From Alicyclobacillus herbarius DSM 13609 (GTDB taxonomy: Bacteria > Bacillota > Bacilli > Alicyclobacillales > Alicyclobacillaceae): DNA of 64,000 nucleotides. Location: positions 62,001 to 126,000 of the forward strand of contig NZ_AUMH01000006.1 of assembly GCF_000430585.1 (NCBI RefSeq), written 5' to 3'. A model generated the notes under the pieces. It was not told the DNA's origin. It ran no database searches and saw nothing but the letters and a program-made list of their open reading frames with translations. Shown piece by piece: positions 1-64,000 of this stretch (position 1 is its first letter; every line of letters begins with the position of its first letter). A program made the position numbers and the translations under genes.

Positions 1-1
1 C

Positions 2-1108
2 CGGCGTAAGCTGCTTGAACGCATGGAACGCCTCGATCCACCCCGCGGCGATGAGCGACGCATGGGGATACGCTTTTCTCCGACCCGGCCGAGCGGGCGG
101 GACGTATTGCGATTGGAGAGGCTCGTTGTGGGGTTTCCAGAGCGGGTGCTGGCGGGGCCCATCGACCTGCACCTGATGCGCGGACAGCGGCTCGCCATCA
201 TTGGCCCAAACGGGATCGGCAAATCAACGCTGCTCAAAACCTTGGTCGGACAGGTAAAGCCGTTGTCCGGGCGGATTGTCTGGGGACAACACGTGGAAAT
301 CGGCTACTATGACCAGGAACAGGAGGGCCTCGACGACACGAAGACGGTCATGGAACAAATCCACGATGAATTCCCCAGTCTCGACGTGACAACGGTGCGC
401 ACCGCCTTAGGCCGCTTTTTGTTCCGCGGCGAGGAGGTCAATCGCCCGGTGTCAGGCTTAAGCGGCGGGGAGCGCAGCCGCCTGGCCCTATGTCGGCTGA
501 TGCTGCGTCAGGCCAACGTGTTGGTCTTCGATGAGCCCACCAACCACCTGGATTTGGACAGCCGCGAGGCCCTAGAGGAGGCGCTGGCCGAGTACGACGG
601 AACCCTCTTGTTCGTCTCGCATGACCGGTATTTTATCGATGGGCTAGCCACCCATGTCCTGCGCGTGGACGAAGGCGGCGTACGGTTGTACCTGGGTAAC
701 TACAGCGATTATGTGGAGAAGGTGGCGGAAGAAGCGCGCTGGGCATCCGAATCGGAGGACGGGCAGGCCTCGAAGGAAGAGGGCCCCGGTCCCGGTAGGG
801 ACCGTTCTGCCGCCGATAAGTCAGCCCCCACGGGGCGCAGCCCAGCCCCGGTCCGATCCGCCGATCTCCGCAAGCTGCGAGCACGAGTGGAACAGCTGGA
901 ACAGGAGATTGCCGAGTTGGAGGAACAGATGGCGGCGCTCAGCGAACAGATGCTGAGGGCGGCGCAGGAACAGGATTACGAGGCTGGGCAGCGCCTGCAG
1001 GCCGAACACACACGGCTGGAGGCGGAGCACGCGGAGCGAATGACCGCGTGGGAGGCTGCGGCGGCCGAACTGGAGGCCCTTGAGTGGCAAGCAGCGGGGC
1101 CAAAGTAA
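2..1108 (+). CDS. ABC-F family ATPase, 3' part (5' end outside window)
   Basis: ABC-F proteins are soluble twin-ATPase factors that act on the ribosome (translation control or antibiotic protection). Only the inter-domain linker and second ATPase are here. The frame is open from base 2 and reads through the ATG at 23 with linker-like residues (RRKLLERMERLD), so the gene starts upstream. Counting from that ATG: Walker A GPNGIGKST at 61-69, signature LSGGERSRL at about 147, Walker B VLVFDEPTNHLD at about 167, then a charged low-complexity linker and a C-terminal coiled coil (about 285-355). In B. subtilis the ABC-F gene ydiF follows tsaD; here the related block lies 6 kb away on the other strand. 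The subfamily cannot be fixed without the first domain. Confidence 0.93.
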   Translation, partial: RRKLLERMERLDPPRGDERRMGIRFSPTRPSGRDVLRLERLVVGFPERVLAGPIDLHLMRGQRLAIIGPNGIGKSTLLKTLVGQVKPLSGRIVWGQHVEIGYYDQEQEGLDDTKTVMEQIHDEFPSLDVTTVRTALGRFLFRGEEVNRPVSGLSGGERSRLALCRLMLRQANVLVFDEPTNHLDLDSREALEEALAEYDGTLLFVSHDRYFIDGLATHVLRVDEGGVRLYLGNYSDYVEKVAEEARWASESEDGQASKEEGPGPGRDRSAADKSAPTGRSPAPVRSADLRKLRARVEQLEQEIAELEEQMAALSEQMLRAAQEQDYEAGQRLQAEHTRLEAEHAERMTAWEAAAAELEALEWQAAGPK

Positions 1109-1154
1109 CGGACGATCGACGTTGATACACTGGCACCGCACCAGCCATACGTGA

Positions 1155-1464
1155 AAGGCGGTGTCGATGCCGCGACGTAGTACACATTGTCACAGCCGCT
1201 GGCCGTCAGAGGCTGGCGCGCGGTGGCCAACATGGTCGGCGTCAAGTCGGTGGCAAATACCCTTTTGACGTGTGGAGCCAACGCTTTCGCCGTATGCCCG
1301 CCGCCTGTGGCCACATCGAGGGCAATCTGGCTGGCTTGCGGCTGGAGCCATTCGATGAATTGAACGAGATCACGGCCTTGAGCGTGCGTCGCACTGCGCA
1401 CGTATTTTTCCGCGTTTCGGCCGAATTGCTCCTTAACCAACGACTTGAAGTCTTGATTCGGCAT
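1155..1464 (-). pseudogene. class I SAM-dependent methyltransferase, N-terminal fragment
   Basis: A good ribosome site (AAAGGGGGG) precedes an ATG at 1464. The first ~95 residues match a UbiE/YcgJ-type methyltransferase start: an amphipathic N-terminal helix, SAM motif I (LDVATGGGHTAKAL), and the acidic strand (VFATDLTPTML). After the next strand (about base 1175) the homology stops and the frame runs on as junk antisense to the end of the ABC-F gene. Roughly 150 C-terminal residues are missing, so this is a 3'-truncated remnant, probably from a deletion that joined it to the ABC-F gene. It is not expected to be active. Confidence 0.7.
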
Positions 1465-1519
1465 GGGGGAACCCCCCTTTTACGCGATGGCGCATTCTTA
1501 CTCACTTCCTACGATGTAT

Positions 1520-1549
1520 CGAGGGGCTCGGTTATCCCGGAGCCCCTCG
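1520..1549. repeat. inverted repeat upstream of methyltransferase remnant
   Basis: Ten-base arms CGAGGGGCTC and GAGCCCCTCG flank a 10-base loop. No U-run follows on either strand, so it is not a typical terminator. It could be an operator or an mRNA 5' structure of the broken methyltransferase gene. Confidence 0.4.
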
Positions 1550-1593
1550 CCGAGTTTCAAGCTCCAACGCGTAGAACAGGCGCGAAATGTGGA

Positions 1594-1617
1594 ATATAAA
1601 ACCGCCAGGCGGTTTTT
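1594..1617 (-). terminator. rho-independent terminator of the coat-protein gene
   Basis: On the minus strand AAAACCGCC-T-GGCGGTTTT forms a stem followed by an AT stretch, 26 bases past the CotD-like stop codon. The stem also carries T residues on the other side, so it may work in both directions. Confidence 0.55.
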
Positions 1618-1642
1618 CCCAGACGGTTTTTCTTAATAATGA

Positions 1643-1843
1643 TTAGTAGGGTTTACATTGTCCAGGACAACCAGGGTCTATAACTACGTCCCTTGCCTCA
1701 GGTTGAGTATAGTACTTTGGTACGTTTACAATGATGTGTCTTCTAACTCTGACGACTGGCTGAACGATTGGGACTTCGCGATAACTGTAACAATCTTCAT
1801 ACTCATATACCGGTGGACATACAATCGGCGGACACCTGTCCAA
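1643..1843 (-). CDS. CotD-like spore coat protein
   Basis: A 66-residue Pro/Tyr/Val-rich protein with Cys near both ends (MDRCPPIVCPP at the start, DPGCPGQC near the end). The middle has the HIIVNVPKYY pattern seen in CotD-family inner coat proteins of aerobic spore formers. Such proteins are made late in the mother cell and assemble on the spore surface. The start is TTG at 1843, chosen because GGGAGGAGGG lies 7 bases upstream; the first in-frame ATG would remove conserved sequence. Family assignment rests on composition and motif order only. It is a single-gene unit with its own terminator. Confidence 0.6.
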   Translation of the reverse strand: MDRCPPIVCPPVYEYEDCYSYREVPIVQPVVRVRRHIIVNVPKYYTQPEARDVVIDPGCPGQCKPY

Positions 1844-1953
1844 TTAATAGCCCTCCTCCCGGTCCTGAATTAGGACTTACCTAATTTTGTTACAGATCGT
1901 TGATTTCACTCGGTGATTTGAGGCGATGGAAGTCGCTCTCAACTGCTCTCACA

Positions 1954-2061
1954 TTAATACCCTGCCCCACCGCCCCAATAAGGAACAAGCAAGATGAACA
2001 GGACGAAGATAATAAGGAATACAACAGCCCATCGAGTGTAGCCACCAAAACATCCGTCCAT
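1954..2061 (-). CDS. tiny membrane peptide, YjcZ-like (copy 1)
   Basis: A 35-residue reading frame starts at ATG 2061 behind a GGAAGGGG site. It has a short polar head (MDGCFGGYTR), one hydrophobic helix (WAVVFLIIFVLFILLVP), and a Tyr/Gly tail (YWGGGAGY). This is the layout of the YjcZ-type tiny sporulation membrane peptides. A close paralogue sits at 48220-48342 and shares GGYTRWAVVFLIIFVLF exactly. That identity in two distant places is the main proof that it is a real gene. Function is unknown; by family it would lie in a spore or forespore membrane. Confidence 0.75.
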   Translation of the reverse strand: MDGCFGGYTRWAVVFLIIFVLFILLVPYWGGGAGY

Positions 2062-2279
2062 AATTCGATACACCCCTTCCTCAAAGGACCCCAAGTCCTG
2101 GTTCTCACTGTACATGTTATGTTGGGGAGCTTATCCAATAAGAAGGGCATCTAGTGTAGACCAACCGCCCTTATTTTCGTGGTCAAGGAAAGTTGGGAAG
2201 GCATACAAGAGGTATGGGCATAAACCGTCGACGTATTCGCAGTTGAAAACCACCTATGAGTGGTCCTGCGTAGAAGGTT

Positions 2280-2320
2280 CAATTCAAATACCCAGATTTC
2301 GAATGGAGGTATTTGAATTG
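2280..2320 (+). promoter_or_regulatory. hairpin covering the exporter's start codon
   Basis: Perfect 13-base arms, CAATTCAAATACC (2280-2292) and GGTATTTGAATTG (2308-2320), enclose a 15-base loop. The right arm contains the end of the GGAGGT ribosome site (2305-2310) and the TTG start (2318-2320) of the downstream transporter. In the mRNA this would hide the initiation region. The same DNA could instead be an operator. Confidence 0.55.
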
Positions 2321-3271
2321 GCATCAGTTCAAAGTAGATCTGCCCGCGCATCGGTATGGCTGATTGCCGTCGGCGCGGCCATGTGGGGCTTCGACGCCGT
2401 CTTCATCGTCGCATTGCTGGACCATTTTTCGTCGACACAGATTGTCTTTCTGGAGCACTTGTTGCTGTCGTTGTTCGTAGTCCCGATACTGATTTGGAAA
2501 CGCCAGGAGCTTACGCGGCTGAACCTTAGTGACTGGTTCGCAGTATTGTTTGTAGCCTGGGGTGGATCGGCCATGGCGTCCATCTTGTTTACGTTAGGCT
2601 TTCATTATGGAAACGCGAACGTGGTGCTCATCATGCAAAAACTGCAGCCCGTGTTTGCCGTGTTGATGGCTGCATGGATTCTTCAGGAGCGGGTGCGCAA
2701 GGGCTATTGGCCGCTACTCATCGCGGCACTTATCGGGGCATACCTGTTGACGTTTGGCTTTCACATGCCAGATGGTGGAACGCACGGCGCCCTGATTGGT
2801 GGCCTCTGTGCTCTCGGGGCCGCCGTGTTGTGGGGCGGATCGACCGTGATGGAAAAGCGAATTGTGGAGAAAGTCTCGTTTACGACGATGACGGCGCTTC
2901 GTTTTGCCGTGGCACTGCCGTTGCTGTTTCTTATCGTGCTCGGTCAACACCCCAACTGGCACAAGATGACGGTGTCGCTCACCCTGCTGCCGGTCTGGGC
3001 GAATCTCCTGTTCCAGACGCTGGTGCCGAGCCTCATCAGCCTGTTGCTCTATTACCGCGGACTAAACGGCGTGAGCGCATCCTATGCGACCGTCGCGGAA
3101 TTGGCCTTCCCGGCCACGGGCTTGTTGCTCAATTGGATTGTATTGCATCAGACGATCACGGTTGGCCAATGGATTGGCTTCGCTGTCATCTGGCTGGCGG
3201 TTCTGCAACTATCGCGCATGCCGGGAGAACAAGCGGAATCGGTTCGTGGAGCTATTGGGCGGGCTGTGTGA
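2318..3271 (+). CDS. EamA/DMT family transporter
   Basis: A 317-residue inner-membrane protein with about ten hydrophobic helices in two EamA halves. The halves start near WLIAVGAAMWGFDAVF and GALIGGLCALGAAVLWGGSTVMEKR, the usual internal duplication of drug/metabolite exporters. Substrate cannot be read from sequence. Start: TTG at 2318 has GGAGGT 7 bases upstream; the ATG at 2303 and the longer frame from 2114 lack a ribosome site and add residues unlike the family. The start region lies in a perfect hairpin (see 2280-2320). It appears to be a one-gene unit. Confidence 0.9.
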   Translation: MASVQSRSARASVWLIAVGAAMWGFDAVFIVALLDHFSSTQIVFLEHLLLSLFVVPILIWKRQELTRLNLSDWFAVLFVAWGGSAMASILFTLGFHYGNANVVLIMQKLQPVFAVLMAAWILQERVRKGYWPLLIAALIGAYLLTFGFHMPDGGTHGALIGGLCALGAAVLWGGSTVMEKRIVEKVSFTTMTALRFAVALPLLFLIVLGQHPNWHKMTVSLTLLPVWANLLFQTLVPSLISLLLYYRGLNGVSASYATVAELAFPATGLLLNWIVLHQTITVGQWIGFAVIWLAVLQLSRMPGEQAESVRGAIGRAV

Positions 3272-3376
3272 ATCGCCTCGCCACGCGCTCGGGCGGGCGG
3301 CGGAAACGCGGCAGAGATGCATCACGTACACCAGAGGTGAACTCAAATCAAGACATTCACCCCGAAATTTATACGC

Positions 3377-3431
3377 AGAAAAAGACAGTGCCTGTCTGCG
3401 GGAATTTTATTCACTCCCCCGAGACAGGCAC
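3377..3431 (-). terminator. terminator of the opuA operon
   Basis: Read on the minus strand, GTGCCTGTCT pairs with AGACAGGCAC across a 23-base loop and is followed by TGTCTTTTTCT. It lies about 60 bases past the end of opuAC, so it should end the three-gene opuA message. Confidence 0.7.
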
Positions 3432-3492
3432 CGTCCGTCGGTGTGCGATTCCGATGATGACCTGAACCTGGCCTTTCCTTTAGACCTGCCCT

Positions 3493-4404
3493 TTATTTAA
3501 ACCAACTGTTGACCAGGCTTTGGTTGGCCGAAATCCATTCCTGTACGCCCTTGGTATTGCCGTCCTTGTTGATGTCCTGCTCAAGTTCACCGAGCTGGTT
3601 GGGCGTCAGTTTAAAGTTTTTCAGCCATCCGGCCACTTTTGGATTACTCGCAGCCCACTGCTTGTTGGCCTCGGTCTGGATGTGCTCCGATTTACCCATC
3701 GCAGTCTTCGGATCTTGAAGGTACTTCAGGTGCCACTTACTGAACGCCCAGTGGGGGCTCCACAGGGTCACTACAATCGGCTGCTTTTGGGAAATGGCCC
3801 GTTGCAGTGCGGTCAGCATCGATGCCTCGCTGCCTGAGGTCAAGTGCAGTTTCAAATGGTAATCCGGAATAACCTTATTTTGCACCGTCTGCATTTCGCC
3901 AGCCCCGGCATCGATACCAACAATCTGGTTGTTAAACTCACTGGCATGGGTGTTCAAGTCGGCAATGGAGTTGACGTCCTTGACATAAGACGGCACCACA
4001 AGGCCAATTTTGACCGGTCCCTGGTACCACTGGCCGAGATTGGTCAGACTGCTGCCATACCGTTGCATATAACTTTTATGGGTGTTTGGCAGCCAGGCAT
4101 CGAAGAACACGTCTTCGCCCCCTTGCGCCAGTCCGGCAAACAAGGGTCCCGCGTCAAGTTGCGTCGTTTGTACCGTATAGCCCTTGTTCTCAAGCAACTG
4201 CTTCCATAGCATGGTGGCGGCGACGTCCTCCGCCCAGGTCACATACCCGATTTTGATGGTCTTTCCGCCACCCGCTGTGGTACCACCGGTTGTCGCGGTA
4301 TTTCCTTGCGTCTGATTGTCGGAGGCCGTCCCACAGCCAGCCGCCGCTGCTCCCAGGACAGCCACGATAGAAACCATCATCCCCAATTTTTTCGCCAGTC
4401 CCAA
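3493..4404 (-). CDS. opuAC: glycine betaine ABC transporter, substrate-binding lipoprotein
   Basis: Extracytoplasmic receptor that delivers glycine betaine or a similar osmoprotectant to the OpuAB permease. About 303 residues. The N-terminus is a lipoprotein signal with lipobox GAAAAGC near residue 24, followed by a Thr/Gly-rich tether and the OpuAC fold (KIGYVTWAEDVAATMLWKQLL). Trp and Tyr residues suited to an aromatic box are present (WYQGP, TLWSPHW). Start TTG at 4404 has GGAGGG 6 bases upstream. It is the last gene of the operon, 115 bases after opuAB, and is followed by a terminator. Confidence 0.93.
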   Translation of the reverse strand: MGLAKKLGMMVSIVAVLGAAAAGCGTASDNQTQGNTATTGGTTAGGGKTIKIGYVTWAEDVAATMLWKQLLENKGYTVQTTQLDAGPLFAGLAQGGEDVFFDAWLPNTHKSYMQRYGSSLTNLGQWYQGPVKIGLVVPSYVKDVNSIADLNTHASEFNNQIVGIDAGAGEMQTVQNKVIPDYHLKLHLTSGSEASMLTALQRAISQKQPIVVTLWSPHWAFSKWHLKYLQDPKTAMGKSEHIQTEANKQWAASNPKVAGWLKNFKLTPNQLGELEQDINKDGNTKGVQEWISANQSLVNSWFK

Positions 4405-4519
4405 GAAGATCCCTCCTGTGAGTTTGCTTTCGTTTTCCGATCCGCTTAATGCTTCGAGGCATTCTCCACCGCAGCCCCCAAAGCCGATGAATATTTTCCC
4501 TCCTCTTGCCCTTGACGAC

Positions 4520-5359
4520 TCAGGCGGACGGTTTCGAACGGCGCTTGCCGAGATTTTGCGAAATCCGATCTAAGATGATGGCGATGATGACGATGCTCAA
4601 CCCTGCTTCAACGCCCTTGCCAACATCCACCGTTTCAAGTGCAGACATGACATCAGCACCCAGGCCGCTGGCACCAATCATGGCGGCAATCACGACCATG
4701 GACAACGCGAGCATCAAGGTTTGGTTAATGCCCGCCTTGATACTTGCCATCGCCAGGGGCAGCTGCACCTTCCAGAGCAGCTGTCGGTCACTGGTGCCAA
4801 ATGCCCGCGCGGCCTCGACCAAGTCGTCCGGGACTTGCAGGATACCCAGCCGTGTCAGGCGAATGGCAGGCGGCATCGAAAACACCACCGTGGCCAAGAT
4901 GGCCGGTACGACACCGATGCTGAACAAGAGCAGAACCGGCACCAAGTAGACAAACGGCGGCATGGTCTGCATCAAGTCGAGCAAGGGTGACATCACTTGG
5001 TAGACGCTTTTGCGTCTGGCCGCCCAAATCCCCAACGGGATGCCGATAACCACAGCCACAAACGACGAAACGATAACCAACACGAGGGTTTCAATCATAT
5101 GGTTCCACAAACGCAAATCTTCAATCAGGAGCAAGCCGATGAGGGTGCCGATTGCCAGCTTCCAGCGCCCAGCCAGATATCCAAGGGCGGCGATAACGAG
5201 GGTAAGCAGCCACCAGGGTACGTGCTCTAGCCCGACCGTGATACCGCTGACTACCGTCTGCACCACCTGGGAGACGGCGCCGAGCACGGGGCCAAGAACG
5301 TCAGACAGCCAGTTGACAAACTGGTTAATCCACGACGCCAGCGGGAGTTTCGGCAACAT
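4520..5359 (-). CDS. opuAB: glycine betaine ABC transporter permease
   Basis: Membrane-spanning subunit of the OpuA/ProW family, about 279 residues with 6-7 hydrophobic segments. The cytoplasmic EAA-type loop that contacts the ATPase is visible (VPDDLVEAARAFGTSDRQLLWKVQLPLA). Start: the frame is open to GTG 5368, but AAGGGGGG lies 8 bases before ATG 5359, which I prefer. It overlaps the 3' end of opuAA by 35 bases, so the two should be translationally coupled. Confidence 0.93.
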   Translation of the reverse strand: MLPKLPLASWINQFVNWLSDVLGPVLGAVSQVVQTVVSGITVGLEHVPWWLLTLVIAALGYLAGRWKLAIGTLIGLLLIEDLRLWNHMIETLVLVIVSSFVAVVIGIPLGIWAARRKSVYQVMSPLLDLMQTMPPFVYLVPVLLLFSIGVVPAILATVVFSMPPAIRLTRLGILQVPDDLVEAARAFGTSDRQLLWKVQLPLAMASIKAGINQTLMLALSMVVIAAMIGASGLGADVMSALETVDVGKGVEAGLSIVIIAIILDRISQNLGKRRSKPSA

Positions 5360-6557
5360 CGGCTTCACCCCCTTGTCCGGCCATCGCTTCCAGGATGGAA
5401 CTCTTCAGCACAAGCCCGCGCAGTACTCCATCCTCATCGACAACAGCGAGTGGATAGCGCGACTCCACGATACGACTGACCAGTTCCTCCAGGTTCGCTT
5501 GCGGGCTGACCGTGACAGTGGACTCCAGCGTACAGTCTGCCACTGAGGTCCGTTTGGCCTTTACGGCAGCTGCCAGTTCATCCGCGGTCACCAGGCCGCG
5601 CAGCCGCCGGCCTTCGTCGACCACGAAGCCACTAGACAAGCCCGCGTCCCGGAGCGTATGCAAGGCGACACGCGGACCATCTTTCAGGCGCACAAGCGGT
5701 GTCGGCCGCTTCATGACATCTTCCGCGGTCAGCACTTTCGTCACGTCCACCCCTTTGACGAAGCGCGCAACGTATTCGTTGGCAGGGTGACTGACGATGT
5801 CCTCCGGGGTTCCGACCTGGACGACCTCGCCGTCCTTCATGAGGGCAATCCGGTCCCCAATCTTCAATGCCTCGTTCAAATCATGGGTAATAAAGACAAT
5901 CGTCTTATGCAGTTGTTGCTGTAGGTTGAGCAGCTCATTTTGCATGTCGTCGCGAATCAGCGGATCGAGTGCGCTGAACGCTTCGTCCATCAACAGGATG
6001 TCAGGGTCGTTTGCCAGCGCTCGGGCGAGACCGACACGCTGCTGCATGCCGCCGCTTAAGTTTTGCGGAAACTGGTGCCCCCATCCTTTCAGCCCAACCA
6101 ATTCGAGCTTCTCCTCGGCAATGGCGAGTCGGCGTTCCCTTGCGACGTTTTGCACTTCCAGGCCGAACGCGACGTTCTCCAGCACCGTGCGGTGCGGAAA
6201 CAACGCGAACTGCTGAAATACCATCGCCATCTTCTTCTGACGGAACCGGAGTAACTCCGCTTTGTTCAAGCGCGTAATGTCCGTGCCGTCAACGACAATG
6301 GTCCCCGTCGTCGGCTCAATCAACCGGTTCAAGCACCGAAGCAGTGTCGACTTGCCACTGCCGGAGAGTCCCATGATGACAAACAATTCTCCCTTGTTGA
6401 TCTTCAGAGAGACGTGATTGACGCCGACGTTCTGCCCCGTTTTCTCGCGCACCTGCTCCTTGTCTGCGCCCTCGCGGAGCATCCGCAAGGCCGCTTCAGG
6501 CCGGTCACCAAAAACCTTGGTCACGTCCATGAGCTCAATCCACGCTCTTTGCTCCAT
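5325..6557 (-). CDS. opuAA: glycine betaine ABC transporter ATPase with CBS pair
   Basis: Energises betaine uptake. About 410 residues. Walker A GLSGSGKST at 63-71, signature LSGGMQQRV near 170, Walker B ILLMDEAFSALDP just after. The N-terminus has the ProV-type extension (EAALRMLREGADKEQVREKTG). The C-terminus has two CBS repeats (about 290-400), which in OpuA proteins sense ionic strength and can bind c-di-AMP. Start ATG 6557 has AAAGGGGG 6 bases upstream; the longer frame to 6599 has none. First gene of the operon. A possible weak promoter (TTGACA at 6639-6644) lies upstream. Confidence 0.95.
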   Translation of the reverse strand: MEQRAWIELMDVTKVFGDRPEAALRMLREGADKEQVREKTGQNVGVNHVSLKINKGELFVIMGLSGSGKSTLLRCLNRLIEPTTGTIVVDGTDITRLNKAELLRFRQKKMAMVFQQFALFPHRTVLENVAFGLEVQNVARERRLAIAEEKLELVGLKGWGHQFPQNLSGGMQQRVGLARALANDPDILLMDEAFSALDPLIRDDMQNELLNLQQQLHKTIVFITHDLNEALKIGDRIALMKDGEVVQVGTPEDIVSHPANEYVARFVKGVDVTKVLTAEDVMKRPTPLVRLKDGPRVALHTLRDAGLSSGFVVDEGRRLRGLVTADELAAAVKAKRTSVADCTLESTVTVSPQANLEELVSRIVESRYPLAVVDEDGVLRGLVLKSSILEAMAGQGGEADVAETPAGVVD

Positions 6558-6746
6558 AATCAGCCCCCTTTGAATACGTTGTGACAAATGTTGACCCACT
6601 ATCCGTCGCGCGATGGTTTTTTAACGGACCATACAAGTGTCAACACCTGTCGAAATAGAGCAAATGGCCTATTTCAGGCCACCCAAATTAGTTTACCATA
6701 ATATCTCCGGTTTTGCCGAAAGGTTTACTGGCGCAAGTATTTCTCC

Positions 6747-6912
6747 TGTGGATAAGGTTATCCACCGACTTATCCACAATATCCACATAGTTATCCACAA
6801 GAGGATCGCCCGCCCTGGGTATATCCCCATGGACTTATTCACACTGTCCACAGTGTGGCGGGTGTGGATTGTGCACAAGTTGTCCACTGGCCTGTCCACA
6901 ATCTGTGGATAA
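6747..6912. other. DnaA-box cluster
   Basis: Four perfect DnaA boxes (TTATCCACA or its complement) lie at 6747-6755 (-), 6770-6778 (+), 6791-6799 (+) and 6904-6912 (-). Single-mismatch boxes lie at 6758-6766, 6779-6787 and 6835-6843. Several two-mismatch sites (for example CTGTCCACA at 6844 and 6892) fill the rest. The cluster sits in the 378-base gap between tsaD and opuAA. There is no dnaA/dnaN gene nearby, so a DnaA-titrating or regulatory cluster is likelier than the main origin. Confidence 0.85.
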
Positions 6913-6935
6913 ACCCAATCCGCTGTCTGCACCGT

Positions 6936-8159
6936 TCAGACAACCCGCCCGGATTGCCAATCGGACAACGACACAGTCGCGTGCGCGTTGAGGTTTAAGT
7001 CGTGCCGCAGGCCGCGCCGCAGCGCATAATAGCCGGCCGCCGCAATCATCGCGGCGTTGTCCGTACAAAGCGACAGCGGCGGAAAGACAACCGAGAACCC
7101 GTCAGACTCGGCGCGGGCGCGAAGGGCTTGCCGCAAGCCCTGATTGGCAGCGACACCGCCTGCCACCACCACATGGCGCAGGTTTGTGGTCTGCACTGCC
7201 CGAGCGGTTTTTTCCACAAGCACATCGCATACCGCTTGTTGAAAACTGGCCGCGACATCGGCGATATCCACAGCCTCCCCTTTCTGACGGCGACGGTTTA
7301 ACTCGTTGGCCACCGCGGTCTTCAGGCCGCTGAAGCTAAAGTCAAAATTCGCCTCTTCGATGAGAGAACGCGGAAAGGCAAAGGCATGCGGATCTCCCCC
7401 TTGCGCCAACTGGTCCAGCTTAGGGCCGCCGGGGTACGCCAGCCCCAGTAGACGGGCCACCTTGTCATATGCCTCTCCGGCGGCGTCGTCGATGGTTCCG
7501 CCCAGGCGCGTGAAACCAAACTGCTCGTCCACCTGGAGAATCTCCGTATGACCGCCAGAGACCACGAGCGCCAAGACCGGCAACCGGATGCCGGTCTCGC
7601 CAGTCTCGCCGGGCGTCGGGTTGTCCGTGGCGGCGGGCGTTGGCGTCTCGGCGGGAACACGCGCCGGCCTCTCTAACGGGGCAGGCGCACTTCCCGAAGA
7701 GGCGGACACCACGCCTGCCGGGGAGGTAGGCGCGGTGACCGCAGAAGCAGGCGCCAAACCTCCCTGGGACGCAGAGGTCGGCTGGGCTAAGAGCGCTGCC
7801 GCCACATGGCCGGCGATATGGTGGACCCCGATGATGGGCAGTCCGGTGGCGAGCGCCAACCCTTTGGCCGCCGAGACCCCCACCAGCAGCGCCCCCAACA
7901 ACCCCGGGCCATAGGTAACCGCAATCGCGTCGAGATCGGCAAATCGCAGCCCGGCCTCGGCCAGGGTCTCCGCAATCACCCGCGTGACGGCGGTCACGTG
8001 CCGACGTGAGGCCACCTCCGGGACCACCCCGCCGAACTGCGCATGCACCTGCATTTGCGAAGCAATCGTTTGCGCCAAAATGAGACGACCGTCGCGGACG
8101 ATGGCCGCGGCGGTCTCATCACAACTGGTCTCGATTCCAAGTACGAGCAACCGTTTCAT
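6936..8159 (-). CDS. tsaD: tRNA N6-adenosine threonylcarbamoyltransferase
   Basis: Transfers the threonylcarbamoyl group to A37 of ANN-decoding tRNAs, working with TsaB and TsaE. Kae1/TsaD fold: GIETSCDET at 8-16, metal-binding HHIAGH at 113-118, VSGGHT at 200-205, and GGVAAN near the C-terminus. At 407 residues it is about 65 longer than usual because of an Ala/Pro/Thr/Ser-rich insert at about 126-191, between the metal motif and SGGHT. Start ATG 8159 overlaps the rimI stop as ATGA, so translation is coupled. Last gene of the thiL-tsaE-tsaB-rimI-tsaD run. Confidence 0.95.
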   Translation of the reverse strand: MKRLLVLGIETSCDETAAAIVRDGRLILAQTIASQMQVHAQFGGVVPEVASRRHVTAVTRVIAETLAEAGLRFADLDAIAVTYGPGLLGALLVGVSAAKGLALATGLPIIGVHHIAGHVAAALLAQPTSASQGGLAPASAVTAPTSPAGVVSASSGSAPAPLERPARVPAETPTPAATDNPTPGETGETGIRLPVLALVVSGGHTEILQVDEQFGFTRLGGTIDDAAGEAYDKVARLLGLAYPGGPKLDQLAQGGDPHAFAFPRSLIEEANFDFSFSGLKTAVANELNRRRQKGEAVDIADVAASFQQAVCDVLVEKTARAVQTTNLRHVVVAGGVAANQGLRQALRARAESDGFSVVFPPLSLCTDNAAMIAAAGYYALRRGLRHDLNLNAHATVSLSDWQSGRVV

Positions 8160-8662
8160 CCTTTCTGTATGGCCGCATCGAAATTCCCGAGCGGCGGTAA
8201 ATTGGCCCACATGATGAGGGCGTCCTCGTGGTTGTCGGTGTAATACCCTTTGCGCACGCCCACCCCATGAAAGCCAAACTTCTTGTACAGGTTTTGCGCG
8301 ATCTCGTTCGATACCCGGACCTCCAGGGTCATGCGCAAGATCCCATTGGCGGCACAGATGGTCATCAGTGCCCGGAGCAGCGCTTCGCCCAAATGGCGGC
8401 CACGGTAGTCCGGATCGACCGCAATATTGGTGACGTGTCCTTCGTCGACCACGAGCCAGACACCGGCATAACCGACGACGATGCCGTCCCGCTCGGCCAC
8501 GATGTAGCGGGCAAACTGGTTATCCAACAGTTCGGCCAGGAAAGCTTGGCGTGACCAAGGGCTGGTAAACGAGCGCTGCTCCACCCGCATCACCTGATTC
8601 AGGTCGCGCACCGTCATTGATCTCAGGTGAAACTCGCCCGCATCCCACTCATAGCTGGCCAT
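8156..8662 (-). CDS. rimI: ribosomal-protein-alanine N-acetyltransferase RimI-like
   Basis: GNAT-fold acetyltransferase of about 168 residues. RimI acetylates the N-terminal alanine of ribosomal protein S18; other substrates are possible. Visible are the acceptor-side segment VEQRSFTSPWSRQAFL, the strand VVDEGHVTNIAVDPDYRGRHLGEALL with the acetyl-CoA loop (RGRHLG), and NEIAQNLYKKFGF near the end. Start ATG 8662 gives the normal family N-terminus; the frame open to 8806 is only antisense of tsaB. It overlaps tsaB by 14 bases and tsaD by 4. Confidence 0.93.
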   Translation of the reverse strand: MASYEWDAGEFHLRSMTVRDLNQVMRVEQRSFTSPWSRQAFLAELLDNQFARYIVAERDGIVVGYAGVWLVVDEGHVTNIAVDPDYRGRHLGEALLRALMTICAANGILRMTLEVRVSNEIAQNLYKKFGFHGVGVRKGYYTDNHEDALIMWANLPPLGNFDAAIQKG

Positions 8663-9431
8663 GGCCACGCGCTTTCGCCTCCTCCAGTTTGACCTCAGCT
8701 TCGACAGCCAAACCATACATCGGCTCAATCTCGTGCACCTCATCCCCGCTTCGCCACTGCCCATACCCTGCGGCCGCCAGGCGCAAGAGCGCGGTCCCCA
8801 GCCCACCCGCCGCGTCTCTGAGCGGAACGCGGACGTACGCCGGGGCCTGCATCAGGTCGGGCAACACGTGGTGCGATTCGCGAAAATCGTCGACGACCAG
8901 ACACTCGGGCTTTGAACCGCTGGCACCGGCCTCCGCATCGGCGACTGCCGTTTTCAAGCGATCCGCCCACTCGACGACCGGCTGCACCTGTTCTGCATAC
9001 AAAGCGGTCCACTTCCCGGCCTGCTTGGCGTACACAGCCCCAAACGCCCGCTTGCGCCGGGCATACAAGAGCGGCATCGCCAACCAGCAGGACGCCCCCA
9101 CGTCCGGACAAGCGGCCTCGGCCAGCGCCGCCAGAGTTGAAATCGTCCGCACCGGGATGTTGAGCGCCAGCGCCATGGCCTTCGCGGTGCTGACAGCCAG
9201 TCGAACCCCGGTATAAGAGCCGGGCCCCACGCCAACCGCGATGGCCTCGATGGCGCACGGCTTGACTCCCGCGTGCGTGCACACGTCCATGACCAAGGGC
9301 TGGAGCAGCCGGGAATGCCCCCGCGGCACCAAGGAGGTGGCGGTGGTCCAGACCTCCGCCTTACCGTCATCAATGCAGCCAAGCGCCACAGACAGCGCAT
9401 CGGTCGCGCTGTCCATCGTCAAAACAACCAT
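8649..9431 (-). CDS. tsaB: t6A biosynthesis protein TsaB
   Basis: Partner of TsaD and TsaE in tRNA A37 threonylcarbamoylation; it is a TsaD-like fold without catalysis. About 260 residues. Typical landmarks are VLTMDSATDALSVAL at the start, HSRLLQPLV, and GVGPGSYTGVRLAVSTAKAM. The C-terminal half is more variable and rather long here. ATG 9431 gives the usual N-terminus; GTG 9443 is also open and overlaps tsaE more. It overlaps the tsaE 3' end, consistent with one tightly packed operon. Confidence 0.93.
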   Translation of the reverse strand: MVVLTMDSATDALSVALGCIDDGKAEVWTTATSLVPRGHSRLLQPLVMDVCTHAGVKPCAIEAIAVGVGPGSYTGVRLAVSTAKAMALALNIPVRTISTLAALAEAACPDVGASCWLAMPLLYARRKRAFGAVYAKQAGKWTALYAEQVQPVVEWADRLKTAVADAEAGASGSKPECLVVDDFRESHHVLPDLMQAPAYVRVPLRDAAGGLGTALLRLAAAGYGQWRSGDEVHEIEPMYGLAVEAEVKLEEAKARGHGQL

Positions 9432-9919
9432 CGCTTCACCCACTCGTCCAATCTCTGCCAGCTCTTTGGCCCCAACGCGTGACAGCGAAACGTTCGCTCA
9501 TCAATGCGCGGCAGCGGTTGCGGCGAAATGTGCACCGCCAACGCGTCATCCAGTTCATCCATCACCGCCTGCGGCCACTCAATCAAGACGGCCGCGCGGC
9601 CCTCCAGGTAATCGTCAAATCCGATGGCCGCCAGTTCCTCATCGACCGGCGCGCCCTCCTCGTAGAGGCGATATAAATCCATATGCACAAACGGAATCCG
9701 GCCATCCTCATATTCGGCAATCAGGGTAAAGGTGGGGCTTGCCACCTCACTGCCAATGCCCAGCCCTTCAGCCACCCCTTTAGCAAACGTCGTCTTTCCC
9801 GCGCCGAGGTCCCCGGACAACAGGACCACGTCGCCCGGTTTGAGCAAGCGCCCTAAAATACCGCCTAACTTTTTCGTCTCTTCAGCAGACCGCGTGGTGA
9901 AGGACATCGCGTCGACCAT
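9419..9919 (-). CDS. tsaE: t6A biosynthesis ATPase TsaE
   Basis: Small P-loop ATPase that drives the TsaB-TsaD cycle in t6A formation. 166 residues, normal length. Walker A GDLGAGKTTFAKG at about 36-48, switch segment VASPTFTLIAEYEDG, and HMDLYRLYE. ATG 9919 has AAGGAG 6 bases upstream. It overlaps tsaB and follows thiL by 35 bases. Confidence 0.95.
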   Translation of the reverse strand: MVDAMSFTTRSAEETKKLGGILGRLLKPGDVVLLSGDLGAGKTTFAKGVAEGLGIGSEVASPTFTLIAEYEDGRIPFVHMDLYRLYEEGAPVDEELAAIGFDDYLEGRAAVLIEWPQAVMDELDDALAVHISPQPLPRIDERTFRCHALGPKSWQRLDEWVKRWLF

Positions 9920-9954
9920 GACCGGCTCCTTCCGCCAGATTGCCCGATGGAATC

Positions 9955-10971
9955 TTATCTAAAATGATTGTAGCCCCGCGGCTCCAATATGTCCAAACGC
10001 CCATCTGCCAACTCCACCACCACGCCGTCGCCCGCTTCCACGCGGCCGATTTGGCTTAACTTCACCCCACGTCCTTCCAGCTCAGCGAGGGCACGGGCGA
10101 ACGCCAAGGGCGGGGCCGTGCCCACCAGTTGGAAGTCCTCGCCGCCATACCACGCCCAATCCAGCGCCGGCACGCCCAACCGACGCGCGGCATTGACCAG
10201 ACTGGGGTGAAGCGGAACCTTGTCGGCCCGCACGCGCAAACGGACCTGACTCGCATCGGCAATCTCGTTTAATTCACTTGCCAGTCCGTCGCTGATGTCA
10301 TTGAGGGCATGCACGCCGCAGAGCCGCAGTACCTGCCCGGCCATTACCTGCGGCTGCGGTCGCCGGTGTGCCTGAATGAGGAACTGCGCCTCATCCGGGG
10401 CCAAGCCAGAGAGGTCGCTCTGGCGCTGCAGCACCGCCAATCCCGCTGCGGAGCTGCCCACCCAGCCGGTGACAAACACCACGTCCCCGGGCTGTGCCAA
10501 GCTGCGCAGTCGCGCGCCCCCGCTGGGCACGGTCCCCATGACCGTGCTCGTCAAGACCAACGGACCACTCGTTCCTACCGTATCCCCGCCCACGAGCGGA
10601 CAGGCGAAAGCTTGGCAAACCTCGGCCACGCCGTCATACAAGGCCGTCAGCTTTTCCACATCCCACGTCCCTTGTTTCGGGATGGCCAGGGCTAGCACAG
10701 CCCCCCGCGGCGTACCGCCCATGGCCGCGATATCGCTGATGGACACCGCCAAGGCCTTCCATCCCACATCCGCCGGCGTCATCGTCTCGTCGCGAAAGTG
10801 CACCCCCTCCACCAGCGTATCCGTGCTGACCAGCCACTCCTCTCCCCCCTCGCCGGCGAGCACCGCAGCGTCATCGCCAATCCCCGCCACAACGCCCTGG
10901 TTCACCGGCCGCAAGCGCTCGGCCAGGGTGCGGATCAACCGGAATTCGTCCAGAATCAAATTACCACTCAC
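9955..10971 (-). CDS. thiL: thiamine-monophosphate kinase
   Basis: ATP-dependent phosphorylation of thiamine monophosphate to the diphosphate cofactor. About 338 residues of the PurM-like fold. Motifs include GIGDDAAVL near residue 31, VSTDTLVEGVHF, SDIAAMGG and the C-terminal YGGEDFQLV. GTG 10971 has no strong ribosome site; TTG 10959 has an AGGTGAG 6 bases upstream and is a fair alternative. First gene of the tsa operon; its promoter should lie in the gap shared with the DedA gene. Confidence 0.95.
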   Translation of the reverse strand: MSGNLILDEFRLIRTLAERLRPVNQGVVAGIGDDAAVLAGEGGEEWLVSTDTLVEGVHFRDETMTPADVGWKALAVSISDIAAMGGTPRGAVLALAIPKQGTWDVEKLTALYDGVAEVCQAFACPLVGGDTVGTSGPLVLTSTVMGTVPSGGARLRSLAQPGDVVFVTGWVGSSAAGLAVLQRQSDLSGLAPDEAQFLIQAHRRPQPQVMAGQVLRLCGVHALNDISDGLASELNEIADASQVRLRVRADKVPLHPSLVNAARRLGVPALDWAWYGGEDFQLVGTAPPLAFARALAELEGRGVKLSQIGRVEAGDGVVVELADGRLDILEPRGYNHFR

Positions 10972-11179
10972 CTATCTGTTCGCCGCACAGGCGATTTTTC
11001 AATATACGCTCCGTTGTCTTCACTCTGTATCATAGCAGGTCTAGAGCCGCGCTTGGTGTACGCATGTTTACTGGACAACGTGCGTATGTATGGCAAGGGA
11101 CAACCAAGACAAACCAACACGCCGATTTGGCCTTTACGCCGATTGGCTTGACCACGTCAACCCGCGGGGAGTGACCGCT

Positions 11180-11779
11180 TTGCTCGCTTCGCTTAGCCAG
11201 CTGGTGGAGGGAATCTTTCGCATTGGTTACCCAGGCATCGTGATTGCGCTTATCATCGAAGGCCTCGGCCTGCCCTTTCCGGGCGACGCCGTGATGGCGT
11301 TTTACGGCTTTGCGGCCGCCAAAGGCAACTTCCGTCTCGACGGGGTCATTGTCTGCAGTCTGATTGGTTATCTCTTCGGGTGCACCATCGCCTACTTGGT
11401 CAGCCGGCGCATTGGCCGGGACGCGATTGACCGACTGGCGAACCTACGCTGGTTCAACTCGCGCAGCCTCCTGCGCACGTCGCGGCTGATTGACAGATAC
11501 GGTCCGCTACTCTTAATTCCGGGCCGTTTCCTTCCGGGTGTCCGGTCCGTCAGTCCCTATGTGGCTGGGATTGCGGGCATGGAACTGGAGCCGTTTCTGA
11601 TTTACACTGGCATTGGCGCCGCCCTGTGGTGCTCGGCTTGGGTCTGCGTCGGTTTCTGGTTTGGCGAACACCTGGACTGGATTTTGCACGTCGCCCAGTC
11701 GTCGCTCGCCTATCTGACGGGGGCAGTACTCGTCATCGGCATCGCGTACTGGCTGTGGCGTCGCCGTACGACGACATAA
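11180..11779 (+). CDS. DedA/VTT family membrane protein
   Basis: Polytopic inner-membrane protein. DedA proteins are proposed lipid flippases or transporters that support membrane potential and drug resistance. The signature EGLGLPFPGD lies in the first helix pair and GRFLPGVRSVSPYVAG in the middle, followed by 2-3 helices ending in a basic tail. TTG 11180 has GGGGAG 8 bases upstream and gives the usual ~200 residues. A longer version from ATG 11090 adds 30 residues but has no ribosome site. Transcribed away from thiL. Confidence 0.9.
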   Translation: MLASLSQLVEGIFRIGYPGIVIALIIEGLGLPFPGDAVMAFYGFAAAKGNFRLDGVIVCSLIGYLFGCTIAYLVSRRIGRDAIDRLANLRWFNSRSLLRTSRLIDRYGPLLLIPGRFLPGVRSVSPYVAGIAGMELEPFLIYTGIGAALWCSAWVCVGFWFGEHLDWILHVAQSSLAYLTGAVLVIGIAYWLWRRRTTT

Positions 11780-11871
11780 CCGCGCCACTGGAGCCGCACC
11801 ATCGTAGAGCCGCAGACGTGTTGGGCGCACCACGAACTCAGTGAAACTCGAGAGAGAAATGGTGACTCGAT

Positions 11872-12123
11872 ATGCCGCATCGAATCGAAGTCTGCATCGA
11901 AAACCTGGAATTGGGGTCGGATGGGATAATAGAACGCATCCGTGCCACCCACCCGGACGTTGTCGTCGATCACCTCTCTTGTACCGAACAATGTGAACTC
12001 TGCGCCCGGCAACCGTTCATCTGGCTGGACGACGAGCTGGTGTCTGCGCAGAGTGCCGACGATGTGTGGCAGGCGCTGCTCCACCGACTCAGGGCAGCGG
12101 CAACGGAATCACCCCCCAACTGA
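11872..12123 (+). CDS. DUF1450 (YuzB-like) protein
   Basis: 83 residues with a thioredoxin-like ferredoxin pattern: IEVCIENLELGSDGII at the start, then CTEQCELC around 37-44, and a short acidic/hydrophobic C-terminal helix (SADDVWQALLHRL). The four cysteines could bind a metal or Fe-S centre. The family is common in spore-forming Bacillota and has no assigned role. A GGTGA site lies 6 bases before the ATG. Confidence 0.8.
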   Translation: MPHRIEVCIENLELGSDGIIERIRATHPDVVVDHLSCTEQCELCARQPFIWLDDELVSAQSADDVWQALLHRLRAAATESPPN

Positions 12124-12206
12124 CCCTGCCCGCTTGTCCCCTCGATAAACCCCCACGTTGCATCTCCCTGATTGCGCGACGGAACGCGCAGAAGGGAGGA
12201 GCCAAA

Positions 12207-12431
12207 ATGGCCAACGTAAACCCACTTTCCTGCCGGTTGCAGATTCAGGTGCAGACCGGCACGATGGCGGACGGATCGCCCAAGCTCGGCACCTACAGCT
12301 TCGCGAACGTCTCGCCCCAGGCATCCGAGGACGATGTCCTGGCGGTCGGACAGGCGCTGGGCGCACTGTTTGCCGATCCGCTCGTGCAAGTCGTGCGGGT
12401 CGAGCAGGACGCGTTGTCGGCCAGCGCCTAA
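12207..12431 (+). CDS. DUF1659 domain protein
   Basis: 74 residues matching the DUF1659 pattern: QVQTGTMADGSPKLGTYSF, then NVSPQASEDDVLAVGQAL, and a final LVQVVRVEQDAL strand. Function is unknown. GGGAGGAG lies 6 bases before ATG 12207; the frame open from 12066 is not needed. The next gene is a DUF2922 protein 37 bases later, and the two families commonly travel as a pair. Confidence 0.85.
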   Translation: MANVNPLSCRLQIQVQTGTMADGSPKLGTYSFANVSPQASEDDVLAVGQALGALFADPLVQVVRVEQDALSASA

Positions 12432-12468
12432 CCGTCTTGAGGTCAATCTGAATCAGGGGTGATGGGAG

Positions 12469-12690
12469 ATGGACAAGAAGGTAGTCTTGCAGCTGTTGTT
12501 TCGAACCGACACGGATAAGACGGTGCGGATTACCATCCGCAACCCGAAGCAGCCGGTGGATGCCACGGCCGTGAACAACGCCTTAGACCAGGTGGTGCAG
12601 CACAGCGGGGTCTTCGCCTTCAGCCAAGGCAAGATTGTCGCCAAAGCCGGCGCCAACCTGATTGAGACGGACACCACGGCGGTTGTCTAA
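12469..12690 (+). CDS. DUF2922 domain protein
   Basis: 73 residues: KKVVLQLLFRTDTDKTVRI, then NPKQPVDATAVNNALDQVV, a Phe-rich turn, and the closing KIVAKAGANLIETDT. This is the complete DUF2922 pattern. Function is unknown. It follows the DUF1659 gene and is probably cotranscribed with it. A GC-rich hairpin follows. Confidence 0.85.
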   Translation: MDKKVVLQLLFRTDTDKTVRITIRNPKQPVDATAVNNALDQVVQHSGVFAFSQGKIVAKAGANLIETDTTAVV

Positions 12691-12740
12691 GACGGACAGA
12701 TGGCGGTAAGAATTCGCCCGCGGATGCCGCGGGAGTAAGC

Positions 12741-12784
12741 AGGGGCTGCCCCAAACGCGCGATTGCGCGAAAGGGGCAGCCCTT
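12741..12784 (+). terminator. hairpin after the DUF1659-DUF2922 pair
   Basis: AGGGGCTGCCCC and GGGGCAGCCCTT pair across a loop that holds a second small stem (CGCGCGATTGCGCG). The trailing run (TTGTTGGTTC) is a weak U-tract, so termination is likely but not certain. Confidence 0.6.
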
Positions 12785-12882
12785 GTTGGTTCTTCAACGC
12801 CTTTTTCGACCATACGATTTGAAATCTAGGCGTGTCCCACAATATCTAAGGAGCCATTCCTGTACCGAAGAGACGCTGAGTG

Positions 12883-14301
12883 TTACCAGGGATGGGTGTC
12901 ACAACCGTTCTGCACCGTAGAGCCCATACGCGGCCGGTAAAACAAGTAGTAGCAGATCATGATGAGGGCCATAATCGGCACGCCGGCGTAAATCGCGATG
13001 CGTTGGTCGGGAATGAAAATCAGGCTCACCGCGATAGCCAGGTTGAGCACCACACCGGCAATCGGCAAAACCGGATAAAACGGAGTCCGATACGCCAAGT
13101 CCCGCACGTCTCCGCCTTCACGCACATACTTCCTGCGAAAGCCAATCTGCGCCATACAGATAATCGCCCAGTCCACCACGGCGACCAATCCAATACCAGA
13201 TACAATCCACAGGTACAGCGTGTTCGGCGACACCTGATACAGCCAGAGGGACAGCGTGCCGATAATCAGGGTGGCCAGCACCGACCAGACCGGCACCTGC
13301 ACCCGGCTCAGGCGGGTCAAGAAACGGGGCGCCATGCCATCGAGGGCCATCGACCACAACAGGCGCGAGGACGCATACGTCCAAGACGATCCGGCCGACA
13401 ACGCGGACGTGATGACGATGATATCCATAATCATGCGCGCATAGGGAATCCCGGCCACCTGAAAGATGGTCGCGAACGGGCTGTCGTCCACGCCCGCCTT
13501 CTGCCAAGGAATGATGCCTACCAACACAATCATCGACAGCACATAGAAAAGAAGGGTGCGCACGCTCGTGCTCCGGATGGCCCTTGGCACAGAACGGGCC
13601 GGGTCTTTACTTTCACCCGCTGCAATACCGATAAGTTCCGTGCCGCTGTAGGCAAAGCAAACCGGCACCAGCGCCATGGCAACCGCGCCCAGGCCGTGTG
13701 GGAACAAGCCACCTTCCCCCAAATAGTTCCGTGCTCCAATCGGCGCGTGACCAGTCAAGCCGAAAATGGCCCCGATGCCGACGATACACGCCGCCACGAT
13801 ACCAATCACCTTGATGCTAGCAAACCAAAACTCGGATTCGCCATACACCCCGACACGGGTCACATTAAGGGCCAGATAGATGGCTGCAAAAAGCGCGTAC
13901 CACGCCCACAGCGGAACCCCCGGGAGGTACTGGTGAATGATAATGGTCGCGGCAATCCACTCGCCGCCAATCGTAAACGCACCGTTGAGCCAATAGAGCC
14001 AGGCGCTGAGATAGCCAATCGACGGACTGATAAATTCCTGCGCATACGTCTTGAACGATCCGGCCACCGGCATGGCGGTCGCGAGCTCGCCGAGGCACAT
14101 CATCACAATGGATACAATGATTCCACCGATAACGTAGGCGAGCACAGCACCACCCGGGCCAGCCTGATTGACGGTATACCCGGAGCTTAAAAACAGCCCC
14201 GTCCCAATGACACCGCCAATCGAAATCATAAACATATGACGACTGTGCATCCCTCGCTTCAATTGGGATTCCTTCTCCACAATGCGTTCCAGCTGCTGCA
14301 T
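12883..14301 (-). CDS. amino-acid permease, AAT/APC family (RocE/RocC-like)
   Basis: 472-residue secondary transporter with 12 predicted helices. The first-helix motif SIGGVIGTGLFLSSG and the amphipathic loop GESKDPARSVPRAI are typical of the arginine/lysine/GABA/proline permease group. The exact substrate is not readable, but control evidence is strong: a sigma-54 promoter and a pair of RocR-like sites lie directly upstream, beside rocR. Arginine, ornithine or proline is therefore likely. GGGAGGAAAA precedes ATG 14301. Confidence 0.9.
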   Translation of the reverse strand: MQQLERIVEKESQLKRGMHSRHMFMISIGGVIGTGLFLSSGYTVNQAGPGGAVLAYVIGGIIVSIVMMCLGELATAMPVAGSFKTYAQEFISPSIGYLSAWLYWLNGAFTIGGEWIAATIIIHQYLPGVPLWAWYALFAAIYLALNVTRVGVYGESEFWFASIKVIGIVAACIVGIGAIFGLTGHAPIGARNYLGEGGLFPHGLGAVAMALVPVCFAYSGTELIGIAAGESKDPARSVPRAIRSTSVRTLLFYVLSMIVLVGIIPWQKAGVDDSPFATIFQVAGIPYARMIMDIIVITSALSAGSSWTYASSRLLWSMALDGMAPRFLTRLSRVQVPVWSVLATLIIGTLSLWLYQVSPNTLYLWIVSGIGLVAVVDWAIICMAQIGFRRKYVREGGDVRDLAYRTPFYPVLPIAGVVLNLAIAVSLIFIPDQRIAIYAGVPIMALIMICYYLFYRPRMGSTVQNGCDTHPW

Positions 14302-14413
14302 ACAGACACTTTTCCTCCCTGGGATTTGGGACAGCGCTTACATGCCCCGTCGTTCTCTGTTGAATTTGATACCACGAATTCGACAAAACTTGCAATAGCA
14401 AATACTACTTAAT

Positions 14414-14430
14414 AGCAAATTTTGTTCCAA
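14414..14430 (-). promoter_or_regulatory. sigma-54 promoter of the permease gene
   Basis: On the minus strand TTGGAAC-N5-TTGCT has GG and GC separated by exactly 10 bases, the -24/-12 geometry. It lies 113 bases before the permease ATG. One base differs from the TTGGCAC consensus. Confidence 0.8.
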
Positions 14431-14540
14431 TCCTCCTGGGTAAACTCGGGAGATTTCATGTGACCTCCGGATCGCAACGTATCCGGGCGTCTTAGAAACT
14501 TTCACGGCCTTTGTTGATCGTAAGGTCATAGGTTGCAGAG

Positions 14541-14576
14541 CGCAAAACCCCGTTGCATCCGCAAACACTGTTTGCA
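14541..14576. promoter_or_regulatory. tandem RocR-type activator sites
   Basis: Two 17-base inverted repeats of form NGCAAA-N5-NTTGCN sit back to back: CGCAAA-ACCCC-GTTGCA at 14541-14557 and CGCAAA-CACTG-TTTGCA at 14560-14576. They are 111-146 bases upstream of the sigma-54 element of the permease, directly after the rocR stop codon. The second matches the site upstream of rocA. Binding by RocR is inferred. Confidence 0.75.
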
Positions 14577-14585
14577 TCCCGTCGT

Positions 14586-16208
14586 TCATGCCCGGTATTG
14601 TGCGGGGTCGATTTGCAGCTTCCGCAGCCAGTATTGCAGGTTCTGGCGGCTTAACCCTAACTCCCGCGCCGTGGCGGATACGTTCCCCCGATTGCGCAGC
14701 AGGGCCTCGGTCACCACCTGCCGCTGCATCGTCTGGACTTGCGCTTGCCAAGTTTGCGCCGTCACGTGATTTACAGTTTGATCCGCACCTCGCGTGGTTC
14801 CCCACCCCGCCCCGGCAGTCTGGGCATAGGGGGTCATTGGGTCGGCATTCGCGCGCGCCTCCGGCGATTCGGGTGTTTCCGGCGAATTCTCCAATTCGGT
14901 CCGCTCAGACCCACGCGTTGGTTCCACCATATCCTCCCCATCGTACAAGGCCTGCTCCAGCCTCCGACGCATATGCAGGGGCAAGTGCTGAAACCCAATC
15001 TCCCGTTCTTCCTGGACCAGATTCATCGCGCCTTCTATCGTGTGTTCCAGCTCTCGCACGTTGCCTGGCCAACTGTACGTTCGAAACGCCTGCAACAGAC
15101 GTGGTTCCACGTGTTCGACGTGAAGGCCGAAGCGCCTATTGTACTTTGCGATAAACGTCTCCACCAACTGTGAAATGTCCCCGTGGCGCTCGCGCAGCGG
15201 CGGTAAAAACAAGGTCACGACACTCAACCGGTAATAAAGGTCCTTGCGCAGGCGTCCGGCGCGGATGGCTTCCAGCGGATCCTCATTAATCGTAGCGAGG
15301 ATGCGCACATCGATGGGGCGGTCTTTCAACTCCCCCACGCGGCGGATGGTTCGTTCCTGCAGCGCGCGGAGGAGCTTCGCCTGCAGCTGGGGGCTCAAGG
15401 AGTTTAGTTCGTCGAGCAGCAAGGTGCCCCCGTCGGCCTGTTCAAGCAGGCCCGGGCGGTTAATCGCTCCCGTAAACGCGCCGCGCGCCGTGCCAAACAA
15501 AAGCCCCTCCATCAACGCCTCGGGCAGAGCGGCACAGTTTTGCGAGACGAACGGGCCCGAGGCGCGTTGACTCGCGGCATGCAGGCTCTGGGCAAACAGT
15601 TCCTTGCCCGTACCGGTTTCACCGACAATCAACACGGAGGAGTCTGTCCGTGCCGCCCGCCGCGCCTGATCCAGCACCTCTTGCATGGATGGACTGGATG
15701 CGACAATCTTGTCGAACGTATAACGGACTCCGGATTGGGTCAGGAGGTTTTTCTGCAGGTGCTCGACACGCGTCACGTCGCGAGCAATCTCGACCGCGCC
15801 GAGCACATGGTTATCCACAAGAATCGGATAGGTCCGGTTGACGGTCGTAATGGCCATCCCGCGACTGTTGAAATAGGTCTGCTTGACGTTTTCATGGGCA
15901 CGGCGTAGACGAATGGCCTGTAACAGGGTGCTGCCCGCCGCATCCGGAAACGTGAACACGTCTTCGATACTGCGCCCGAGTACGTCTTCCGGTCGCATAG
16001 CTTCGATGTCGGCCATCTTCTTGTTGTAATAGATGGTGACACCCGTCGCGTCGACCACGTGCACGCCTTCCTCCAGCCCATCGAAAACCGCCTCAAGCAA
16101 CCGCAGACGGTTTTCCAGGTCCTCGGACGACTTGCCTGGATGGTCTGAGTGGCTTGGCCGCCCGCCGAGTAAATTCCCCGCGCGATTCGACACCCGACGT
16201 TCCGACAC
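14586..16208 (-). CDS. rocR: sigma-54-dependent activator of arginine catabolism, RocR-like
   Basis: 540 residues in the order PAS sensor (about 40-150), AAA+ ATPase (about 165-400), Ser/Glu/Thr-rich linker, Fis-type helix-turn-helix (about 495-530, NVSATARELGLSRQNLQYWL). Walker A GETGTGKE at 196-203, sigma-54 contact loop GAFTGA at 243-248, Walker B GGTLLLDE at about 260. The PAS region has the RocR-like YFNSRGMAITTVNRTYPI. RocR senses ornithine or citrulline and activates roc promoters. GTG 16208 has GGGAGGGA upstream. The flanking permease and rocA promoters are both sigma-54 type, which supports the role. Confidence 0.92.
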   Translation of the reverse strand: MSERRVSNRAGNLLGGRPSHSDHPGKSSEDLENRLRLLEAVFDGLEEGVHVVDATGVTIYYNKKMADIEAMRPEDVLGRSIEDVFTFPDAAGSTLLQAIRLRRAHENVKQTYFNSRGMAITTVNRTYPILVDNHVLGAVEIARDVTRVEHLQKNLLTQSGVRYTFDKIVASSPSMQEVLDQARRAARTDSSVLIVGETGTGKELFAQSLHAASQRASGPFVSQNCAALPEALMEGLLFGTARGAFTGAINRPGLLEQADGGTLLLDELNSLSPQLQAKLLRALQERTIRRVGELKDRPIDVRILATINEDPLEAIRAGRLRKDLYYRLSVVTLFLPPLRERHGDISQLVETFIAKYNRRFGLHVEHVEPRLLQAFRTYSWPGNVRELEHTIEGAMNLVQEEREIGFQHLPLHMRRRLEQALYDGEDMVEPTRGSERTELENSPETPESPEARANADPMTPYAQTAGAGWGTTRGADQTVNHVTAQTWQAQVQTMQRQVVTEALLRNRGNVSATARELGLSRQNLQYWLRKLQIDPAQYRA

Positions 16209-16316
16209 GTTTCTCCCTCCCGTCGATCCCGTTCGTCAGGGCGGATCTGACCACGTGCCTGAAATCGATTCCGATTGCCACAAATCCCCTCGTCAGACGA
16301 CTTGCCGCGTCTTGAC

Positions 16317-16341
16317 AGGAATCGTGCACAGGAATCGTGCA
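16317..16341. repeat. direct repeat in rocR-rocA intergenic region
   Basis: AGGAATCGTGCA occurs twice, at 16317-16328 and 16330-16341, 13 bases apart. The core ATCGTGCA occurs a third time at 16384-16391, where it enters the RocR-type inverted repeat. It may be a regulator site near the rocR promoter. Confidence 0.4.
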
Positions 16342-16387
16342 GAGGTGGCCCTGACGCACTTCTAGCGTACGGGGAACGGGCGGATCG

Positions 16388-16404
16388 TGCAAATAGATTT
16401 TGCA
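16388..16404. promoter_or_regulatory. RocR-type activator site upstream of rocA
   Basis: TGCAAA-TAGAT-TTTGCA is a perfect inverted repeat with a 5-base centre. It lies 61 bases upstream of the sigma-54 element of rocA and has the same form as the two sites at 14541-14576. Confidence 0.75.
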
Positions 16405-16464
16405 TACCAGGTTCGCTCGCCGTAGTCGAAGGCAGGAATTCCTCGCCAAATCCCGAATTCCAAG

Positions 16465-16481
16465 TTGGCACGGTTTTTGCT
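16465..16481 (+). promoter_or_regulatory. sigma-54 promoter of the roc operon
   Basis: TTGGCAC-GGTTT-TTGCT matches the sigma-54 consensus, with GG and GC 10 bases apart. It lies 64 bases before the rocA start. Confidence 0.92.
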
Positions 16482-16544
16482 TTGTAATTCCGAAGGGGCA
16501 GCGTTCCCCGCCTGTGCCCTGTCTCGAGGAAGGAGGACTTTTTC

Positions 16545-18095
16545 ATGATTCCATATCGTCCCGAACCACTCACCGATTTTTCCTTGCCCGCAAACCGCGA
16601 GGCGTTCGATGCCGCCCTGGCGTGCGTGAGCCAAGAACTCGGGCGCACCTATCCCCTCGTTATCGCGGGCGAGGCGATAGACACCGGCCGCTACCTGGAA
16701 TCCTACAACCCGTCCGCCAAGAACGAATTGGTGGGGCGCGTGGCGAAAGCCGGCAAAGCGGAAATTGACAAGGCCATCCAGGCAGCTTGGGCAGCGTATG
16801 AGACCTGGTCGGAGATGCCGGCTTTTGAGCGCGCCGGCGTCCTGTTCAAAACTGCAGCCATCCTCCGCCGGAGAAAGCACGAGTTTTCCGCTTGGATGCT
16901 GCTGGAGGCCGGCAAGAGCCGTGCCGAAGCGGATGCGGATACAGCAGAAGCCATCGATTTTCTGGAATACTACGGGCGACAGATGATTGAACTGTCCCAG
17001 CGCGGAGACGCCGTCCTAACCCCGCTAGCGGGCGAGGATAACCATATGGAGTACATCCCGCTCGGCGTCGGCGCCATCATCCCGCCGTGGAACTTTCCGC
17101 TGGCGATTGTGACGGGCATGACCACCTCGGCCGTGGTCGCTGGAAACACGGTCCTGCTCAAGCCGGCCAGCCAGACGCCGGTCATCGCCTATAAGCTGGT
17201 GGAGGCGCTGACCGAAGCCGGGCTGCCCAAGGGCGTGGTCAACTTTGTCCCGGGCGATCCGGAAGAGATTGGCGACTTTTTGGTGGAACACCGGGATATC
17301 CGCTTCATTTCGTTCACAGGATCCAAGAATGTGGGCCTGCGCATGAACGAACTGGCGGCCAAGCGAATCCCAGGTCAGCGCTGGTTGAAACGGTTTGTCG
17401 CCGAAATGGGCGGCAAGGACGCGATTGTCGTGGATGCGGATGCGGACCTGGAAAACGCAGCGCAAACCATTGTCAATTCGGCCTTCGGCTTCTCCGGCCA
17501 GAAGTGCTCCGCCTGTTCGCGCGTCATCGCGCATGCTGCGATTTACGATGCGCTGTTGGAACGCGTCAGCGCGCTGACCCGTGAACTGTCGGTGGGCGAC
17601 GTGCGCGACGCAGGTCATTTCACCGGCCCGGTGATTGACCAAAAAGCGTTTGACAAAGTGACTGGCTACATCGAAATTGGAAAGCAGGAAGGCCGTCTCG
17701 TTGTCGGCGGCGAGGCCTCGGCAGACCACGGGTACTTCATCCAGCCGACGGTGTTTGCCGACGTGGCGCCAAAGGCGCGGTTGATGCAGGAGGAGATTTT
17801 CGGCCCGGTGGTGGCCTTTACCAAGGTGGACAGCTTTGAGGAAGCCATTAAGGTCGCCAACCAGACCGAATTTGGCCTGACCGGCTCGGTCTTTACGAAG
17901 AGCCGGGAGCACATCGCCCTGGCGCGACGGAAATTCCACGTGGGCAACCTGTACTTCAACCGCAAGTGCACGGGCGCTATCGTCGGGGCGCACCCGTTCG
18001 GCGGGTTCAACATGTCTGGCACCGATTCAAAGGCGGGCGGACCGGACTATCTGCTCTTGTTTACGCAGCCGAAGGCGAGTTCAGAGCTCCTGTAA
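16545..18095 (+). CDS. rocA: 1-pyrroline-5-carboxylate dehydrogenase
   Basis: NAD-dependent oxidation of glutamate semialdehyde/P5C to glutamate, the step after ornithine aminotransferase and proline dehydrogenase. 516 residues, usual for monofunctional Bacillus-type enzymes. Visible are the N-terminal [11 protein letters not shown]-binding PPWNFPLAI and FTGSKNVG, general base in AEMGGKDA, and the catalytic Cys in [11 protein letters not shown]. An AAGGAGGA site precedes ATG 16545. First gene of the roc operon under a sigma-54 promoter. Confidence 0.96.
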
Positions 18096-18137
18096 GGTTA
18101 TCCGGGCGACACATTTCAAGCTGCACAGACAACGGAG

Positions 18138-18190
18138 GGTTCCAGCGCCCGTCAACGGGTGGGCGTTGGAATCCTCCCAAGAAGGAGGAT
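18138..18190 (+). promoter_or_regulatory. overlapping hairpins in the rocA-rocD gap
   Basis: Hairpin 1 (18138-18174) pairs GGTTCCAGCGCCC with GGGCGTTGGAATCC, with one bulge and one G-U pair. Hairpin 2 (18171-18190) pairs ATCCTCC with GGAGGAT and so covers the rocD ribosome site. They share bases 18171-18174 and cannot both form in full. This could set the RocA:RocD ratio or act as a switch. Confidence 0.5.
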
Positions 18191-18198
18191 GAACGGAT

Positions 18199-19410
18199 AT
18201 GACGGAACAGTTGCATACATCGAAAGCCTTGCGCCTGGAGGAAGAGTACGGCGCGAAAAACTACCACCCGCTGCCTGTCGTCTTGGTCAAAGGCGAAGGG
18301 GTCTGGGTCTGGGACGAAGAAGGCAATCGCTATCTCGACATGCTCAGCGCCTACTCGGCCCTCAACCAGGGGCACCGGCACCCGAAGATCATCGAGGCGC
18401 TCAAAGCCCAGGCGGATAGAATCACGTTGACCTCGCGCGCCTTTTGCAACGATAAACTCGGGCTGTTCTACGAGCGGTTAGCGAAGCTGACGCACAAACA
18501 CATGGTCCTGCCGATGAACACGGGCGCCGAAGCGGTGGAGACGGCGATTAAGGCGGTGCGCCGCTGGGCGTATGACGTCAAGGGTGTCCCGGAAGACCAG
18601 GCTGAAATCATCGTCTGCAGCGGCAACTTCCACGGCCGCACGACCACCATCATCTCGTTCTCTTCGGATAAGGAATACCAGCGCGGGTTTGGCCCCTTGA
18701 CCCCCGGCTTTCGCATCATCCCGTACGGGGACGCCGATGCGCTCAAGGCAGCCATCACGCCGAACACAGCGGCGTTTTTGGTGGAACCGATTCAGGGCGA
18801 AGCAGGCATCATCATCCCGCCGGAAGGCTACCTGCGCCAGGCGTATGAACTCTGCAAGAAGGAAAACGTGTTGTTCGTCGCCGATGAAATCCAGACCGGC
18901 CTCGGCCGCACCGGAAAGCTTTTCGCCTGCGACTGGGAGGATATCATCCCCGATGTGTACATCATCGGCAAGGCGCTCGGCGGTGGGGTCTTCCCCGTCT
19001 CCGCGGTGGCCGCGGACAAAGACATCCTCGGCGTTTTTGAACCGGGATCGCACGGATCGACCTTTGGCGGTAACCCGCTCGGCGCGGCGGTCGCCCTGGC
19101 GGCGCTGGACGTGATTGAGGAAGAAGGCCTGGCAGAGCGTTCGCGGACGTTGGGCGAGGCGTTCTTAAAGCGGCTGAAGACCATCCACAACCCGAACATC
19201 AAGGAGATTCGCGGACGCGGGCTGTTCATCGGCGTAGAGCTGTACACCAAGGCGCGGCCGTACTGCGAACGGCTAAAAGAGGAAGGACTGCTTTGTAAAG
19301 AGACGCACGAAAACACGATTCGCTTTGCGCCGCCTCTCATCATCGAGGAAAGCGACTTGGATTGGGCGTTTGAACGCATCGCGCGCGTGCTCGGTGAGGT
19401 GAAAAAATGA
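18199..19410 (+). CDS. rocD: ornithine aminotransferase
   Basis: PLP enzyme that converts ornithine and 2-oxoglutarate to glutamate semialdehyde and glutamate. 403 residues, class III aminotransferase. Landmarks are [16 protein letters not shown] near the start, [27 protein letters not shown], and the PLP lysine in [15 protein letters not shown] 18199 has AAGGAGG 10 bases upstream, inside a small hairpin. Its stop overlaps the next ATG as ATGA, so rocD and gdh are coupled. Confidence 0.96.
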
Positions 19411-20678
19411 ACGGACAGACCCTCGTTCAGGACGCCAATCGCGAGATGGACGTGCTCCGCTCCGCCCAGCAGGTGATTCGCGAGGCCTTGCAGGAACTGG
19501 GCTATGGGCCAGAGTACTATGAACTGCTGAAAGAACCGATGCGGATGTTGACCGTGCGCTTTCCAGTCCATATGGACGACGGCAGTGTGCGCATCTTCAC
19601 CGGTTACCGCGCTCAGCACAACGACGCGGTCGGCCCCACGAAAGGCGGCGTCCGCTTCCACCCGAATGTGACGGAAGCGGAAATTAAGGCCCTCTCCCTT
19701 TGGATGACGATTAAGTGCGGCATCAACGGGTTGCCGTACGGGGGCGGTAAGGGCGGCGTGGTGTGCGATCCGCGCGAAATGTCGTTCCCGGAGCTGGAGC
19801 GCTTAAGCCGCGCCTATGTGCGGGCCATCAGTCAGATTGTCGGACCGACGAAAGACATCCCGGCTCCAGACGTGTTCACCAACTCGCAGATTATGGCCTG
19901 GATGATGGACGAGTACAGCCGCCTGCGCGAGTTCGACTCGCCCGGGTTTATCACCGGTAAGCCGCGGGTGTTGGGCGGATCGGAAGGAAGAGAGACGGCG
20001 ACCGCCCGTGGCGTGGTCATCTGCATCGAGGAAGCGGCCAAGCGACGCGGGATCAGCCTGACGGACGCGCGCATCATCATTCAGGGCTTCGGGAACGCCG
20101 GCAGCTACTTGGCCAAGTTCCTGTACGACCTGGGGGCCCGGGTAGTCGGGATTTCCGACGCCTACGGCGCACTGTACGACGAAAAGGGACTGCCCATTCC
20201 CGATTTATTGGACCAACGCGATTCGTTCGGGACGGTCACGACGCGATATAAGGATACGATTACGAACAAGGAGCTGCTGGAGAAGCCGTGCGACATCCTG
20301 GTCCCGGCGGCGATTGAGAACCAAATTACAGCCGAAAACGCGCCGAACATTCAGGCCTCCATCATCGTCGAGGCGGCCAACGGACCGACCACCCTGGAAG
20401 CGACGCGTATCCTGAGTGAGCGCGAGGTTCTGTTGGTCCCTGACGTCCTGGCCAACTCGGGCGGGGTGACGGTCTCATATTTCGAATGGGTGCAGAATAA
20501 CCAGGGATACTACTGGACGAAAGACGAAGTAGAGCAGCGGCTCGTACAGGCGATGCGGAAGTCGTTCGACAAGGTCTACACCACGGCCGAGCGGCATGAG
20601 GTGAACATGCGTCTGGCCGCCTATATGACTGGCATTGAACGGACGGCCCACGCCCTGCGCCTGCGCGGCTGGTTGTGA
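19407..20678 (+). CDS. rocG: NAD-type glutamate dehydrogenase
   Basis: Deaminates glutamate to 2-oxoglutarate and ammonia, the exit from arginine breakdown. 423 residues, like hexameric Bacillus RocG/GudB. Visible are [21 protein letters not shown] with the substrate lysine, [11 protein letters not shown] with the catalytic Lys-Asp, and the Rossmann [19 protein letters not shown] lies 6 bases upstream. Position after rocD supports a catabolic role; gudB is the alternative name. Confidence 0.94.
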
Positions 20679-20699
20679 GAGGTAGTCCGGAAAAGGGGT

Positions 20700-20772
20700 A
20701 GAACTCCGGGTTATCGCCCGGCCTAGACGGGACAACAGTCCACTGGACTGTTGTCCTGGCGAGGCCCCCTTT
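20700..20772. repeat. structured intergenic repeat, copy A
   Basis: The unit CGGGTTATCGCCCGGCCTA-GACGG (from 20707) is followed by a perfect 27-base palindrome (20730-20756, arms GGACAACAGTCCA and TGGACTGTTGTCC) and then CTGGCGAGGCCCCC. A related arrangement occurs at 52446-52540. It lies between gdh and rocF and may end or attenuate transcription there. Confidence 0.5.
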
Positions 20773-20840
20773 CTGGGCACGCAATGTGAGTTCCGGCCGG
20801 CTATGGCACGGTTTCACGGGAGAAAACGGAGGTTCAAGAC

Positions 20841-21737
20841 ATGAAGGAGATTCACATCATTGGCGTGCCCTCCGACTACGGGCAAGGGCGACGCGGGGTC
20901 GACATGGGCCCCAGCGCCATCCGCTACGCCGGACTCAAGGAGAAACTCGAGCGGCTCGGGTATGCAGTCCAGGATCTAGGCGACGTGCCGGTCCCGACGC
21001 CGGAGACGCGGCACATCGAGCACGAGAAGCTGAAGTACCTGACGGAAGTCATCTCGGTCTGTGAAGCGCTGGCCGACGAAGTCCGCGAGGTGGTCGCGGC
21101 CGGGCACACGCCGGTGGTATTAGGTGGGGACCACAGCATCGCCATCGGCAGCTTGGCCGGACTCGCAGCGGCGAAAAAAGATTTTGGCCTGATTTGGTTT
21201 GACGCGCACGGCGATATGAACACCCACGAGACCACGCCGTCGGGCAACATCCACGGCATGCCGCTGGCCGCGAGCCTCGGCATCGGCCACGAGTCCCTCA
21301 CCGGGATCGGCGGCATCAGCCCGAAAGTAAAGGCGGATAAGGTCGTGTTGGTGGGAGCGCGCTCCATCGACGCGGACGAAGCCGACCTGATTCGCCAGTC
21401 CGGCATCCATGTCTTCACCATGGCGGAGATTGACCGCATGGGCATGGACGCGGTGATGCAAAAGGCGATTGAGATTGCCGGCTCGGGAACAGACGGCATT
21501 CACCTGAGCCTCGACCTGGATGGGCTCGATCCGATGTTCGCTCCGGGAGTGGGTACGCCGGTCAACGGCGGCGTGACGTACCGCGAAGGCCACCTGGCCA
21601 TGGAACTACTAGCCGCGTCTGGCAAACTCCTGTCAGTCGACGTGGTCGAAGTCAACCCGATTCTCGACCACCGCAACCAGACCGGGCGCATGGCGGTCGA
21701 GCTGGTAGAGTCGCTGTTTGGCAAACGGGTGTTATGA
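20841..21737 (+). CDS. rocF: arginase
   Basis: Mn-dependent hydrolysis of arginine to ornithine and urea, the entry step of the pathway. 298 residues, normal for Bacillus arginases. Metal-ligand motifs are GGDHS at about 95, DAHGDMN at about 120, and SLDLDGLDP at about 223, where most arginases have SFDVDALDP. GGAGG lies 9 bases before ATG 20841. It lies 162 bases after gdh, behind a strong palindrome, and may be partly separate from the rest of the operon. Confidence 0.96.
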   Translation: MKEIHIIGVPSDYGQGRRGVDMGPSAIRYAGLKEKLERLGYAVQDLGDVPVPTPETRHIEHEKLKYLTEVISVCEALADEVREVVAAGHTPVVLGGDHSIAIGSLAGLAAAKKDFGLIWFDAHGDMNTHETTPSGNIHGMPLAASLGIGHESLTGIGGISPKVKADKVVLVGARSIDADEADLIRQSGIHVFTMAEIDRMGMDAVMQKAIEIAGSGTDGIHLSLDLDGLDPMFAPGVGTPVNGGVTYREGHLAMELLAASGKLLSVDVVEVNPILDHRNQTGRMAVELVESLFGKRVL

Positions 21738-21762
21738 GCGACGGCGCGATATAAATTAGGGG

Positions 21763-21785
21763 GGCCGCTCAACGCGGCCTCTTTT
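21763..21785 (+). terminator. terminator 1 after rocF
   Basis: GGCCGC and GCGGCC pair over a 5-base loop and are followed by TCTTTT. It lies 26 bases past rocF. Confidence 0.75.
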
Positions 21786-21834
21786 GAGGAGCGGCGCGAG
21801 CCGAGTTGTGGGGTGATACGCGAGACAAGTTGTA

Positions 21835-21861
21835 GGGGGCGCTAACGCGGCCCCTTTTTCG
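21835..21861 (+). terminator. terminator 2 after rocF
   Basis: A second GC-rich stem (GGGGCGC against GCGGCCCC, one bulge) is followed by TTTTTC. It backs up the first terminator. Confidence 0.65.
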
Positions 21862-21904
21862 ATCCCGCAGGGACAAAAACAACCGTGCCAACGCGAATCT
21901 AAAA

Positions 21905-21936
21905 TAAGCGCACGGCGGATTTCTCCCCGTGCGCTC
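21905..21936 (-). terminator. terminator of the second permease
   Basis: On the minus strand AGCGCACGG pairs perfectly with CCGTGCGCT over an 11-base loop and is followed by TATTTTAG. It lies about 70 bases past the permease stop. Confidence 0.75.
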
Positions 21937-22004
21937 ACAAAACCGATGTCGTCATAGTATTGCCCTATGGGCATGCCTCCACCTCAAATGCGCCTTCGTC
22001 TGTA

Positions 22005-23459
22005 CTATATATCCGCGGACGTGGAATCGGTCGGCAACGCCCCGGTTTTCGGGCGCCGTCTGCCACGATGCAGGAGGTGCCACAGGCCGTAAATGAGGCT
22101 CAGGAGCACGATCCACATGAGGCCGAACACAATCGCCCCGTGAAACGGCCCTGTAAACCACATACTGACAAAGACAGCCAGGAGCATCAGCAGCCCGAAG
22201 GAGGGCAGGTACGGATAACCGACCATTCGCACCGGCAGCCTCTTCCCTCCGCTCCTCGTCCAGGCCCGGCGGAAACACAGATGGCTCAACAGGATGATGA
22301 ACCAGGTAATCAGCGCCCCAAACAATGCCAGTCCCATCAGCGCCATATAGGCGACGCTGGCCGTGTTGAGCGTCAGGAGCGCAGCCAACACGACGCCGAA
22401 CGCAGAAACCGCCAAAGCGTTTGCCGGCACCCCGCGCCGTGTCAAGCGGCCAAACACCTTGGGCGCGTACCCGCCACGCGCAAGCGAAAACATCATCCGC
22501 GTAGTGGCGTACAATTGCGCGTTCATGGCCGAAAGCGCGGCCGTCAGGACGATAAAGTTCATCACGCCAGCCGCTCCTGGAATGTGCAGAATCTGCATCA
22601 CCTTGACAAACGGGCTCTCGTCGGTGCCCGCCTGCTGCCACGGCACCACCATGAGCATGATGGCGATGGCCAGCACGTAAAACAGCAGCAGCCGCACCAC
22701 TGTCCAGCGAAACGCCTTGGGCACCGCCCGCTCCGGTTCTTTCGCCTCGCCCGCGGTGATGGCGACTAACTCAAAGCCGATAAAACTGAATAAAGCTACA
22801 AAACCGCCTACCCATGTGCCCCACGCGCCATGCGGGAAGAAGCCACCGTGGTTGACATAGTTCTGCGGTCCGATGCCCGGTTCGCCGATGCCGAAGACGA
22901 CGTAAGCCCCAACCAAAATAAACAAGATGATGGCAGCCACTTTAATCATCGAAAACCAGAATTCGAACATACCAAACACGCGCGTGCTGTAGGCGTTTAC
23001 GCCGAGCAGCAGCGCGCCAAACAGACAAATCCACAGAAGCCCCGGTGAATGGGGAAACCAGTACTTCATGTAGATGGAGATGGCGGTCACTTCGCCACCC
23101 ACCGCGACCGCGTTGGCGGCCCAATAGGAGTATCGAATGATGAAGCCTGCCCACGGGTGGACGTACTTTTCCGCGAACACCCCAAACGATCCGACCGTCG
23201 GATGCGCCACGCTCATCTCCGCAAGGCACCCCATGAGGATGAAGACGACAAACGCGCCAATCAGGTAGCTGACGATGATGCTCGGACCCGCAAGCCCAAT
23301 GGCCGATCCGCTGCCAAGGAACAACCCGGTGCCGATGGCGCTCCCCAGCGCAATCATCGACAACTGGCGTGTGCCCAGGCCGCGTAGCAACCCCTGCTCG
23401 CGGGCTTCAAGCGCATCTCCCATCCCAGGGAGGGCTGCCCGCTGCACTTCTGTTGCCAT
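22005..23459 (-). CDS. amino-acid permease, AAT/APC family
   Basis: 484 residues, 12 predicted helices, related in layout to the permease at 12883. Helix-1 motif ALGSAIGTGLFLGSG and loop GEAKEPERAVPKAF. It resembles the YtnA/proline/alanine-type permeases more than lysine permeases, but the substrate is not readable. AGGAGG lies 8 bases before ATG 23459. No sigma-54 element with correct spacing was found upstream, so control may differ from the other roc genes. It converges with rocF. Confidence 0.88.
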   Translation of the reverse strand: MATEVQRAALPGMGDALEAREQGLLRGLGTRQLSMIALGSAIGTGLFLGSGSAIGLAGPSIIVSYLIGAFVVFILMGCLAEMSVAHPTVGSFGVFAEKYVHPWAGFIIRYSYWAANAVAVGGEVTAISIYMKYWFPHSPGLLWICLFGALLLGVNAYSTRVFGMFEFWFSMIKVAAIILFILVGAYVVFGIGEPGIGPQNYVNHGGFFPHGAWGTWVGGFVALFSFIGFELVAITAGEAKEPERAVPKAFRWTVVRLLLFYVLAIAIMLMVVPWQQAGTDESPFVKVMQILHIPGAAGVMNFIVLTAALSAMNAQLYATTRMMFSLARGGYAPKVFGRLTRRGVPANALAVSAFGVVLAALLTLNTASVAYMALMGLALFGALITWFIILLSHLCFRRAWTRSGGKRLPVRMVGYPYLPSFGLLMLLAVFVSMWFTGPFHGAIVFGLMWIVLLSLIYGLWHLLHRGRRRPKTGALPTDSTSADI

Positions 23460-23653
23460 GCTGTAAGCCTCCTGCTCTACTCGTCTCAGCTTCTAGAGAG
23501 TCCGGATGGGGCCCGGACACTGATTTCTCGTTATAGTCCATGGTACCATTGGCGCGGGGAAATTGGCACCATGATACGCAACCACTTTCTAGAGTGGCAT
23601 GCCAACGTTATACAATAGCGGAAAGACGGAAGTGGAACGGGAATTGCGAACAC

Positions 23654-23788
23654 ATGTACGGCGAGGTGGAAGACAACGGTGGCAAGGTGACGATGGAGCG
23701 GCCGGATCGCAAGGTGGAGTTTCTCTCCTATGAAGTCCCGACGTACTTCGGGCTGATGTGCGCGGCATTCCGGCCCAGTGCCGAATGA
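23654..23788 (+). CDS. possible small hypothetical protein
   Basis: A 44-residue frame (MYGEVEDNGGKVTMERPDRK at the start) with neighbour-like codon use lies in the gap between the permease and the PuuD-like gene. There is only a poor ribosome site, and I recognise no family. It may be a chance frame or the remnant of a longer gene. Confidence 0.22.
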   Translation: MYGEVEDNGGKVTMERPDRKVEFLSYEVPTYFGLMCAAFRPSAE

Positions 23789-23814
23789 GGAAGGACGAGG
23801 TCGACCCCGACTCG

Positions 23815-24648
23815 TCAATCAAGTGTGTCAATTCTGATCTTCGCAGCCTCCACCAAGCCCCGAAATAACGCCAGGGCCGCGTCGTCTTCACGCCACAGGT
23901 TCTCCGGGTGCCATTGCACGCCCAGGCAAAACGGGAGTTCGTCGTGCTCGACTGCCTCGATGAGCCCCTCCTCATCCCAGGCGACGGCACGCAGGCCCAG
24001 GCCCACGTCTTTGACCGCTTGGTGGTGAAACGAGTTGGTCCAGATGCTTGTGCGCCGATCCAGCAGATGGGATAGGCGACTGTCCGGATCGATCACCAGC
24101 TTGTGACTACGGTGGGTGCGCGGGGCGTGCTGCATGTGTTGGATCTTCCCTTTCCACGCACGCCCCAGGTCCTGATAGAGCGATCCGCCAAACGCGACGT
24201 TCAAGACCTGAACCCCGCGGCAGATGCCGAGAATCGGCTTCCCCTGCGCCACCATCGCGGCGACGAGCCGCATTTCCAGCGTGTCGCGCTCCGGGATGAC
24301 ACTGCCCAAGCCCATCTCGGGCGCCTCTCCGTACAGCGCCGGGTCCGGGTCTTCGCCCCCGGCCAGCAGTAAGCCGTCAATGTGTTCGGCCAACGCGGCC
24401 ACGGTGTCGGCCCCCTGGATGTAGGGGATGAGCATCGGTGCTCCCCCCGCGGCCTCCACGGCCAAGGCATAGTCGTCCGCCGACACCAAGGCCGGCAAAC
24501 CGGGGCCGACCCGAGTGGCAATCTGGTGCCGCGTCCCCGTGATGCCAATCAACGGGACATCGGTCTGCCGTACGCCTACAGATCCGCGTTCGCCCGCTGT
24601 GTTCGCAAAGGCAAAGGATGGATTCACAACCTTTCCCACCGTTCCCAT
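23815..24648 (-). CDS. gamma-glutamyl-gamma-aminobutyrate hydrolase family protein (PuuD-like)
   Basis: Class I glutamine-amidotransferase fold, about 277 residues. The nucleophile Cys is in GICRGVQVLN and the His-Glu pair in GVQWHPE. VPLIGITGTRHQ at the start and LLLAGGEDPDPALYGE are typical of PuuD-type hydrolases, which release glutamate from gamma-glutamyl-GABA or related compounds. ATG 24648 lacks a clear ribosome site, so the start may lie up to 25 residues downstream. Closeness to the arginine cluster would suit polyamine or glutamate metabolism, but this is inference. Confidence 0.88.
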   Translation of the reverse strand: MGTVGKVVNPSFAFANTAGERGSVGVRQTDVPLIGITGTRHQIATRVGPGLPALVSADDYALAVEAAGGAPMLIPYIQGADTVAALAEHIDGLLLAGGEDPDPALYGEAPEMGLGSVIPERDTLEMRLVAAMVAQGKPILGICRGVQVLNVAFGGSLYQDLGRAWKGKIQHMQHAPRTHRSHKLVIDPDSRLSHLLDRRTSIWTNSFHHQAVKDVGLGLRAVAWDEEGLIEAVEHDELPFCLGVQWHPENLWREDDAALALFRGLVEAAKIRIDTLD

Positions 24649-24671
24649 CGGATTGGAGAACGAATGGGCGG

Positions 24672-25928
24672 TCAGTCCACCTGCCAGCTGCCTAGGTAAT
24701 TGCGCTGCGCCGGTGTGAGGTCGTCAATCTGAATCCCCCACGCCTCCAGCCGCAGTCGGGCGACCTGCTCATCCGTCTCCCTAGGCAGGTTATGCACACC
24801 CGGGGCGTATTGCCCCTGCACCACATCACGCAGCGCCAGCGCCTGCAGGGCAAAGGTCAAATCCATCACCTCGGCGGGATGGCCGTCTCCGGACGCAAGG
24901 TTCACGAGACGGCCCTCCGCCAGTAAGTACAGGCGTCGGCCGTCCGCGAGCTGATACTCCTCCACGTTGCGGCGGACGGTGCGTACCTGCGTGGCCAAAC
25001 GGACCAAATCGGGTTTCGAGATCTCCACGTCGAAGTGGCCCGCGTTGGCGAGCACCGCCCCGTCCTTCATGACCTCGAAGGCCGGTCGTGTGAGGCAATC
25101 CTTGTCTCCCGTGACGGTGACGAAGAAGTCGCCGTGTTTGGCCGCCTCGACCACAGGCATGACCGAGAACCCGTCCATCACCGCCTCCAAAGCTTTTATC
25201 GGATCGACCTCGCAGACAATCACCCGCGCGCCCAGACCCTTGGCACGCATCGCCACGCCCTTGCCGCACCAGCCATAACCGATGACGACCACCGTTTTGC
25301 CGGCCACGACCAGGTTGGTGGTACGCATAATGCCGTCCCAAACGGACTGCCCTGTACCGTAGCGGTTGTCAAACAGGTACTTGCAGTACGCGTCGTTGAC
25401 CGCCATCATGGGAAACCGCAAGGCCCCATCTCGCTCCATGGCGCGCAGGCGGATGACGCCCGTCGTCGTCTCCTCGCAGCCGCCGATAATCTCTTGCACC
25501 TGGTCAGGCCGCTCCCTGTGCAACGTCGCCACCAAATCGCCGCCATCGTCAATCAACGCATGCGGGTGAAAGTCGAGCAGCTGCTGCAGGTGACGGTGGT
25601 ACTCTTCGGGTGTCGCGCCGTGCCAGGCGAACGCGGTGACCCCACGGTCGACCAGAGCCGCCACCACGTCATCCTGCGTGGATAGGGGGTTGCTGGCCGC
25701 CACCGCCACTTCCGCTCCCCCCGCCTGGATGGTCAGCGCTAAGTAGGCAGTCTTCGCCTCTAGGTGCAGGCAGATGGCGATGCGCTTGCCGGCAAACGGC
25801 CGTTCCTTTTGAAACTGCTCCCGCAGCCGGTTGAGCACAGGCATGTGGGCAGCCACCCAGTCAATCTTGAGCGCTCCTTCGGGGGCCAGGGAAATATCGC
25901 GAATCGCAGAGGCTTCTATCGGGTTCAT
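24672..25928 (-). CDS. ahcY: adenosylhomocysteinase
   Basis: NAD-dependent hydrolysis of S-adenosylhomocysteine to homocysteine and adenosine in the methyl cycle. 418 residues, without the plant/proteobacterial insert. Visible are [30 protein letters not shown], the NAD-binding [18 protein letters not shown] and the C-terminal NYLGSW. ATG 25928 has AAAGGAAG upstream; the frame open to 26087 has family-unlike residues. Many Bacillus relatives use the Pfs/LuxS route instead. Confidence 0.95.
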
Positions 25929-26403
25929 TCCATTCTTCCTTTCCCAGTCGTCGAGATGGTTTCCGGTAGTTCGTAGTCTTCGCATCCGTGCATGGTCGAA
26001 CAAGCCGCCGTCGGATTTCGGGATTCGGCTGGCCTTACTTGGATTGGCGTCTCCTGCAGGCAACGGAGCCGCACAAGACCATTGCAAGGATGGGCACCAC
26101 TACTGACCATGATAGTGGTTTTCGATTTACCGAGGAACAGCTCGATTCTCTCAACGATGAGATCGCAATGCGATTGGAGGCCGTTACGGAATGCCATTCA
26201 CTGGGCGCAGGCGGACCTTCGTTCCGACGTGTTTGGGGTTGAACGGGAGGTCTACCACCCCGATCCACAGTACCGGCGTGGGGATAGTTGGTGGTGGACG
26301 ATTTTCCCACGGCTCGGTGCGCGAGTTCAAGTAAATACTGGAATTGATTATATGAATACGTTTCATCAATCTGAACTCATCTACCGTGGGAGCTGAAAAG
26401 AGC
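25929..26403. other. intergenic region without a confident gene
   Basis: 475 bases between ahcY and the FMN protein. Overlapping short frames exist on both strands. One plus-strand segment (26091-26242, FTEEQLDSLNDEIAMRLEAV) has a protein-like look, and a shifted frame continues it (VFGVEREVYHPDPQYRRGDS). That could be a frameshifted remnant. I found no SAM- or SAH-riboswitch landmarks upstream of ahcY. Confidence 0.3.
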
Positions 26404-27840
26404 ATGCTGGGGTTGACGACGGGGGAAATGAGTAGCATAAGGTGGTCGTTTCAGGATTGGCTGACCATGCTGTCGATCTTGCTCAGTGCAGAGTTGCTGT
26501 TGGCCGTTGTGGTATTCGTGACGGCACCGTTTTGGTCGCGGTTCGTGCTGAAAAAAATCACGGAATACGTGACGAAACGCTTATTTACCGAGGAATATAC
26601 GAAGAACTTGCTCGAAGGCCTCACGGCATTGCGGAAATTTGGCGTCCAATGGACATTTGAAAACGAATTGCGGGCCCATACAGCGCAGCCCCTAGAAAAA
26701 CCGATTGGTACCGCAAGGCCCTTTCCGCACTTTGATGGATTGCTGTTTACACCCGTGCAGCTGACGCGGCGCCCATTGGACCATGGTGTACCCGTCAACC
26801 TCAAGACGGTAATTGGTCATAAAGCTCAGCGACCGATGATGCTTTCCATGCCGGTAATGGTCTCCGCCATGGGGTACGGGGTTGCCCTTAGCAAGCCGTT
26901 CGTGCGTGCGATTGCCCGCGGCACCGCGATGGCAGGAACCGCCTGCAACGCGGGTGAAGGTCCGGCATTAGGGGAATTTCGGAAGCTCGCACGCCACCTT
27001 GTTGTTCAGTATCACGGTGCTTCGTGGCGGCCTTCTTTAGACATTTTGCGGCAAGCGGATATGATAGAAATTCGTTTTGGCCAGGGAGCTAACGCGGGTT
27101 GTGGAACGCTGGTTCCAGCGTCTGGACTACCTGCAGAGGTGCAACACGATTTAGGACTCAAACCGGGCCAAACGGGTTACATTCCGGCTGGCCATCCGGA
27201 GGTGATTCGCGTCTCCCGTGATTTGCGCCGTCTGGTACACAAGCTGCGGCGCATCGCCAATGGCGTTCCCATTGCGGTGAAATTGGCTGCCGGCCATTTC
27301 TTGGAACAAGACTTATACTTAGCCGTTCAGGCCGGCGTCGATGTAATTGTCCTGGACGGTGCACAAGGAGGTACTCACTCTTCCTCAGCGATTCTCGTCG
27401 ACGACTTTGGTCTTCCTACGTTGGCAGCACTCTGTCGTGCCGTGCGGTTTCTTCGCGAACACGGTTATTGGAACCGGGTCGACCTGGTAGTGTCCGGTGG
27501 CATCCGCACACCTGGCGACATGCTCAAAGCCTTGGCGCTGGGAGCGAACGCTGTATACATCGGGACGGCCGCTTTGTTTGCCACGGCCCATACCCAAATT
27601 ACCCAAGCGGTTCCGTTTGAACCGCCGACTCAGATTGCTTGGGCAAACGCGGAAATCCCTGCCCACTTTCAAGAGCAGGATGGAGCTCGCAGCCTCGCCA
27701 ATTTTCTGGACAGCTGCGCGGAGGAGATGCGCATGGGCATTCGCGCCCTCGGTAAAACGTCCGTGCATGACGTGGATGAAACGGACCTGGTGGCGTGGGA
27801 CCCTGACGTGGCGCGGATTACCGGATTACCTCTAGTCTAA
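26404..27840 (+). CDS. FMN-binding glutamate synthase family protein
   Basis: 478 residues. One N-terminal membrane helix (about 18-38) is followed by a GltS-type FMN barrel. Landmarks are PMVVS-like MPVMVSAMGYG, TACNAGEGP, the Cys cluster ANAGCGTLVP, LDGAQGGTHSS, and the phosphate-binding VSGGIRTPGDMLKALALGA and AVYIGTAALF. It lacks the glutaminase domain of true glutamate synthase. Such stand-alone proteins have no firmly known reaction. The start is uncertain: ATG 26404 has GGGAG 11 bases upstream and GTG 26386 is also open. Confidence 0.88.
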   Translation: MLGLTTGEMSSIRWSFQDWLTMLSILLSAELLLAVVVFVTAPFWSRFVLKKITEYVTKRLFTEEYTKNLLEGLTALRKFGVQWTFENELRAHTAQPLEKPIGTARPFPHFDGLLFTPVQLTRRPLDHGVPVNLKTVIGHKAQRPMMLSMPVMVSAMGYGVALSKPFVRAIARGTAMAGTACNAGEGPALGEFRKLARHLVVQYHGASWRPSLDILRQADMIEIRFGQGANAGCGTLVPASGLPAEVQHDLGLKPGQTGYIPAGHPEVIRVSRDLRRLVHKLRRIANGVPIAVKLAAGHFLEQDLYLAVQAGVDVIVLDGAQGGTHSSSAILVDDFGLPTLAALCRAVRFLREHGYWNRVDLVVSGGIRTPGDMLKALALGANAVYIGTAALFATAHTQITQAVPFEPPTQIAWANAEIPAHFQEQDGARSLANFLDSCAEEMRMGIRALGKTSVHDVDETDLVAWDPDVARITGLPLV

Positions 27841-28029
27841 TCACCAGATTGCTTCGTGTACGTCGTGTTATGAGAACGGTTTAGTTTGTATGAATCAGCC
27901 GTCAACAGGTGGTGTAAATTCACCGTTTGTGTTCGGAGTGTGAAGAACAGATCGGTTATTTATGTAATATGGAATCTACTATCATAGCCTTCGGAAACTT
28001 GTGACTGAACACATTACGGATGGTGATTC

Positions 28030-28057
28030 CCCGCGCGTTGACGCGCGGGTACTGTTT
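28030..28057 (+). terminator. hairpin upstream of the nitroreductase gene
   Basis: CCCGCGCG-TTGA-CGCGCGGG is a perfect 8-base stem followed by TACTGTTTTGG. It could end the FMN-protein message or sit in the nitroreductase leader. Confidence 0.5.
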
Positions 28058-28093
28058 TGGGGAAAATAAGGCAGGCAAAGGAGGATGTTCGAC

Positions 28094-28588
28094 ATGAACC
28101 TAGATGACCTGCGCGAGGTGGTCCTGACACGCCGCAACATCAAAAACTTCAAGCCGGATCCGGTGGACGAATCGCTCATTCTGTCGCTGCTGGAAATTGC
28201 GAAGTTCGCGCCGAACCACCGGATGACCCAGCCTTGGCGAATTGTCTTCATCGGCCCGGAAACTCGGCGCAAACTAAATCACAAGGCCGATTTCGGCGGT
28301 GCCCCAATGGTGGTGGCCATCCTGTCCGAGGGCGCAGCGAAGGATGAGGACCGGGTGGAACAAATCGTCGCCACCTCGTGTTTCATACAGAACTTCTTAC
28401 TGCTGGCCCATACCGTCGGCATCGGCGCCCGCTGGAGCTCCATTGGTGCCATACCGGAAAACCGTGCCCTGCTCGAGGTGCCGGAGGGCTACGATGTCCT
28501 TGGTATCCTTGGGATTGGTTATCCGGCCGAAGTGCCGCATGCCAAAGAGCGCACCCCGATTGCGGACAAGGTGCGCCGTCTGCCATAA
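28094..28588 (+). CDS. nitroreductase family protein
   Basis: Small flavin oxidoreductase of about 164 residues. Typical FMN-contact segments are RRNIKNFKPDPV at the start and APNHRMTQPWRIVFIG, with the C-terminal LGIGYPAE. The central part is short, as in the DrgA/YdjA-like compact group. The substrate is unknown. AAAGGAGG lies 9 bases before ATG 28094; the ATG at 28085 is too close to that site. Confidence 0.9.
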   Translation: MNLDDLREVVLTRRNIKNFKPDPVDESLILSLLEIAKFAPNHRMTQPWRIVFIGPETRRKLNHKADFGGAPMVVAILSEGAAKDEDRVEQIVATSCFIQNFLLLAHTVGIGARWSSIGAIPENRALLEVPEGYDVLGILGIGYPAEVPHAKERTPIADKVRRLP

Positions 28589-28620
28589 CCTCAAACAGAG
28601 AACCGGTGTCTGGAGAGCAT

Positions 28621-28662
28621 GAAAAGCGTGTGGCCGGCTGGGCAATCCAACCGACCACACGC
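28621..28662 (-). terminator. terminator of the alr-mazEF unit
   Basis: On the minus strand GCGTGTGGTCGG pairs with CCGGCCACACGC (one mismatch) and is followed by TTTTC. It lies between the convergent mazF and nitroreductase genes. Confidence 0.7.
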
Positions 28663-28702
28663 CGATGACGTTTGCCACGGTTCGCGAACGCACCTGCGGC
28701 CA

Positions 28703-29071
28703 TTAAAAATCGACAAGTCCGAGACTAATTTGCAGGGCTTCGTTCACTCGCTTCATCATGGCTTCGTCGAGGTGTGTGATTTTGTCCGTCAAACGCTGCT
28801 TGTCAATCGTCCGCAGCTGCTCCAGCAAAACCACTGAGTCTCTGTCCAGCCCATACCGCTCCGCCGAAATCTCGACATGAGTCGGTAACTTTGCTTTTTG
28901 AATCTGGGCTGTGATGGCTGCGACGATCACGGTGGGGCTGAAGCGATTGCCAATGTCGTTTTGAATCACCAAAACCGGCCGGAATCCGCCTTGTTCCGAC
29001 CCTACGACTGGCGAAAGATCCGCAAAGAAAATATCCCCCCGCTTTACGCTCTCCGCGCGTTTGACGTTCAA
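28703..29071 (-). CDS. ndoA: mRNA interferase EndoA/MazF
   Basis: Ribosome-independent endoribonuclease toxin. 122 residues, very close to Bacillus EndoA (UACAU-cutting). Landmarks are [42 protein letters not shown] and [16 protein letters not shown] 29071 has a GGGGTG site upstream. It directly follows its antitoxin gene, with a 4-base gap, as in B. subtilis ndoAI-ndoA. Confidence 0.95.
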
Positions 29072-29075
29072 CCAG

Positions 29076-29348
29076 TTACACCCCGCTCACGAGTCGCTCG
29101 ACGGTACCTCCCGCTTCCTGTTCGAGTGGAAACGCCTCCGACGCCAGGCGCAGATTGAGATGCGCCATCTCCATGTACCCTTGCTGCATGAGCGTCCGGA
29201 TATCGCGCTTGTACTGTTCCGTCAGGTACATCTGCATCGCCTCGCGGATGACCTCGCTCCGATTCGTACGCTCCCGCTCCGCGATGCCATCCACTTGCTC
29301 AAGCAAGTTCTGTGGAACATAGACTACGATGCGCTTGGTTTCCGACAC
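29076..29348 (-). CDS. ndoAI: antitoxin EndoAI/MazE, ribbon-helix-helix
   Basis: About 90 residues. The RHH strand and helices are visible ([20 protein letters not shown], then [13 protein letters not shown]), followed by a C-terminal toxin-binding tail that is Leu/Glu rich. It neutralises EndoA and probably represses the operon. The start is GTG 29348 because GGAGG lies 8 bases upstream; the frame open to 29378 has no site. Confidence 0.93.
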
Positions 29349-29404
29349 GCACGGCACCTCCACTACACTGCGTTGCAACTACCATATCCAACCGCTATTA
29401 TACG

Positions 29405-30619
29405 CTATTCGATTTCGTCGAGTCCAATGTGCAAACGGGGCACCCGCGGGGAAACAGCACACAGCAATTCATACGAAATCGTCCCTGCATAGCGGGCCAA
29501 GTCGGCGGCAGACAACACCGGCAGCCGAGCCTCTTTCGCCTCGGCAAACCCTTGCTGAATCCGGGCTTCGCACTCCTTTGGCGAGGCATTCAACAAATCG
29601 GCACTCCATGACGGCGGCGCCGAGCGGCCGAACAATGTCACACAATCCCCAACCGATACACCGGGCACATCCGTCACGTCGAGCATCAACTGATCCATAC
29701 AAACGTTGCCGATTACCGGCGCCTTTTGCCCGTGCACCAAGGCATACCCGCGGTTCGACAACACCCGGTGATACCCGTCCGCGTAGCCGATAGGCACGGT
29801 GGCGACACGAGTCGGGCGTTGAGCCGTGAAGGTAGCGCCGTAGCCGACCGTCTCCCCAGGCCCAATCTCCGCCACACGGGTGATAAAGCTGTATACGTGC
29901 ATTGCGGGATCGAGCGCAAAGGGCAGGATGTATTCATCGCTGGCCGGATAGCCATAGGCGCTGATACCGACCCGCACCATGTCAAAATGCCAATCCGGTC
30001 GCCGCACGGCGGCTGCGCTGTTGGCGGCGTGTACGACCGGTGGATGGAGGCCAGCCTCACGGAGCGCATCCAGGACTGCTTGAAAACGCTGAATCTGTGC
30101 CTCGCTGTGCGCGAGCGATGCCTCGTCCGCGCAGGCCAAGTGGGTGAACACGCCGGCCCAAGTCAGCCCCGGCTGCTGCTCAATCCAGCGCGCTAGCTGC
30201 ACCACATCCTCAGGGCGACGCAGACCCAGGCGCGTCATGCCGGTATCCACCTTGATATGAAGTTGAAGAACTGGACTATAGAGTGGGATTTTATCGAGAG
30301 ATGGAAAATCGGTGATGGTTACTGCCACCCGCTGCTCGGCTGCCACAGGAAACGCAGTGGTTGGAATCGGCCCGAGAATGAGAATTGGTGTCGTAATTCC
30401 GGCCTCACGCAGCTCTATGGCTTCCTCCAGCGACGCGACACCCAGGTCGGTCGCGCCGCCCGCGACTGCCGCTCGCGCCGCCACAGCCGCTCCATGGCCG
30501 TATCCGTTCGCCTTCACGGCCACCAACAGGCGCGTCTGCGACCCAAGACACGTCTTCAGACGTGCGACATTGTCGCGAATGGCAGCTGCATCCACAATTG
30601 CAAAAGTGCCTCGGTACAC
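29405..30619 (-). CDS. alr: alanine racemase
   Basis: PLP enzyme interconverting L- and D-alanine for peptidoglycan and spore germination control. 404 residues. The PLP lysine is in VAVKANGYGHGA near residue 37 and the catalytic Tyr in VGYGATF near 265. It has an extra ~35-residue stretch (about 334-369, Ser/Glu/Ala-rich) just before the conserved AGTISYELLCAVSPRVPR. GTG 30619 has GGAGGGG 8 bases upstream. The order ydcC-alr-ndoAI-ndoA is the Bacillus one. Confidence 0.95.
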   Translation of the reverse strand: MYRGTFAIVDAAAIRDNVARLKTCLGSQTRLLVAVKANGYGHGAAVAARAAVAGGATDLGVASLEEAIELREAGITTPILILGPIPTTAFPVAAEQRVAVTITDFPSLDKIPLYSPVLQLHIKVDTGMTRLGLRRPEDVVQLARWIEQQPGLTWAGVFTHLACADEASLAHSEAQIQRFQAVLDALREAGLHPPVVHAANSAAAVRRPDWHFDMVRVGISAYGYPASDEYILPFALDPAMHVYSFITRVAEIGPGETVGYGATFTAQRPTRVATVPIGYADGYHRVLSNRGYALVHGQKAPVIGNVCMDQLMLDVTDVPGVSVGDCVTLFGRSAPPSWSADLLNASPKECEARIQQGFAEAKEARLPVLSAADLARYAGTISYELLCAVSPRVPRLHIGLDEIE

Positions 30620-30751
30620 GTTACGCCCCTCCTCATGTCCCCTATTCTAACAGCTTGTCTTACCTGAGGCACGGGCGCCCGGGCACATCTCGGCGGAACA
30701 CACTCTCCTTTGGCGGCTACGGCCAGTGAAGCCTACGCCGCCTTTGCGTGC

Positions 30752-30847
30752 CTAATTCCGCTGTTCCCGCAGTTTCTCAAGCTTTTCCCGATTCAAGCCG
30801 GTCGCCTTCACAATCACACCAACGTCAACGCCTGCGTCTATAATTAC
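30752..30847 (-). pseudogene. C-terminal remnant of an Rpn-type nuclease/transposase-like protein
   Basis: A short minus-strand frame ends GVDVGVIVKATGLNREKLEK plus a few residues and a stop at 30752. This helix-turn-helix-like tail is typical of the C-terminus of Rpn/PD-(D/E)XK putative transposases. Nothing upstream continues it. It lies in the 448-base gap between alr and ydcC, which otherwise holds only short hairpins. Confidence 0.45.
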
Positions 30848-31012
30848 GTTTAGAAGAAATACACATATTTTTAAGTCGTTTTCGCCCGTTGCATATCACC
30901 GGACGCAAAAAAAGGCGCGAAACAGCCACCTGGGGGTGAATGGCTGAACGGGATCGTCAGAACTTGGTATACAGGCGAAGGTTGGGGTTGGATTGAAGGC
31001 GTTCAAAACACG

Positions 31013-31044
31013 GGACGACCGGCATTATCATCGACCGGCCGTCC
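31013..31044 (-). terminator. hairpin after ydcC
   Basis: GGACGACCGG and CCGGCCGTCC pair with one mismatch over a 12-base loop. Read on the minus strand it is followed by CGTGTTTTG, a modest U-run, 24 bases past the ydcC stop. Confidence 0.5.
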
Positions 31045-31067
31045 ACAGGATGCGGGGTGCTGCTCCG

Positions 31068-32072
31068 TCACTTGCCCACCTGGTCGAACGTGGAGATGGC
31101 CAACTGCTCCATCTGCGCCAACGACAGGTCCTGGCTGGCGAGGCCAAACTGCACGCCATCGTGCAGCCAGATGAGGCGCTTGCTAGCCCCGGACCCGTCA
31201 TACAACGCGGGGACGCCAAACAGGTCGACCAGCTGCGCATCGGCAAGCCCAGAATCGCCGGTGGTCGGCCGCTGCTCCGTGAGCGTGAACGCGTGCGGGC
31301 CGCCGTAGCGGAGGATGACGGTGTCCTGGTTTTTCGTGTCGATGAGCCCATCCAACCGGTCGCCCAGGCCGGTGATGTCCGGCCGCACGTAGCCAAAATC
31401 GGAGTCGGAAATCTCGGCCATCGCCTGCTTCGTCCCGCTCGCCGCAATTTTTTGCGGGTTGAAGTCCGACTCGTTGAAGCGCACACCCGTCTTAAATTCA
31501 GTGAATTTGATGGTGACCATCGCCTTATTCTCTTCGTCATACAGGATAACCTGGCGCGGATTCAGCGTCTTCGGGTCAATGGTCACCCGTTCCCTGCTGA
31601 CGACGTCGTTTTTCGGTGTCACAGGCATGTCAAACGTCCAAGCGTCGCCTGTGTGTTTCATGCTGACCTTGCCGCCCGATACAATCTGCTGCAAGATTTG
31701 GTCGTAAAGATAGATATGTCCCTGATTCTGCGCCCAGTTGCCGTTGAACCGGAACACCTTTTGCAGCGACGGACTGACAATGAACATCCCGGTCTTGTTT
31801 TTGACAATCACCTGGTTGATGTTCTTCTCGTCGTCCCCCAACTTAATCAGGTACACATCCGGTCCGTCATACCAGGTCTCGATGTAATACGTCTGAACCC
31901 CATTATCCATCTGCACCGTCATGGTGGCGGTGCTCTTGTAGTTCTTCTCGCTCAGTGTCTGAATCTGTGACTGCAGCTTCGCGTTCACACTCTTTTGAGT
32001 GGGCGATCCGCAGCCTGTCGCGAGCGCCAACACCAGGCCCGTGGCGACTGCCCAGCCCATGGCTTTGCCCAT
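31068..32072 (-). CDS. ydcC: LolA-like outer-face lipoprotein, YdcC family
   Basis: 334 residues. Lipoprotein signal with lipobox LATGC at about 17-21, followed by a LolA/DUF4367-like beta-rich domain (STATMTVQMDNGVQTYYIET, then ILYDEENKAMVTIKF). B. subtilis YdcC is a sporulation-expressed lipoprotein next to alrA, and gene order here is the same. The molecular role is unknown. GAGGTGGAGT precedes ATG 32072. Confidence 0.85.
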   Translation of the reverse strand: MGKAMGWAVATGLVLALATGCGSPTQKSVNAKLQSQIQTLSEKNYKSTATMTVQMDNGVQTYYIETWYDGPDVYLIKLGDDEKNINQVIVKNKTGMFIVSPSLQKVFRFNGNWAQNQGHIYLYDQILQQIVSGGKVSMKHTGDAWTFDMPVTPKNDVVSRERVTIDPKTLNPRQVILYDEENKAMVTIKFTEFKTGVRFNESDFNPQKIAASGTKQAMAEISDSDFGYVRPDITGLGDRLDGLIDTKNQDTVILRYGGPHAFTLTEQRPTTGDSGLADAQLVDLFGVPALYDGSGASKRLIWLHDGVQFGLASQDLSLAQMEQLAISTFDQVGK

Positions 32073-32124
32073 ACTCCACCTCGCCTCTCTTCGACAAACT
32101 GTACAACCCAGTGCCCACCCTCGG

Positions 32125-33726
32125 TTATTTGTCGAAATGGAGGTGTATTGCGCGGGAAATGTTGTCGATCACGTCCGACGCCATGACGCTGGCCCTGCCC
32201 ATGGCCTCTCCCGCCATTTCCCCGGCGCGCCCGTGAATCCATGTGCCCGCTGCGGCGGCTGCAAACGGCGCCAATCCCTGAGCCAGCAGGCCCCCGATAA
32301 GACCGGCCAGCACGTCCCCCGTTCCAGCCGTGGCCAGGGAGGCATCGCCGGTCGGATTGACCGCCAGACGGCCGGACGGATCGGCAATCAGGGAGTGATA
32401 CCCCTTCAACACCACCACCGCTCCGGTTCGCCGGGCCAGGGTCGTAGCGGCCTCCAAACGGCGGGCCTGGACATCAGCGGTACTCCAACCGAGCAGACGC
32501 GCGCACTCTTTCGGGTGCGGGGTCAACACCGCCCGCGGCGCGGGGCCAGCGTCATTCGCCAGCGCGATTTCCGCTATCTCTTCCTCGGCCGAGCGTTCGG
32601 TCCGCGATGGCAATCCCGCCTGCGCCTGCTGGATGAGCCGCAGTCCGTCCGCGTCCAAGACCACCGGCCCCGGAAATTCGGAGAGCAGGGGCCGCCACAC
32701 GTCGACGGCCTGCCCAAGTCCAGGTCCGAGGACCAGCGCCTTGCAGTCGGACACTGCGGCCAACAGGTCGCCAACCCCTGACCGGACCACAAACTCCGGC
32801 GGCACTGACAGGGTTGGCGGGTGTGGCCCAACCAGCGCGACCAAACCGCAGCCCCCGCGGGCAGCGCCGAGTCCAGCCAGCACCGCCGCCCCCTGCATCG
32901 CCCCGAGCGCTATAGCCACCCGGCCGTAGGTGCCCTTATGGGAGCTCGGCGGCCGATCCGGCAGCCACCTTGCCACGTTCTGCTCGGTCACCCACTCTGC
33001 CAGCGGGCCCGCCTCCGCGTCCGCATCAAGGCGGATGCCAATGTCCACGACGTGCACGCGACCCGCGTACTGACAGCCCGGACTAATCGCGGTGCCCAGC
33101 TTCTCGGCGGCAAAGCTGACGGTCTCATGGGCGGTCACGGCCACACCGCCGACGCAGCCGGTCGAGGCGTCGATCCCGCTCGGGACATCGACGGCAATCA
33201 CCCAGGCGCCGCTCTGGTTGAGCGTCTGGATGACGCGGCCATAGCGGGAATCCGGGGCCACAGGTCGGTTGCTGCCCGTACCAAGCAACGCATCGATGTA
33301 GACGTCCGCGCGCGGCAGCCACTCCTCGCCCGAGTTCGTCCCAGGTTGAGTATCCGTCCCCAGCTTCGTCAAAGGGCGCTCATCCACCGCCAGATTCGAC
33401 TCCTCCCCTAGGAGGCGCCACGGCACGCCAGCCCGTTCCGCCATCTTTGCGGCCAAGCGAGCGTCGCCGGTGAGCTCCGAGACGGGGACCAGGGAGACCA
33501 CCTCCACGGATACGCCGACGTGGCGAAGCCAACGCGCAGCCACCCAGCCGTCGCCGCCATTGTTGCCCTTGCCGCAGACGACCACGACGTGCTGTGGCCC
33601 GCGGGACGCGGCGTGCTCGGCCACCGCCTTTCCCGCATGCTCCATTAAGACAATCCCGGGTACACACAAGGTTGAAATGGTTCGTCGGTCGAACAACTGC
33701 ATTTGCTCGCTCGTTACCAGATACAC
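32125..33726 (-). CDS. nnrD: bifunctional NAD(P)HX epimerase/dehydratase
   Basis: Repairs damaged NAD(P)H hydrates. About 533 residues: N-terminal epimerase (VCGKGNNGGDGWVAARWL near 50, IDALLGTGSNRPV near 147, VDVPSGIDASTG) and C-terminal ribokinase-like dehydratase (SSHKGTYGRVAIALGA, LTPHPKECARLLG, ATAGTGDVLAGLIGGLLAQG). Two extra low-complexity stretches are present, near residues 108-137 and before LTPHPKE. GTG 33726 has GGAGGG 6 bases upstream. Lies between acpS and ydcC. Confidence 0.95.
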   Translation of the reverse strand: MYLVTSEQMQLFDRRTISTLCVPGIVLMEHAGKAVAEHAASRGPQHVVVVCGKGNNGGDGWVAARWLRHVGVSVEVVSLVPVSELTGDARLAAKMAERAGVPWRLLGEESNLAVDERPLTKLGTDTQPGTNSGEEWLPRADVYIDALLGTGSNRPVAPDSRYGRVIQTLNQSGAWVIAVDVPSGIDASTGCVGGVAVTAHETVSFAAEKLGTAISPGCQYAGRVHVVDIGIRLDADAEAGPLAEWVTEQNVARWLPDRPPSSHKGTYGRVAIALGAMQGAAVLAGLGAARGGCGLVALVGPHPPTLSVPPEFVVRSGVGDLLAAVSDCKALVLGPGLGQAVDVWRPLLSEFPGPVVLDADGLRLIQQAQAGLPSRTERSAEEEIAEIALANDAGPAPRAVLTPHPKECARLLGWSTADVQARRLEAATTLARRTGAVVVLKGYHSLIADPSGRLAVNPTGDASLATAGTGDVLAGLIGGLLAQGLAPFAAAAAGTWIHGRAGEMAGEAMGRASVMASDVIDNISRAIHLHFDK

Positions 33727-33855
33727 AAAGTACCCTCCCCGAGGATTGATATATGGATATTCCGCCTGTCCGACGTTTATGAAAGGTTGTCCGGACATAC
33801 ATATGAAGGGTGTCTGCTGAAAGATTGTCTGCCAGGGTACTCTTTCCGGTCTACC

Positions 33856-34236
33856 TTATCCGTGCTCCGCCTCGCGTACGGCCATCGCCAAGGCCAGTGT
33901 CCGCGTGTGCGAAAGGGTGACCCACCAGCGCCCTGCGACAAACGGATTTCCCACCAACTCCGCCGCCCATTCCACCGTGAGACCGGCGTCTCCGGGCAGT
34001 ACGGCCACCCGGTTGATGCCCAGCCGGCCCAACCCTGCCCCGGTCGCCTTGGCGATGGCTTCTTTGGCCGCAAATCGGCCGGCGACAAACTCGACCAGGC
34101 GGCCGTCAGACATCCCGCCAATCAGGTCCCGCTCCAGCGGGTGCAGAACGCGCTGTATCAACCTCTGACCATGCCGCCGCAAGGCCGCATCCATCCGCTC
34201 TAATTCCACCGCGTCCACGCCGATGCCGAGAATCAA
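33856..34236 (-). CDS. acpS: holo-[acyl-carrier-protein] synthase
   Basis: Transfers 4'-phosphopantetheine from CoA to acyl carrier protein. About 126 residues. The Mg-binding start ILGIGVDAVELERM and the FAAKEAIAKATGAG helix are clear. TTG 34236 has GGGAGG 8 bases upstream; the frame open to 34257 has none. First gene of the acpS-nnrD-ydcC-alr-ndoAI-ndoA series. Confidence 0.95.
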   Translation of the reverse strand: MILGIGVDAVELERMDAALRRHGQRLIQRVLHPLERDLIGGMSDGRLVEFVAGRFAAKEAIAKATGAGLGRLGINRVAVLPGDAGLTVEWAAELVGNPFVAGRWWVTLSHTRTLALAMAVREAEHG

Positions 34237-34312
34237 GAACCGAACCTCCCGGTACACCAGTTCTCCCTACAAGCTAGCCCAGTCGCCCATTCACCGATAA
34301 TCCGGAAATCCA

Positions 34313-34342
34313 TTGAAAAATCGAATTTCAACCGCGTACAAT
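34313..34342 (+). promoter_or_regulatory. sigma-A-type promoter
   Basis: TTGAAA and TACAAT are separated by 18 bases and lie 38 bases before the next gene's start. It should drive the membrane-protein gene at 34381. Confidence 0.55.
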
Positions 34343-34380
34343 GAACCTTAACAAGAGCCTGGACGAAGGAGGCGCCGCCC

Positions 34381-35163
34381 GTGCTCCAATCCTTTTGGCG
34401 CACCATGACCGGACTGTTCCTGACTGTCGCCCTGTTCACCCTTCTCTCCGGACTCGCGCTGTTTCTGCTCCACGTGCCGCTGAGGCCGCCCAACTCCGCC
34501 ATGGCGATTGCCCACCTGCCGACCGGTTTCCCGTCCATCTGGGACCTCATCAGCCCCTCCCCCGATGTGAAGGGGTGGATGGGCCCCGCCGCTGTGCTGT
34601 TGGCCCAGGTGCTGCTTAGCGGAGGGTTATACGGATCGCTCGTGCGCGCCAATCTCGCCACTCCTGTCCGTCCCGCCAGTTTCCTCAGCGACGCCCTGCG
34701 ATCCTTCTGGCGGCTGCTCTGGTGGAACCTGTTGTGGGCGGCTCTCTACCTGGTGCTCGGCACGCTGAGCAGCCTCGGGCGCGGCCTCCCGAGGGCGGAC
34801 CTTATCTTTGGCATCCCGCTGCTTATCCTGCGGTTTTTGTTTTTGTTCGGGGATGTGGCTTTGGTGGCCGAGCGGCAGCTTGGCGCCTTTGCCGCATTGA
34901 ATCAGGCCGCCCGTGCGCTGCTTGCTGGGTTTGTACCGATGCTCCCGTATGCCGTCAGCCTGACCCTATTGGCCGACGTGGGCACTGCCGTCGCCCCAAG
35001 CTTGTCCCGCACCGGCCTGTTGGCGGCCGGGCTGGTATACAGCCTGGCGGTCACATGGTTGCTGCACATGGTCACAGCCCGGTATCTTCACTTTTCCCTC
35101 TGGAGATTCGATCCGGCCGTTCCCCGCGACTGCGGCGATGGCCAACCATCCTCCGTAACCTAA
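34381..35163 (+). CDS. integral membrane protein of unknown function
   Basis: 260 residues with about six hydrophobic helices (the first at about 9-30, VALFTLLSGLALFLLHV). A cytoplasmic-looking segment SFLSDALRSFWRLLWWNLLW resembles the coupling loops of bacterial membrane-remodelling or ABC-2-like proteins, but I recognise no family. GTG 34381 has AAGGAGG 8 bases upstream. Its stop codon overlaps the convergent DUF190 gene by 4 bases. Confidence 0.8.
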   Translation: MLQSFWRTMTGLFLTVALFTLLSGLALFLLHVPLRPPNSAMAIAHLPTGFPSIWDLISPSPDVKGWMGPAAVLLAQVLLSGGLYGSLVRANLATPVRPASFLSDALRSFWRLLWWNLLWAALYLVLGTLSSLGRGLPRADLIFGIPLLILRFLFLFGDVALVAERQLGAFAALNQAARALLAGFVPMLPYAVSLTLLADVGTAVAPSLSRTGLLAAGLVYSLAVTWLLHMVTARYLHFSLWRFDPAVPRDCGDGQPSSVT

Positions 35164-35855
35164 GGGTGGTGCCAATCGACCACGGTCGAGACCACCACTC
35201 CTTGCCTCGCCACCAATTCTATCAGTTCCGGAAGGTGTGCATCCACACGATCCGCCGCGTCGAGGATGGTGATGATGATGGGCACATCGTCCTTGCGCAG
35301 CCACCAGCCGGGCTCATGCCAACGGCCGCCGTCGCCGATGCCACACATGCCGCGGGTAGTGGACAGCCAAAGCAGACCGCGCCTCCGGGCGAACTCCGCA
35401 ACCGCCTGGTACAGCGGTCGGCCGCCCTGCTTGTGCCGCTCCAGCGTGTAGATGTCGACACGCCGCCCCAGTCGCTCGCCGTGTTCCAGATTGCTGTTCG
35501 GCTGGGTCCTGCGACTTGGTTCCATCACCATCACCCCATGCTCGCCAATCAGTTTCCCCGCCCGCGGCAGCCAGCCCGTGAGGCGCGCGGACGGGGCCAC
35601 AAAGTCGAGCAAGATCGGCAATTCGTTGGAGGCGACCTCATTCTCGACGGTACGGAACGCCCCCCGCGCGTGACCGCCCTCCAACCCGCGCCAGACCGTG
35701 GCTCCCGCCAATCCGTGCTCGCGCGCGTCGAGCAGCAGACGCCGGTATAGCGGGACACCCCCAGCCATTGTCGCGCCGTTCCAAAGCCCAATAATCAGGT
35801 TGCAGACGCTGTCGTCTCCCCCGGACTGGGTGGCCGTCTCTACAACTTGGGCCAT
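35160..35855 (-). CDS. tandem DUF190 (PII-like) protein
   Basis: 231 residues made of two DUF190 repeats. Each has the pattern GGxPLYxxxxxxARxxGLxxxxxxRG (at about 35-60 and 142-167), followed by a PILLDFV/PIIITIL strand and a C-terminal LVxxxGVVV. DUF190 domains have a PII/CutA-like ferredoxin fold that forms trimers; their ligand is unknown. Most members have one domain. ATG 35855 has GGGGTGA 4 bases upstream. Confidence 0.8.
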   Translation of the reverse strand: MAQVVETATQSGGDDSVCNLIIGLWNGATMAGGVPLYRRLLLDAREHGLAGATVWRGLEGGHARGAFRTVENEVASNELPILLDFVAPSARLTGWLPRAGKLIGEHGVMVMEPSRRTQPNSNLEHGERLGRRVDIYTLERHKQGGRPLYQAVAEFARRRGLLWLSTTRGMCGIGDGGRWHEPGWWLRKDDVPIIITILDAADRVDAHLPELIELVARQGVVVSTVVDWHHP

Positions 35856-35928
35856 ATTGTCACCCCGCTTTGATTTCAACCTATGCCCGTTTGTGGCACA
35901 ATAGTGCGCAGATACCCTTGATTAAAGC

Positions 35929-36171
35929 GTGTGTCAAAGGACGGATGACCCATTGCTGCAGACCACACTCCCGAACCTCCTCAGCCACGCCGGCATGGTA
36001 GGCTTTGTCCTCGTGATTGCCGCCACCTTCTGCTTCATCATGGCAATTCGCCCGGACGCCCGCGGCCCTATCAAAAAGACGACCGTCTTGGCTTGTGCGG
36101 TCGTCGGAATCGCAATCGGTCTGTTGTTTTTATCCACATATTCCCTGTATACCCAAACCACAACTTCCTAA
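35929..36171 (+). CDS. small two-helix membrane protein
   Basis: About 80 residues with two hydrophobic helices (AGMVGFVLVIAATFCFIMAI and TTVLACAVVGIAIGLLFLST) joined by a short basic loop. I recognise no family. The start is unclear: GTG 35929 has no ribosome site, and TTG 35953 has an AAAGGA 11 bases upstream. Confidence 0.55.
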   Translation: MCQRTDDPLLQTTLPNLLSHAGMVGFVLVIAATFCFIMAIRPDARGPIKKTTVLACAVVGIAIGLLFLSTYSLYTQTTTS

Positions 36172-36232
36172 ACCGCCTACGGGCAGATAGGGCTGTGCAG
36201 ATGCTTCCGAGAGGACCGGCCCGAAACAACGG

Positions 36233-37840
36233 TTAAAATGCGGCGATACTGCCGTCGGTCCTCGGTTCCGTCGCGCCAATCAACACATTGCCTTGGCGGA
36301 GGATGATTTGACCGCGGCCAAATGCCCCGCCATCCCGGGCAACACGTAGGTCATGTCCGCGCCGGGCCAGCGCCTGCACCAGGTGCATCGGCCAGGTGGG
36401 CTCCACGTCGATGCGGCGCCCCTCCACCCATTGCCAGCGAGGCGCGTCCAGCGCCGCCTGTGGATTCAGGTGAAAGTCAAGCAGATTCATGAGCACCTGT
36501 ACGTGCCCCTGCGGTTGCATAAACCCACCCATCACACCAAATGGGCCAAGCGGCTGGCCGTTTTTCGTCAGGAACCCGGGTATGATGGTGTGATAAGGCC
36601 GTTTGCGCGGCCGCAGGCAGTTGGCGTCCTCAGTCTTTAAGGAAAAGCTGTGCCCCCGATTCTGCAGGGCAATGCCGGTCTCTGGCACCACCAGCCCAGA
36701 GCCAAAGCCCATGTAGTTGCTCTGGATAAACGAGACCATGTTGCCCTCTCCGTCCGCCGTCGCGAGATACACCGTGCCACCTGCGAGCGGCCGCCCGGGC
36801 GAAGGCTCCAGCGCCGTGTGGCCGATTTGTGCCCGCCGCTGCGCCGCATAAGCCGGCGACAGCAAGTCTTCCACACGCACCGGGAGTTCCCGGGCATCGG
36901 TGATGAACTTGCGGCCGTCTGCGAACGCCAGTTTCACCGCCTCCATCGCCAGGTGTTGCGCCTCAACCGATTCCCGGATCGACAACTCAAACCCAGAGAG
37001 GATATTCAAAGCCATAAGGGCGACCAGCCCCTGGCCGTTGGGCGGCAGCTCCCACACGTCGTAACCGCGGTAGCTGACGTGAATCGGATCGACCCACTCG
37101 GGACGATACTCCGCAAAGTCGTCGAGCGTGAAAAACCCATCCGTTTGCTGGGCAAAGTGTACGATGCGCTCCGCCAACTCCCCCTCGTAAAACGCACGCG
37201 CCCCCGACTCCGCAATCTGGCGCAGAGTCCGGGCGTGATCGGCCGATCGCCACACTTCACCAATAGCCGGCGCTCGCCCTTCTGGGGCAAAGACGCGAAA
37301 CCACTCCGCGAACGCCTCTCCCTGGAAATTTTTCTGGTAGGTTGCATAGGCCCGTTGCCAGAAGTGCCCCAGGACGGGAGATACCGGGTATCCGGCTTCT
37401 GCGTACTCGATGGCCGGGGCCAGCGTCTTGGTCAGCGGCAGGCGGCCAAACCGCCCCGACAGCTCGGCCCACGCGGCCGGCGCGCCCGGCACGGTGACCG
37501 GAAACCAGCCCCATCGAGGCATCTCATTCAGACCAGCCCGGTGGACAGTCTCCAGGTTCAACCCGGCCGGGGACCAGCCACTGGCATTCAAGCCGTACAG
37601 CCGTCCCCCGGTCCAGACGAGGGCAAACGCGTCGCTGCCAATCCCGTTTGACGTCGGCTCAACCACCGTGAGGGCAGCCGCCGTCGCAATGGCCGCGTCG
37701 ATGGCGTTGCCGCCCTGCTGCAGGACAGACAGGCCGGCCTGGGCGGCCAACGGCTGCGAGGTCGCGACCATGCCGTGAGTGGCCATGACGCACGTGCGCC
37801 GCGACGGATAGGGGTGATATAAATAGTCAAAATCGAACAC
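36233..37840 (-). CDS. gamma-glutamyltransferase family protein, YwrD-like
   Basis: Ntn-hydrolase of 535 residues. Start MFDFDYLYHPYPSRR and QQGGNAIDAAIATAAALTVVEP are typical. The autoprocessing site is Thr in GGTVYLATADGEGN, the YwrD/acylase form, rather than the TTH form of classic GGT. The C-terminal GVMGGFMQPQGHVQVL is conserved. No signal peptide is present, so it should act in the cytoplasm. GTG 37840 has GGGAGG 7 bases upstream. It is last in an operon with peptide-import genes and likely acts on imported gamma-glutamyl or related peptides. Confidence 0.9.
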   Translation of the reverse strand: MFDFDYLYHPYPSRRTCVMATHGMVATSQPLAAQAGLSVLQQGGNAIDAAIATAAALTVVEPTSNGIGSDAFALVWTGGRLYGLNASGWSPAGLNLETVHRAGLNEMPRWGWFPVTVPGAPAAWAELSGRFGRLPLTKTLAPAIEYAEAGYPVSPVLGHFWQRAYATYQKNFQGEAFAEWFRVFAPEGRAPAIGEVWRSADHARTLRQIAESGARAFYEGELAERIVHFAQQTDGFFTLDDFAEYRPEWVDPIHVSYRGYDVWELPPNGQGLVALMALNILSGFELSIRESVEAQHLAMEAVKLAFADGRKFITDARELPVRVEDLLSPAYAAQRRAQIGHTALEPSPGRPLAGGTVYLATADGEGNMVSFIQSNYMGFGSGLVVPETGIALQNRGHSFSLKTEDANCLRPRKRPYHTIIPGFLTKNGQPLGPFGVMGGFMQPQGHVQVLMNLLDFHLNPQAALDAPRWQWVEGRRIDVEPTWPMHLVQALARRGHDLRVARDGGAFGRGQIILRQGNVLIGATEPRTDGSIAAF

Positions 37841-37902
37841 TGCACACCCTCCCAGAACTGGTTTGCTAGCCAATCAAGTGCCGTAATCATGCGGTGCCGC
37901 GC

Positions 37903-38790
37903 TCACGCACGTTGTCGTGGATTCAGCCACTGCTGTAACCCATCACCCAACAGGTTGAATCCAAGAACCGCAATTCCAATGGCAATACCGGGTACGATGG
38001 CTAGGTAGCTGGCCTGACCCAGGTACCCCTGTGCATCGTGCAACATTGTCCCCCAACTCGCAGTAGGTGGCGACACGCCCAGCCCGAGATAACTCAAGCT
38101 CGCTTCCGCAATGATGCCGTTCGCCATTGCGAGAGTCATTTGCACAATCAGGGGAGTTGTGATGTTGGGAAAGATGTGTCGCCACATAATTCTGCGGTCA
38201 CTTGCACCCATCATACGGGCTGCAAGGACGAATTCCTTTTCTAACTCGGCCATCACCTGTCCCCGTACGATGCGAACAAAGATGGGTATATAACCGACTC
38301 CAATCGCCATTGTCGCGTTCCATTCCCCTGGTCCCAACATTGCCGCGAGGACAAGCGCCAAGATCAGAAAGGGAAACGCCTGCATCGCGTCAACCATGCG
38401 CATGATGATCCAATCGTCCCAGAACCCCCGATAGAACCCGGATATCAGCCCGATAGGAACGCCTACTACCAGGCCGATTATCAGGGAACCACCTGAAACG
38501 GTCATGGAGGTTCTCGCTCCGACGAATAATCTCGATAACTCGTCCCGGCCCAATTGATCGGTTCCCAGCCAGTGTTGTGAAGAGGGGCCCTGGAGAACTG
38601 TGGAGTAGGATTGCACATTGGGGGGATATGGTGTCAGCCAAGGCGCAAACACAGCCACGATGATAACCAGGCAAGCAATTGCACCCCCAATGAGAAACGA
38701 CCGGTTGCGCCAGAACCTTTGGGCTCTCCGCACACTCCGCTCTGCAGTCTGAGATGGTTCTGAGGAGAATTCAGTCTGTACGAGTGCCAT
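37903..38790 (-). CDS. peptide/nickel-type ABC transporter permease, DppC-like
   Basis: About 295 residues. The N-terminal helix (FLIGGAIACLVIIVAVFAPW), HWLGTDQLGRDELSRLF and the EAA loop (EKEFVLAARMMGASDRRIMW) identify the second permease of the Dpp/Opp family. ATG 38790 overlaps the dppB-like stop as ATGA. GGAGGGGG lies 6 bases upstream. Operon order is gntR, binding protein, DppB-like, DppC-like, GGT-like. Confidence 0.93.
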   Translation of the reverse strand: MALVQTEFSSEPSQTAERSVRRAQRFWRNRSFLIGGAIACLVIIVAVFAPWLTPYPPNVQSYSTVLQGPSSQHWLGTDQLGRDELSRLFVGARTSMTVSGGSLIIGLVVGVPIGLISGFYRGFWDDWIIMRMVDAMQAFPFLILALVLAAMLGPGEWNATMAIGVGYIPIFVRIVRGQVMAELEKEFVLAARMMGASDRRIMWRHIFPNITTPLIVQMTLAMANGIIAEASLSYLGLGVSPPTASWGTMLHDAQGYLGQASYLAIVPGIAIGIAVLGFNLLGDGLQQWLNPRQRA

Positions 38791-39743
38791 CAGGTCCCCC
38801 TCCTCTCTAACCGGATCCGAGGATCGACGATCCCGTAAACAATATCGACGGCCAAATTCACGGCAATCACCAATAGGGCTGCAATCAGCGCGCACGCCTG
38901 CACCGTCGGATAATCTCTGTTAAAGACGGACTGTACCAACAAGGAACCAAACCCCGGAAGGCTGAAAATCTCCTCGGTGATGACTAAGCCCCCAAGTAGA
39001 CCAGCGATCTGCAGTCCTCCAGTCGTAATCACAGGAACGAGCGCGTTGCGAAGCGCGTGTTTTAAAACGACCCTCCACGAGGGTAGTCCTTTCGCCCGCG
39101 CTGTACGAACATAATCCTCATTGAGCACATCATTCAGACTTGGGCGTAGCATTCGTAACAGAACCGCTGCCTCCCTGATCCCCGTCGCCACCATGGGAAG
39201 CACCATGACCGATATGTTCTGCCGAAAGTCCTGAAACATTGGTGCATAGCCGGATGACGGGAAAAGGTGCATCTTTACCGTGAAAAAGATCAGAAACAGT
39301 AATCCAATCCAAAACGGCGGGACTGCCAGCCCGAAGGTCGACACAAATACCGAGACAGCGTCAGCCCAACGACCTCGCTTGACCGCCGCTAGGATGCCAA
39401 GAGGAAACGCAATCAGCACGGCAACAATCACGGTGCCTACAGCGAGTTCAATCGTGACCGGTAGTCTTTGGCCTATAAGGTGAGACACGGGTTCATGGTC
39501 GAGCAGCGAGGTCCCAAGGTTCCCATGAAATAAGCGCGCCATCCAGTCAAGGTACTGCACCGGGACTGAGTGGTTGAGCCCCATTTGGGCTCTAAGGGCG
39601 GCCAATGCCTGTGGCGTAGCGTCCTGACCTAAAACCATCTCTGCGGGATCACCGGGTATCAAATGAATCAGGCTGAAGACCATAATGCTGAGGAAGATCA
39701 GGACGGGTATCATTGTCAACAGCCGCTTTGCCACGTATGCCAT
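38790..39743 (-). CDS. peptide/nickel-type ABC transporter permease, DppB-like
   Basis: 317 residues. FLSIMVFSLIHLIPGDPAEMVLG is the DppB/OppB start motif. The EAA loop is NEDYVRTARAKGLPSWRVVLKHALRNA, and VFNRDYPTVQ is near the end. Base composition is more AT-rich than in most of the window. No ATPase gene (DppD/DppF) is found in or near the operon. Confidence 0.93.
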   Translation of the reverse strand: MAYVAKRLLTMIPVLIFLSIMVFSLIHLIPGDPAEMVLGQDATPQALAALRAQMGLNHSVPVQYLDWMARLFHGNLGTSLLDHEPVSHLIGQRLPVTIELAVGTVIVAVLIAFPLGILAAVKRGRWADAVSVFVSTFGLAVPPFWIGLLFLIFFTVKMHLFPSSGYAPMFQDFRQNISVMVLPMVATGIREAAVLLRMLRPSLNDVLNEDYVRTARAKGLPSWRVVLKHALRNALVPVITTGGLQIAGLLGGLVITEEIFSLPGFGSLLVQSVFNRDYPTVQACALIAALLVIAVNLAVDIVYGIVDPRIRLERRGT

Positions 39744-39861
39744 ATCTCACCCTCCGCATCGCCTGCGCCTAGTCTACCGCGAGCTTAGTGTCGAACGGGC
39801 TGGCTGAACGTCAAGTACCCATCAAGCCGAAAGCCCGTTCGTCTCGTGACATTACTCAGTT

Positions 39862-41448
39862 TCAAGACATGGACAGCTGGTCCAAGCGAAACGCTCCATC
39901 CGGATACGCTTTGAATCCGTGAAGGCTTGTCGAATAGGCATAAACGTTGTTCGGATAGTACAAGAAGATATAAGGATCCTGCTGGTGCATGACCTTCATA
40001 AACTGGTCGTATACCTGCTTCCGCTGGTTCATGCTCGATAGCTTACGCGCCTTGTCCAGTAATTGGTCGACGGTAGAATCGCTGAACTTTGAGCCATTAT
40101 TCGCGCCACCTGTATGCCAAAAAGAGTAGGTGTCCTGATCCGGATCAAGTCGTCCTGACCAGCCGAGTGCAGACGCCTGGAAGGAGTGATTAATGTTATT
40201 GGACAGAAGCGTATCGAAGTCGAGTTGCTGAATCTTCATCTGGATTCCATATTGACTCAGCATGCTTTGAACCATCTGAGCTGTTTGCACGGAAATAGGA
40301 CTATTCGCAGTTTGAAGCGTAAAACTAAACCCACTGCTGTGTCCGCTCTCTTTGAGCAGCTTCTTCACCTTCGCACCATTGGGCGCTGGCGGTGTGGATA
40401 CGGCTCGGTCATACACGGGAGATACGGGGCTAAATGGGCTCCAGGCTGGCGATGCTTCGCCTTTAAACACTACGTCGGCAATTGCCTTTCGATCAATTGC
40501 GTCGTCAACCGCTTCGCGCAGGTATCGATTGTTGAAAGGCGGCTCTGACGTATTGAGGTAGAAACCTTGATAACCGAAGCCTGGCGTGTTTGAGACAATG
40601 TAATTCGGATTCGATTTTATCGATGAGAGCTGTGAGGCAGGAACCTGGTCAATCAGCTGGACAGCGCCGCTTTGTAGGTTACTCAGTTCAACATTCGGAT
40701 CGTTGAATACATGCCATACGACCCTTTGAATCTTGGGTGCACCCTTCCAGTAATGTTCATTCGCCTCCAAAGTCAGCGTAGATCCCTTTACACGGTTGAC
40801 CAACTGATACGGTCCGGTCCCCACAGGGTGATTGGCAAAGTTGGCCCCTTCGTTCTTCACGGCTGTTGGGGAAACCATCATTCCGGCTCTGCCCGCCAAA
40901 ACATTGATCAGCGGGCTGTAAGGTTTTGAGAGATGGAGCACAACCGTGTAATCATCGGGCGTGTCGATGGACTTGATGGCATTCAACGAGGACTTTCTGG
41001 CAGATGTGGGTTTCATGTCTCGGTTCAGATTGAATTTAACCGCCTGCGAATTAAACGGCGTCCCATCCTGGAATTTCACACCGTGCCGTAGGTGAAATGT
41101 GTATGTCAGGCCGTCAGAACTCACGTTCCATTTGGTCACTAGGTCGCCAACAATTTTCCCGCTCGGCGTAAGAGCAAACAACGTATCATAAATATTGAAC
41201 ATGATCTGCCGGTCAACCAAAGCACTTGATAAAGCCGGATCTAAAGTCGCCGGGTCTGCCTGCAACCCGATGCTTAAAGTATTTCCAGACGTGGACGACG
41301 AAGTTTGGGCTGAGTTTGAGCCAGAGGTAGCATTGTTTGGAGTAGAGCCACTACTATTTGAACTGGCCGAATTGTTCCCGCAAGCTGTAAGAGTGCCCAT
41401 CGCCATGAAGACCGTCGTCGCCATGAAAACCGCCTTTACTTTCCTCAC
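39862..41448 (-). CDS. ABC transporter substrate-binding lipoprotein, family 5
   Basis: 528 residues. A signal peptide with lipobox LTACG at about 20-24 is followed by a Ser/Asn/Thr-rich tether. The SBP_bac_5 fold follows: DPATLDPALSSALVDRQI, WNVSSDGLTYTFHLRHGVKF, VGTGPYQLV, and YLREAVDDAIDRKAI. It binds a peptide or peptide-like ligand; the partner hydrolase suggests gamma-glutamyl compounds such as glutathione, but that is inference. GTG 41448 has GGAGG 6 bases upstream; the TTG 6 bases earlier touches that site. Confidence 0.93.
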   Translation of the reverse strand: MRKVKAVFMATTVFMAMGTLTACGNNSASSNSSGSTPNNATSGSNSAQTSSSTSGNTLSIGLQADPATLDPALSSALVDRQIMFNIYDTLFALTPSGKIVGDLVTKWNVSSDGLTYTFHLRHGVKFQDGTPFNSQAVKFNLNRDMKPTSARKSSLNAIKSIDTPDDYTVVLHLSKPYSPLINVLAGRAGMMVSPTAVKNEGANFANHPVGTGPYQLVNRVKGSTLTLEANEHYWKGAPKIQRVVWHVFNDPNVELSNLQSGAVQLIDQVPASQLSSIKSNPNYIVSNTPGFGYQGFYLNTSEPPFNNRYLREAVDDAIDRKAIADVVFKGEASPAWSPFSPVSPVYDRAVSTPPAPNGAKVKKLLKESGHSSGFSFTLQTANSPISVQTAQMVQSMLSQYGIQMKIQQLDFDTLLSNNINHSFQASALGWSGRLDPDQDTYSFWHTGGANNGSKFSDSTVDQLLDKARKLSSMNQRKQVYDQFMKVMHQQDPYIFLYYPNNVYAYSTSLHGFKAYPDGAFRLDQLSMS

Positions 41449-41512
41449 TGTCAACCTCCCCTTCCGTTTTCCGTGTGAGTAGGGCTTTTGGATGAGCGAC
41501 CTGATTGAGCAA

Positions 41513-42223
41513 CTAGCTATCTTGAGTTTCGGAGGCGACTGACTCCACCTCGAAACAAGTGTCCATACGTTGAGTATCCTTTGTTCTCAACTGTACGACT
41601 TCCAAATCTTTGATGATATGGTCATACATGACTCGTTCCGCGGTATTGCCATCTCCCCGTTCTACGGCAAGATAGATGGCCGTATGTTCTTCCAAAATAT
41701 TGGTTTTATTGTTATTAATGTTCAGGACCAATCGGCCGTAATACTCAATGACCGGACTCACACTGTCAAGAATTCGCGTAAGTCTCGCATTTCCTGACAG
41801 ACCTCGAACCAGTTGATGGAACTCTGAATTGAGAAATATGAGCCGCTTTACATTCATCTCCTTCAGGCAGGACTCCGTCTCCGCAAGATTCCGTAAGAGC
41901 GGCGCTAGGTGTTCGACCATTCGCCGTTCTGCGGCCTGACGAGCCACGACTGGCTCCAGCGCCAAACGGAGATCATACAGTTCGAAGTAGTCTTTTAACG
42001 TTGGCTCAAAGACTCGGATGTCTCCGTCCTTTTCAACGAGCAGCTGCTCCATGATCAAAAGACGGATGGCCTCACGCACCGGACTGCGGCTCACCTTCAA
42101 ATTCATGGCTAACCGCGTCTCGACGATTTTCTCACCGGCTGGGAATTCTCCGGTCAGAATCCCGTCACGCAGATATCGGTACACTTGATTTACCAATGGT
42201 TCACCGCGCTGGATGGGTCCCAC
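41513..42223 (-). CDS. GntR family regulator, FadR/FCD type
   Basis: 236 residues. N-terminal winged helix (LVNQVYRYLRDGILTGEFPAGEKI, then VSRSPVREAIRLL), and C-terminal all-helical FCD ligand domain (DYFELYDLRLALEPVVARQA, with His/Asp/Arg suited to metal-carboxylate binding). It probably represses the peptide-uptake operon it heads. GTG 42223 has GGAGGAG 5 bases upstream. A perfect palindrome lies 19 bases before the start. Confidence 0.92.
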   Translation of the reverse strand: MGPIQRGEPLVNQVYRYLRDGILTGEFPAGEKIVETRLAMNLKVSRSPVREAIRLLIMEQLLVEKDGDIRVFEPTLKDYFELYDLRLALEPVVARQAAERRMVEHLAPLLRNLAETESCLKEMNVKRLIFLNSEFHQLVRGLSGNARLTRILDSVSPVIEYYGRLVLNINNNKTNILEEHTAIYLAVERGDGNTAERVMYDHIIKDLEVVQLRTKDTQRMDTCFEVESVASETQDS

Positions 42224-42241
42224 TGCATCTCCTCCGCTGAC

Positions 42242-42262
42242 TTCCGTCGACCGTCGACGGAA
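42242..42262. promoter_or_regulatory. palindromic operator candidate for the GntR regulator
   Basis: Ten-base perfect arms TTCCGTCGAC and GTCGACGGAA flank one C. The site lies just downstream of the predicted -10 element of the gntR promoter, where a bound repressor would block transcription. Confidence 0.65.
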
Positions 42263-42276
42263 TCCAATGATGACCC

Positions 42277-42305
42277 AGTGTAAATCTATTTTTCTGACGC
42301 GTCAA
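42277..42305 (-). promoter_or_regulatory. sigma-A-type promoter of the gntR operon
   Basis: On the minus strand TTGACG and TACACT are separated by 17 bases. A 10-base palindrome TGACGCGTCA overlaps the -35 element. The remaining part of the 316-base gap up to the Lrp gene holds no visible gene. Confidence 0.6.
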
Positions 42306-42539
42306 TACTCCGCGATCATTTGTTATGTATGACCTATTCCATCCTCACGTGGGCGTTTCCACAACTTTACGTCGAAACTGCTTGTTCTATTGTACTGTAC
42401 AAGTTTTAATCAATGGTATTATCAAAACGTGTCGTAGAGACCGCTGCCCCATCCCCCGCAAACCATCTCAGCCTTCACGAGGGGATGCGCAAAAGCGTCC
42501 GCATTCGGGCGCTAAGAACAAGAAAAACGAGGTGGACCC

Positions 42540-43034
42540 ATGCTAGAGCACCGCAAACCGGAAATCTTGCATATCCTACATGAAAATTCGCGTCTGTCCA
42601 TCGAAACCATCGCCCGCATGCTCGGTGAATCGCCAGACGATGTCGCTGAAGCGATTGCGGAGATGGAGCGGGATAACATTATCCTCCGCTACTCGGCCGT
42701 CATCAACTGGGACAAGGTCGAATCACGCCGGGTCACGGCGGTCATCGACGTCAAGGTGACGCCCCAGCGCGAAGTCGGGTTTGACGCCATCGCGGAGCGC
42801 ATCTACCGCTTTCCGGAAGTCAAATCGGTCCACTTGATGTCCGGCACCTTTGACCTGCAGGTCATCGTCGAGGGCCACGACATCAAGGAAGCGGCCCGCT
42901 TTGTCTCGGAAAAGCTGTCGACGATTGAGAACGTCAACTCGACGACCACCCACTTTTTGCTCAAGACCTATAAGACGGACGGCGTCATTTTTGACGATCC
43001 GGACGGCGACAAGCGGCTGGTGGTCAGCCCGTGA
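42540..43034 (+). CDS. Lrp/AsnC family regulator (YugG-like)
   Basis: 164 residues. N-terminal helix-turn-helix (HENSRLSIETIARMLGESPDDV) and C-terminal RAM/AsnC domain (RVTAVIDVKVTPQREVGFDA, then VHLMSGTFDLQVIVEG). It likely senses an amino acid and controls the adjacent aminotransferase, as suggested for yugG-yugH in Bacillus. GAGGTGG precedes ATG 42540. Its stop overlaps the next start as GTGA. Confidence 0.9.
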   Translation: MLEHRKPEILHILHENSRLSIETIARMLGESPDDVAEAIAEMERDNIILRYSAVINWDKVESRRVTAVIDVKVTPQREVGFDAIAERIYRFPEVKSVHLMSGTFDLQVIVEGHDIKEAARFVSEKLSTIENVNSTTTHFLLKTYKTDGVIFDDPDGDKRLVVSP

Positions 43035-44197
43035 AGACGCTCACCAGCCGCCTGTCCCCGATTGTCCAAAACCTGCCCCCGTCTGGCATCCGCCGCTTCT
43101 TCGACCTGGCCAACCAGATGGAAGGGGTCATCTCCCTGGGTGTCGGCGAGCCCGATTTTGTCACCCCGTGGCACATCCGTGAGGCTGGGATCTACTCCCT
43201 CGAACAGGGCTACACCTCGTACACCTCTAACCGGGGGTTGCCCGAATTGTGTGCCGAGATTTGTGCCTACCTGACTCGCTATGGTTTGGAGTACGACCCC
43301 GCGCGCGAAGTGTTCGTCACCATCGGCGGCAGCGAGGCCATCGACTTGGCGCTGCGGGCGCTCATCTGCCCGGGAGACGAGGTGCTCATCCCCGAGCCCA
43401 CCTACGTGGCCTACCGGCCGTGTGCCCTGCTGGCCGGGGCGCAGGTGGTTGGGGTACCGACGCGGGCAGAGGACGAGTTCCGGCTAACCCCGGAACTCCT
43501 GGAGGCGCACATCACGCCGCGGGCCAAGGTGTTGGTCTTGTGTTTTCCCAATAACCCGACCGGATCGGTCATGACCGATGCGGACCTGCGGGCGATTGCC
43601 GAGGTTGCGATGAGACACGACCTGATGGTCATCTCGGATGAGATCTATGCCGAACTGACGTACGGCCACCGGCACGTCAGCATCGCCTCGCTGCCTGGGA
43701 TGAAGGAACGGACGATTGTCATCGGGGGCATGTCGAAGGCGTACGCCATGACCGGCTGGCGCATCGGTTACGCGGCCGGGCCGGCGGACATCCTCGGCGC
43801 TATGTTGAAGATCCACCAATACACCATCCTCTGCGCGCCGGTGACGGCGCAGCTGGCCGCCTTGGAAGCCCTGCGCAACGGAGAAGCGGAGAAAGACCGG
43901 ATGGTCGCCAGCTACGACCAGCGCCGCCGGCTCATCGTGCAAGGACTGCGCGACATCGGATTGCCCTGCCATGAACCGAAGGGCGCCTTCTATGCCTTCC
44001 CGGACATCCGCCCAACCGGGCTGAGTTCTGAGGCGTTTGCGGAACAGCTGTTGACGGCGGAAAAGGTGGCCGTGGTGCCGGGGAGTGTATTCGGCGCAGC
44101 CGGGGAAGGGTTTGTCCGCTGCTCCTACGCTACGTCCGTCACCCAAATCGAACGAGCCCTGGAGCGCATCGGGCGCTTTGTTCGTACGCTCGGTTAG
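43031..44197 (+). CDS. class I/II pyridoxal-phosphate aminotransferase (PatA/YugH-like)
   Basis: 388 residues, fold type I. Landmarks are LGVGEPDFVTP, CFPNNPTGSVM, the PLP lysine in GGMSKAYAMTGWRIGYA, and FVRCSYATS with the carboxylate-binding Arg. It probably uses an aromatic amino acid or aspartate; the sequence does not decide. GTG 43031 is translationally coupled to the Lrp gene. Confidence 0.92.
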   Translation: MKTLTSRLSPIVQNLPPSGIRRFFDLANQMEGVISLGVGEPDFVTPWHIREAGIYSLEQGYTSYTSNRGLPELCAEICAYLTRYGLEYDPAREVFVTIGGSEAIDLALRALICPGDEVLIPEPTYVAYRPCALLAGAQVVGVPTRAEDEFRLTPELLEAHITPRAKVLVLCFPNNPTGSVMTDADLRAIAEVAMRHDLMVISDEIYAELTYGHRHVSIASLPGMKERTIVIGGMSKAYAMTGWRIGYAAGPADILGAMLKIHQYTILCAPVTAQLAALEALRNGEAEKDRMVASYDQRRRLIVQGLRDIGLPCHEPKGAFYAFPDIRPTGLSSEAFAEQLLTAEKVAVVPGSVFGAAGEGFVRCSYATSVTQIERALERIGRFVRTLG

Positions 44198-44276
44198 GCG
44201 ATTCGCGCCGGCTGTGATACAGTGAAAGGCGTGAATGTGCGCCCATGGCGCCGCCTCTCGAATTGGGGGATGGGAT

Positions 44277-45023
44277 GTGATTATCACCAAGAGCCAGTAC
44301 GAAATTGAAATTATGCGGGAAGCCGGCAAGGTGATTGCCGAGTGTCACGCCGCACTGAAGGACTTTATCCGGCCCGGCATCACGACGAAGCAGATTGACG
44401 AGTTTGTGGAGAAGTTCATCCGCAAACACAACATGATTCCGGCCCAAAAGGGATACAAAGGCTACCCGTTTGCCGCCTGTACCTCGGTCAACGATGTGGT
44501 CTGCCATGGGTTCCCCGGATCGTACCGATTGAAATCGGGCGATATCATCACGGTCGACATGGTGACCCTGCACAAGGGGCTGCACGCCGATTCAGCCTGG
44601 AGCTACGCGGTCGGCGACATCAGCGACGAGGCGCGCCGATTGATGGAAGTCACCGAGACGGCGTTGTACAAGGGGATTGAGCAAGCGGTCATTGGCAATC
44701 GCCTGAGCGACATCTCGCATACGATTCAGACCTATGTCGAGGGACAAGGCTTCTCAGTCGTCCGCGACTTTATCGGCCACGGCATCGGCCGCGAGATGCA
44801 CGAGAGTCCGGAGGTGCCCCACTTTGGCCCGCCCGGCCGAGGGCCGAAGTTGAAAAAGGGCATGACGTTCACCATCGAGCCGATGGTCAATGTAGGTGGC
44901 TACGAGGTGACCGTGGATGACGACGGCTGGACCGCACGCACCGCCGACGGGAGTCTGAGCATCCAGTATGAACACACCATCGCGATCACGGAGAACGGCC
45001 CAGACATCCTGACGAAACTATAA
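44277..45023 (+). CDS. map: methionine aminopeptidase, type I
   Basis: Removes N-terminal methionine from nascent proteins. 248 residues, minimal type Ia. The metal ligands lie in ITVDMVTLHKGLHADSAW (two Asp), GHGIGREMHESP (His), TFTIEPMV (Glu) and QYEHTIAIT (Glu). GTG 44277 has GGGGGATGG upstream. It is not in the usual ribosomal-protein location, so it may be a second map gene. It is followed by a bidirectional terminator. Confidence 0.93.
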   Translation: MIITKSQYEIEIMREAGKVIAECHAALKDFIRPGITTKQIDEFVEKFIRKHNMIPAQKGYKGYPFAACTSVNDVVCHGFPGSYRLKSGDIITVDMVTLHKGLHADSAWSYAVGDISDEARRLMEVTETALYKGIEQAVIGNRLSDISHTIQTYVEGQGFSVVRDFIGHGIGREMHESPEVPHFGPPGRGPKLKKGMTFTIEPMVNVGGYEVTVDDDGWTARTADGSLSIQYEHTIAITENGPDILTKL

Positions 45024-45038
45024 GTGCGTGTCCGGAAA
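45021..45038 (+). repeat. 18-base dispersed repeat, copy 1
   Basis: TAAGTGCGTGTCCGGAAA spans the map stop codon. The identical 18 bases occur at 62158-62175. Confidence 0.6.
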
Positions 45039-45043
45039 CAAAA

Positions 45044-45075
45044 GCCCCCCTGCCTCAACAGCTGGGCAGGGGGGC
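45044..45075. terminator. bidirectional terminator between map and mbfA
   Basis: GCCCCCCTGCC and GGCAGGGGGGC form a perfect 11-base stem over a 10-base loop. On the minus strand it is followed by TTTTGTTT; on the plus strand by ATCTCTTT. Confidence 0.85.
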
Positions 45076-45103
45076 ATCTCTTTCCGAACAACCTCGGTAC
45101 AAC

Positions 45104-46261
45104 TCACCCGAGCACCAACGACCCGAGCATGCCCAGTCCATACGAAACGATGCCGACCAAAAGACCAACCACCGTCATCTCCAGGCCACTCGCCCACCAC
45201 GACCGCACCGTAATCAAACTCTTGGCCGCGCCGACGGCGAAATGGGCCGCCAGACTGACGATGGCCGCCACCACCATCGCCACGAATCCCGTGAGGAAGA
45301 AGAACGGGATGAGCGGGATGATGGCGCCGACAAACGTGGAGATGCCGCCAAACACCGCGGACTTCCACGGGTCCCCGGTGCTCGTCTCGTGAATGCCCAA
45401 CTCCTCCTGCGCCATCGTCTGCAGGAATTGATCCGGATTGGACGCGATGCGCCTCGCCACCGCCTTCGCTTCCTGGCCGGAAAAACCCTTCAGTTCGTAC
45501 AACAGGGCCAACTCTTCCAGCTCGTGCTCCTTATCCGCCTCAATTTCCTGTCGTTCGTGCGCAATCTCCGTTTCCATCAGCTCGTTTTCCGACTTGGTCG
45601 CTAGCCAAGCGCCGGCCGCCATCGACAAGGTACTGGCCAGCGCGCCGAAAAACCCGGAGACCAACACAGTCTGACTGCTGTCCGTGTACCCGGCCACGCC
45701 CGCGATGATGCCGAAGATGGCACCCAGACCGTCGTTGACCCCGTAGATGGCGTCGCCGACCCAGCCGCCTGTGTGCTGACGATGCCAACGCTCCTCGCCC
45801 CACAGCGACTGCAGGCGGTGCTTGCGTCCTTTCGGCACGGGTTCCGGACGAACTTCCGCAGAAAAGTCGAAATCCGCATGCGTCGCTTCGTCCGCGTCAA
45901 TGCGGTCGATGATGGAAGTCAAGGACTCATCCTCAAGGACCTGCCGCAGTGACCGATACCAATCCGCATTACTCCGTTCCACCGCCTCAATCCGGTCGAG
46001 CGCCTCCTTCTGGCTCAGCTGGTTCAGGCTTGTCTCGTCCACCGTGGGTGCCTCTACCGCCATCCCCAACTCCCGCAGTTTCTCCTGCCACCACTTGGCG
46101 TGTGTGGACTCGAGCTCAGCCAGCCGCAGAAACACACTGCGCCGATGCTCGTCCGATTCGCGGCTGGCGCACAACCGGTATAACTTCGCCGCTTCCGTCT
46201 CGCGGCGCCAACTTTCCTGAATCGTACGTTCCAACAGCCGTGTCTCCTTGTCGCGAGACAA
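45104..46261 (-). CDS. ferritin-like/VIT1 fusion (membrane-bound ferritin MbfA-type)
   Basis: 385 residues. The N-terminal half is a rubrerythrin/ferritin-like helical bundle with ExxH-type ligands (RRETEAAKLYR, LAELESTHAKWW, RIDADEATHADF). The C-terminal half is a VIT1/CCC1 transporter (GDAIYGVNDGLGAIFGIIAGVAG, then four further helices). In MbfA the two parts together export iron or manganese. TTG 46261 has AGGAGG upstream. It is a single-gene unit. Confidence 0.9.
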   Translation of the reverse strand: MSRDKETRLLERTIQESWRRETEAAKLYRLCASRESDEHRRSVFLRLAELESTHAKWWQEKLRELGMAVEAPTVDETSLNQLSQKEALDRIEAVERSNADWYRSLRQVLEDESLTSIIDRIDADEATHADFDFSAEVRPEPVPKGRKHRLQSLWGEERWHRQHTGGWVGDAIYGVNDGLGAIFGIIAGVAGYTDSSQTVLVSGFFGALASTLSMAAGAWLATKSENELMETEIAHERQEIEADKEHELEELALLYELKGFSGQEAKAVARRIASNPDQFLQTMAQEELGIHETSTGDPWKSAVFGGISTFVGAIIPLIPFFFLTGFVAMVVAAIVSLAAHFAVGAAKSLITVRSWWASGLEMTVVGLLVGIVSYGLGMLGSLVLG

Positions 46262-46447
46262 AGCGCCACCTCCTGTCTTCGGGACCCCATGCCCCGCCTA
46301 CGCCCCTGATTATACACACTGAAGCCTCACTGGAAACGAATGAGTATGGGCTAACTTTGCACTCCGTTCTACCCTGGTTGGAAGTGGTTGCAAGGGCTAC
46401 AATGGAGGCAAACGGAAAGCGAATGGACAAGTTTGGAGGCGTCGTCA

Positions 46448-46830
46448 TGGGACTAGACGTGCAACGGAAACGGGTGTATGACCCACCCACCGCCGACGAT
46501 GGTAAACGGGTTCTGGTGGATCGACTGTGGCCGCGGGGCATCAAAAAGGAGGCGGCCGCCATTGACGCCTGGCTGCGGGACGTGGCGCCAAGCCCTGCCC
46601 TGCGCAAATGGTTTTGTCATAAGCCGGAGTTGTTTCCGGAATTTCGAGCGCGGTATGAGGCCGAACTTGTGCACGATCCGCTCCACCGTGAGCAGTTGGA
46701 CCAGCTTTGCGCGTGGGCCCAAACGGGGCGTGTGACCTTGGTCTACGCGGCCAAGGACCCGGTGCACAACCACGTGGTCGTGTTGCAGGACGTGTTGATG
46801 CGCTGGGGAGGAGAAACAAGCGAATCATAA
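46448..46830 (+). CDS. DUF488 family protein
   Basis: 126 residues. The signatures RVLVDRLWPRG, APSPALRKWFCHKPELFPEF and VTLVYAAKDPVHNHVVVLQDVL are complete for this family, whose role is unknown. GGAGG lies 7 bases before ATG 46448. The longer frame from 45949 is antisense to mbfA and is not used. Confidence 0.9.
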
Positions 46831-46888
46831 AAGCTGACCGATATTGTGAAGGCGAATCGATACCGTGACGACTGACCGGTCCGGTCGC

Positions 46889-46928
46889 AAAAACCGGAGC
46901 CTGCCTCGATTCGCGCAGGTTCCGGTTT
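46889..46928 (+). terminator. terminator of the DUF488 gene
   Basis: AAACCGGAGCCTGC pairs with GCAGGTTCCGGTTT (one wobble pair) over a 10-base loop and is followed by GGTTGTC. A smaller inverted repeat, GTGACAC and GTGTCAC, lies at 46949-46970. Confidence 0.6.
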
Positions 46929-47050
46929 GGTTGTCTCAAATAGGTGGGGTGACACGTAGACGAGTGTCACTGAATTGTTGTCGCCCGTTTACTGGCTTAT
47001 CGCCGACAATTTATAAACTTGTCCTCCTAAGTTATCGTTCAACCGCTGGG

Positions 47051-47458
47051 TCAAAAAGCTCCCCCATCCGGGGTCAGCCAGCGTTCATCCACCTCAAAGT
47101 GCGCGCGGGCCAGTACCTCGGCCAAATGCTCCAACGGTGTCGCCGCCACTTCGCGGTACACCTTGCGCGTGTAGAGATGTCGGGCATTGGGAAACTCCTG
47201 GCGCAACTGGCTGCGCAGGCGGTTCCCAGACTCGTCAGCATCCACCAGCACGTAAACCTCATCTTCCGCGATGCTCTGCAGCAGCGCTTCCATTTTCTCA
47301 TACCCCAAGGTCCCGTTCGTGCAGACTATGCGGACCGGCTCGTCCAAAACCTGTTCCAGTCTCCGCTTGTCGCTCTGCCCCTCGACAATGATGACCTTAC
47401 GTGGTGTGGCCGGTGCTCCCAACAGCCCCATCCCCTTGCTGTGACAGTTTGCTTTCAC
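47051..47458 (-). CDS. stand-alone Toprim domain protein
   Basis: About 135 residues. A single Toprim domain: KVIIVEGQSDKRRLEQVL (catalytic Glu), VRIVCTNGTLGYEKME, and VYVLVDADESGNRLRSQL (DxD). It resembles the RNase M5 Toprim half and Bacillus YusF, without extra domains. Nuclease activity on RNA or DNA is possible but unproven. The start is unsure; GTG 47458 has no clear ribosome site. Confidence 0.8.
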   Translation of the reverse strand: MKANCHSKGMGLLGAPATPRKVIIVEGQSDKRRLEQVLDEPVRIVCTNGTLGYEKMEALLQSIAEDEVYVLVDADESGNRLRSQLRQEFPNARHLYTRKVYREVAATPLEHLAEVLARAHFEVDERWLTPDGGAF

Positions 47459-47660
47459 TGTACGCGAGGCTCGACCTGCGAGCAACCGACGACCATCTTT
47501 ACGGACGGGCGCCGATAGGTCTTCGTGCCCCGCTGAACGACGAGTGCACCGAGATTTTCACCCTGGCCAACGAACAGGCGACAGAGGGGGAACAGCGGTC
47601 TAGCCAAGCTGTCCCGAACGTGCATACCCTGGAGGAAACACCTGACAAGGAGAGATGAGC

Positions 47661-48128
47661 ATGGCTGCGAAGACACGGAAACGGACGAAGCCCCTGCGCC
47701 CGACCAAGCCATCACGGCGGACGCAGAAGGGCGCAGTCAGCACACCGATTCGATACATGAAGGGCGAAGACATAGGTGTAGAACCGACCTTCCTGCCCCT
47801 CTTGCTGATGCTCGGCGGCCTCTGGGGAGCCAGTCGGGCGAGCCGAGGCAAGACCGGCGGCTTTGCCGGACCGGGCATGGCTGATTCGGACGGTAGCACG
47901 GGGGTGCCTGGCGGATTTGGCGGCTTTCGTGCAGGGCCTGGATGGGGTGGCCCGGGTGCGGGCGTCGGTGGTCCCGGTTTCGGAGGCGGTACAGGCTATG
48001 GGCAAAGCCCGGGCATTGGGGACGGTCCAGGCTGGGGCGGTTTTGCCGGACCCGGGTTCGGCGGTTCAGGCATGTTCGGACAACGCGCGGGTTTGGGGGG
48101 TATCGGCGGCTGGCCGTTTTTCTTTTAG
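47661..48128 (+). CDS. glycine-rich protein with one hydrophobic segment
   Basis: 155 residues: a basic N-terminus (AAKTRKRTKPLRPTKPSRRT), one hydrophobic stretch (EPTFLPLLLMLGGLWGAS), and about 85 residues of Gly/Pro/Phe-rich repeats ending GGWPFFF. The layout fits a spore-surface or membrane-anchored structural protein, but no family is certain. ATG 47661 has AAGGAG 8 bases upstream. It has its own terminator. Confidence 0.7.
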   Translation: MAAKTRKRTKPLRPTKPSRRTQKGAVSTPIRYMKGEDIGVEPTFLPLLLMLGGLWGASRASRGKTGGFAGPGMADSDGSTGVPGGFGGFRAGPGWGGPGAGVGGPGFGGGTGYGQSPGIGDGPGWGGFAGPGFGGSGMFGQRAGLGGIGGWPFFF

Positions 48129-48144
48129 ACCCGCTACAGACAGA

Positions 48145-48180
48145 CAAAGGGCGGGGCGATGGGTCCCACCCCGCTCTTTG
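48145..48180. terminator. terminator between the Gly-rich and tiny-peptide genes
   Basis: CAAAGGGCGGGG pairs with CCCCGCTCTTTG (one wobble pair). A/T ends on both sides let it serve the two convergent genes. Confidence 0.7.
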
Positions 48181-48219
48181 CATCTACATTTCTGGAAAGT
48201 ATCCAATCTCGCACGTTCA

Positions 48220-48342
48220 TCAAGCCACTGGCGTCGTTGTGCAAGTGGTCGTTGTGTACACCGGCACAAGCAGGAAGAACAGGACGAAGATAATCAGGAA
48301 CACCACTGCCCAACGCGTGTAACCACCAAATACACCGTACAT
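48220..48342 (-). CDS. tiny membrane peptide, YjcZ-like (copy 2)
   Basis: 40 residues from ATG 48342, with AGGAGG 8 bases upstream. Head MYGVFGGYTR, helix WAVVFLIIFVLFFLLVP, then a Thr-rich tail (VYTTTTCTTTPVA). It shares GGYTRWAVVFLIIFVLF with the peptide at 1954-2061; the tails differ. An overlapping frame from ATG 48349 is longer but not conserved between the two copies. Probably a sporulation membrane peptide. Confidence 0.8.
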   Translation of the reverse strand: MYGVFGGYTRWAVVFLIIFVLFFLLVPVYTTTTCTTTPVA

Positions 48343-48453
48343 CGACCATTCCTCCTCTCTCGGCTTTTGTTGCCCGACGCACTTCCATCCAATGCGACTC
48401 ACCATTCGGCCGATAAGGACATTCGACCCGGGCAGTGGGAATTGGGCGTTCTT

Positions 48454-48462
48454 TGATACAAT
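48454..48462 (+). promoter_or_regulatory. extended -10 promoter of the pan operon
   Basis: TG-A-TACAAT is an extended -10 element 39 bases before the panG start. No good -35 is seen, as is common for such promoters. Confidence 0.45.
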
Positions 48463-48501
48463 GGACATGCGTAGGAAAACTGCAAAGCGGAGGCCTGTGA
48501 C

Positions 48502-49383
48502 GTGTCGAATCTGGTCATTTTCGGTCCCGGCAAGATGGGCGCCGCGCTGACGCGGAGCATGCAGGCGGTGGGCCATCAGGTGCTGGCTGCGTTCGGCCAC
48601 ACCGACAGCGAAAGCGCCAGGCGGTTTGAAGAATGGACGGGTGTGACGGTCGCGCCGTCGCCTATCGGGGATGAGCGACCGGACACCCGGATGGACCTGA
48701 CCCAGGCGGACCTGGTGCTGTTAACCCTGCCGGATGGACTGTTGGCCGCGGCAGCCAGACAGCTGGCCGCCTGCGCCGACTTCGGGAAACAGACAATTGT
48801 CGCGCACACGGCCGGATCGCTCGATGCAAGCATTCTCCAGCCGTTGGCTGAGACCGGCGTGCGCACCGTCGCCGTGCACCCGCTGCAGACCGTGGCGGAT
48901 GCGGCGGAAGGGAACCTGTTTCACGGTGTGTGGTTTACCCTGGATGGCGAGGAGAGTGCCTTGGCGGAGGTGGCCGGGTGGGTGCAGCACCTCGGCGGAC
49001 AGCCTATCCTGGCCAGAGGCATGGATAGGGCACGCTATCACGCCGCAGCCGCCCTGGCGTCGAACGCGCTGGTCGCCCTGGCGGCGCTGACCACCGAGGT
49101 CTCCCCGCTGCCGGAAGGTCTGCTGCCATTCCTGCCGCTGATGCAGGGGACGCTGCAAAACCTCCGGCGACAAGGACTCCCGGGGGCCCTAACCGGGCCC
49201 GTGGAACGCGGGGATGTCGAGACCATAAAGAGACACCTTAAGGCGCTCGCGGATCTGCCGGATGCCCTGGCTGCCTATACGGCCCTGGGGCGAGCCACAA
49301 TTCGCCTGGCCGAAGAGAAACATTCGTTTTCGCCGGATGTGTCGGTGGAGCTTTGGAATCTGTTTGGGGGGAAGCTGGAATGA
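48502..49383 (+). CDS. panG: Rossmann/DUF2520 protein, candidate ketopantoate reductase PanG
   Basis: 293 residues. N-terminal Rossmann fold (LVIFGPGKMGAALTRSM) and C-terminal DUF2520 helical domain (HPLQTVADAAEGNLFHG, then HAAAALASNALVALAA). This architecture is the PanG type described as an alternative NADPH-dependent ketopantoate reductase. It heads an operon with panB and panC and no panE is visible, which supports that role. GTG 48502 has GGAGG 8 bases upstream. The stop overlaps panB as ATGA. Confidence 0.8.
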   Translation: MSNLVIFGPGKMGAALTRSMQAVGHQVLAAFGHTDSESARRFEEWTGVTVAPSPIGDERPDTRMDLTQADLVLLTLPDGLLAAAARQLAACADFGKQTIVAHTAGSLDASILQPLAETGVRTVAVHPLQTVADAAEGNLFHGVWFTLDGEESALAEVAGWVQHLGGQPILARGMDRARYHAAAALASNALVALAALTTEVSPLPEGLLPFLPLMQGTLQNLRRQGLPGALTGPVERGDVETIKRHLKALADLPDALAAYTALGRATIRLAEEKHSFSPDVSVELWNLFGGKLE

Positions 49384-50231
49384 CGAAGCCGGTCACCATT
49401 CGTACGTTCCTGAAGATGAAACAAAATGGGGAAAAGATTGCCGTCGTCACGGCGTATGACTACCCATCCGCGCGGCTTTTGGAAGAGGCGGGCGTGCACG
49501 CGCTGTTGGTTGGGGACTCGCTGGGGATGGTCGTGCAGGGAAACACGACCACCCTGCCCGTCACCCTGGACGACATTATCTATCACACGAAACTGGTGGC
49601 GCGCGGGGTCACGCGGCCGCTGATTATCGCTGACCTGCCCTTCATGACCTACCAGGCGTCGACGGAGCAGGCCTTGATGAGCGCCGGCCGTCTGATGCGC
49701 GAAGGCGGCGCGCAGGCGGTCAAACTGGAAGGCGGCGCGTTCTTAGCCGAGACGGTTGAGCGGCTGGTCAACGCCGGTGTACCCGTCATGGGGCACATTG
49801 GACTTACCCCGCAGTCGGTGCACGCATTGGGTGGGTTTGCGGTGCAGGGGCGGACAGCCGCTGCCGCCAAGCGACTCGTGGACGACGCCATCGCGCTTGA
49901 GGAGGCCGGGGCGTTTGCTGTCGTGCTCGAGATGGTCCCGGACGAGGTGGCCGAGGTGGTGTCAGCGCGCTTGACCATTCCTACCATCGGCATCGGGGCG
50001 GGTCCACACTGTGACGGCCAGGTGTTGGTCTTCCACGACATGATGGGCTACACGACCGGGTACATTCCCAAACACAACAAGCGGTTTGCCGACTTGGCCA
50101 GCACCATCAAAAACGCCGCCGCGGCGTACGTGCGAGAGGTGGCCAACGGACAGTTCCCCGGTCCAGAACAAACGATACACCTAAAGCCAGAAGAACGCGC
50201 CGAGTGGGCGGACAAGTGGCAGAACAAATAA
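49380..50231 (+). CDS. panB: ketopantoate hydroxymethyltransferase
   Basis: First step of pantothenate synthesis: 2-oxoisovalerate plus methylene-tetrahydrofolate gives ketopantoate. 283 residues, (beta/alpha)8 barrel. Landmarks are VTAYDYPSARLLEEAG, LVGDSLGMVVQG (Mg-binding Asp), VKLEGG, GHIGLTPQSVHALGGF, and IGIGAGPHCDGQVLV. ATG 49380 is coupled to panG. Confidence 0.96.
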   Translation: MTKPVTIRTFLKMKQNGEKIAVVTAYDYPSARLLEEAGVHALLVGDSLGMVVQGNTTTLPVTLDDIIYHTKLVARGVTRPLIIADLPFMTYQASTEQALMSAGRLMREGGAQAVKLEGGAFLAETVERLVNAGVPVMGHIGLTPQSVHALGGFAVQGRTAAAAKRLVDDAIALEEAGAFAVVLEMVPDEVAEVVSARLTIPTIGIGAGPHCDGQVLVFHDMMGYTTGYIPKHNKRFADLASTIKNAAAAYVREVANGQFPGPEQTIHLKPEERAEWADKWQNK

Positions 50232-50247
50232 GAGGTGCCTACATACC

Positions 50248-51117
50248 ATGCAGACGATTGAAACCATTGCAGACATGCGAACGATTGTGGCGAACGCCAA
50301 GCGGCAAGGCAAAAGCGTGGGGCTTGTCCCGACGATGGGGTACTTACACGAAGGACACCTGCGCCTCGTCGACACAGCGCGGCGTGAAAACGACCTCGTG
50401 GTCGTCAGCATCTTTGTCAACCCGCTGCAGTTCGGGCCCAACGAAGATTTCGCCCGCTACCCGCGCGATACAGAGCGGGACAAGACCCTGCTGGCGGAAC
50501 ACCAGTGCGACGTTGTGTTTCTCCCCAGCGTCGAGGAGATGTACCCGCGGCCGCTTAAGACCGTGATTGAACTGCCGGGGATGAGCGAAACCTTATGCGG
50601 CCGCTCGCGGCCAGGCCACTTTCGCGGCGTGGCCACCGTCGTCTCGAAGCTGTTTCACATCGTGCAGCCGGACAAAGCGTACTTTGGCAAGAAGGACGCG
50701 CAGCAGGCGGCCATCATCGCCCGCATGGTCGACGACCTGAATATACCCGTCGAAATTGTCACGGTCCCCATCGTCCGTGAGGCGGACGGCTTGGCCAAGA
50801 GTTCGCGCAACGTGTATCTGACGGCCGAGGAGCGGCCGCACGCGACCGTGCTGTACCGTGCCCTGATGGAGGCAAAAGCCAAGATTGAAGCGGGCGAACG
50901 ATGCGCCGACAAGATCCGCCAGATGGTGCAAGCGCGCATCAGCGCCGAGCCGGGGGTGACCCTCGACTACGCGGAGATTGTCTCCCTAACCGACCTAAAG
51001 CCGATTGAACGCTTGTCAGGCCGGGTTCTGTTGGCTGTGGCCGCGTATGTGGGCAAGACGCGCTTGATTGACAATCTGCAGATGGATGTGACGGAAGACG
51101 GTGTGACGTTCGACTGA
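50248..51117 (+). CDS. panC: pantothenate synthetase
   Basis: ATP-dependent joining of pantoate and beta-alanine. 289 residues. Landmarks are VPTMGYLHEGHLRLVD (HxGH), VVSIFVNPLQFGPNED, HFRGVATVVSKLF, YFGKKDAQQ and KSSRNVYL. GAGGTG lies 10 bases before ATG 50248. No panD follows, so beta-alanine must come from a gene elsewhere. A GC-rich inverted repeat without U-run (51124-51143) lies after the stop. Confidence 0.96.
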   Translation: MQTIETIADMRTIVANAKRQGKSVGLVPTMGYLHEGHLRLVDTARRENDLVVVSIFVNPLQFGPNEDFARYPRDTERDKTLLAEHQCDVVFLPSVEEMYPRPLKTVIELPGMSETLCGRSRPGHFRGVATVVSKLFHIVQPDKAYFGKKDAQQAAIIARMVDDLNIPVEIVTVPIVREADGLAKSSRNVYLTAEERPHATVLYRALMEAKAKIEAGERCADKIRQMVQARISAEPGVTLDYAEIVSLTDLKPIERLSGRVLLAVAAYVGKTRLIDNLQMDVTEDGVTFD

Positions 51118-51167
51118 CCGCCTCGCCGGCTTTGCGCCCGGCGACGGATTCAGGTTATCCAGGCACC

Positions 51168-52112
51168 CTAATACCCGCGGGCGATATCCACCCGGTTGGG
51201 CATCGGCCGTCCGGCCTGTCGGGCGCGAAAGTTACGGAGGAAACAGTCGAGCGCGCGCTGGTAATACCGATTGGAAATGCCAGACTTGTGCGGAGAGATG
51301 AGCACGTTGTCCAAGTCCCACAGTGGGCTGTCAGGCGGCAAAGGCTCGGTGTGAAACACATCGAGTGCTGCCCCGGCGATGTGCCCCTTTGCCAAGGCCC
51401 GAATCAATGCCGACTCATCCACGACGTCCCCGCGCCCAAAGTTGAGCAAGATGGCCGAAGACTTCATCTTTTCCAGCTGCCTGGCGCCGATAAGGTGATG
51501 GGTGTCTTCTGTGAGAGGCAAGAGTAACAACACGAAATCACTTTCCGGAAGGACGTCATCCAGCCTGGCCGATGCCACCACCTCATCAAACCAGGACAGC
51601 GGTTCGACCCGCCGCTTAACGCCAATGACGCGCATATCAAAAGCCTTGGCCTTGCGCGCTACCTCTTGACCGATGCGGCCGGCGCCGACGATGGTCAGGG
51701 TCTGGCCGTATAATTCGCCCAGCCCTTCCCGGCCGCGCAGCCATTCGTGCCGCAACTGGCTCCGCAGGTCGGTGTGCAGACGGCGGGTAAACATCAGCAT
51801 CATGCCGAGAATCTGCTCGGCCATCGGAATGGCGTGTATGCCGCTGGAGTTGGTCAGGACCAGCCCTCGTTCCGCCAGCGCCGAAAGGGGTAGGTGATCA
51901 ATCCCCGCGCTGAGCACGTGCACCCAGCTCAAACGCGCTGCCTGGGCCAGGTGTTCCACGGTCAACTGGTGGGTGATGATGACGTCCGCCCGCTCCAGGT
52001 CCTCCGGTGTCACGTCCTTTCGGTGGCAGACAACCACCTCTTGCCCCGTCTGCTGGCGCAGGCGGAGCACCTGGGTATCCTCAATGCCTGTTTTATGCAT
52101 CAACAAGATCAA
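51168..52112 (-). CDS. D-2-hydroxyacid dehydrogenase
   Basis: 314 residues. Substrate domain plus NAD domain with GQTLTIVGAGRIGQEVARKA, the Arg-containing LLNFGRGDVVDESAL, Asp/Glu in ALDVFHTEPLPPDSPLW, and the catalytic His in SPHKSG. The substrate is not readable (glyoxylate, hydroxypyruvate or phosphoglycerate types). TTG 52112 has GGAGGG 7 bases upstream. It converges with panC. Confidence 0.92.
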   Translation of the reverse strand: MILLMHKTGIEDTQVLRLRQQTGQEVVVCHRKDVTPEDLERADVIITHQLTVEHLAQAARLSWVHVLSAGIDHLPLSALAERGLVLTNSSGIHAIPMAEQILGMMLMFTRRLHTDLRSQLRHEWLRGREGLGELYGQTLTIVGAGRIGQEVARKAKAFDMRVIGVKRRVEPLSWFDEVVASARLDDVLPESDFVLLLLPLTEDTHHLIGARQLEKMKSSAILLNFGRGDVVDESALIRALAKGHIAGAALDVFHTEPLPPDSPLWDLDNVLISPHKSGISNRYYQRALDCFLRNFRARQAGRPMPNRVDIARGY

Positions 52113-52143
52113 CAGCGCGCCCTCCTCGGTTTACCCTGCGGCC

Positions 52144-52395
52144 TCACTTGCGGAAAAACCAGCCGCGCCGGCGCCTTTCCCCAGGCTGCGCGCCACCGTG
52201 CTCTTCCAACCAGTTCATCCGCAGCGACTGGATACGGCGGATCATCTCCTCCCGTTCCTCGTCGCTCGTACACTCCCCGACCAGCTGCAGTTCGCGCCGG
52301 GTGGCGTGGCAATACGGACAAGCCGCGTACATTTCATAAGACGCCGTGTCCGCACCGCAGGACTTGCAAAAGTAGTAATACGCCTTTTCTGTCAT
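52144..52395 (-). CDS. small zinc-ribbon protein
   Basis: 83 residues. Two Cys pairs (FCKSCGAD and ACPYCHAT) form a likely zinc ribbon, followed by a charged helix (SDEEREEMIRRIQSL) and a basic end. No family is recognised. The ribosome site is weak (GAGGGG, 13 bases). It lies 31 bases upstream of the dehydrogenase and may be cotranscribed with it. Confidence 0.65.
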   Translation of the reverse strand: MTEKAYYYFCKSCGADTASYEMYAACPYCHATRRELQLVGECTSDEEREEMIRRIQSLRMNWLEEHGGAQPGERRRRGWFFRK

Positions 52396-52445
52396 GGTGG
52401 CCGTTTCCCCTCGATCCCCTAGGACGTGCTCGTCTTCTCTCGATT

Positions 52446-52540
52446 CGGGTTACGGGCTGTCGCCGGCCTAAGACCTAGGCGGTTGCCAGGCTATCGCCCG
52501 CCTATACGGTCGCCTTTGGCGACCAGGCCCCCGTTTATGA
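52446..52540. repeat. structured intergenic repeat, copy B
   Basis: Two units related to copy A stand in tandem: CGGGCTGTCGCCGGCCTA (from 52453) and CAGGCTATCGCCCGCCTA (from 52487). The second is followed by a short stem (GGTCGCC-TTT-GGCGACC) and CAGGCCCCC, matching the order in copy A. The rest of the 316-base gap up to 52711 holds no gene. Confidence 0.5.
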
Positions 52541-52711
52541 CGGACAGCGCCCAGACTGTCCCTTACCCCGTTTTCGTACGCAAGCGCGAATCGCGATCAT
52601 TTTACCAGTGGGATGCCTCTCTATGCCATAGGGAAGTTTGTAGAATCTTGTAATTTAATTTTGGCGAATGATGTCAGATCCCGTATATTGATCCGTTCTC
52701 TAGCAAAGCCC

Positions 52712-53911
52712 TTAACGATCCGCCGCAAACGCCCCGGCGGCTCGCAGCGCGCCGGCCAGCATCGCCTTGACCGCGATGGGAAGCGCCGCCTCATCGACGG
52801 TGAAACGGGCGTGGTGGTGCGGATACGTAATCCCTTTGTCGGGATTGCCCGCGCCAACAAAGAAGAACGTGCCCGGCGCGGCTTGCTGATAAGCTGAAAA
52901 GTCCTCGCCGCCCATGGTCGGAATCGCTTCCACCACTACGCTCGGCCCGAACACGCGCAACAGGGTCTGACGGAGCGTCTGGGTGAGCCGTTCATCGTTG
53001 ACCACCGGCCGATACCCGTATTCGTAGCGAAACTCGTAGGCCGCTCCGTGCGCCTCCGTGACCCCGCGGACAATCCGCTCCATCCAGACCGGCACGGTCT
53101 CTCGCAGGTCCTGTTTGAAACTGCGCACGGTTCCACTCATCTCGACCTGATTCGGAATCACGTTCGTCGCCGTGCCACCCGAAATCTGTGTGACCGAGAG
53201 AACCAGGGGTTCGAGCGGATCGTTATAGCGGGAGGCCACGTGCTGCAGGTTGGTGATGACCTGAGCGGCAATCGTAATCGGATCCACCGTCAGGTGCGGC
53301 TGTGCGGCGTGCCCGCCCTGGCCGCGGATGGTGAGGTAGAACGTATCGGGCGCGGCCATCAGGTGGCCGGATTTCACCGCAATCTGCCCCACCGGTAACG
53401 GAGCCCACAGGTGCAGGCCGAGCACCGCATCGACCCCTTCCAACACTCCGAGGTCGACCAGTTCCTGGGCGCCGCCCGGGAAGACTTCCTCCGCGTGCTG
53501 GAAGATGAAGCGAATCTCGCCCGGGACCTCGTCGCGCATGCGGCTGAGGATTTTTGCCACCGCGAGCAGCGCGGCGGTATGGCCGTCGTGACCGCAGGCG
53601 TGCATCACGCCCGGGTTTTGCGAGACAAACTCGAACTCGTTTTCCTCTTGAATCGGCAACGCGTCCATATCCGCCCGCAGCGCCACCACCCCGCCCGGCT
53701 GCAAGCCGATGAGGCGGGCCACGACGCTGGTGCGCGTCGGGCGGGAAAGTTCAAACCCGCCGAACGCCTGCAGGGTGTGATAGACAAACTGGGCCGTCTT
53801 TCGTTCCTCGTATGAAAGCTCTGGGTGTTGATGCAAGTGTCGACGCCAACGCACCACATCGCTCGTAACCGTTTCCACAAGGTGATCTAGGTCCTGCAAG
53901 ACTACCGCCAC
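52712..53911 (-). CDS. M20 family amidohydrolase/peptidase
   Basis: 399 residues. The di-metal site motifs are RHLHQHPELSYEE, LRADMDALPIQEE, MHACGHDGHTAALLA, FIFQHAEEVFPGGA and the C-terminal MGGEDFSAYQ. It resembles hippurate/N-acyl-amino-acid/IAA-amino-acid hydrolases (YxeP, HipO). The natural substrate is unknown. GTG 53911 has GGGGG 8 bases upstream; the frame to 53953 has no site. Confidence 0.93.
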   Translation of the reverse strand: MAVVLQDLDHLVETVTSDVVRWRRHLHQHPELSYEERKTAQFVYHTLQAFGGFELSRPTRTSVVARLIGLQPGGVVALRADMDALPIQEENEFEFVSQNPGVMHACGHDGHTAALLAVAKILSRMRDEVPGEIRFIFQHAEEVFPGGAQELVDLGVLEGVDAVLGLHLWAPLPVGQIAVKSGHLMAAPDTFYLTIRGQGGHAAQPHLTVDPITIAAQVITNLQHVASRYNDPLEPLVLSVTQISGGTATNVIPNQVEMSGTVRSFKQDLRETVPVWMERIVRGVTEAHGAAYEFRYEYGYRPVVNDERLTQTLRQTLLRVFGPSVVVEAIPTMGGEDFSAYQQAAPGTFFFVGAGNPDKGITYPHHHARFTVDEAALPIAVKAMLAGALRAAGAFAADR

Positions 53912-54122
53912 GGTGCACGCCCCCTTTTTCCATGTGGAACCCGTCCATTCCAAGTTCCGGCCTTGGCACCCTTATGCTTTCCATTTCTATTCATTATATC
54001 GGTTTCGGTATTTTTCTGACTAGCCAGCCGTCCTCCCCAGCCCGCGTCCGGGGAGATCCACAAGTTTCAACCACATTCGTCAGATATAGAAGGTATGGTA
54101 CATTGAGAGACAAGGAGGATGG

Positions 54123-55040
54123 ATGGCGATGCAAAGAGACGGCTACACCGACATTCACGCCCACGTTCTGCCCGGACTCGACGACGGCCCACCGGATATG
54201 GCAGCCAGCCTGCGCCTTCTGCAAACCTTTGCCAATCGGCAGGTGAGCCGTGTCTTTTGTACTTCCCACTACCTTAGCCCGCACTTCCAGGTGGACCTGG
54301 CGCAGCTTGCCGCGGCCTACCAGGCGCTACAGGAGGCCCGCGCAACAACGCCGGTCGCCCCAGAGGATGACCTGGCCAACCGAGAGGTTGCGCCCACGGA
54401 GATGGTCATGGCCGACCAGATAGCGCAAGGGCAGGCGACGGGACTTACCGCCCAGCCTGGCTATCCCGAGCTGGCGCCAGGGGCGGAAGTACGACTGGCC
54501 AACGGGATAGCGGACGCTATTCGCGAGGGGCGCGTCCCGACGCTGGGCAACACCCGCTACGTACTGGTGGAGTTCCCAAGCACCAACATCCCGGACGAGG
54601 CACTGAACTGGGTCTACGAACTGACAGTGCGCGGGTATCAGCCTATCATGGCCCACCCAGAGCGGAACCTGGCCGTTCAGAAGCGGCCGGATATCATCCA
54701 TACTTTACTCGACGCTGGCCTGCTCCTGCAGTTGACCGCCGCCTGCCTGACCACGCCGCCAGAGCGCCGGCACAAGGCGGACGAGTTGGCCTGGGACATC
54801 CTGCGCGCCGGCCATGCGGCTGTGATTGCCTCCGACGCGCACGATCCGCACGTTCGCGCTCCCCTATTGGCGGACGCGTACGCGGCTGTCCGCGGTGAGC
54901 TGGGCGATGTGGTATGCGAGGCTCTCATTGCCAATGCGGACGCCATCTGGCAAGGCGAGGCATGCCAACCGGTGCCCCCCACTCCGCCCAAGCGACGGCG
55001 GTTCTCCCTGCCCTGGTCGCGGGCCAAGCAGAAGGCGTAG
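54123..55040 (+). CDS. CpsB/CapC (YwqE)-type PHP phosphatase family protein
   Basis: 305 residues. PHP motifs are DIHAHVLPGLDDGPPDM at 10-26, TSHY, GAEVRL, HPERN and SDAHD. The family contains metal-dependent protein-tyrosine phosphatases that regulate polysaccharide export. A Pro/Ala/Thr/Gln-rich insert (about 72-114) is not typical. No capsule genes are adjacent. ATG 54123 and ATG 54129 share the same AAGGAGG site. Confidence 0.88.
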   Translation: MAMQRDGYTDIHAHVLPGLDDGPPDMAASLRLLQTFANRQVSRVFCTSHYLSPHFQVDLAQLAAAYQALQEARATTPVAPEDDLANREVAPTEMVMADQIAQGQATGLTAQPGYPELAPGAEVRLANGIADAIREGRVPTLGNTRYVLVEFPSTNIPDEALNWVYELTVRGYQPIMAHPERNLAVQKRPDIIHTLLDAGLLLQLTAACLTTPPERRHKADELAWDILRAGHAAVIASDAHDPHVRAPLLADAYAAVRGELGDVVCEALIANADAIWQGEACQPVPPTPPKRRRFSLPWSRAKQKA

Positions 55041-56258
55041 TCACAGCTCAGCCACAGCCGCGAGCGTCCTATCCACCTCATCTTCCGTGTTGTACGGGGC
55101 AAACCCGACGCGGACCAGACCACCCGATTCAGCCAGGCCCAACTGCTGAACCACCGTCACCGCGTAGAAATCCCCCGACCAGACCGAGATGGCCCGCTCT
55201 GCCAGGTGCCGAGCCACCGCATCCGGGTGCGCGCCGTCCACCGTGAAGGAGACGGTGGGCGCACGCAGGCCCTCCGCCACCGGCGGCCCGTACACCCGCA
55301 CCCCGGATTGCTGCAGCAGCCCATCGTACAGCCGCTTGGCCAACCGGTGTTCGTACGCATACACCGCCTCCATCGCGTTCACCAGGCGGGATCGCAACGA
55401 GCCCGCGGTATCCGGTGCTAGGCTCGCGATGAAGTCGACCGCCGCGCTGACCCCCGCCAGTGCGGCGTGGTTCAAGGTCCCCGTCTCTATCCGGTACGGG
55501 GCCTCGTTCCGCTGCGGCCGCACCTTGTCCGTCGGCAGCGTGTCCAGCAATCCCGGCCGCGCGTAGAGTACGCCCACATGCGGGCCAAAAAACTTGTACG
55601 CGGAGCAGAGCAGAAAATCGGGCTGAAGCGAAGACACGTCGACCACCGCGTGCGGGACAAAGTGTACCGCGTCCACCACCAGCCACGCCCCCACCTGGCG
55701 CGTCCATTCACGGATGCGGGCTACGTCGTTGACCGTGCCCACAGCGTTCGAGGCGTATCCCACCGCGACCAGGCGCGTCCGCGGCTGAATGAGGTTGGCG
55801 AAGACGTCCATGTCCAGAGTCGCGTCCGGCCGCACTGGGACGCGGCGAATCACCGCGCCTTGCGCCTCCAGCGTCAACCATGGGGCGACGTTTGCATCAT
55901 GGTCCAAATCCGTGACAACGATTTCATCCCCTGGCTGAATGACGCGCGACACCGCCCGGGCAAGGGCAAAGTTGAGGCTCGTCATGTTGGCGCCAAAAGA
56001 AATCGTGTCCGGCCCCTCGGCCCCAAGCAGCGCCGCCATCTGCCGACGAGCCCGATAAATCACGGCATCGGTCTCGCGGCTGGCCGCAAACGCGCCGTGC
56101 GTGTTGGCGTTGCTGGTCTCGTAGTAGTGGACCATCGCGTCGATGACCGACTGGGGCACCTGCGTACCGCCGGGACCGTCGAGGTAGGCCACAGGCAGAC
56201 CGTTCACAGTGCGTGCAAGGGCGGGAAACTGACTACGGCAATCGGAAATGGCGGACAT
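55041..56258 (-). CDS. cysteine desulfurase-like PLP enzyme
   Basis: 405 residues, class V aminotransferase fold. Landmarks are YLDGPGGTQVP, NANTHGAFAASRETD, DLDHDANVAPW, the PLP lysine in LCSAYKFFGPHVG, and ETGTLNHAALAG. It fits the cysteine-desulfurase-like family (TIGR01976) rather than IscS/SufS; the catalytic Cys loop of SufS is absent. AAAGGAG lies 6 bases before ATG 56258. It converges directly with the cpsB-like gene. Confidence 0.9.
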   Translation of the reverse strand: MSAISDCRSQFPALARTVNGLPVAYLDGPGGTQVPQSVIDAMVHYYETSNANTHGAFAASRETDAVIYRARRQMAALLGAEGPDTISFGANMTSLNFALARAVSRVIQPGDEIVVTDLDHDANVAPWLTLEAQGAVIRRVPVRPDATLDMDVFANLIQPRTRLVAVGYASNAVGTVNDVARIREWTRQVGAWLVVDAVHFVPHAVVDVSSLQPDFLLCSAYKFFGPHVGVLYARPGLLDTLPTDKVRPQRNEAPYRIETGTLNHAALAGVSAAVDFIASLAPDTAGSLRSRLVNAMEAVYAYEHRLAKRLYDGLLQQSGVRVYGPPVAEGLRAPTVSFTVDGAHPDAVARHLAERAISVWSGDFYAVTVVQQLGLAESGGLVRVGFAPYNTEDEVDRTLAAVAEL

Positions 56259-56575
56259 CGTCGGCTCCTTTCCACAAGCCCGTATGGCGGATGCTCAAGC
56301 ATGGCCGATCCGCCCGGCTATGCGAAGTTCCTAGTTTCGAGTTCGAGGTCCAGAAAGACCTTTCCAGACAATCTTTCTATGAAAATAAGATAATTCTATC
56401 TTAATCCGAAAACCCCTTCACGGCGAGACCCATCCGCGCACGGCCGCCGCGCGGTGAACGACCGCTGCCCAAGTGCACGGGCTCGCTCCAACTACCGCAT
56501 GCTCCCACTGTTTCCAAGGGACATTAACCGACACAGACCTGTCGCAGATGTGTCAACTCTGTCGGCCATTGTTGA
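56259..56575. other. intergenic region with a short AT-rich inverted repeat
   Basis: About 320 bases between the divergent desulfurase-like and PBP genes. TAAGATA-ATTC-TATCTTA (56386-56403) is a perfect inverted repeat in a locally AT-rich stretch and may be a regulator site. No other gene is seen. Confidence 0.4.
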
Positions 56576-56584
56576 TGCTATGAT
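56576..56584 (+). promoter_or_regulatory. extended -10 promoter of the first PBP gene
   Basis: TG-C-TATGAT is an extended -10 element 35 bases before the ATG. The second PBP gene has the same TG-N-TATGAT element. Confidence 0.5.
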
Positions 56585-56619
56585 GGACAATGGTACATGG
56601 ATACGGGAGGAGAATTGGG

Positions 56620-58776
56620 ATGAGCCGCAAGATGCGCCTATGGATGAAATCCGGCCGACAGACCCGCAAGCGACGCCACCCGCCGGAAGACAGCATGGGG
56701 CCTGAGCAGCAAGAACGCCCACACGGGTTCCGTGTCAACTTCGTATACGGGGTCATCTTTGTGGCCATGGCTTCCCTTGTCTTGCGGCTAGGCTATGTCC
56801 AGATTAACGAAGGCCAGTCGTTCCGCCAGCAGGCGGCCACCGCCGCCCTCAACCGGGTTCCCGTGCTCCCCCCACGCGGGTGGATTTATGACAGCAACGG
56901 AAATCTCTTGGCCTACGACCAGCCCACCTACAGCGTGACGTTGACCCGTTTCGGGAACGGCCAGCAGGATTTCGACCAGATGGCACAGCTGTTGGCGCCG
57001 GCCTTCCATATGAAATGGCAGAAGCTGGCGCACATGATGAAGTATCAGAATGAACAATACCAAGATATCACCTTGTTCAAGAAAATTGACGACAGCCAAC
57101 TGGCGTTCATTCAGGAACACCAGACCCAGCTGCCCGGTATCTCGATTCAGACCAACGGTCAACGGACGTATCCGTACGGAGACTTAGCCGGACAGGTCCT
57201 CGGGTACACCGGACAAATTCCGAAAACGGCCCTCAAGGCCTACCTAAGCGGGCAGTACAACGGCATCAAGTACAAGATGACCCAGTATGTTGGCCTGACA
57301 GGACTCGAAAAACAATACGAGAAACTGCTTCAGGGCCAAGTGGGTGAACAGATTGTCTCCGTCAATAAGAAAGATAAGTCGCAGAAAGAGGTCGGTTTCG
57401 ACCCCGAGCCGGTCCCGGGCAAGTATCTGCAGCTAACCCTGGACGGACACTTGCAGGCCATGGCCCAGGAAGCGGTGTTGAATGAGGTCAAGCACTCCAA
57501 ATACGCTAACGATATCAACATGGCGTCCGCCGTCGTCCTCGACGTCAAGACCGGCGGGGTACTGGCCATGGTCAGCTACCCGTATTTCGATCCGAACTGG
57601 TACACGCCGGGCAACGGCGGTTACGCGAAGCACAGCCACTACCTGAAGAACACCTTGGCGCAGATGAACACCGCCATCGCCAGCCCGCAGCCACCGGGAT
57701 CGACCGTCAAACCGGCTAACCTTATCACCGGCTTGGAGGCTGGCGTCATCTCAGCGGCGACCGGCTGGGCGGACGTCCCGTATCTGGATGTCGCCAATAA
57801 AATCATCAAGGACGATGCCTCCCACGGCTGGGTCAATCCCATCAAAGCGATAGCAGAGTCGTGCGACGTGTTCTTTTACCGCGTCGGACTCGCCCTCAGC
57901 GGTTGGGTCGGATCGACCATGTCCAGTCCTGGTCATCCCGCCGGTGGTGAGAGTTTAACTCGCTGGCAGGAAACGGACTTTTGGAAAGGGTATATCCGTC
58001 TCTTGGAAGGCGAGTGGCGGTTTGGTCTGGGACAGTTGACTGGCATCGACTTGCCGGGTGAAGTCGCCGGTCGGGCCTGGATTGACAACTTTGAGACCGG
58101 TTACCCGCAGTACATCAACCTCAACAAGATTGCCAACCAGTTTAAGCAGAACGGCAAGGTCAACCTGCTCGCTGCGCCACCCGACTTAGCCTGGGCCGCG
58201 ATTGGCCAGATGCAGCAGTTTACGCCGATTGAGCTGGCTCAATACGTCGCGACCATCGCAGACGGCGGCAAACGCCTTCAGCCGCACCTCTTGCAGGCGG
58301 TCTATAACCCGACGATGCAGCAGCACCTGTCGAAAAACACGAAGCCGATTGAAACGGTTAAGCCAAAGGTGCAAGCCAACCTGCACCTCAATCCCCAGTT
58401 CCTAAAACTGGCCCAGGAAGGGATGCGTGGTACCTGCAACACCCCAGGCGGAACGGCGTACACGGTGTTTAAGGACGCGCCATATGTGGCTGCCGGCAAA
58501 ACCGGTACCGCGGAAATCACCCTGCAAAACAAGCGCATGGACAACTCCGTCTTTATCGGATATGCGCCCTACAACAACCCGCAAATTGCGGTCGTCGTCA
58601 TGGTGCCCGGCGCTGGCTACGGCGCCGACACTGCAGCCCCGGTGGCGCGGCAAATCATGGACACCTATTTTCAGGAACACCACCAGTTCTTCCCGAAAAA
58701 AGACTGGCAGAGCACATCCATTCCGGCCAACTGGAAACAGTCCCCTGCCTATCAGGAACCGGAGCAGGCCAAGTAA
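56620..58776 (+). CDS. class B penicillin-binding protein (PBP2/MrdA-type transpeptidase), copy 1
   Basis: 718 residues. One N-terminal membrane helix (FVYGVIFVAMASLVLRLGYV) with a basic cytoplasmic tail, a dimerisation domain (ALNRVPVLPPRGWIYDSNG), and a transpeptidase domain. The nucleophile Ser361 lies in GSTVK, the second motif is SCD in AESCDVFFYRVG, and the third is KTG at 627. It cross-links peptidoglycan outside the membrane. ATG 56620 has GGAGGAG 7 bases upstream. A second copy follows immediately. The end of the gene is part of a terminator. Confidence 0.94.
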   Translation: MSRKMRLWMKSGRQTRKRRHPPEDSMGPEQQERPHGFRVNFVYGVIFVAMASLVLRLGYVQINEGQSFRQQAATAALNRVPVLPPRGWIYDSNGNLLAYDQPTYSVTLTRFGNGQQDFDQMAQLLAPAFHMKWQKLAHMMKYQNEQYQDITLFKKIDDSQLAFIQEHQTQLPGISIQTNGQRTYPYGDLAGQVLGYTGQIPKTALKAYLSGQYNGIKYKMTQYVGLTGLEKQYEKLLQGQVGEQIVSVNKKDKSQKEVGFDPEPVPGKYLQLTLDGHLQAMAQEAVLNEVKHSKYANDINMASAVVLDVKTGGVLAMVSYPYFDPNWYTPGNGGYAKHSHYLKNTLAQMNTAIASPQPPGSTVKPANLITGLEAGVISAATGWADVPYLDVANKIIKDDASHGWVNPIKAIAESCDVFFYRVGLALSGWVGSTMSSPGHPAGGESLTRWQETDFWKGYIRLLEGEWRFGLGQLTGIDLPGEVAGRAWIDNFETGYPQYINLNKIANQFKQNGKVNLLAAPPDLAWAAIGQMQQFTPIELAQYVATIADGGKRLQPHLLQAVYNPTMQQHLSKNTKPIETVKPKVQANLHLNPQFLKLAQEGMRGTCNTPGGTAYTVFKDAPYVAAGKTGTAEITLQNKRMDNSVFIGYAPYNNPQIAVVVMVPGAGYGADTAAPVARQIMDTYFQEHHQFFPKKDWQSTSIPANWKQSPAYQEPEQAK

Positions 58777-58793
58777 GCCCGCTCCGGTTTTTC
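58757..58793 (+). terminator. terminator overlapping the end of PBP copy 1
   Basis: AACCGGAGC and GCTCCGGTT form a perfect 9-base stem with the stop codon in the loop, followed by TTTCTCC. It separates the two PBP genes transcriptionally. Confidence 0.75.
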
Positions 58794-58823
58794 TCCTCTC
58801 ATCCCCCATCCCTCGCCACGCAA

Positions 58824-58852
58824 CGGACAAAGTTTTTGAGAAATGGTATGAT
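58824..58852 (+). promoter_or_regulatory. promoter of the second PBP gene
   Basis: CGGACA and TATGAT are 17 bases apart with an upstream TG (extended -10). It lies between the terminator of copy 1 and the GTG of copy 2. Confidence 0.55.
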
Positions 58853-58923
58853 ACGCATAGATTCCATCATAATTTGTCACGTCGTCCGATCTAAAAGTGT
58901 CTACATGGGGAAGGGGGAATACC

Positions 58924-61134
58924 GTGCCACGTCGATCCCGCTCATGGTTCCTCCCCCGCAAAAAGCGACGGGGACCTGTGCGCAGGCGCGCGCCACAAAC
59001 GAACAACGAACGACCACCCATCGAGGAAGACCAAAGCCAACGCAAGCGCCGACCACACTTTGCCCGTGTCAACTTTGTCTATGGGGTTGTCTTTGTGGCC
59101 ATGGGTAGTCTCATTGTCCGCCTCGGTTTTGTACAGATTAACGAAGGGGCATCGTTCCATAAACAGGCTGCCATGGTGGCGGTTCAGAAGCTGAACGTTT
59201 TACCGTCACGCGGCTGGATCTTCGATGCCAACGGCCAACTATTGGCGTATAACAAACCGTCCTATTCCGTCAGTCTACAGATCTTCTCGGATACCAAACA
59301 GAACTTTCATAACATGGCTCAAGAATTGGCGCCTGTCTTTCACGTCAATGCCCGCAAGTTGGAAAACCAGATGGCGCAAAAAGGCGTTCCAGCAAAAGAC
59401 AGACTGGCTGAAATCACGCTGTTCAAGAACATCAGCCAAAAACAGCTGTCCTTCATCGAAGAGCATCTGTCGTCTCTACCCGGCATCACCATTCAGTCTG
59501 ACGGAAAACGGGAATACCCCAATGGGGATTTGGCCGGACACGTGCTCGGTTATACGGGGGCCATCACAGCCGACGATAAAGATGCGTATCTCCATCCGAA
59601 GGACGGCGGCCCTAAGTACATTCTGACGCAAAAGGTGGGGCGCGCCGGCATCGAATACCAGTATGAACGACTTTTGCAAGGGAAAGTCGGGCAGGAGGAT
59701 GTGCTTGTGGACGCCTCCGGCGACACCCAGCAGCAGCTTGGCTTCAACCCTCCGCCGACGCCAGGGAAGACGCTGCAGCTGACGTTGGACGGCCACCTGC
59801 AGGCAGTGGCGCAAGAGGCCCTCTACGACCAAGTGCAGCACGCCAAAAACCCGAGTCACATTCCATTCGCGGCTGCGGTCATGATGGATGTCCACGATGG
59901 CAGCGTCCTGGCCATGGCCAGCTATCCCTATTTCGACCCGAACTGGTACACGCCGGGCAACGGGGGCTACCTAAAGCACCAAAAATACATTCATAACTCA
60001 AACGCCCTCATGAACCACGTCATCCAGGGACCACAGACGGTCGGATCGACCGTCAAGCCGGGTAACCTGATTCTCGCCCTGGAGAACGGCATCATCACGC
60101 CGTTGACCACGATTGTCGATTCTCCATACATCAATGTGGCCACATACCACGCGCATGATGACGCCTATCATGGCGTGGTCACCCCCATCAAGGCGATTGC
60201 GGAATCGTGTGATACGTACTTCTACGAAGTCGGTTTACACTTTGCCAAGTGGTTTGGCTCCACAGAGCATAACGGCGGCGCCCCGGCCGATGGCAAAGGG
60301 CTTTACGAGTGGGCGAAGACCGACTTCTGGCAAGGGTATGTCAAGCTGATGATGGGAGAATGGGCGTTTGGTCTCGGACCGAAGACGGGCATCGACTTGC
60401 CGGGCGAAGACATGGGCAATTGGTGGGTCGACGTGTTGAGCAAGGACCGGAATCAACAGGTCAAGTCCGTACAGCCACCAGAAATCGCCAAAACCCTGAA
60501 ACAACAGGGCCGCGTGAACATCCCGGCTGTGCCGGTGGATGCGGCGTTCATCGGCATGGGACAGCTGCAGCAGTACACACCCATCCAACTCGTGCAGTAC
60601 GCGGCGATGCTGGCCAACGGCGGAAAGCGTATCCAGCCGCACTTGCTCAAGGCGGTCTACCCGCCCGTGATGAAAAAAACGCTTCCGAAAAACCTGAAAC
60701 CACTCCAGGTGGTTAAACCGCACGTCGAATCGACGATGAAAATCAAACCACAATACCTGCAAATTGCGCAGGAAGGGATGTTAGGGGCTCTGAACAGCCC
60801 GGGCGGGACCGCCTACTCCGTGTTTCACAACGCGCCCTACAAAGCGGCCGGCAAAACGGGAACGGCGCAAATCACTATCAATGGCAGACAAGTGGACAAC
60901 TCGGTGTTTATCGCCTACGCTCCGTATAATAACCCGCAAGTCGCGGTCGCGGTCATGATTCCCGGCGCAGGCTACGGCGCTGACGCGGCGGGGCCGGTGG
61001 CACGCAAGCTCCTCGACACGTACTTCGCAGAACGGCACGCCCCGTTCATCCCGAAGAAAGACTGGCAAAACACGTCCATTCCGGCCAACTGGAAGGAGTC
61101 GAACGCCTACCAGCAGCCGGAACAGTCGCATTGA
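58924..61134 (+). CDS. class B penicillin-binding protein (PBP2/MrdA-type transpeptidase), copy 2
   Basis: 736 residues, co-linear with copy 1 and highly similar (shared ARVNFVYG/RVNFVYG start of the membrane helix, PYFDPNWYTPGNGGY, YAPYNNPQ). Ser375 in GSTVK, AESCDTYFYEVG, and KTG at 644. The N-terminal tail is longer and very basic. GTG 58924 has AAGGGGG 6 bases upstream; the frame to 58897 has none. It has its own promoter, so the copies may be used at different times, such as growth and sporulation. Confidence 0.94.
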   Translation: MPRRSRSWFLPRKKRRGPVRRRAPQTNNERPPIEEDQSQRKRRPHFARVNFVYGVVFVAMGSLIVRLGFVQINEGASFHKQAAMVAVQKLNVLPSRGWIFDANGQLLAYNKPSYSVSLQIFSDTKQNFHNMAQELAPVFHVNARKLENQMAQKGVPAKDRLAEITLFKNISQKQLSFIEEHLSSLPGITIQSDGKREYPNGDLAGHVLGYTGAITADDKDAYLHPKDGGPKYILTQKVGRAGIEYQYERLLQGKVGQEDVLVDASGDTQQQLGFNPPPTPGKTLQLTLDGHLQAVAQEALYDQVQHAKNPSHIPFAAAVMMDVHDGSVLAMASYPYFDPNWYTPGNGGYLKHQKYIHNSNALMNHVIQGPQTVGSTVKPGNLILALENGIITPLTTIVDSPYINVATYHAHDDAYHGVVTPIKAIAESCDTYFYEVGLHFAKWFGSTEHNGGAPADGKGLYEWAKTDFWQGYVKLMMGEWAFGLGPKTGIDLPGEDMGNWWVDVLSKDRNQQVKSVQPPEIAKTLKQQGRVNIPAVPVDAAFIGMGQLQQYTPIQLVQYAAMLANGGKRIQPHLLKAVYPPVMKKTLPKNLKPLQVVKPHVESTMKIKPQYLQIAQEGMLGALNSPGGTAYSVFHNAPYKAAGKTGTAQITINGRQVDNSVFIAYAPYNNPQVAVAVMIPGAGYGADAAGPVARKLLDTYFAERHAPFIPKKDWQNTSIPANWKESNAYQQPEQSH

Positions 61135-61138
61135 CAGG

Positions 61139-62080
61139 CTAGCGCATGCCATACTGCGGTTGATAGTATGCAAACGTTTCGGCCAATCCCGCCTCCAGGG
61201 TGTACTGGGGTTCCCACCCCAGCCCCTTCCGCGCGGCCTGATTGGCCAATGAGCTGTGAAGAATGTCCCCAGGCCGCGGCGGGCCGTAGTCCGCTTCGAC
61301 CGGGCGTCCCAACACCTGACCCATGGTATGCAACAGCTGATTGATGCTCACACGCTCGCAGCGGCTGATGTTGAACGTGCCTCCGTCGCCGCGCGTCAAG
61401 GCCGCCACATTGGCCGCCGCCACATCCTTGACAAAGATGAAGTCGCGGGTTTGTTCACCGTCTCCAAAAATGACTGGCCGCCGCCCGGACAGCAGTGCAT
61501 CGACAAACACGGACACCACCCCGCCTTCGCCTTTCGGGTCTTGACGCATCCCGTAGACATTCGCATAACGCAAAATGGTGTAACGCAGACCAGACGTCTC
61601 CGCCCACAGGCGAATGTACAACTCGGGCGTATACTTGGAGGCTCCGTAGGGCGAAATCGGCCGAATCGGATGCTGCTCATCGACCGGCAGGTATTCCGGG
61701 TTGCCATAGATGGCTGCAGACGAGGCCGAGGCGTAGATCAGCTTTTCCACCCCGGCTTCCGAACAGGCCTCAAGCAGGCGCAGGGTGCCCAATACGTTGA
61801 CTTTGGCGTCGAAGACAGGGTTGTCCATCGACAAGGGAACGCTGATTTGCGCCGCGTGGTGAATGACAACCTGCGGGCTCTCACGCTTGAGGATGGCCGT
61901 CAGGTCATCCGTGACCAAGTCGGCCTGATAGAATTCGACTCCGTCTGACAGGTGCTCTTTGCGCCCGGTGGACAGGTTGTCCAGAACCACTACCGCATGA
62001 CCTGCTTTAAGAAGGGCGTCCACGACGTTCGATCCGATAAACCCGGCTCCCCCAGTGACCAGTACCTTCAGGGTGTCCAC
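61139..62080 (-). CDS. NAD-dependent sugar epimerase (GalE-like)
   Basis: 313 residues, extended short-chain dehydrogenase. VLVTGGAGFIGSNVVDALL binds NAD, SASSAAIYG and SPYGASK give the Ser and Tyr-xxx-Lys catalytic set, and GDGEQTRDFIFVKDVA is conserved. Likely a UDP-glucose 4-epimerase or related nucleotide-sugar epimerase. GTG 62080 has AAAGGAA only 1-2 bases upstream, so the start may be a nearby codon. It ends 4 bases after the PBP gene on the opposite strand. Confidence 0.92.
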   Translation of the reverse strand: MDTLKVLVTGGAGFIGSNVVDALLKAGHAVVVLDNLSTGRKEHLSDGVEFYQADLVTDDLTAILKRESPQVVIHHAAQISVPLSMDNPVFDAKVNVLGTLRLLEACSEAGVEKLIYASASSAAIYGNPEYLPVDEQHPIRPISPYGASKYTPELYIRLWAETSGLRYTILRYANVYGMRQDPKGEGGVVSVFVDALLSGRRPVIFGDGEQTRDFIFVKDVAAANVAALTRGDGGTFNISRCERVSINQLLHTMGQVLGRPVEADYGPPRPGDILHSSLANQAARKGLGWEPQYTLEAGLAETFAYYQPQYGMR

Positions 62081-62157
62081 TTCCTTTGCCAGAAATCAGG
62101 TTTGCTCCGTCCCTATTCTAGCGGATGAAAATGGGGGCGGGAACTGCGGCCGTCCAG

Positions 62158-62175
62158 TAAGTGCGTGTCCGGAAA
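62158..62175 (+). repeat. 18-base dispersed repeat, copy 2
   Basis: TAAGTGCGTGTCCGGAAA is identical to 45021-45038. Here TGTCCG pairs with CGGACA about 25 bases on, suggesting a stem. No gene is seen in the rest of the 62081-62327 gap. Confidence 0.6.
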
Positions 62176-62327
62176 GGAAGAGCCCTGACCCTTTGCGGAC
62201 AAACACCTCAAGTTTTTTACCGTTTACCGCGATTTCTGGCTTGCATCTTCGGCCATATCAGGGCAAGATGAAGCAGTGACCACGCCAAAGCGCCGAGCGC
62301 TGGTAGCCTTAGGGAGGCAGGTCGACC

Positions 62328-63314
62328 ATGCACGTTGAGATGGGAGCACGAGAGCCCATGGGAATTCTTAGTTCACGTATCGGCTTTTCACCGTATATCA
62401 CCTTGGAACGGGACGAATGGGCACGCCTGCGCGACACTACCCCGTTGCCGTTGACCGAGGAGGAGCTTGCGAAGCTGCGCGGCATCAACGAAAACATCTC
62501 CTTAGCGGAAGTGGAAGCCGTGTACTTGCCGCTCTCGCGCCTTTTGAATCTGTACGTGGCCAACCGCCAGGAACTGTACCAGGCGACACGCGCCTTTTTG
62601 AACAATACGAGCGCAGAAGTCCCGTACATCATCGGCATCGCCGGCAGCGTCGCCGTTGGCAAGAGCACCACTGCGCGCATCATCCAGGCTCTGCTCAAGC
62701 GCTGGCCCAATCACCCCAAGGTCGACTTGGTCACCACCGACGGGTTTCTCTACCCGAACCGAGTGCTGGAAGCACGCGGCCTGATGAGCCGCAAAGGGTT
62801 CCCAGAAAGCTACGATATTCGCCGCTTGCTCAAGTTTGTCGCCGACGTCAAGTCCGGCAAACCGGAAGTGACGGCGCCCGTGTATTCCCATCTAACTTAT
62901 GATATTGTTCCGGGAGAGTACGAGGTTATTCGTCAGCCCGATATCGTCATTCTCGAGGGATTGAACGTCTTGCAGACCGGCACCTCCGACGGTAGGCACG
63001 GTCCTCGCGTGTTCATTTCCGACTTTTTCGACTTCTCTATCTATGTAGACGCGGATGTACACGACATTGAGGAGTGGTACGTCGAACGGTTCCAAACCCT
63101 GCGCAGGACGACTTTCCGCGATGAAAACTCCTATTTCCATCGCTACGCGACCTTGTCGGATGCAGAAGCCGAGGCTATGGCTCGGCAAATCTGGCATGAG
63201 ATTAACGAACCAAACCTCTACGAAAACATCGCCCCGACCAAGGCCCGCGCCGACCTGGTGCTGGAAAAAGGACCGGGGCACACGGTTCAACGGGTGCACC
63301 TGCGCAAATTGTAG
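62328..63314 (+). CDS. coaA: pantothenate kinase, type I
   Basis: Phosphorylates pantothenate, the committed step to CoA. 328 residues. P-loop GSVAVGKST near 107-115, [17 protein letters not shown], and [13 protein letters not shown]. Type I (CoaA) is feedback-inhibited by CoA; many Bacillota carry CoaX instead or in addition. GGGAGG lies 10 bases before ATG 62328. It complements the panG-panB-panC operon 11 kb away. Confidence 0.96.
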
Positions 63315-63385
63315 GAATGTTTCCCGTGATGTAAGCCGTTTGTCGCGATTGGACGCTCGGCGGCCGTTTCGCCCATCCGTTTCGC

Positions 63386-63742
63386 TCATTCCACACTCAG
63401 GTCGTCCCGCGCTGGATCGACACGGACCGACAGGGGGCCGTAGCTGCAGATGAGTTCGGTAATCCCTTGCCGTCGCAATCGTTCCAACGCAGCCCCGGCC
63501 GCTTGCTTTTGCCGCTGCCAGACCGCGCGCTCCGCCCCGCTCTCGCACGCAAGACGCACCATCGCCTCGGTGAGCCGCGCCGTCTCCCGCTCGCGACAGT
63601 AGTCCTCCAGAAGGATGTACTGCCCACGCGGCAAGACGACCGTCCGCGGGTATTTCCCATGTTGGCGCCAATACTCTTGCACTGCGTCGTCGATTTGCTG
63701 TAAGAGAATTTCAAACAAACCATGTTCCATGCGCGTGTCCAC
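63386..63742 (-). CDS. hypothetical protein
   Basis: 118 residues, mostly helical, with a DDAVQEYWRQHGKYPRTVVL segment and a GQYILLEDYCRERE helix, ending in a beta-rich part (ELICSYGPLSVRVDP). No family is recognised. GTG 63742 has GGGGTG 5 bases upstream; ATG 63730 is also possible. Confidence 0.65.
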   Translation of the reverse strand: MDTRMEHGLFEILLQQIDDAVQEYWRQHGKYPRTVVLPRGQYILLEDYCRERETARLTEAMVRLACESGAERAVWQRQKQAAGAALERLRRQGITELICSYGPLSVRVDPARDDLSVE

Positions 63743-63948
63743 TCCGCCACCCCATCCACCGGTTCGCGCTCGTTCAGACTATTCGCGGCGTGATGGGCAA
63801 TCTCCTCCAATTGTAAAGAAAACACCTGTTGACGTGCGACTTCAGGTGTGGCATAGTATCGTCATGGTCGCAAACAATTATTTAACTAAAATATTTCATT
63901 TACGAATTAATTCCATATCGTACACGTGACGAAGTGGAGGGAAGTGCT

Positions 63949-64000
63949 GTGGAGAACGAAGCGGTGCAACCTGCGGCTGCCGCACCGAGTTCCGTGAAGC
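63949..64000 (+). CDS. start of an unidentified gene (runs off the window)
   Basis: GTG 63949 has GGAGGG 7 bases upstream and opens with MENEAVQPAAAAPSSVK. Only 17 residues are inside the window, too few to identify it. The 200 bases upstream are AT-rich and contain TTGACG near 63829 and TAGTAT near 63854, a possible promoter with long spacing. Confidence 0.6.
   Translation, partial: MENEAVQPAAAAPSSVK

Follow-up and report, generated by a model that had tools for sequence, protein, structure and literature searches.

Why does Alicyclobacillus herbarius keep a dense group of DnaA boxes beside tsaD, and what might DnaA do there? The initial annotation of the window, the 64,000-nucleotide stretch analyzed here, had reported four perfect and three one-mismatch DnaA boxes on both strands within 166 bp (6747–6912) of the tsaD–opuAA intergenic region, and our box scan reproduced all seven with every coordinate exact. 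The perfect boxes (TTATCCACA) lie at 6747–6755 (−), 6770–6778 (+), 6791–6799 (+) and 6904–6912 (−), the first forming the outer, inverted end of a conserved five-box block and the last lying nearest tsaD. The one-mismatch boxes, all on the plus strand, are TTATCCACC at 6758–6766, which occupies the last position of the 0/9/21 module discussed below; ATATCCACA at 6779–6787, which abuts the box at 6770 (a 9-bp step) and is followed by a 12-bp step to the box at 6791, itself 21 bp from 6770; and TTATTCACA at 6835–6843, which lies 44 bp from 6791 and abuts a weak site at 6844–6852. Seven more sites with two mismatches, all within 6821–6900, occupy the middle of the cluster, including plus-strand sites that start at 6844, 6869, 6880 and 6892 (6844–6900). 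No other 166-bp span in the 64 kb is as dense, and the seven boxes compare with a maximum of one (90 times) or two (10 times) in 100 first-order Markov shuffles of the window, which bears out the claim that the density is far above chance. An Rfam scan for an RNA element returned only sub-threshold matches, and we rejected that reading on this ground.

Box counts in the draft genome (3.31 Mb, 57 contigs) were used to compare the cluster with the origin. The genome holds 40 perfect boxes, four of them in the cluster and seven around dnaA on contig C19, a different contig from the window's, and because these seven surround dnaA there, C19 likely carries oriC. After oriC, the tsaD cluster is the site with the most perfect boxes in the genome. 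The placement of dnaA, with its own clusters, on C19 agrees with the earlier statement that the locus contains no dnaA or dnaN, as the flanking genes that we identified are neither. A box density second only to that of oriC might suggest a cryptic or relic replication origin, and the tsaD cluster does use the same 9-mer box as the Bacillus oriC clusters (upstream of dnaA and between dnaA and dnaN). However, the Bacillus oriC clusters have boxes in mixed orientation, other spacings and dnaA adjacent, whereas the tsaD cluster adjoins neither dnaA nor dnaN. Its layout is likewise unlike that of the 31 oriC loci that we scored, in which orientation was mixed and 12-bp steps occurred in 12, 9-bp steps in 4 and 21-bp steps in 6. 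With the B. subtilis clusters described as inhibiting initiation, not as origins (PMC11019786), we regard an origin at this site as highly improbable. A scan for an AT maximum and DnaA-trios gave the same outcome for the window and for the genome's own oriC and so did not discriminate. Elsewhere in this genome, close to the end of contig C42, three boxes, two of them perfect, lie at 14-bp steps (L032:3474–3510).

The gene context was as first described, with the cluster intergenic between tsaD and opuAA. The tsaD gene (6936–8210, minus strand; TIGR03723, 426 bits), the gcp/ydiE orthologue and the gene with which the cluster stays, has its 3′ end 24 bp from the cluster, and opuAA (5325–6599, minus strand; ORF and profile match), which encodes a proV-like ATPase and is codirectional with tsaD, starts ~150 bp from the cluster on the opposite side. 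The TsaD protein contains an extra ~65 residues (around 142–205) that split its HMM match, a stretch that many relatives lack. Farther out, the gene for an ABC-F ATPase, the YdiF counterpart, whose 3′ part lies at 1–1108 on the plus strand (full ORF G000:C6:61117–63108), converges on tsaD, and the gap between it and the cluster is a 5.8-kb segment holding the opuA operon and a DMT-type transporter gene. In two same-genus relatives (loci L033 and L035) the ABC-F gene instead ends ~355 bp past the tsaD stop; the cluster occupies the interval, and opuA is absent there. By sequence comparison, then, what sets the window apart from its genus is the 5.8-kb segment beyond the cluster as seen from tsaD.

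This arrangement bears on the other suggestion of the initial annotation, that the cluster could link DnaA to opuA control. In its fuller form this reading makes the boxes a promoter element that responds to DnaA and ties opuA, and with it osmoprotectant uptake, to replication state. The idea draws on the ~150 bp separating the cluster from the start of opuAA, on the shared direction of opuAA and tsaD, and on the known action of DnaA as a transcription factor, but synteny speaks against it. Although opuAA is the next gene here, it is not in most relatives: the same-genus relatives keep the cluster next to ABC-F with no adjoining opuA, and a further relative (G040), in which the order is ABC-F–opuAB–opuAA–tsaD, has opuAA adjoining tsaD and zero boxes. 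Because the cluster occurs without opuA and opuAA without boxes, the two vary independently. Among relatives the cluster was found whatever its non-tsaD neighbor, which encoded an ABC-F, Lgt-like, radical-SAM or histidine-kinase-like protein (the last three assigned by eye from their sequences), and in most relatives with a neighbor identified as ABC-F it sits between two 3′ ends, which is no position for a promoter. A search of the tsaD–opuAA gap for a sigma-70-like promoter also found none. We therefore discarded opuA regulation on the synteny of the same-genus relatives and G040, and consider a role of the cluster as an opuA control element very unlikely.

What the relatives share with the window is a site already characterized in B. 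subtilis, where tsaD is called gcp (TIGR00329/TIGR03723 names). We take the gcp–ydiF cluster to be among the six that Okumura et al. described in 2012. Smith and Grossman (2015) list it in their Table 1, as region 4, under 'downstream of gcp; downstream of ydiF'; it has ten sites and is among the strongest in-vitro DnaA-binding regions of B. subtilis, with a Kd of 0.15 µM for ATP-DnaA and 0.33 µM for ADP-DnaA and, at 55 nM, 16-fold more DNA bound by ATP-DnaA than by ADP-DnaA (PMC4447404). Deletion of all six non-oriC clusters of B. subtilis leads to early initiation, an effect that is strong only once all six are gone (PMC5295017; PMC13220808). The window cluster resembles the gcp–ydiF site in its many boxes, packed far above chance, its location 3′ of tsaD, the convergent ABC-F gene (adjoining in L033 and L035) and its predicted origin-proximal position, and differs in that the 5.8-kb opuA and transporter segment here separates it from ABC-F. 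Judged from gene order, it is the positional counterpart of the gcp–ydiF cluster; the likeness is one of position, with DnaA binding known for the B. subtilis site and predicted for this one. The proposal that the boxes form a Bacillus-type DnaA-titrating cluster is thus well supported, by the gcp/ydiF position and by a placement and internal spacing that are kept across the phylum, as detailed below. As a separate matter, we take ywlC to be a TsaC homologue. In B. subtilis, strong DnaA-binding regions lie by three tRNA-modification genes, gcp (tsaD), ywlC and trmE, possibly by coincidence (PMC4447404).

To survey tsaD loci we counted as a cluster any 200-bp span holding three or more boxes of no more than one mismatch each, one or more of these boxes being perfect, and searched from −150 to +1300 relative to the tsaD stop. 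A cluster was present 3′ of tsaD in 32 of 39 genomes of the family Alicyclobacillaceae, 8 of 12 of its sister family, 32 of 50 in a class sample and 44 of 70 in a phylum sample, fractions that are rough in that the loci were biased to high TsaD scores. For the phylum and class samples, the final 60 loci were hand-picked from tables before their downstream sequence had been seen. A broad named sample, made up of the first genomes reached by the scan and to be read as roughly, gave a cluster at tsaD in 7 of 76, all seven of them Bacillota: Bacillus canaveralius (L104), Macrococcus bovicus, Alkaliphilus peptidifermentans and four Clostridia/Bacillota MAGs. In Jeotgalicoccus the cluster lies 2.4 kb off, adjoining the ABC-F 3′ end. 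The prospect raised at the outset, that comparison of the tsaD gap would find the boxes missing from all close relatives, thus did not materialize, and the element is continuous between Alicyclobacillaceae and Bacillus by way of the sister family, the class sample and B. canaveralius. In none of the loci examined did a cluster lie upstream of the tsaD stop by more than 150 bp, and only one in ~1.3 Mb of tsaD loci lay clearly outside the tsaD/ABC-F region. About a third of the sampled Bacillota, including seven same-family relatives, lack a cluster at tsaD, and for this reason we consider the cluster dispensable or replaceable. One genome without it, G018, has two other box clusters, one of which has 21–22-bp phasing (L233:4542–4803, that is, G018:C1:4232542–4232803) and lies upstream of genes for a DUF1779 (YwmB-like) protein and an EPSP-synthase-family (MurA-like) protein; we rejected the notion of a relocated cluster there, as homology to the tsaD cluster was unsupported.

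Conservation extends to the internal arrangement of the boxes. In the same-genus alignment, 51 of 58 columns of the five-box block are identical, compared with 39 of 135 in the opuA-side flank; the box at 6747–6755 has an aligned counterpart, with a single mismatch, in both same-genus genomes, the weak-site part (6844–6900) is partly conserved (47 of 75 columns), and the box at 6904–6912 showed no conservation in those two genomes. Across deduplicated clusters, 320 of 391 boxes are oriented against tsaD, and same-strand spacings of 9, 12, 21 and 42–44 bp exceed those of random placement. The excess was at 9, 12 and 21 bp in the Alicyclobacillales set, at 9, 12 and 42 bp in other Bacilli, with 22 replacing 21, and at 9, 12, 21 and 42 bp in non-Bacilli. 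In 37 clusters fetched later, the 9-bp step was found in 28 (5.0 expected), the 12-bp step in 20 (4.6), the 21-bp step in 21 (4.8) and the 43-bp step in 12 (3.2); this null keeps box number and span, not phylogeny, and with shared ancestry the counts are not independent events. The window follows the same scheme, with steps of 12, 9 and 12 bp at 6791/6779/6770/6758 and then 44 bp to 6835. The consensus around the abutting pair is CCTGTGGATAA-TGTGGATAA-nnC-TGTTGATAAC, in which the third box is the least uniform and its position often holds a weak form, TGTTGATAA.

The exact abutting pair, an 18-mer, was found in 138 of 398 and 62 of 299 genomes, whereas its reversed control had zero matches in both sets. 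Together with shuffles that never exceeded two boxes per span and with conservation across the phylum, this control makes chance, or a functionless repeat, scarcely credible as an explanation. The 18-mer is not unique to tsaD: of 59 loci carrying the pair, 15 are beside tsaD, one is beside ABC-F with tsaD out of reach, four are beside dnaA and the others are elsewhere, from which it follows that DnaA-box clusters in this phylum use the pair as a general module. In other Bacillota it turns up again close to hpf, which encodes a ribosome hibernation factor, close to a gene of the comF family and close to genes for the binding proteins of amino-acid ABC transporters (L309, L358, L315, L326, L339 and L353, at about position 1500), a recurrence that suggests further conserved clusters. 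Our literature search, to which Okumura 2012 and Ishikawa 2007 were external, found no report of conservation across Bacillota. The locus joins a known class of non-oriC clusters, and what stands out is its conservation, phase-locked and phylum-wide.

The location of tsaD bears on when such a cluster would be copied. In near-complete genomes tsaD lies about 6–25% of chromosome length from dnaA, and the B. subtilis binding summit is at 628 kb of 4.2 Mb, or 15% (PMC4447404). Genomes without the cluster have tsaD–dnaA distances in the same range, so nearness to oriC is a property of tsaD's location. As tsaD is origin-proximal, the cluster is likely copied early, an estimate that rests on tsaD's location in near-complete genomes, the window's contig being unplaced in the draft. 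The boxes, their conservation, their spacing and their position are direct observations; we infer DnaA binding, complex formation and a role in timing in A. herbarius. The cluster is probably an ancient brake on replication start, and we are fairly confident in reading it as a non-oriC chromosomal DnaA-box cluster, the counterpart of gcp–ydiF, that would act as an early-replicated, DnaA-sequestering brake. DnaA would bind the tandem boxes at 9-, 12- and 21-bp steps cooperatively, on one strand and in fixed helical phase, and this phased binding would build a multi-protein DnaA complex. With the cluster copied early, strong competing sites would increase in number soon after initiation, leaving less free ATP-DnaA and holding back premature re-initiation.

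The fixed phasing exceeds the needs of simple titration. One explanation is a structured DnaA-modulating site in the manner of E. coli datA or DARS, in which the 0/9/21 module would change the nucleotide state of DnaA or hand DnaA over. Spacing and orientation that are conserved across the phylum and different from oriC, the frequent retention of the third box as a weak form, and the strong preference of the B. subtilis site for ATP-DnaA (PMC4447404) are consistent with such a site, but B. subtilis lacks homologues of Hda and IHF (PMC13220808) and cooperative binding alone perhaps explains the phasing, leaving this mechanism improbable. The comparison with E. coli is itself mixed. Like datA, the cluster is a non-oriC set of DnaA boxes, one for which we propose a restraint on initiation, whereas datA needs IHF, promotes DnaA-ATP hydrolysis and occupies a different position; like DARS1 and DARS2, it is a short box set with set spacing and a conserved location, whereas DARS reactivates ADP-DnaA and promotes initiation. 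A broader formulation, which we offer tentatively as a minority possibility, is that a phylum-wide cis-element with a set architecture (CCTGTGGATAA-TGTGGATAA-nnC-TGTTGATAAC, then boxes ~43 bp on) has stood beside tsaD since before the split between Bacilli and other Bacillota and nucleates a defined DnaA-regulating complex, which would make it the Bacillota counterpart of datA/DARS and not a passive sponge.

For the sequestering brake that we favor, the wider interest lies in how initiation is limited in Bacillus and its relatives, an unsettled question in bacteria without several of the control proteins known from E. coli. DnaA-box clusters in this group have often been regarded as minor sponges. 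That the boxes at a single locus keep their place, orientation and helical phase throughout the phylum suggests selection on a specific complex, and the tsaD cluster is a single, small, portable element with which the effect of spacing on initiation may be tested.
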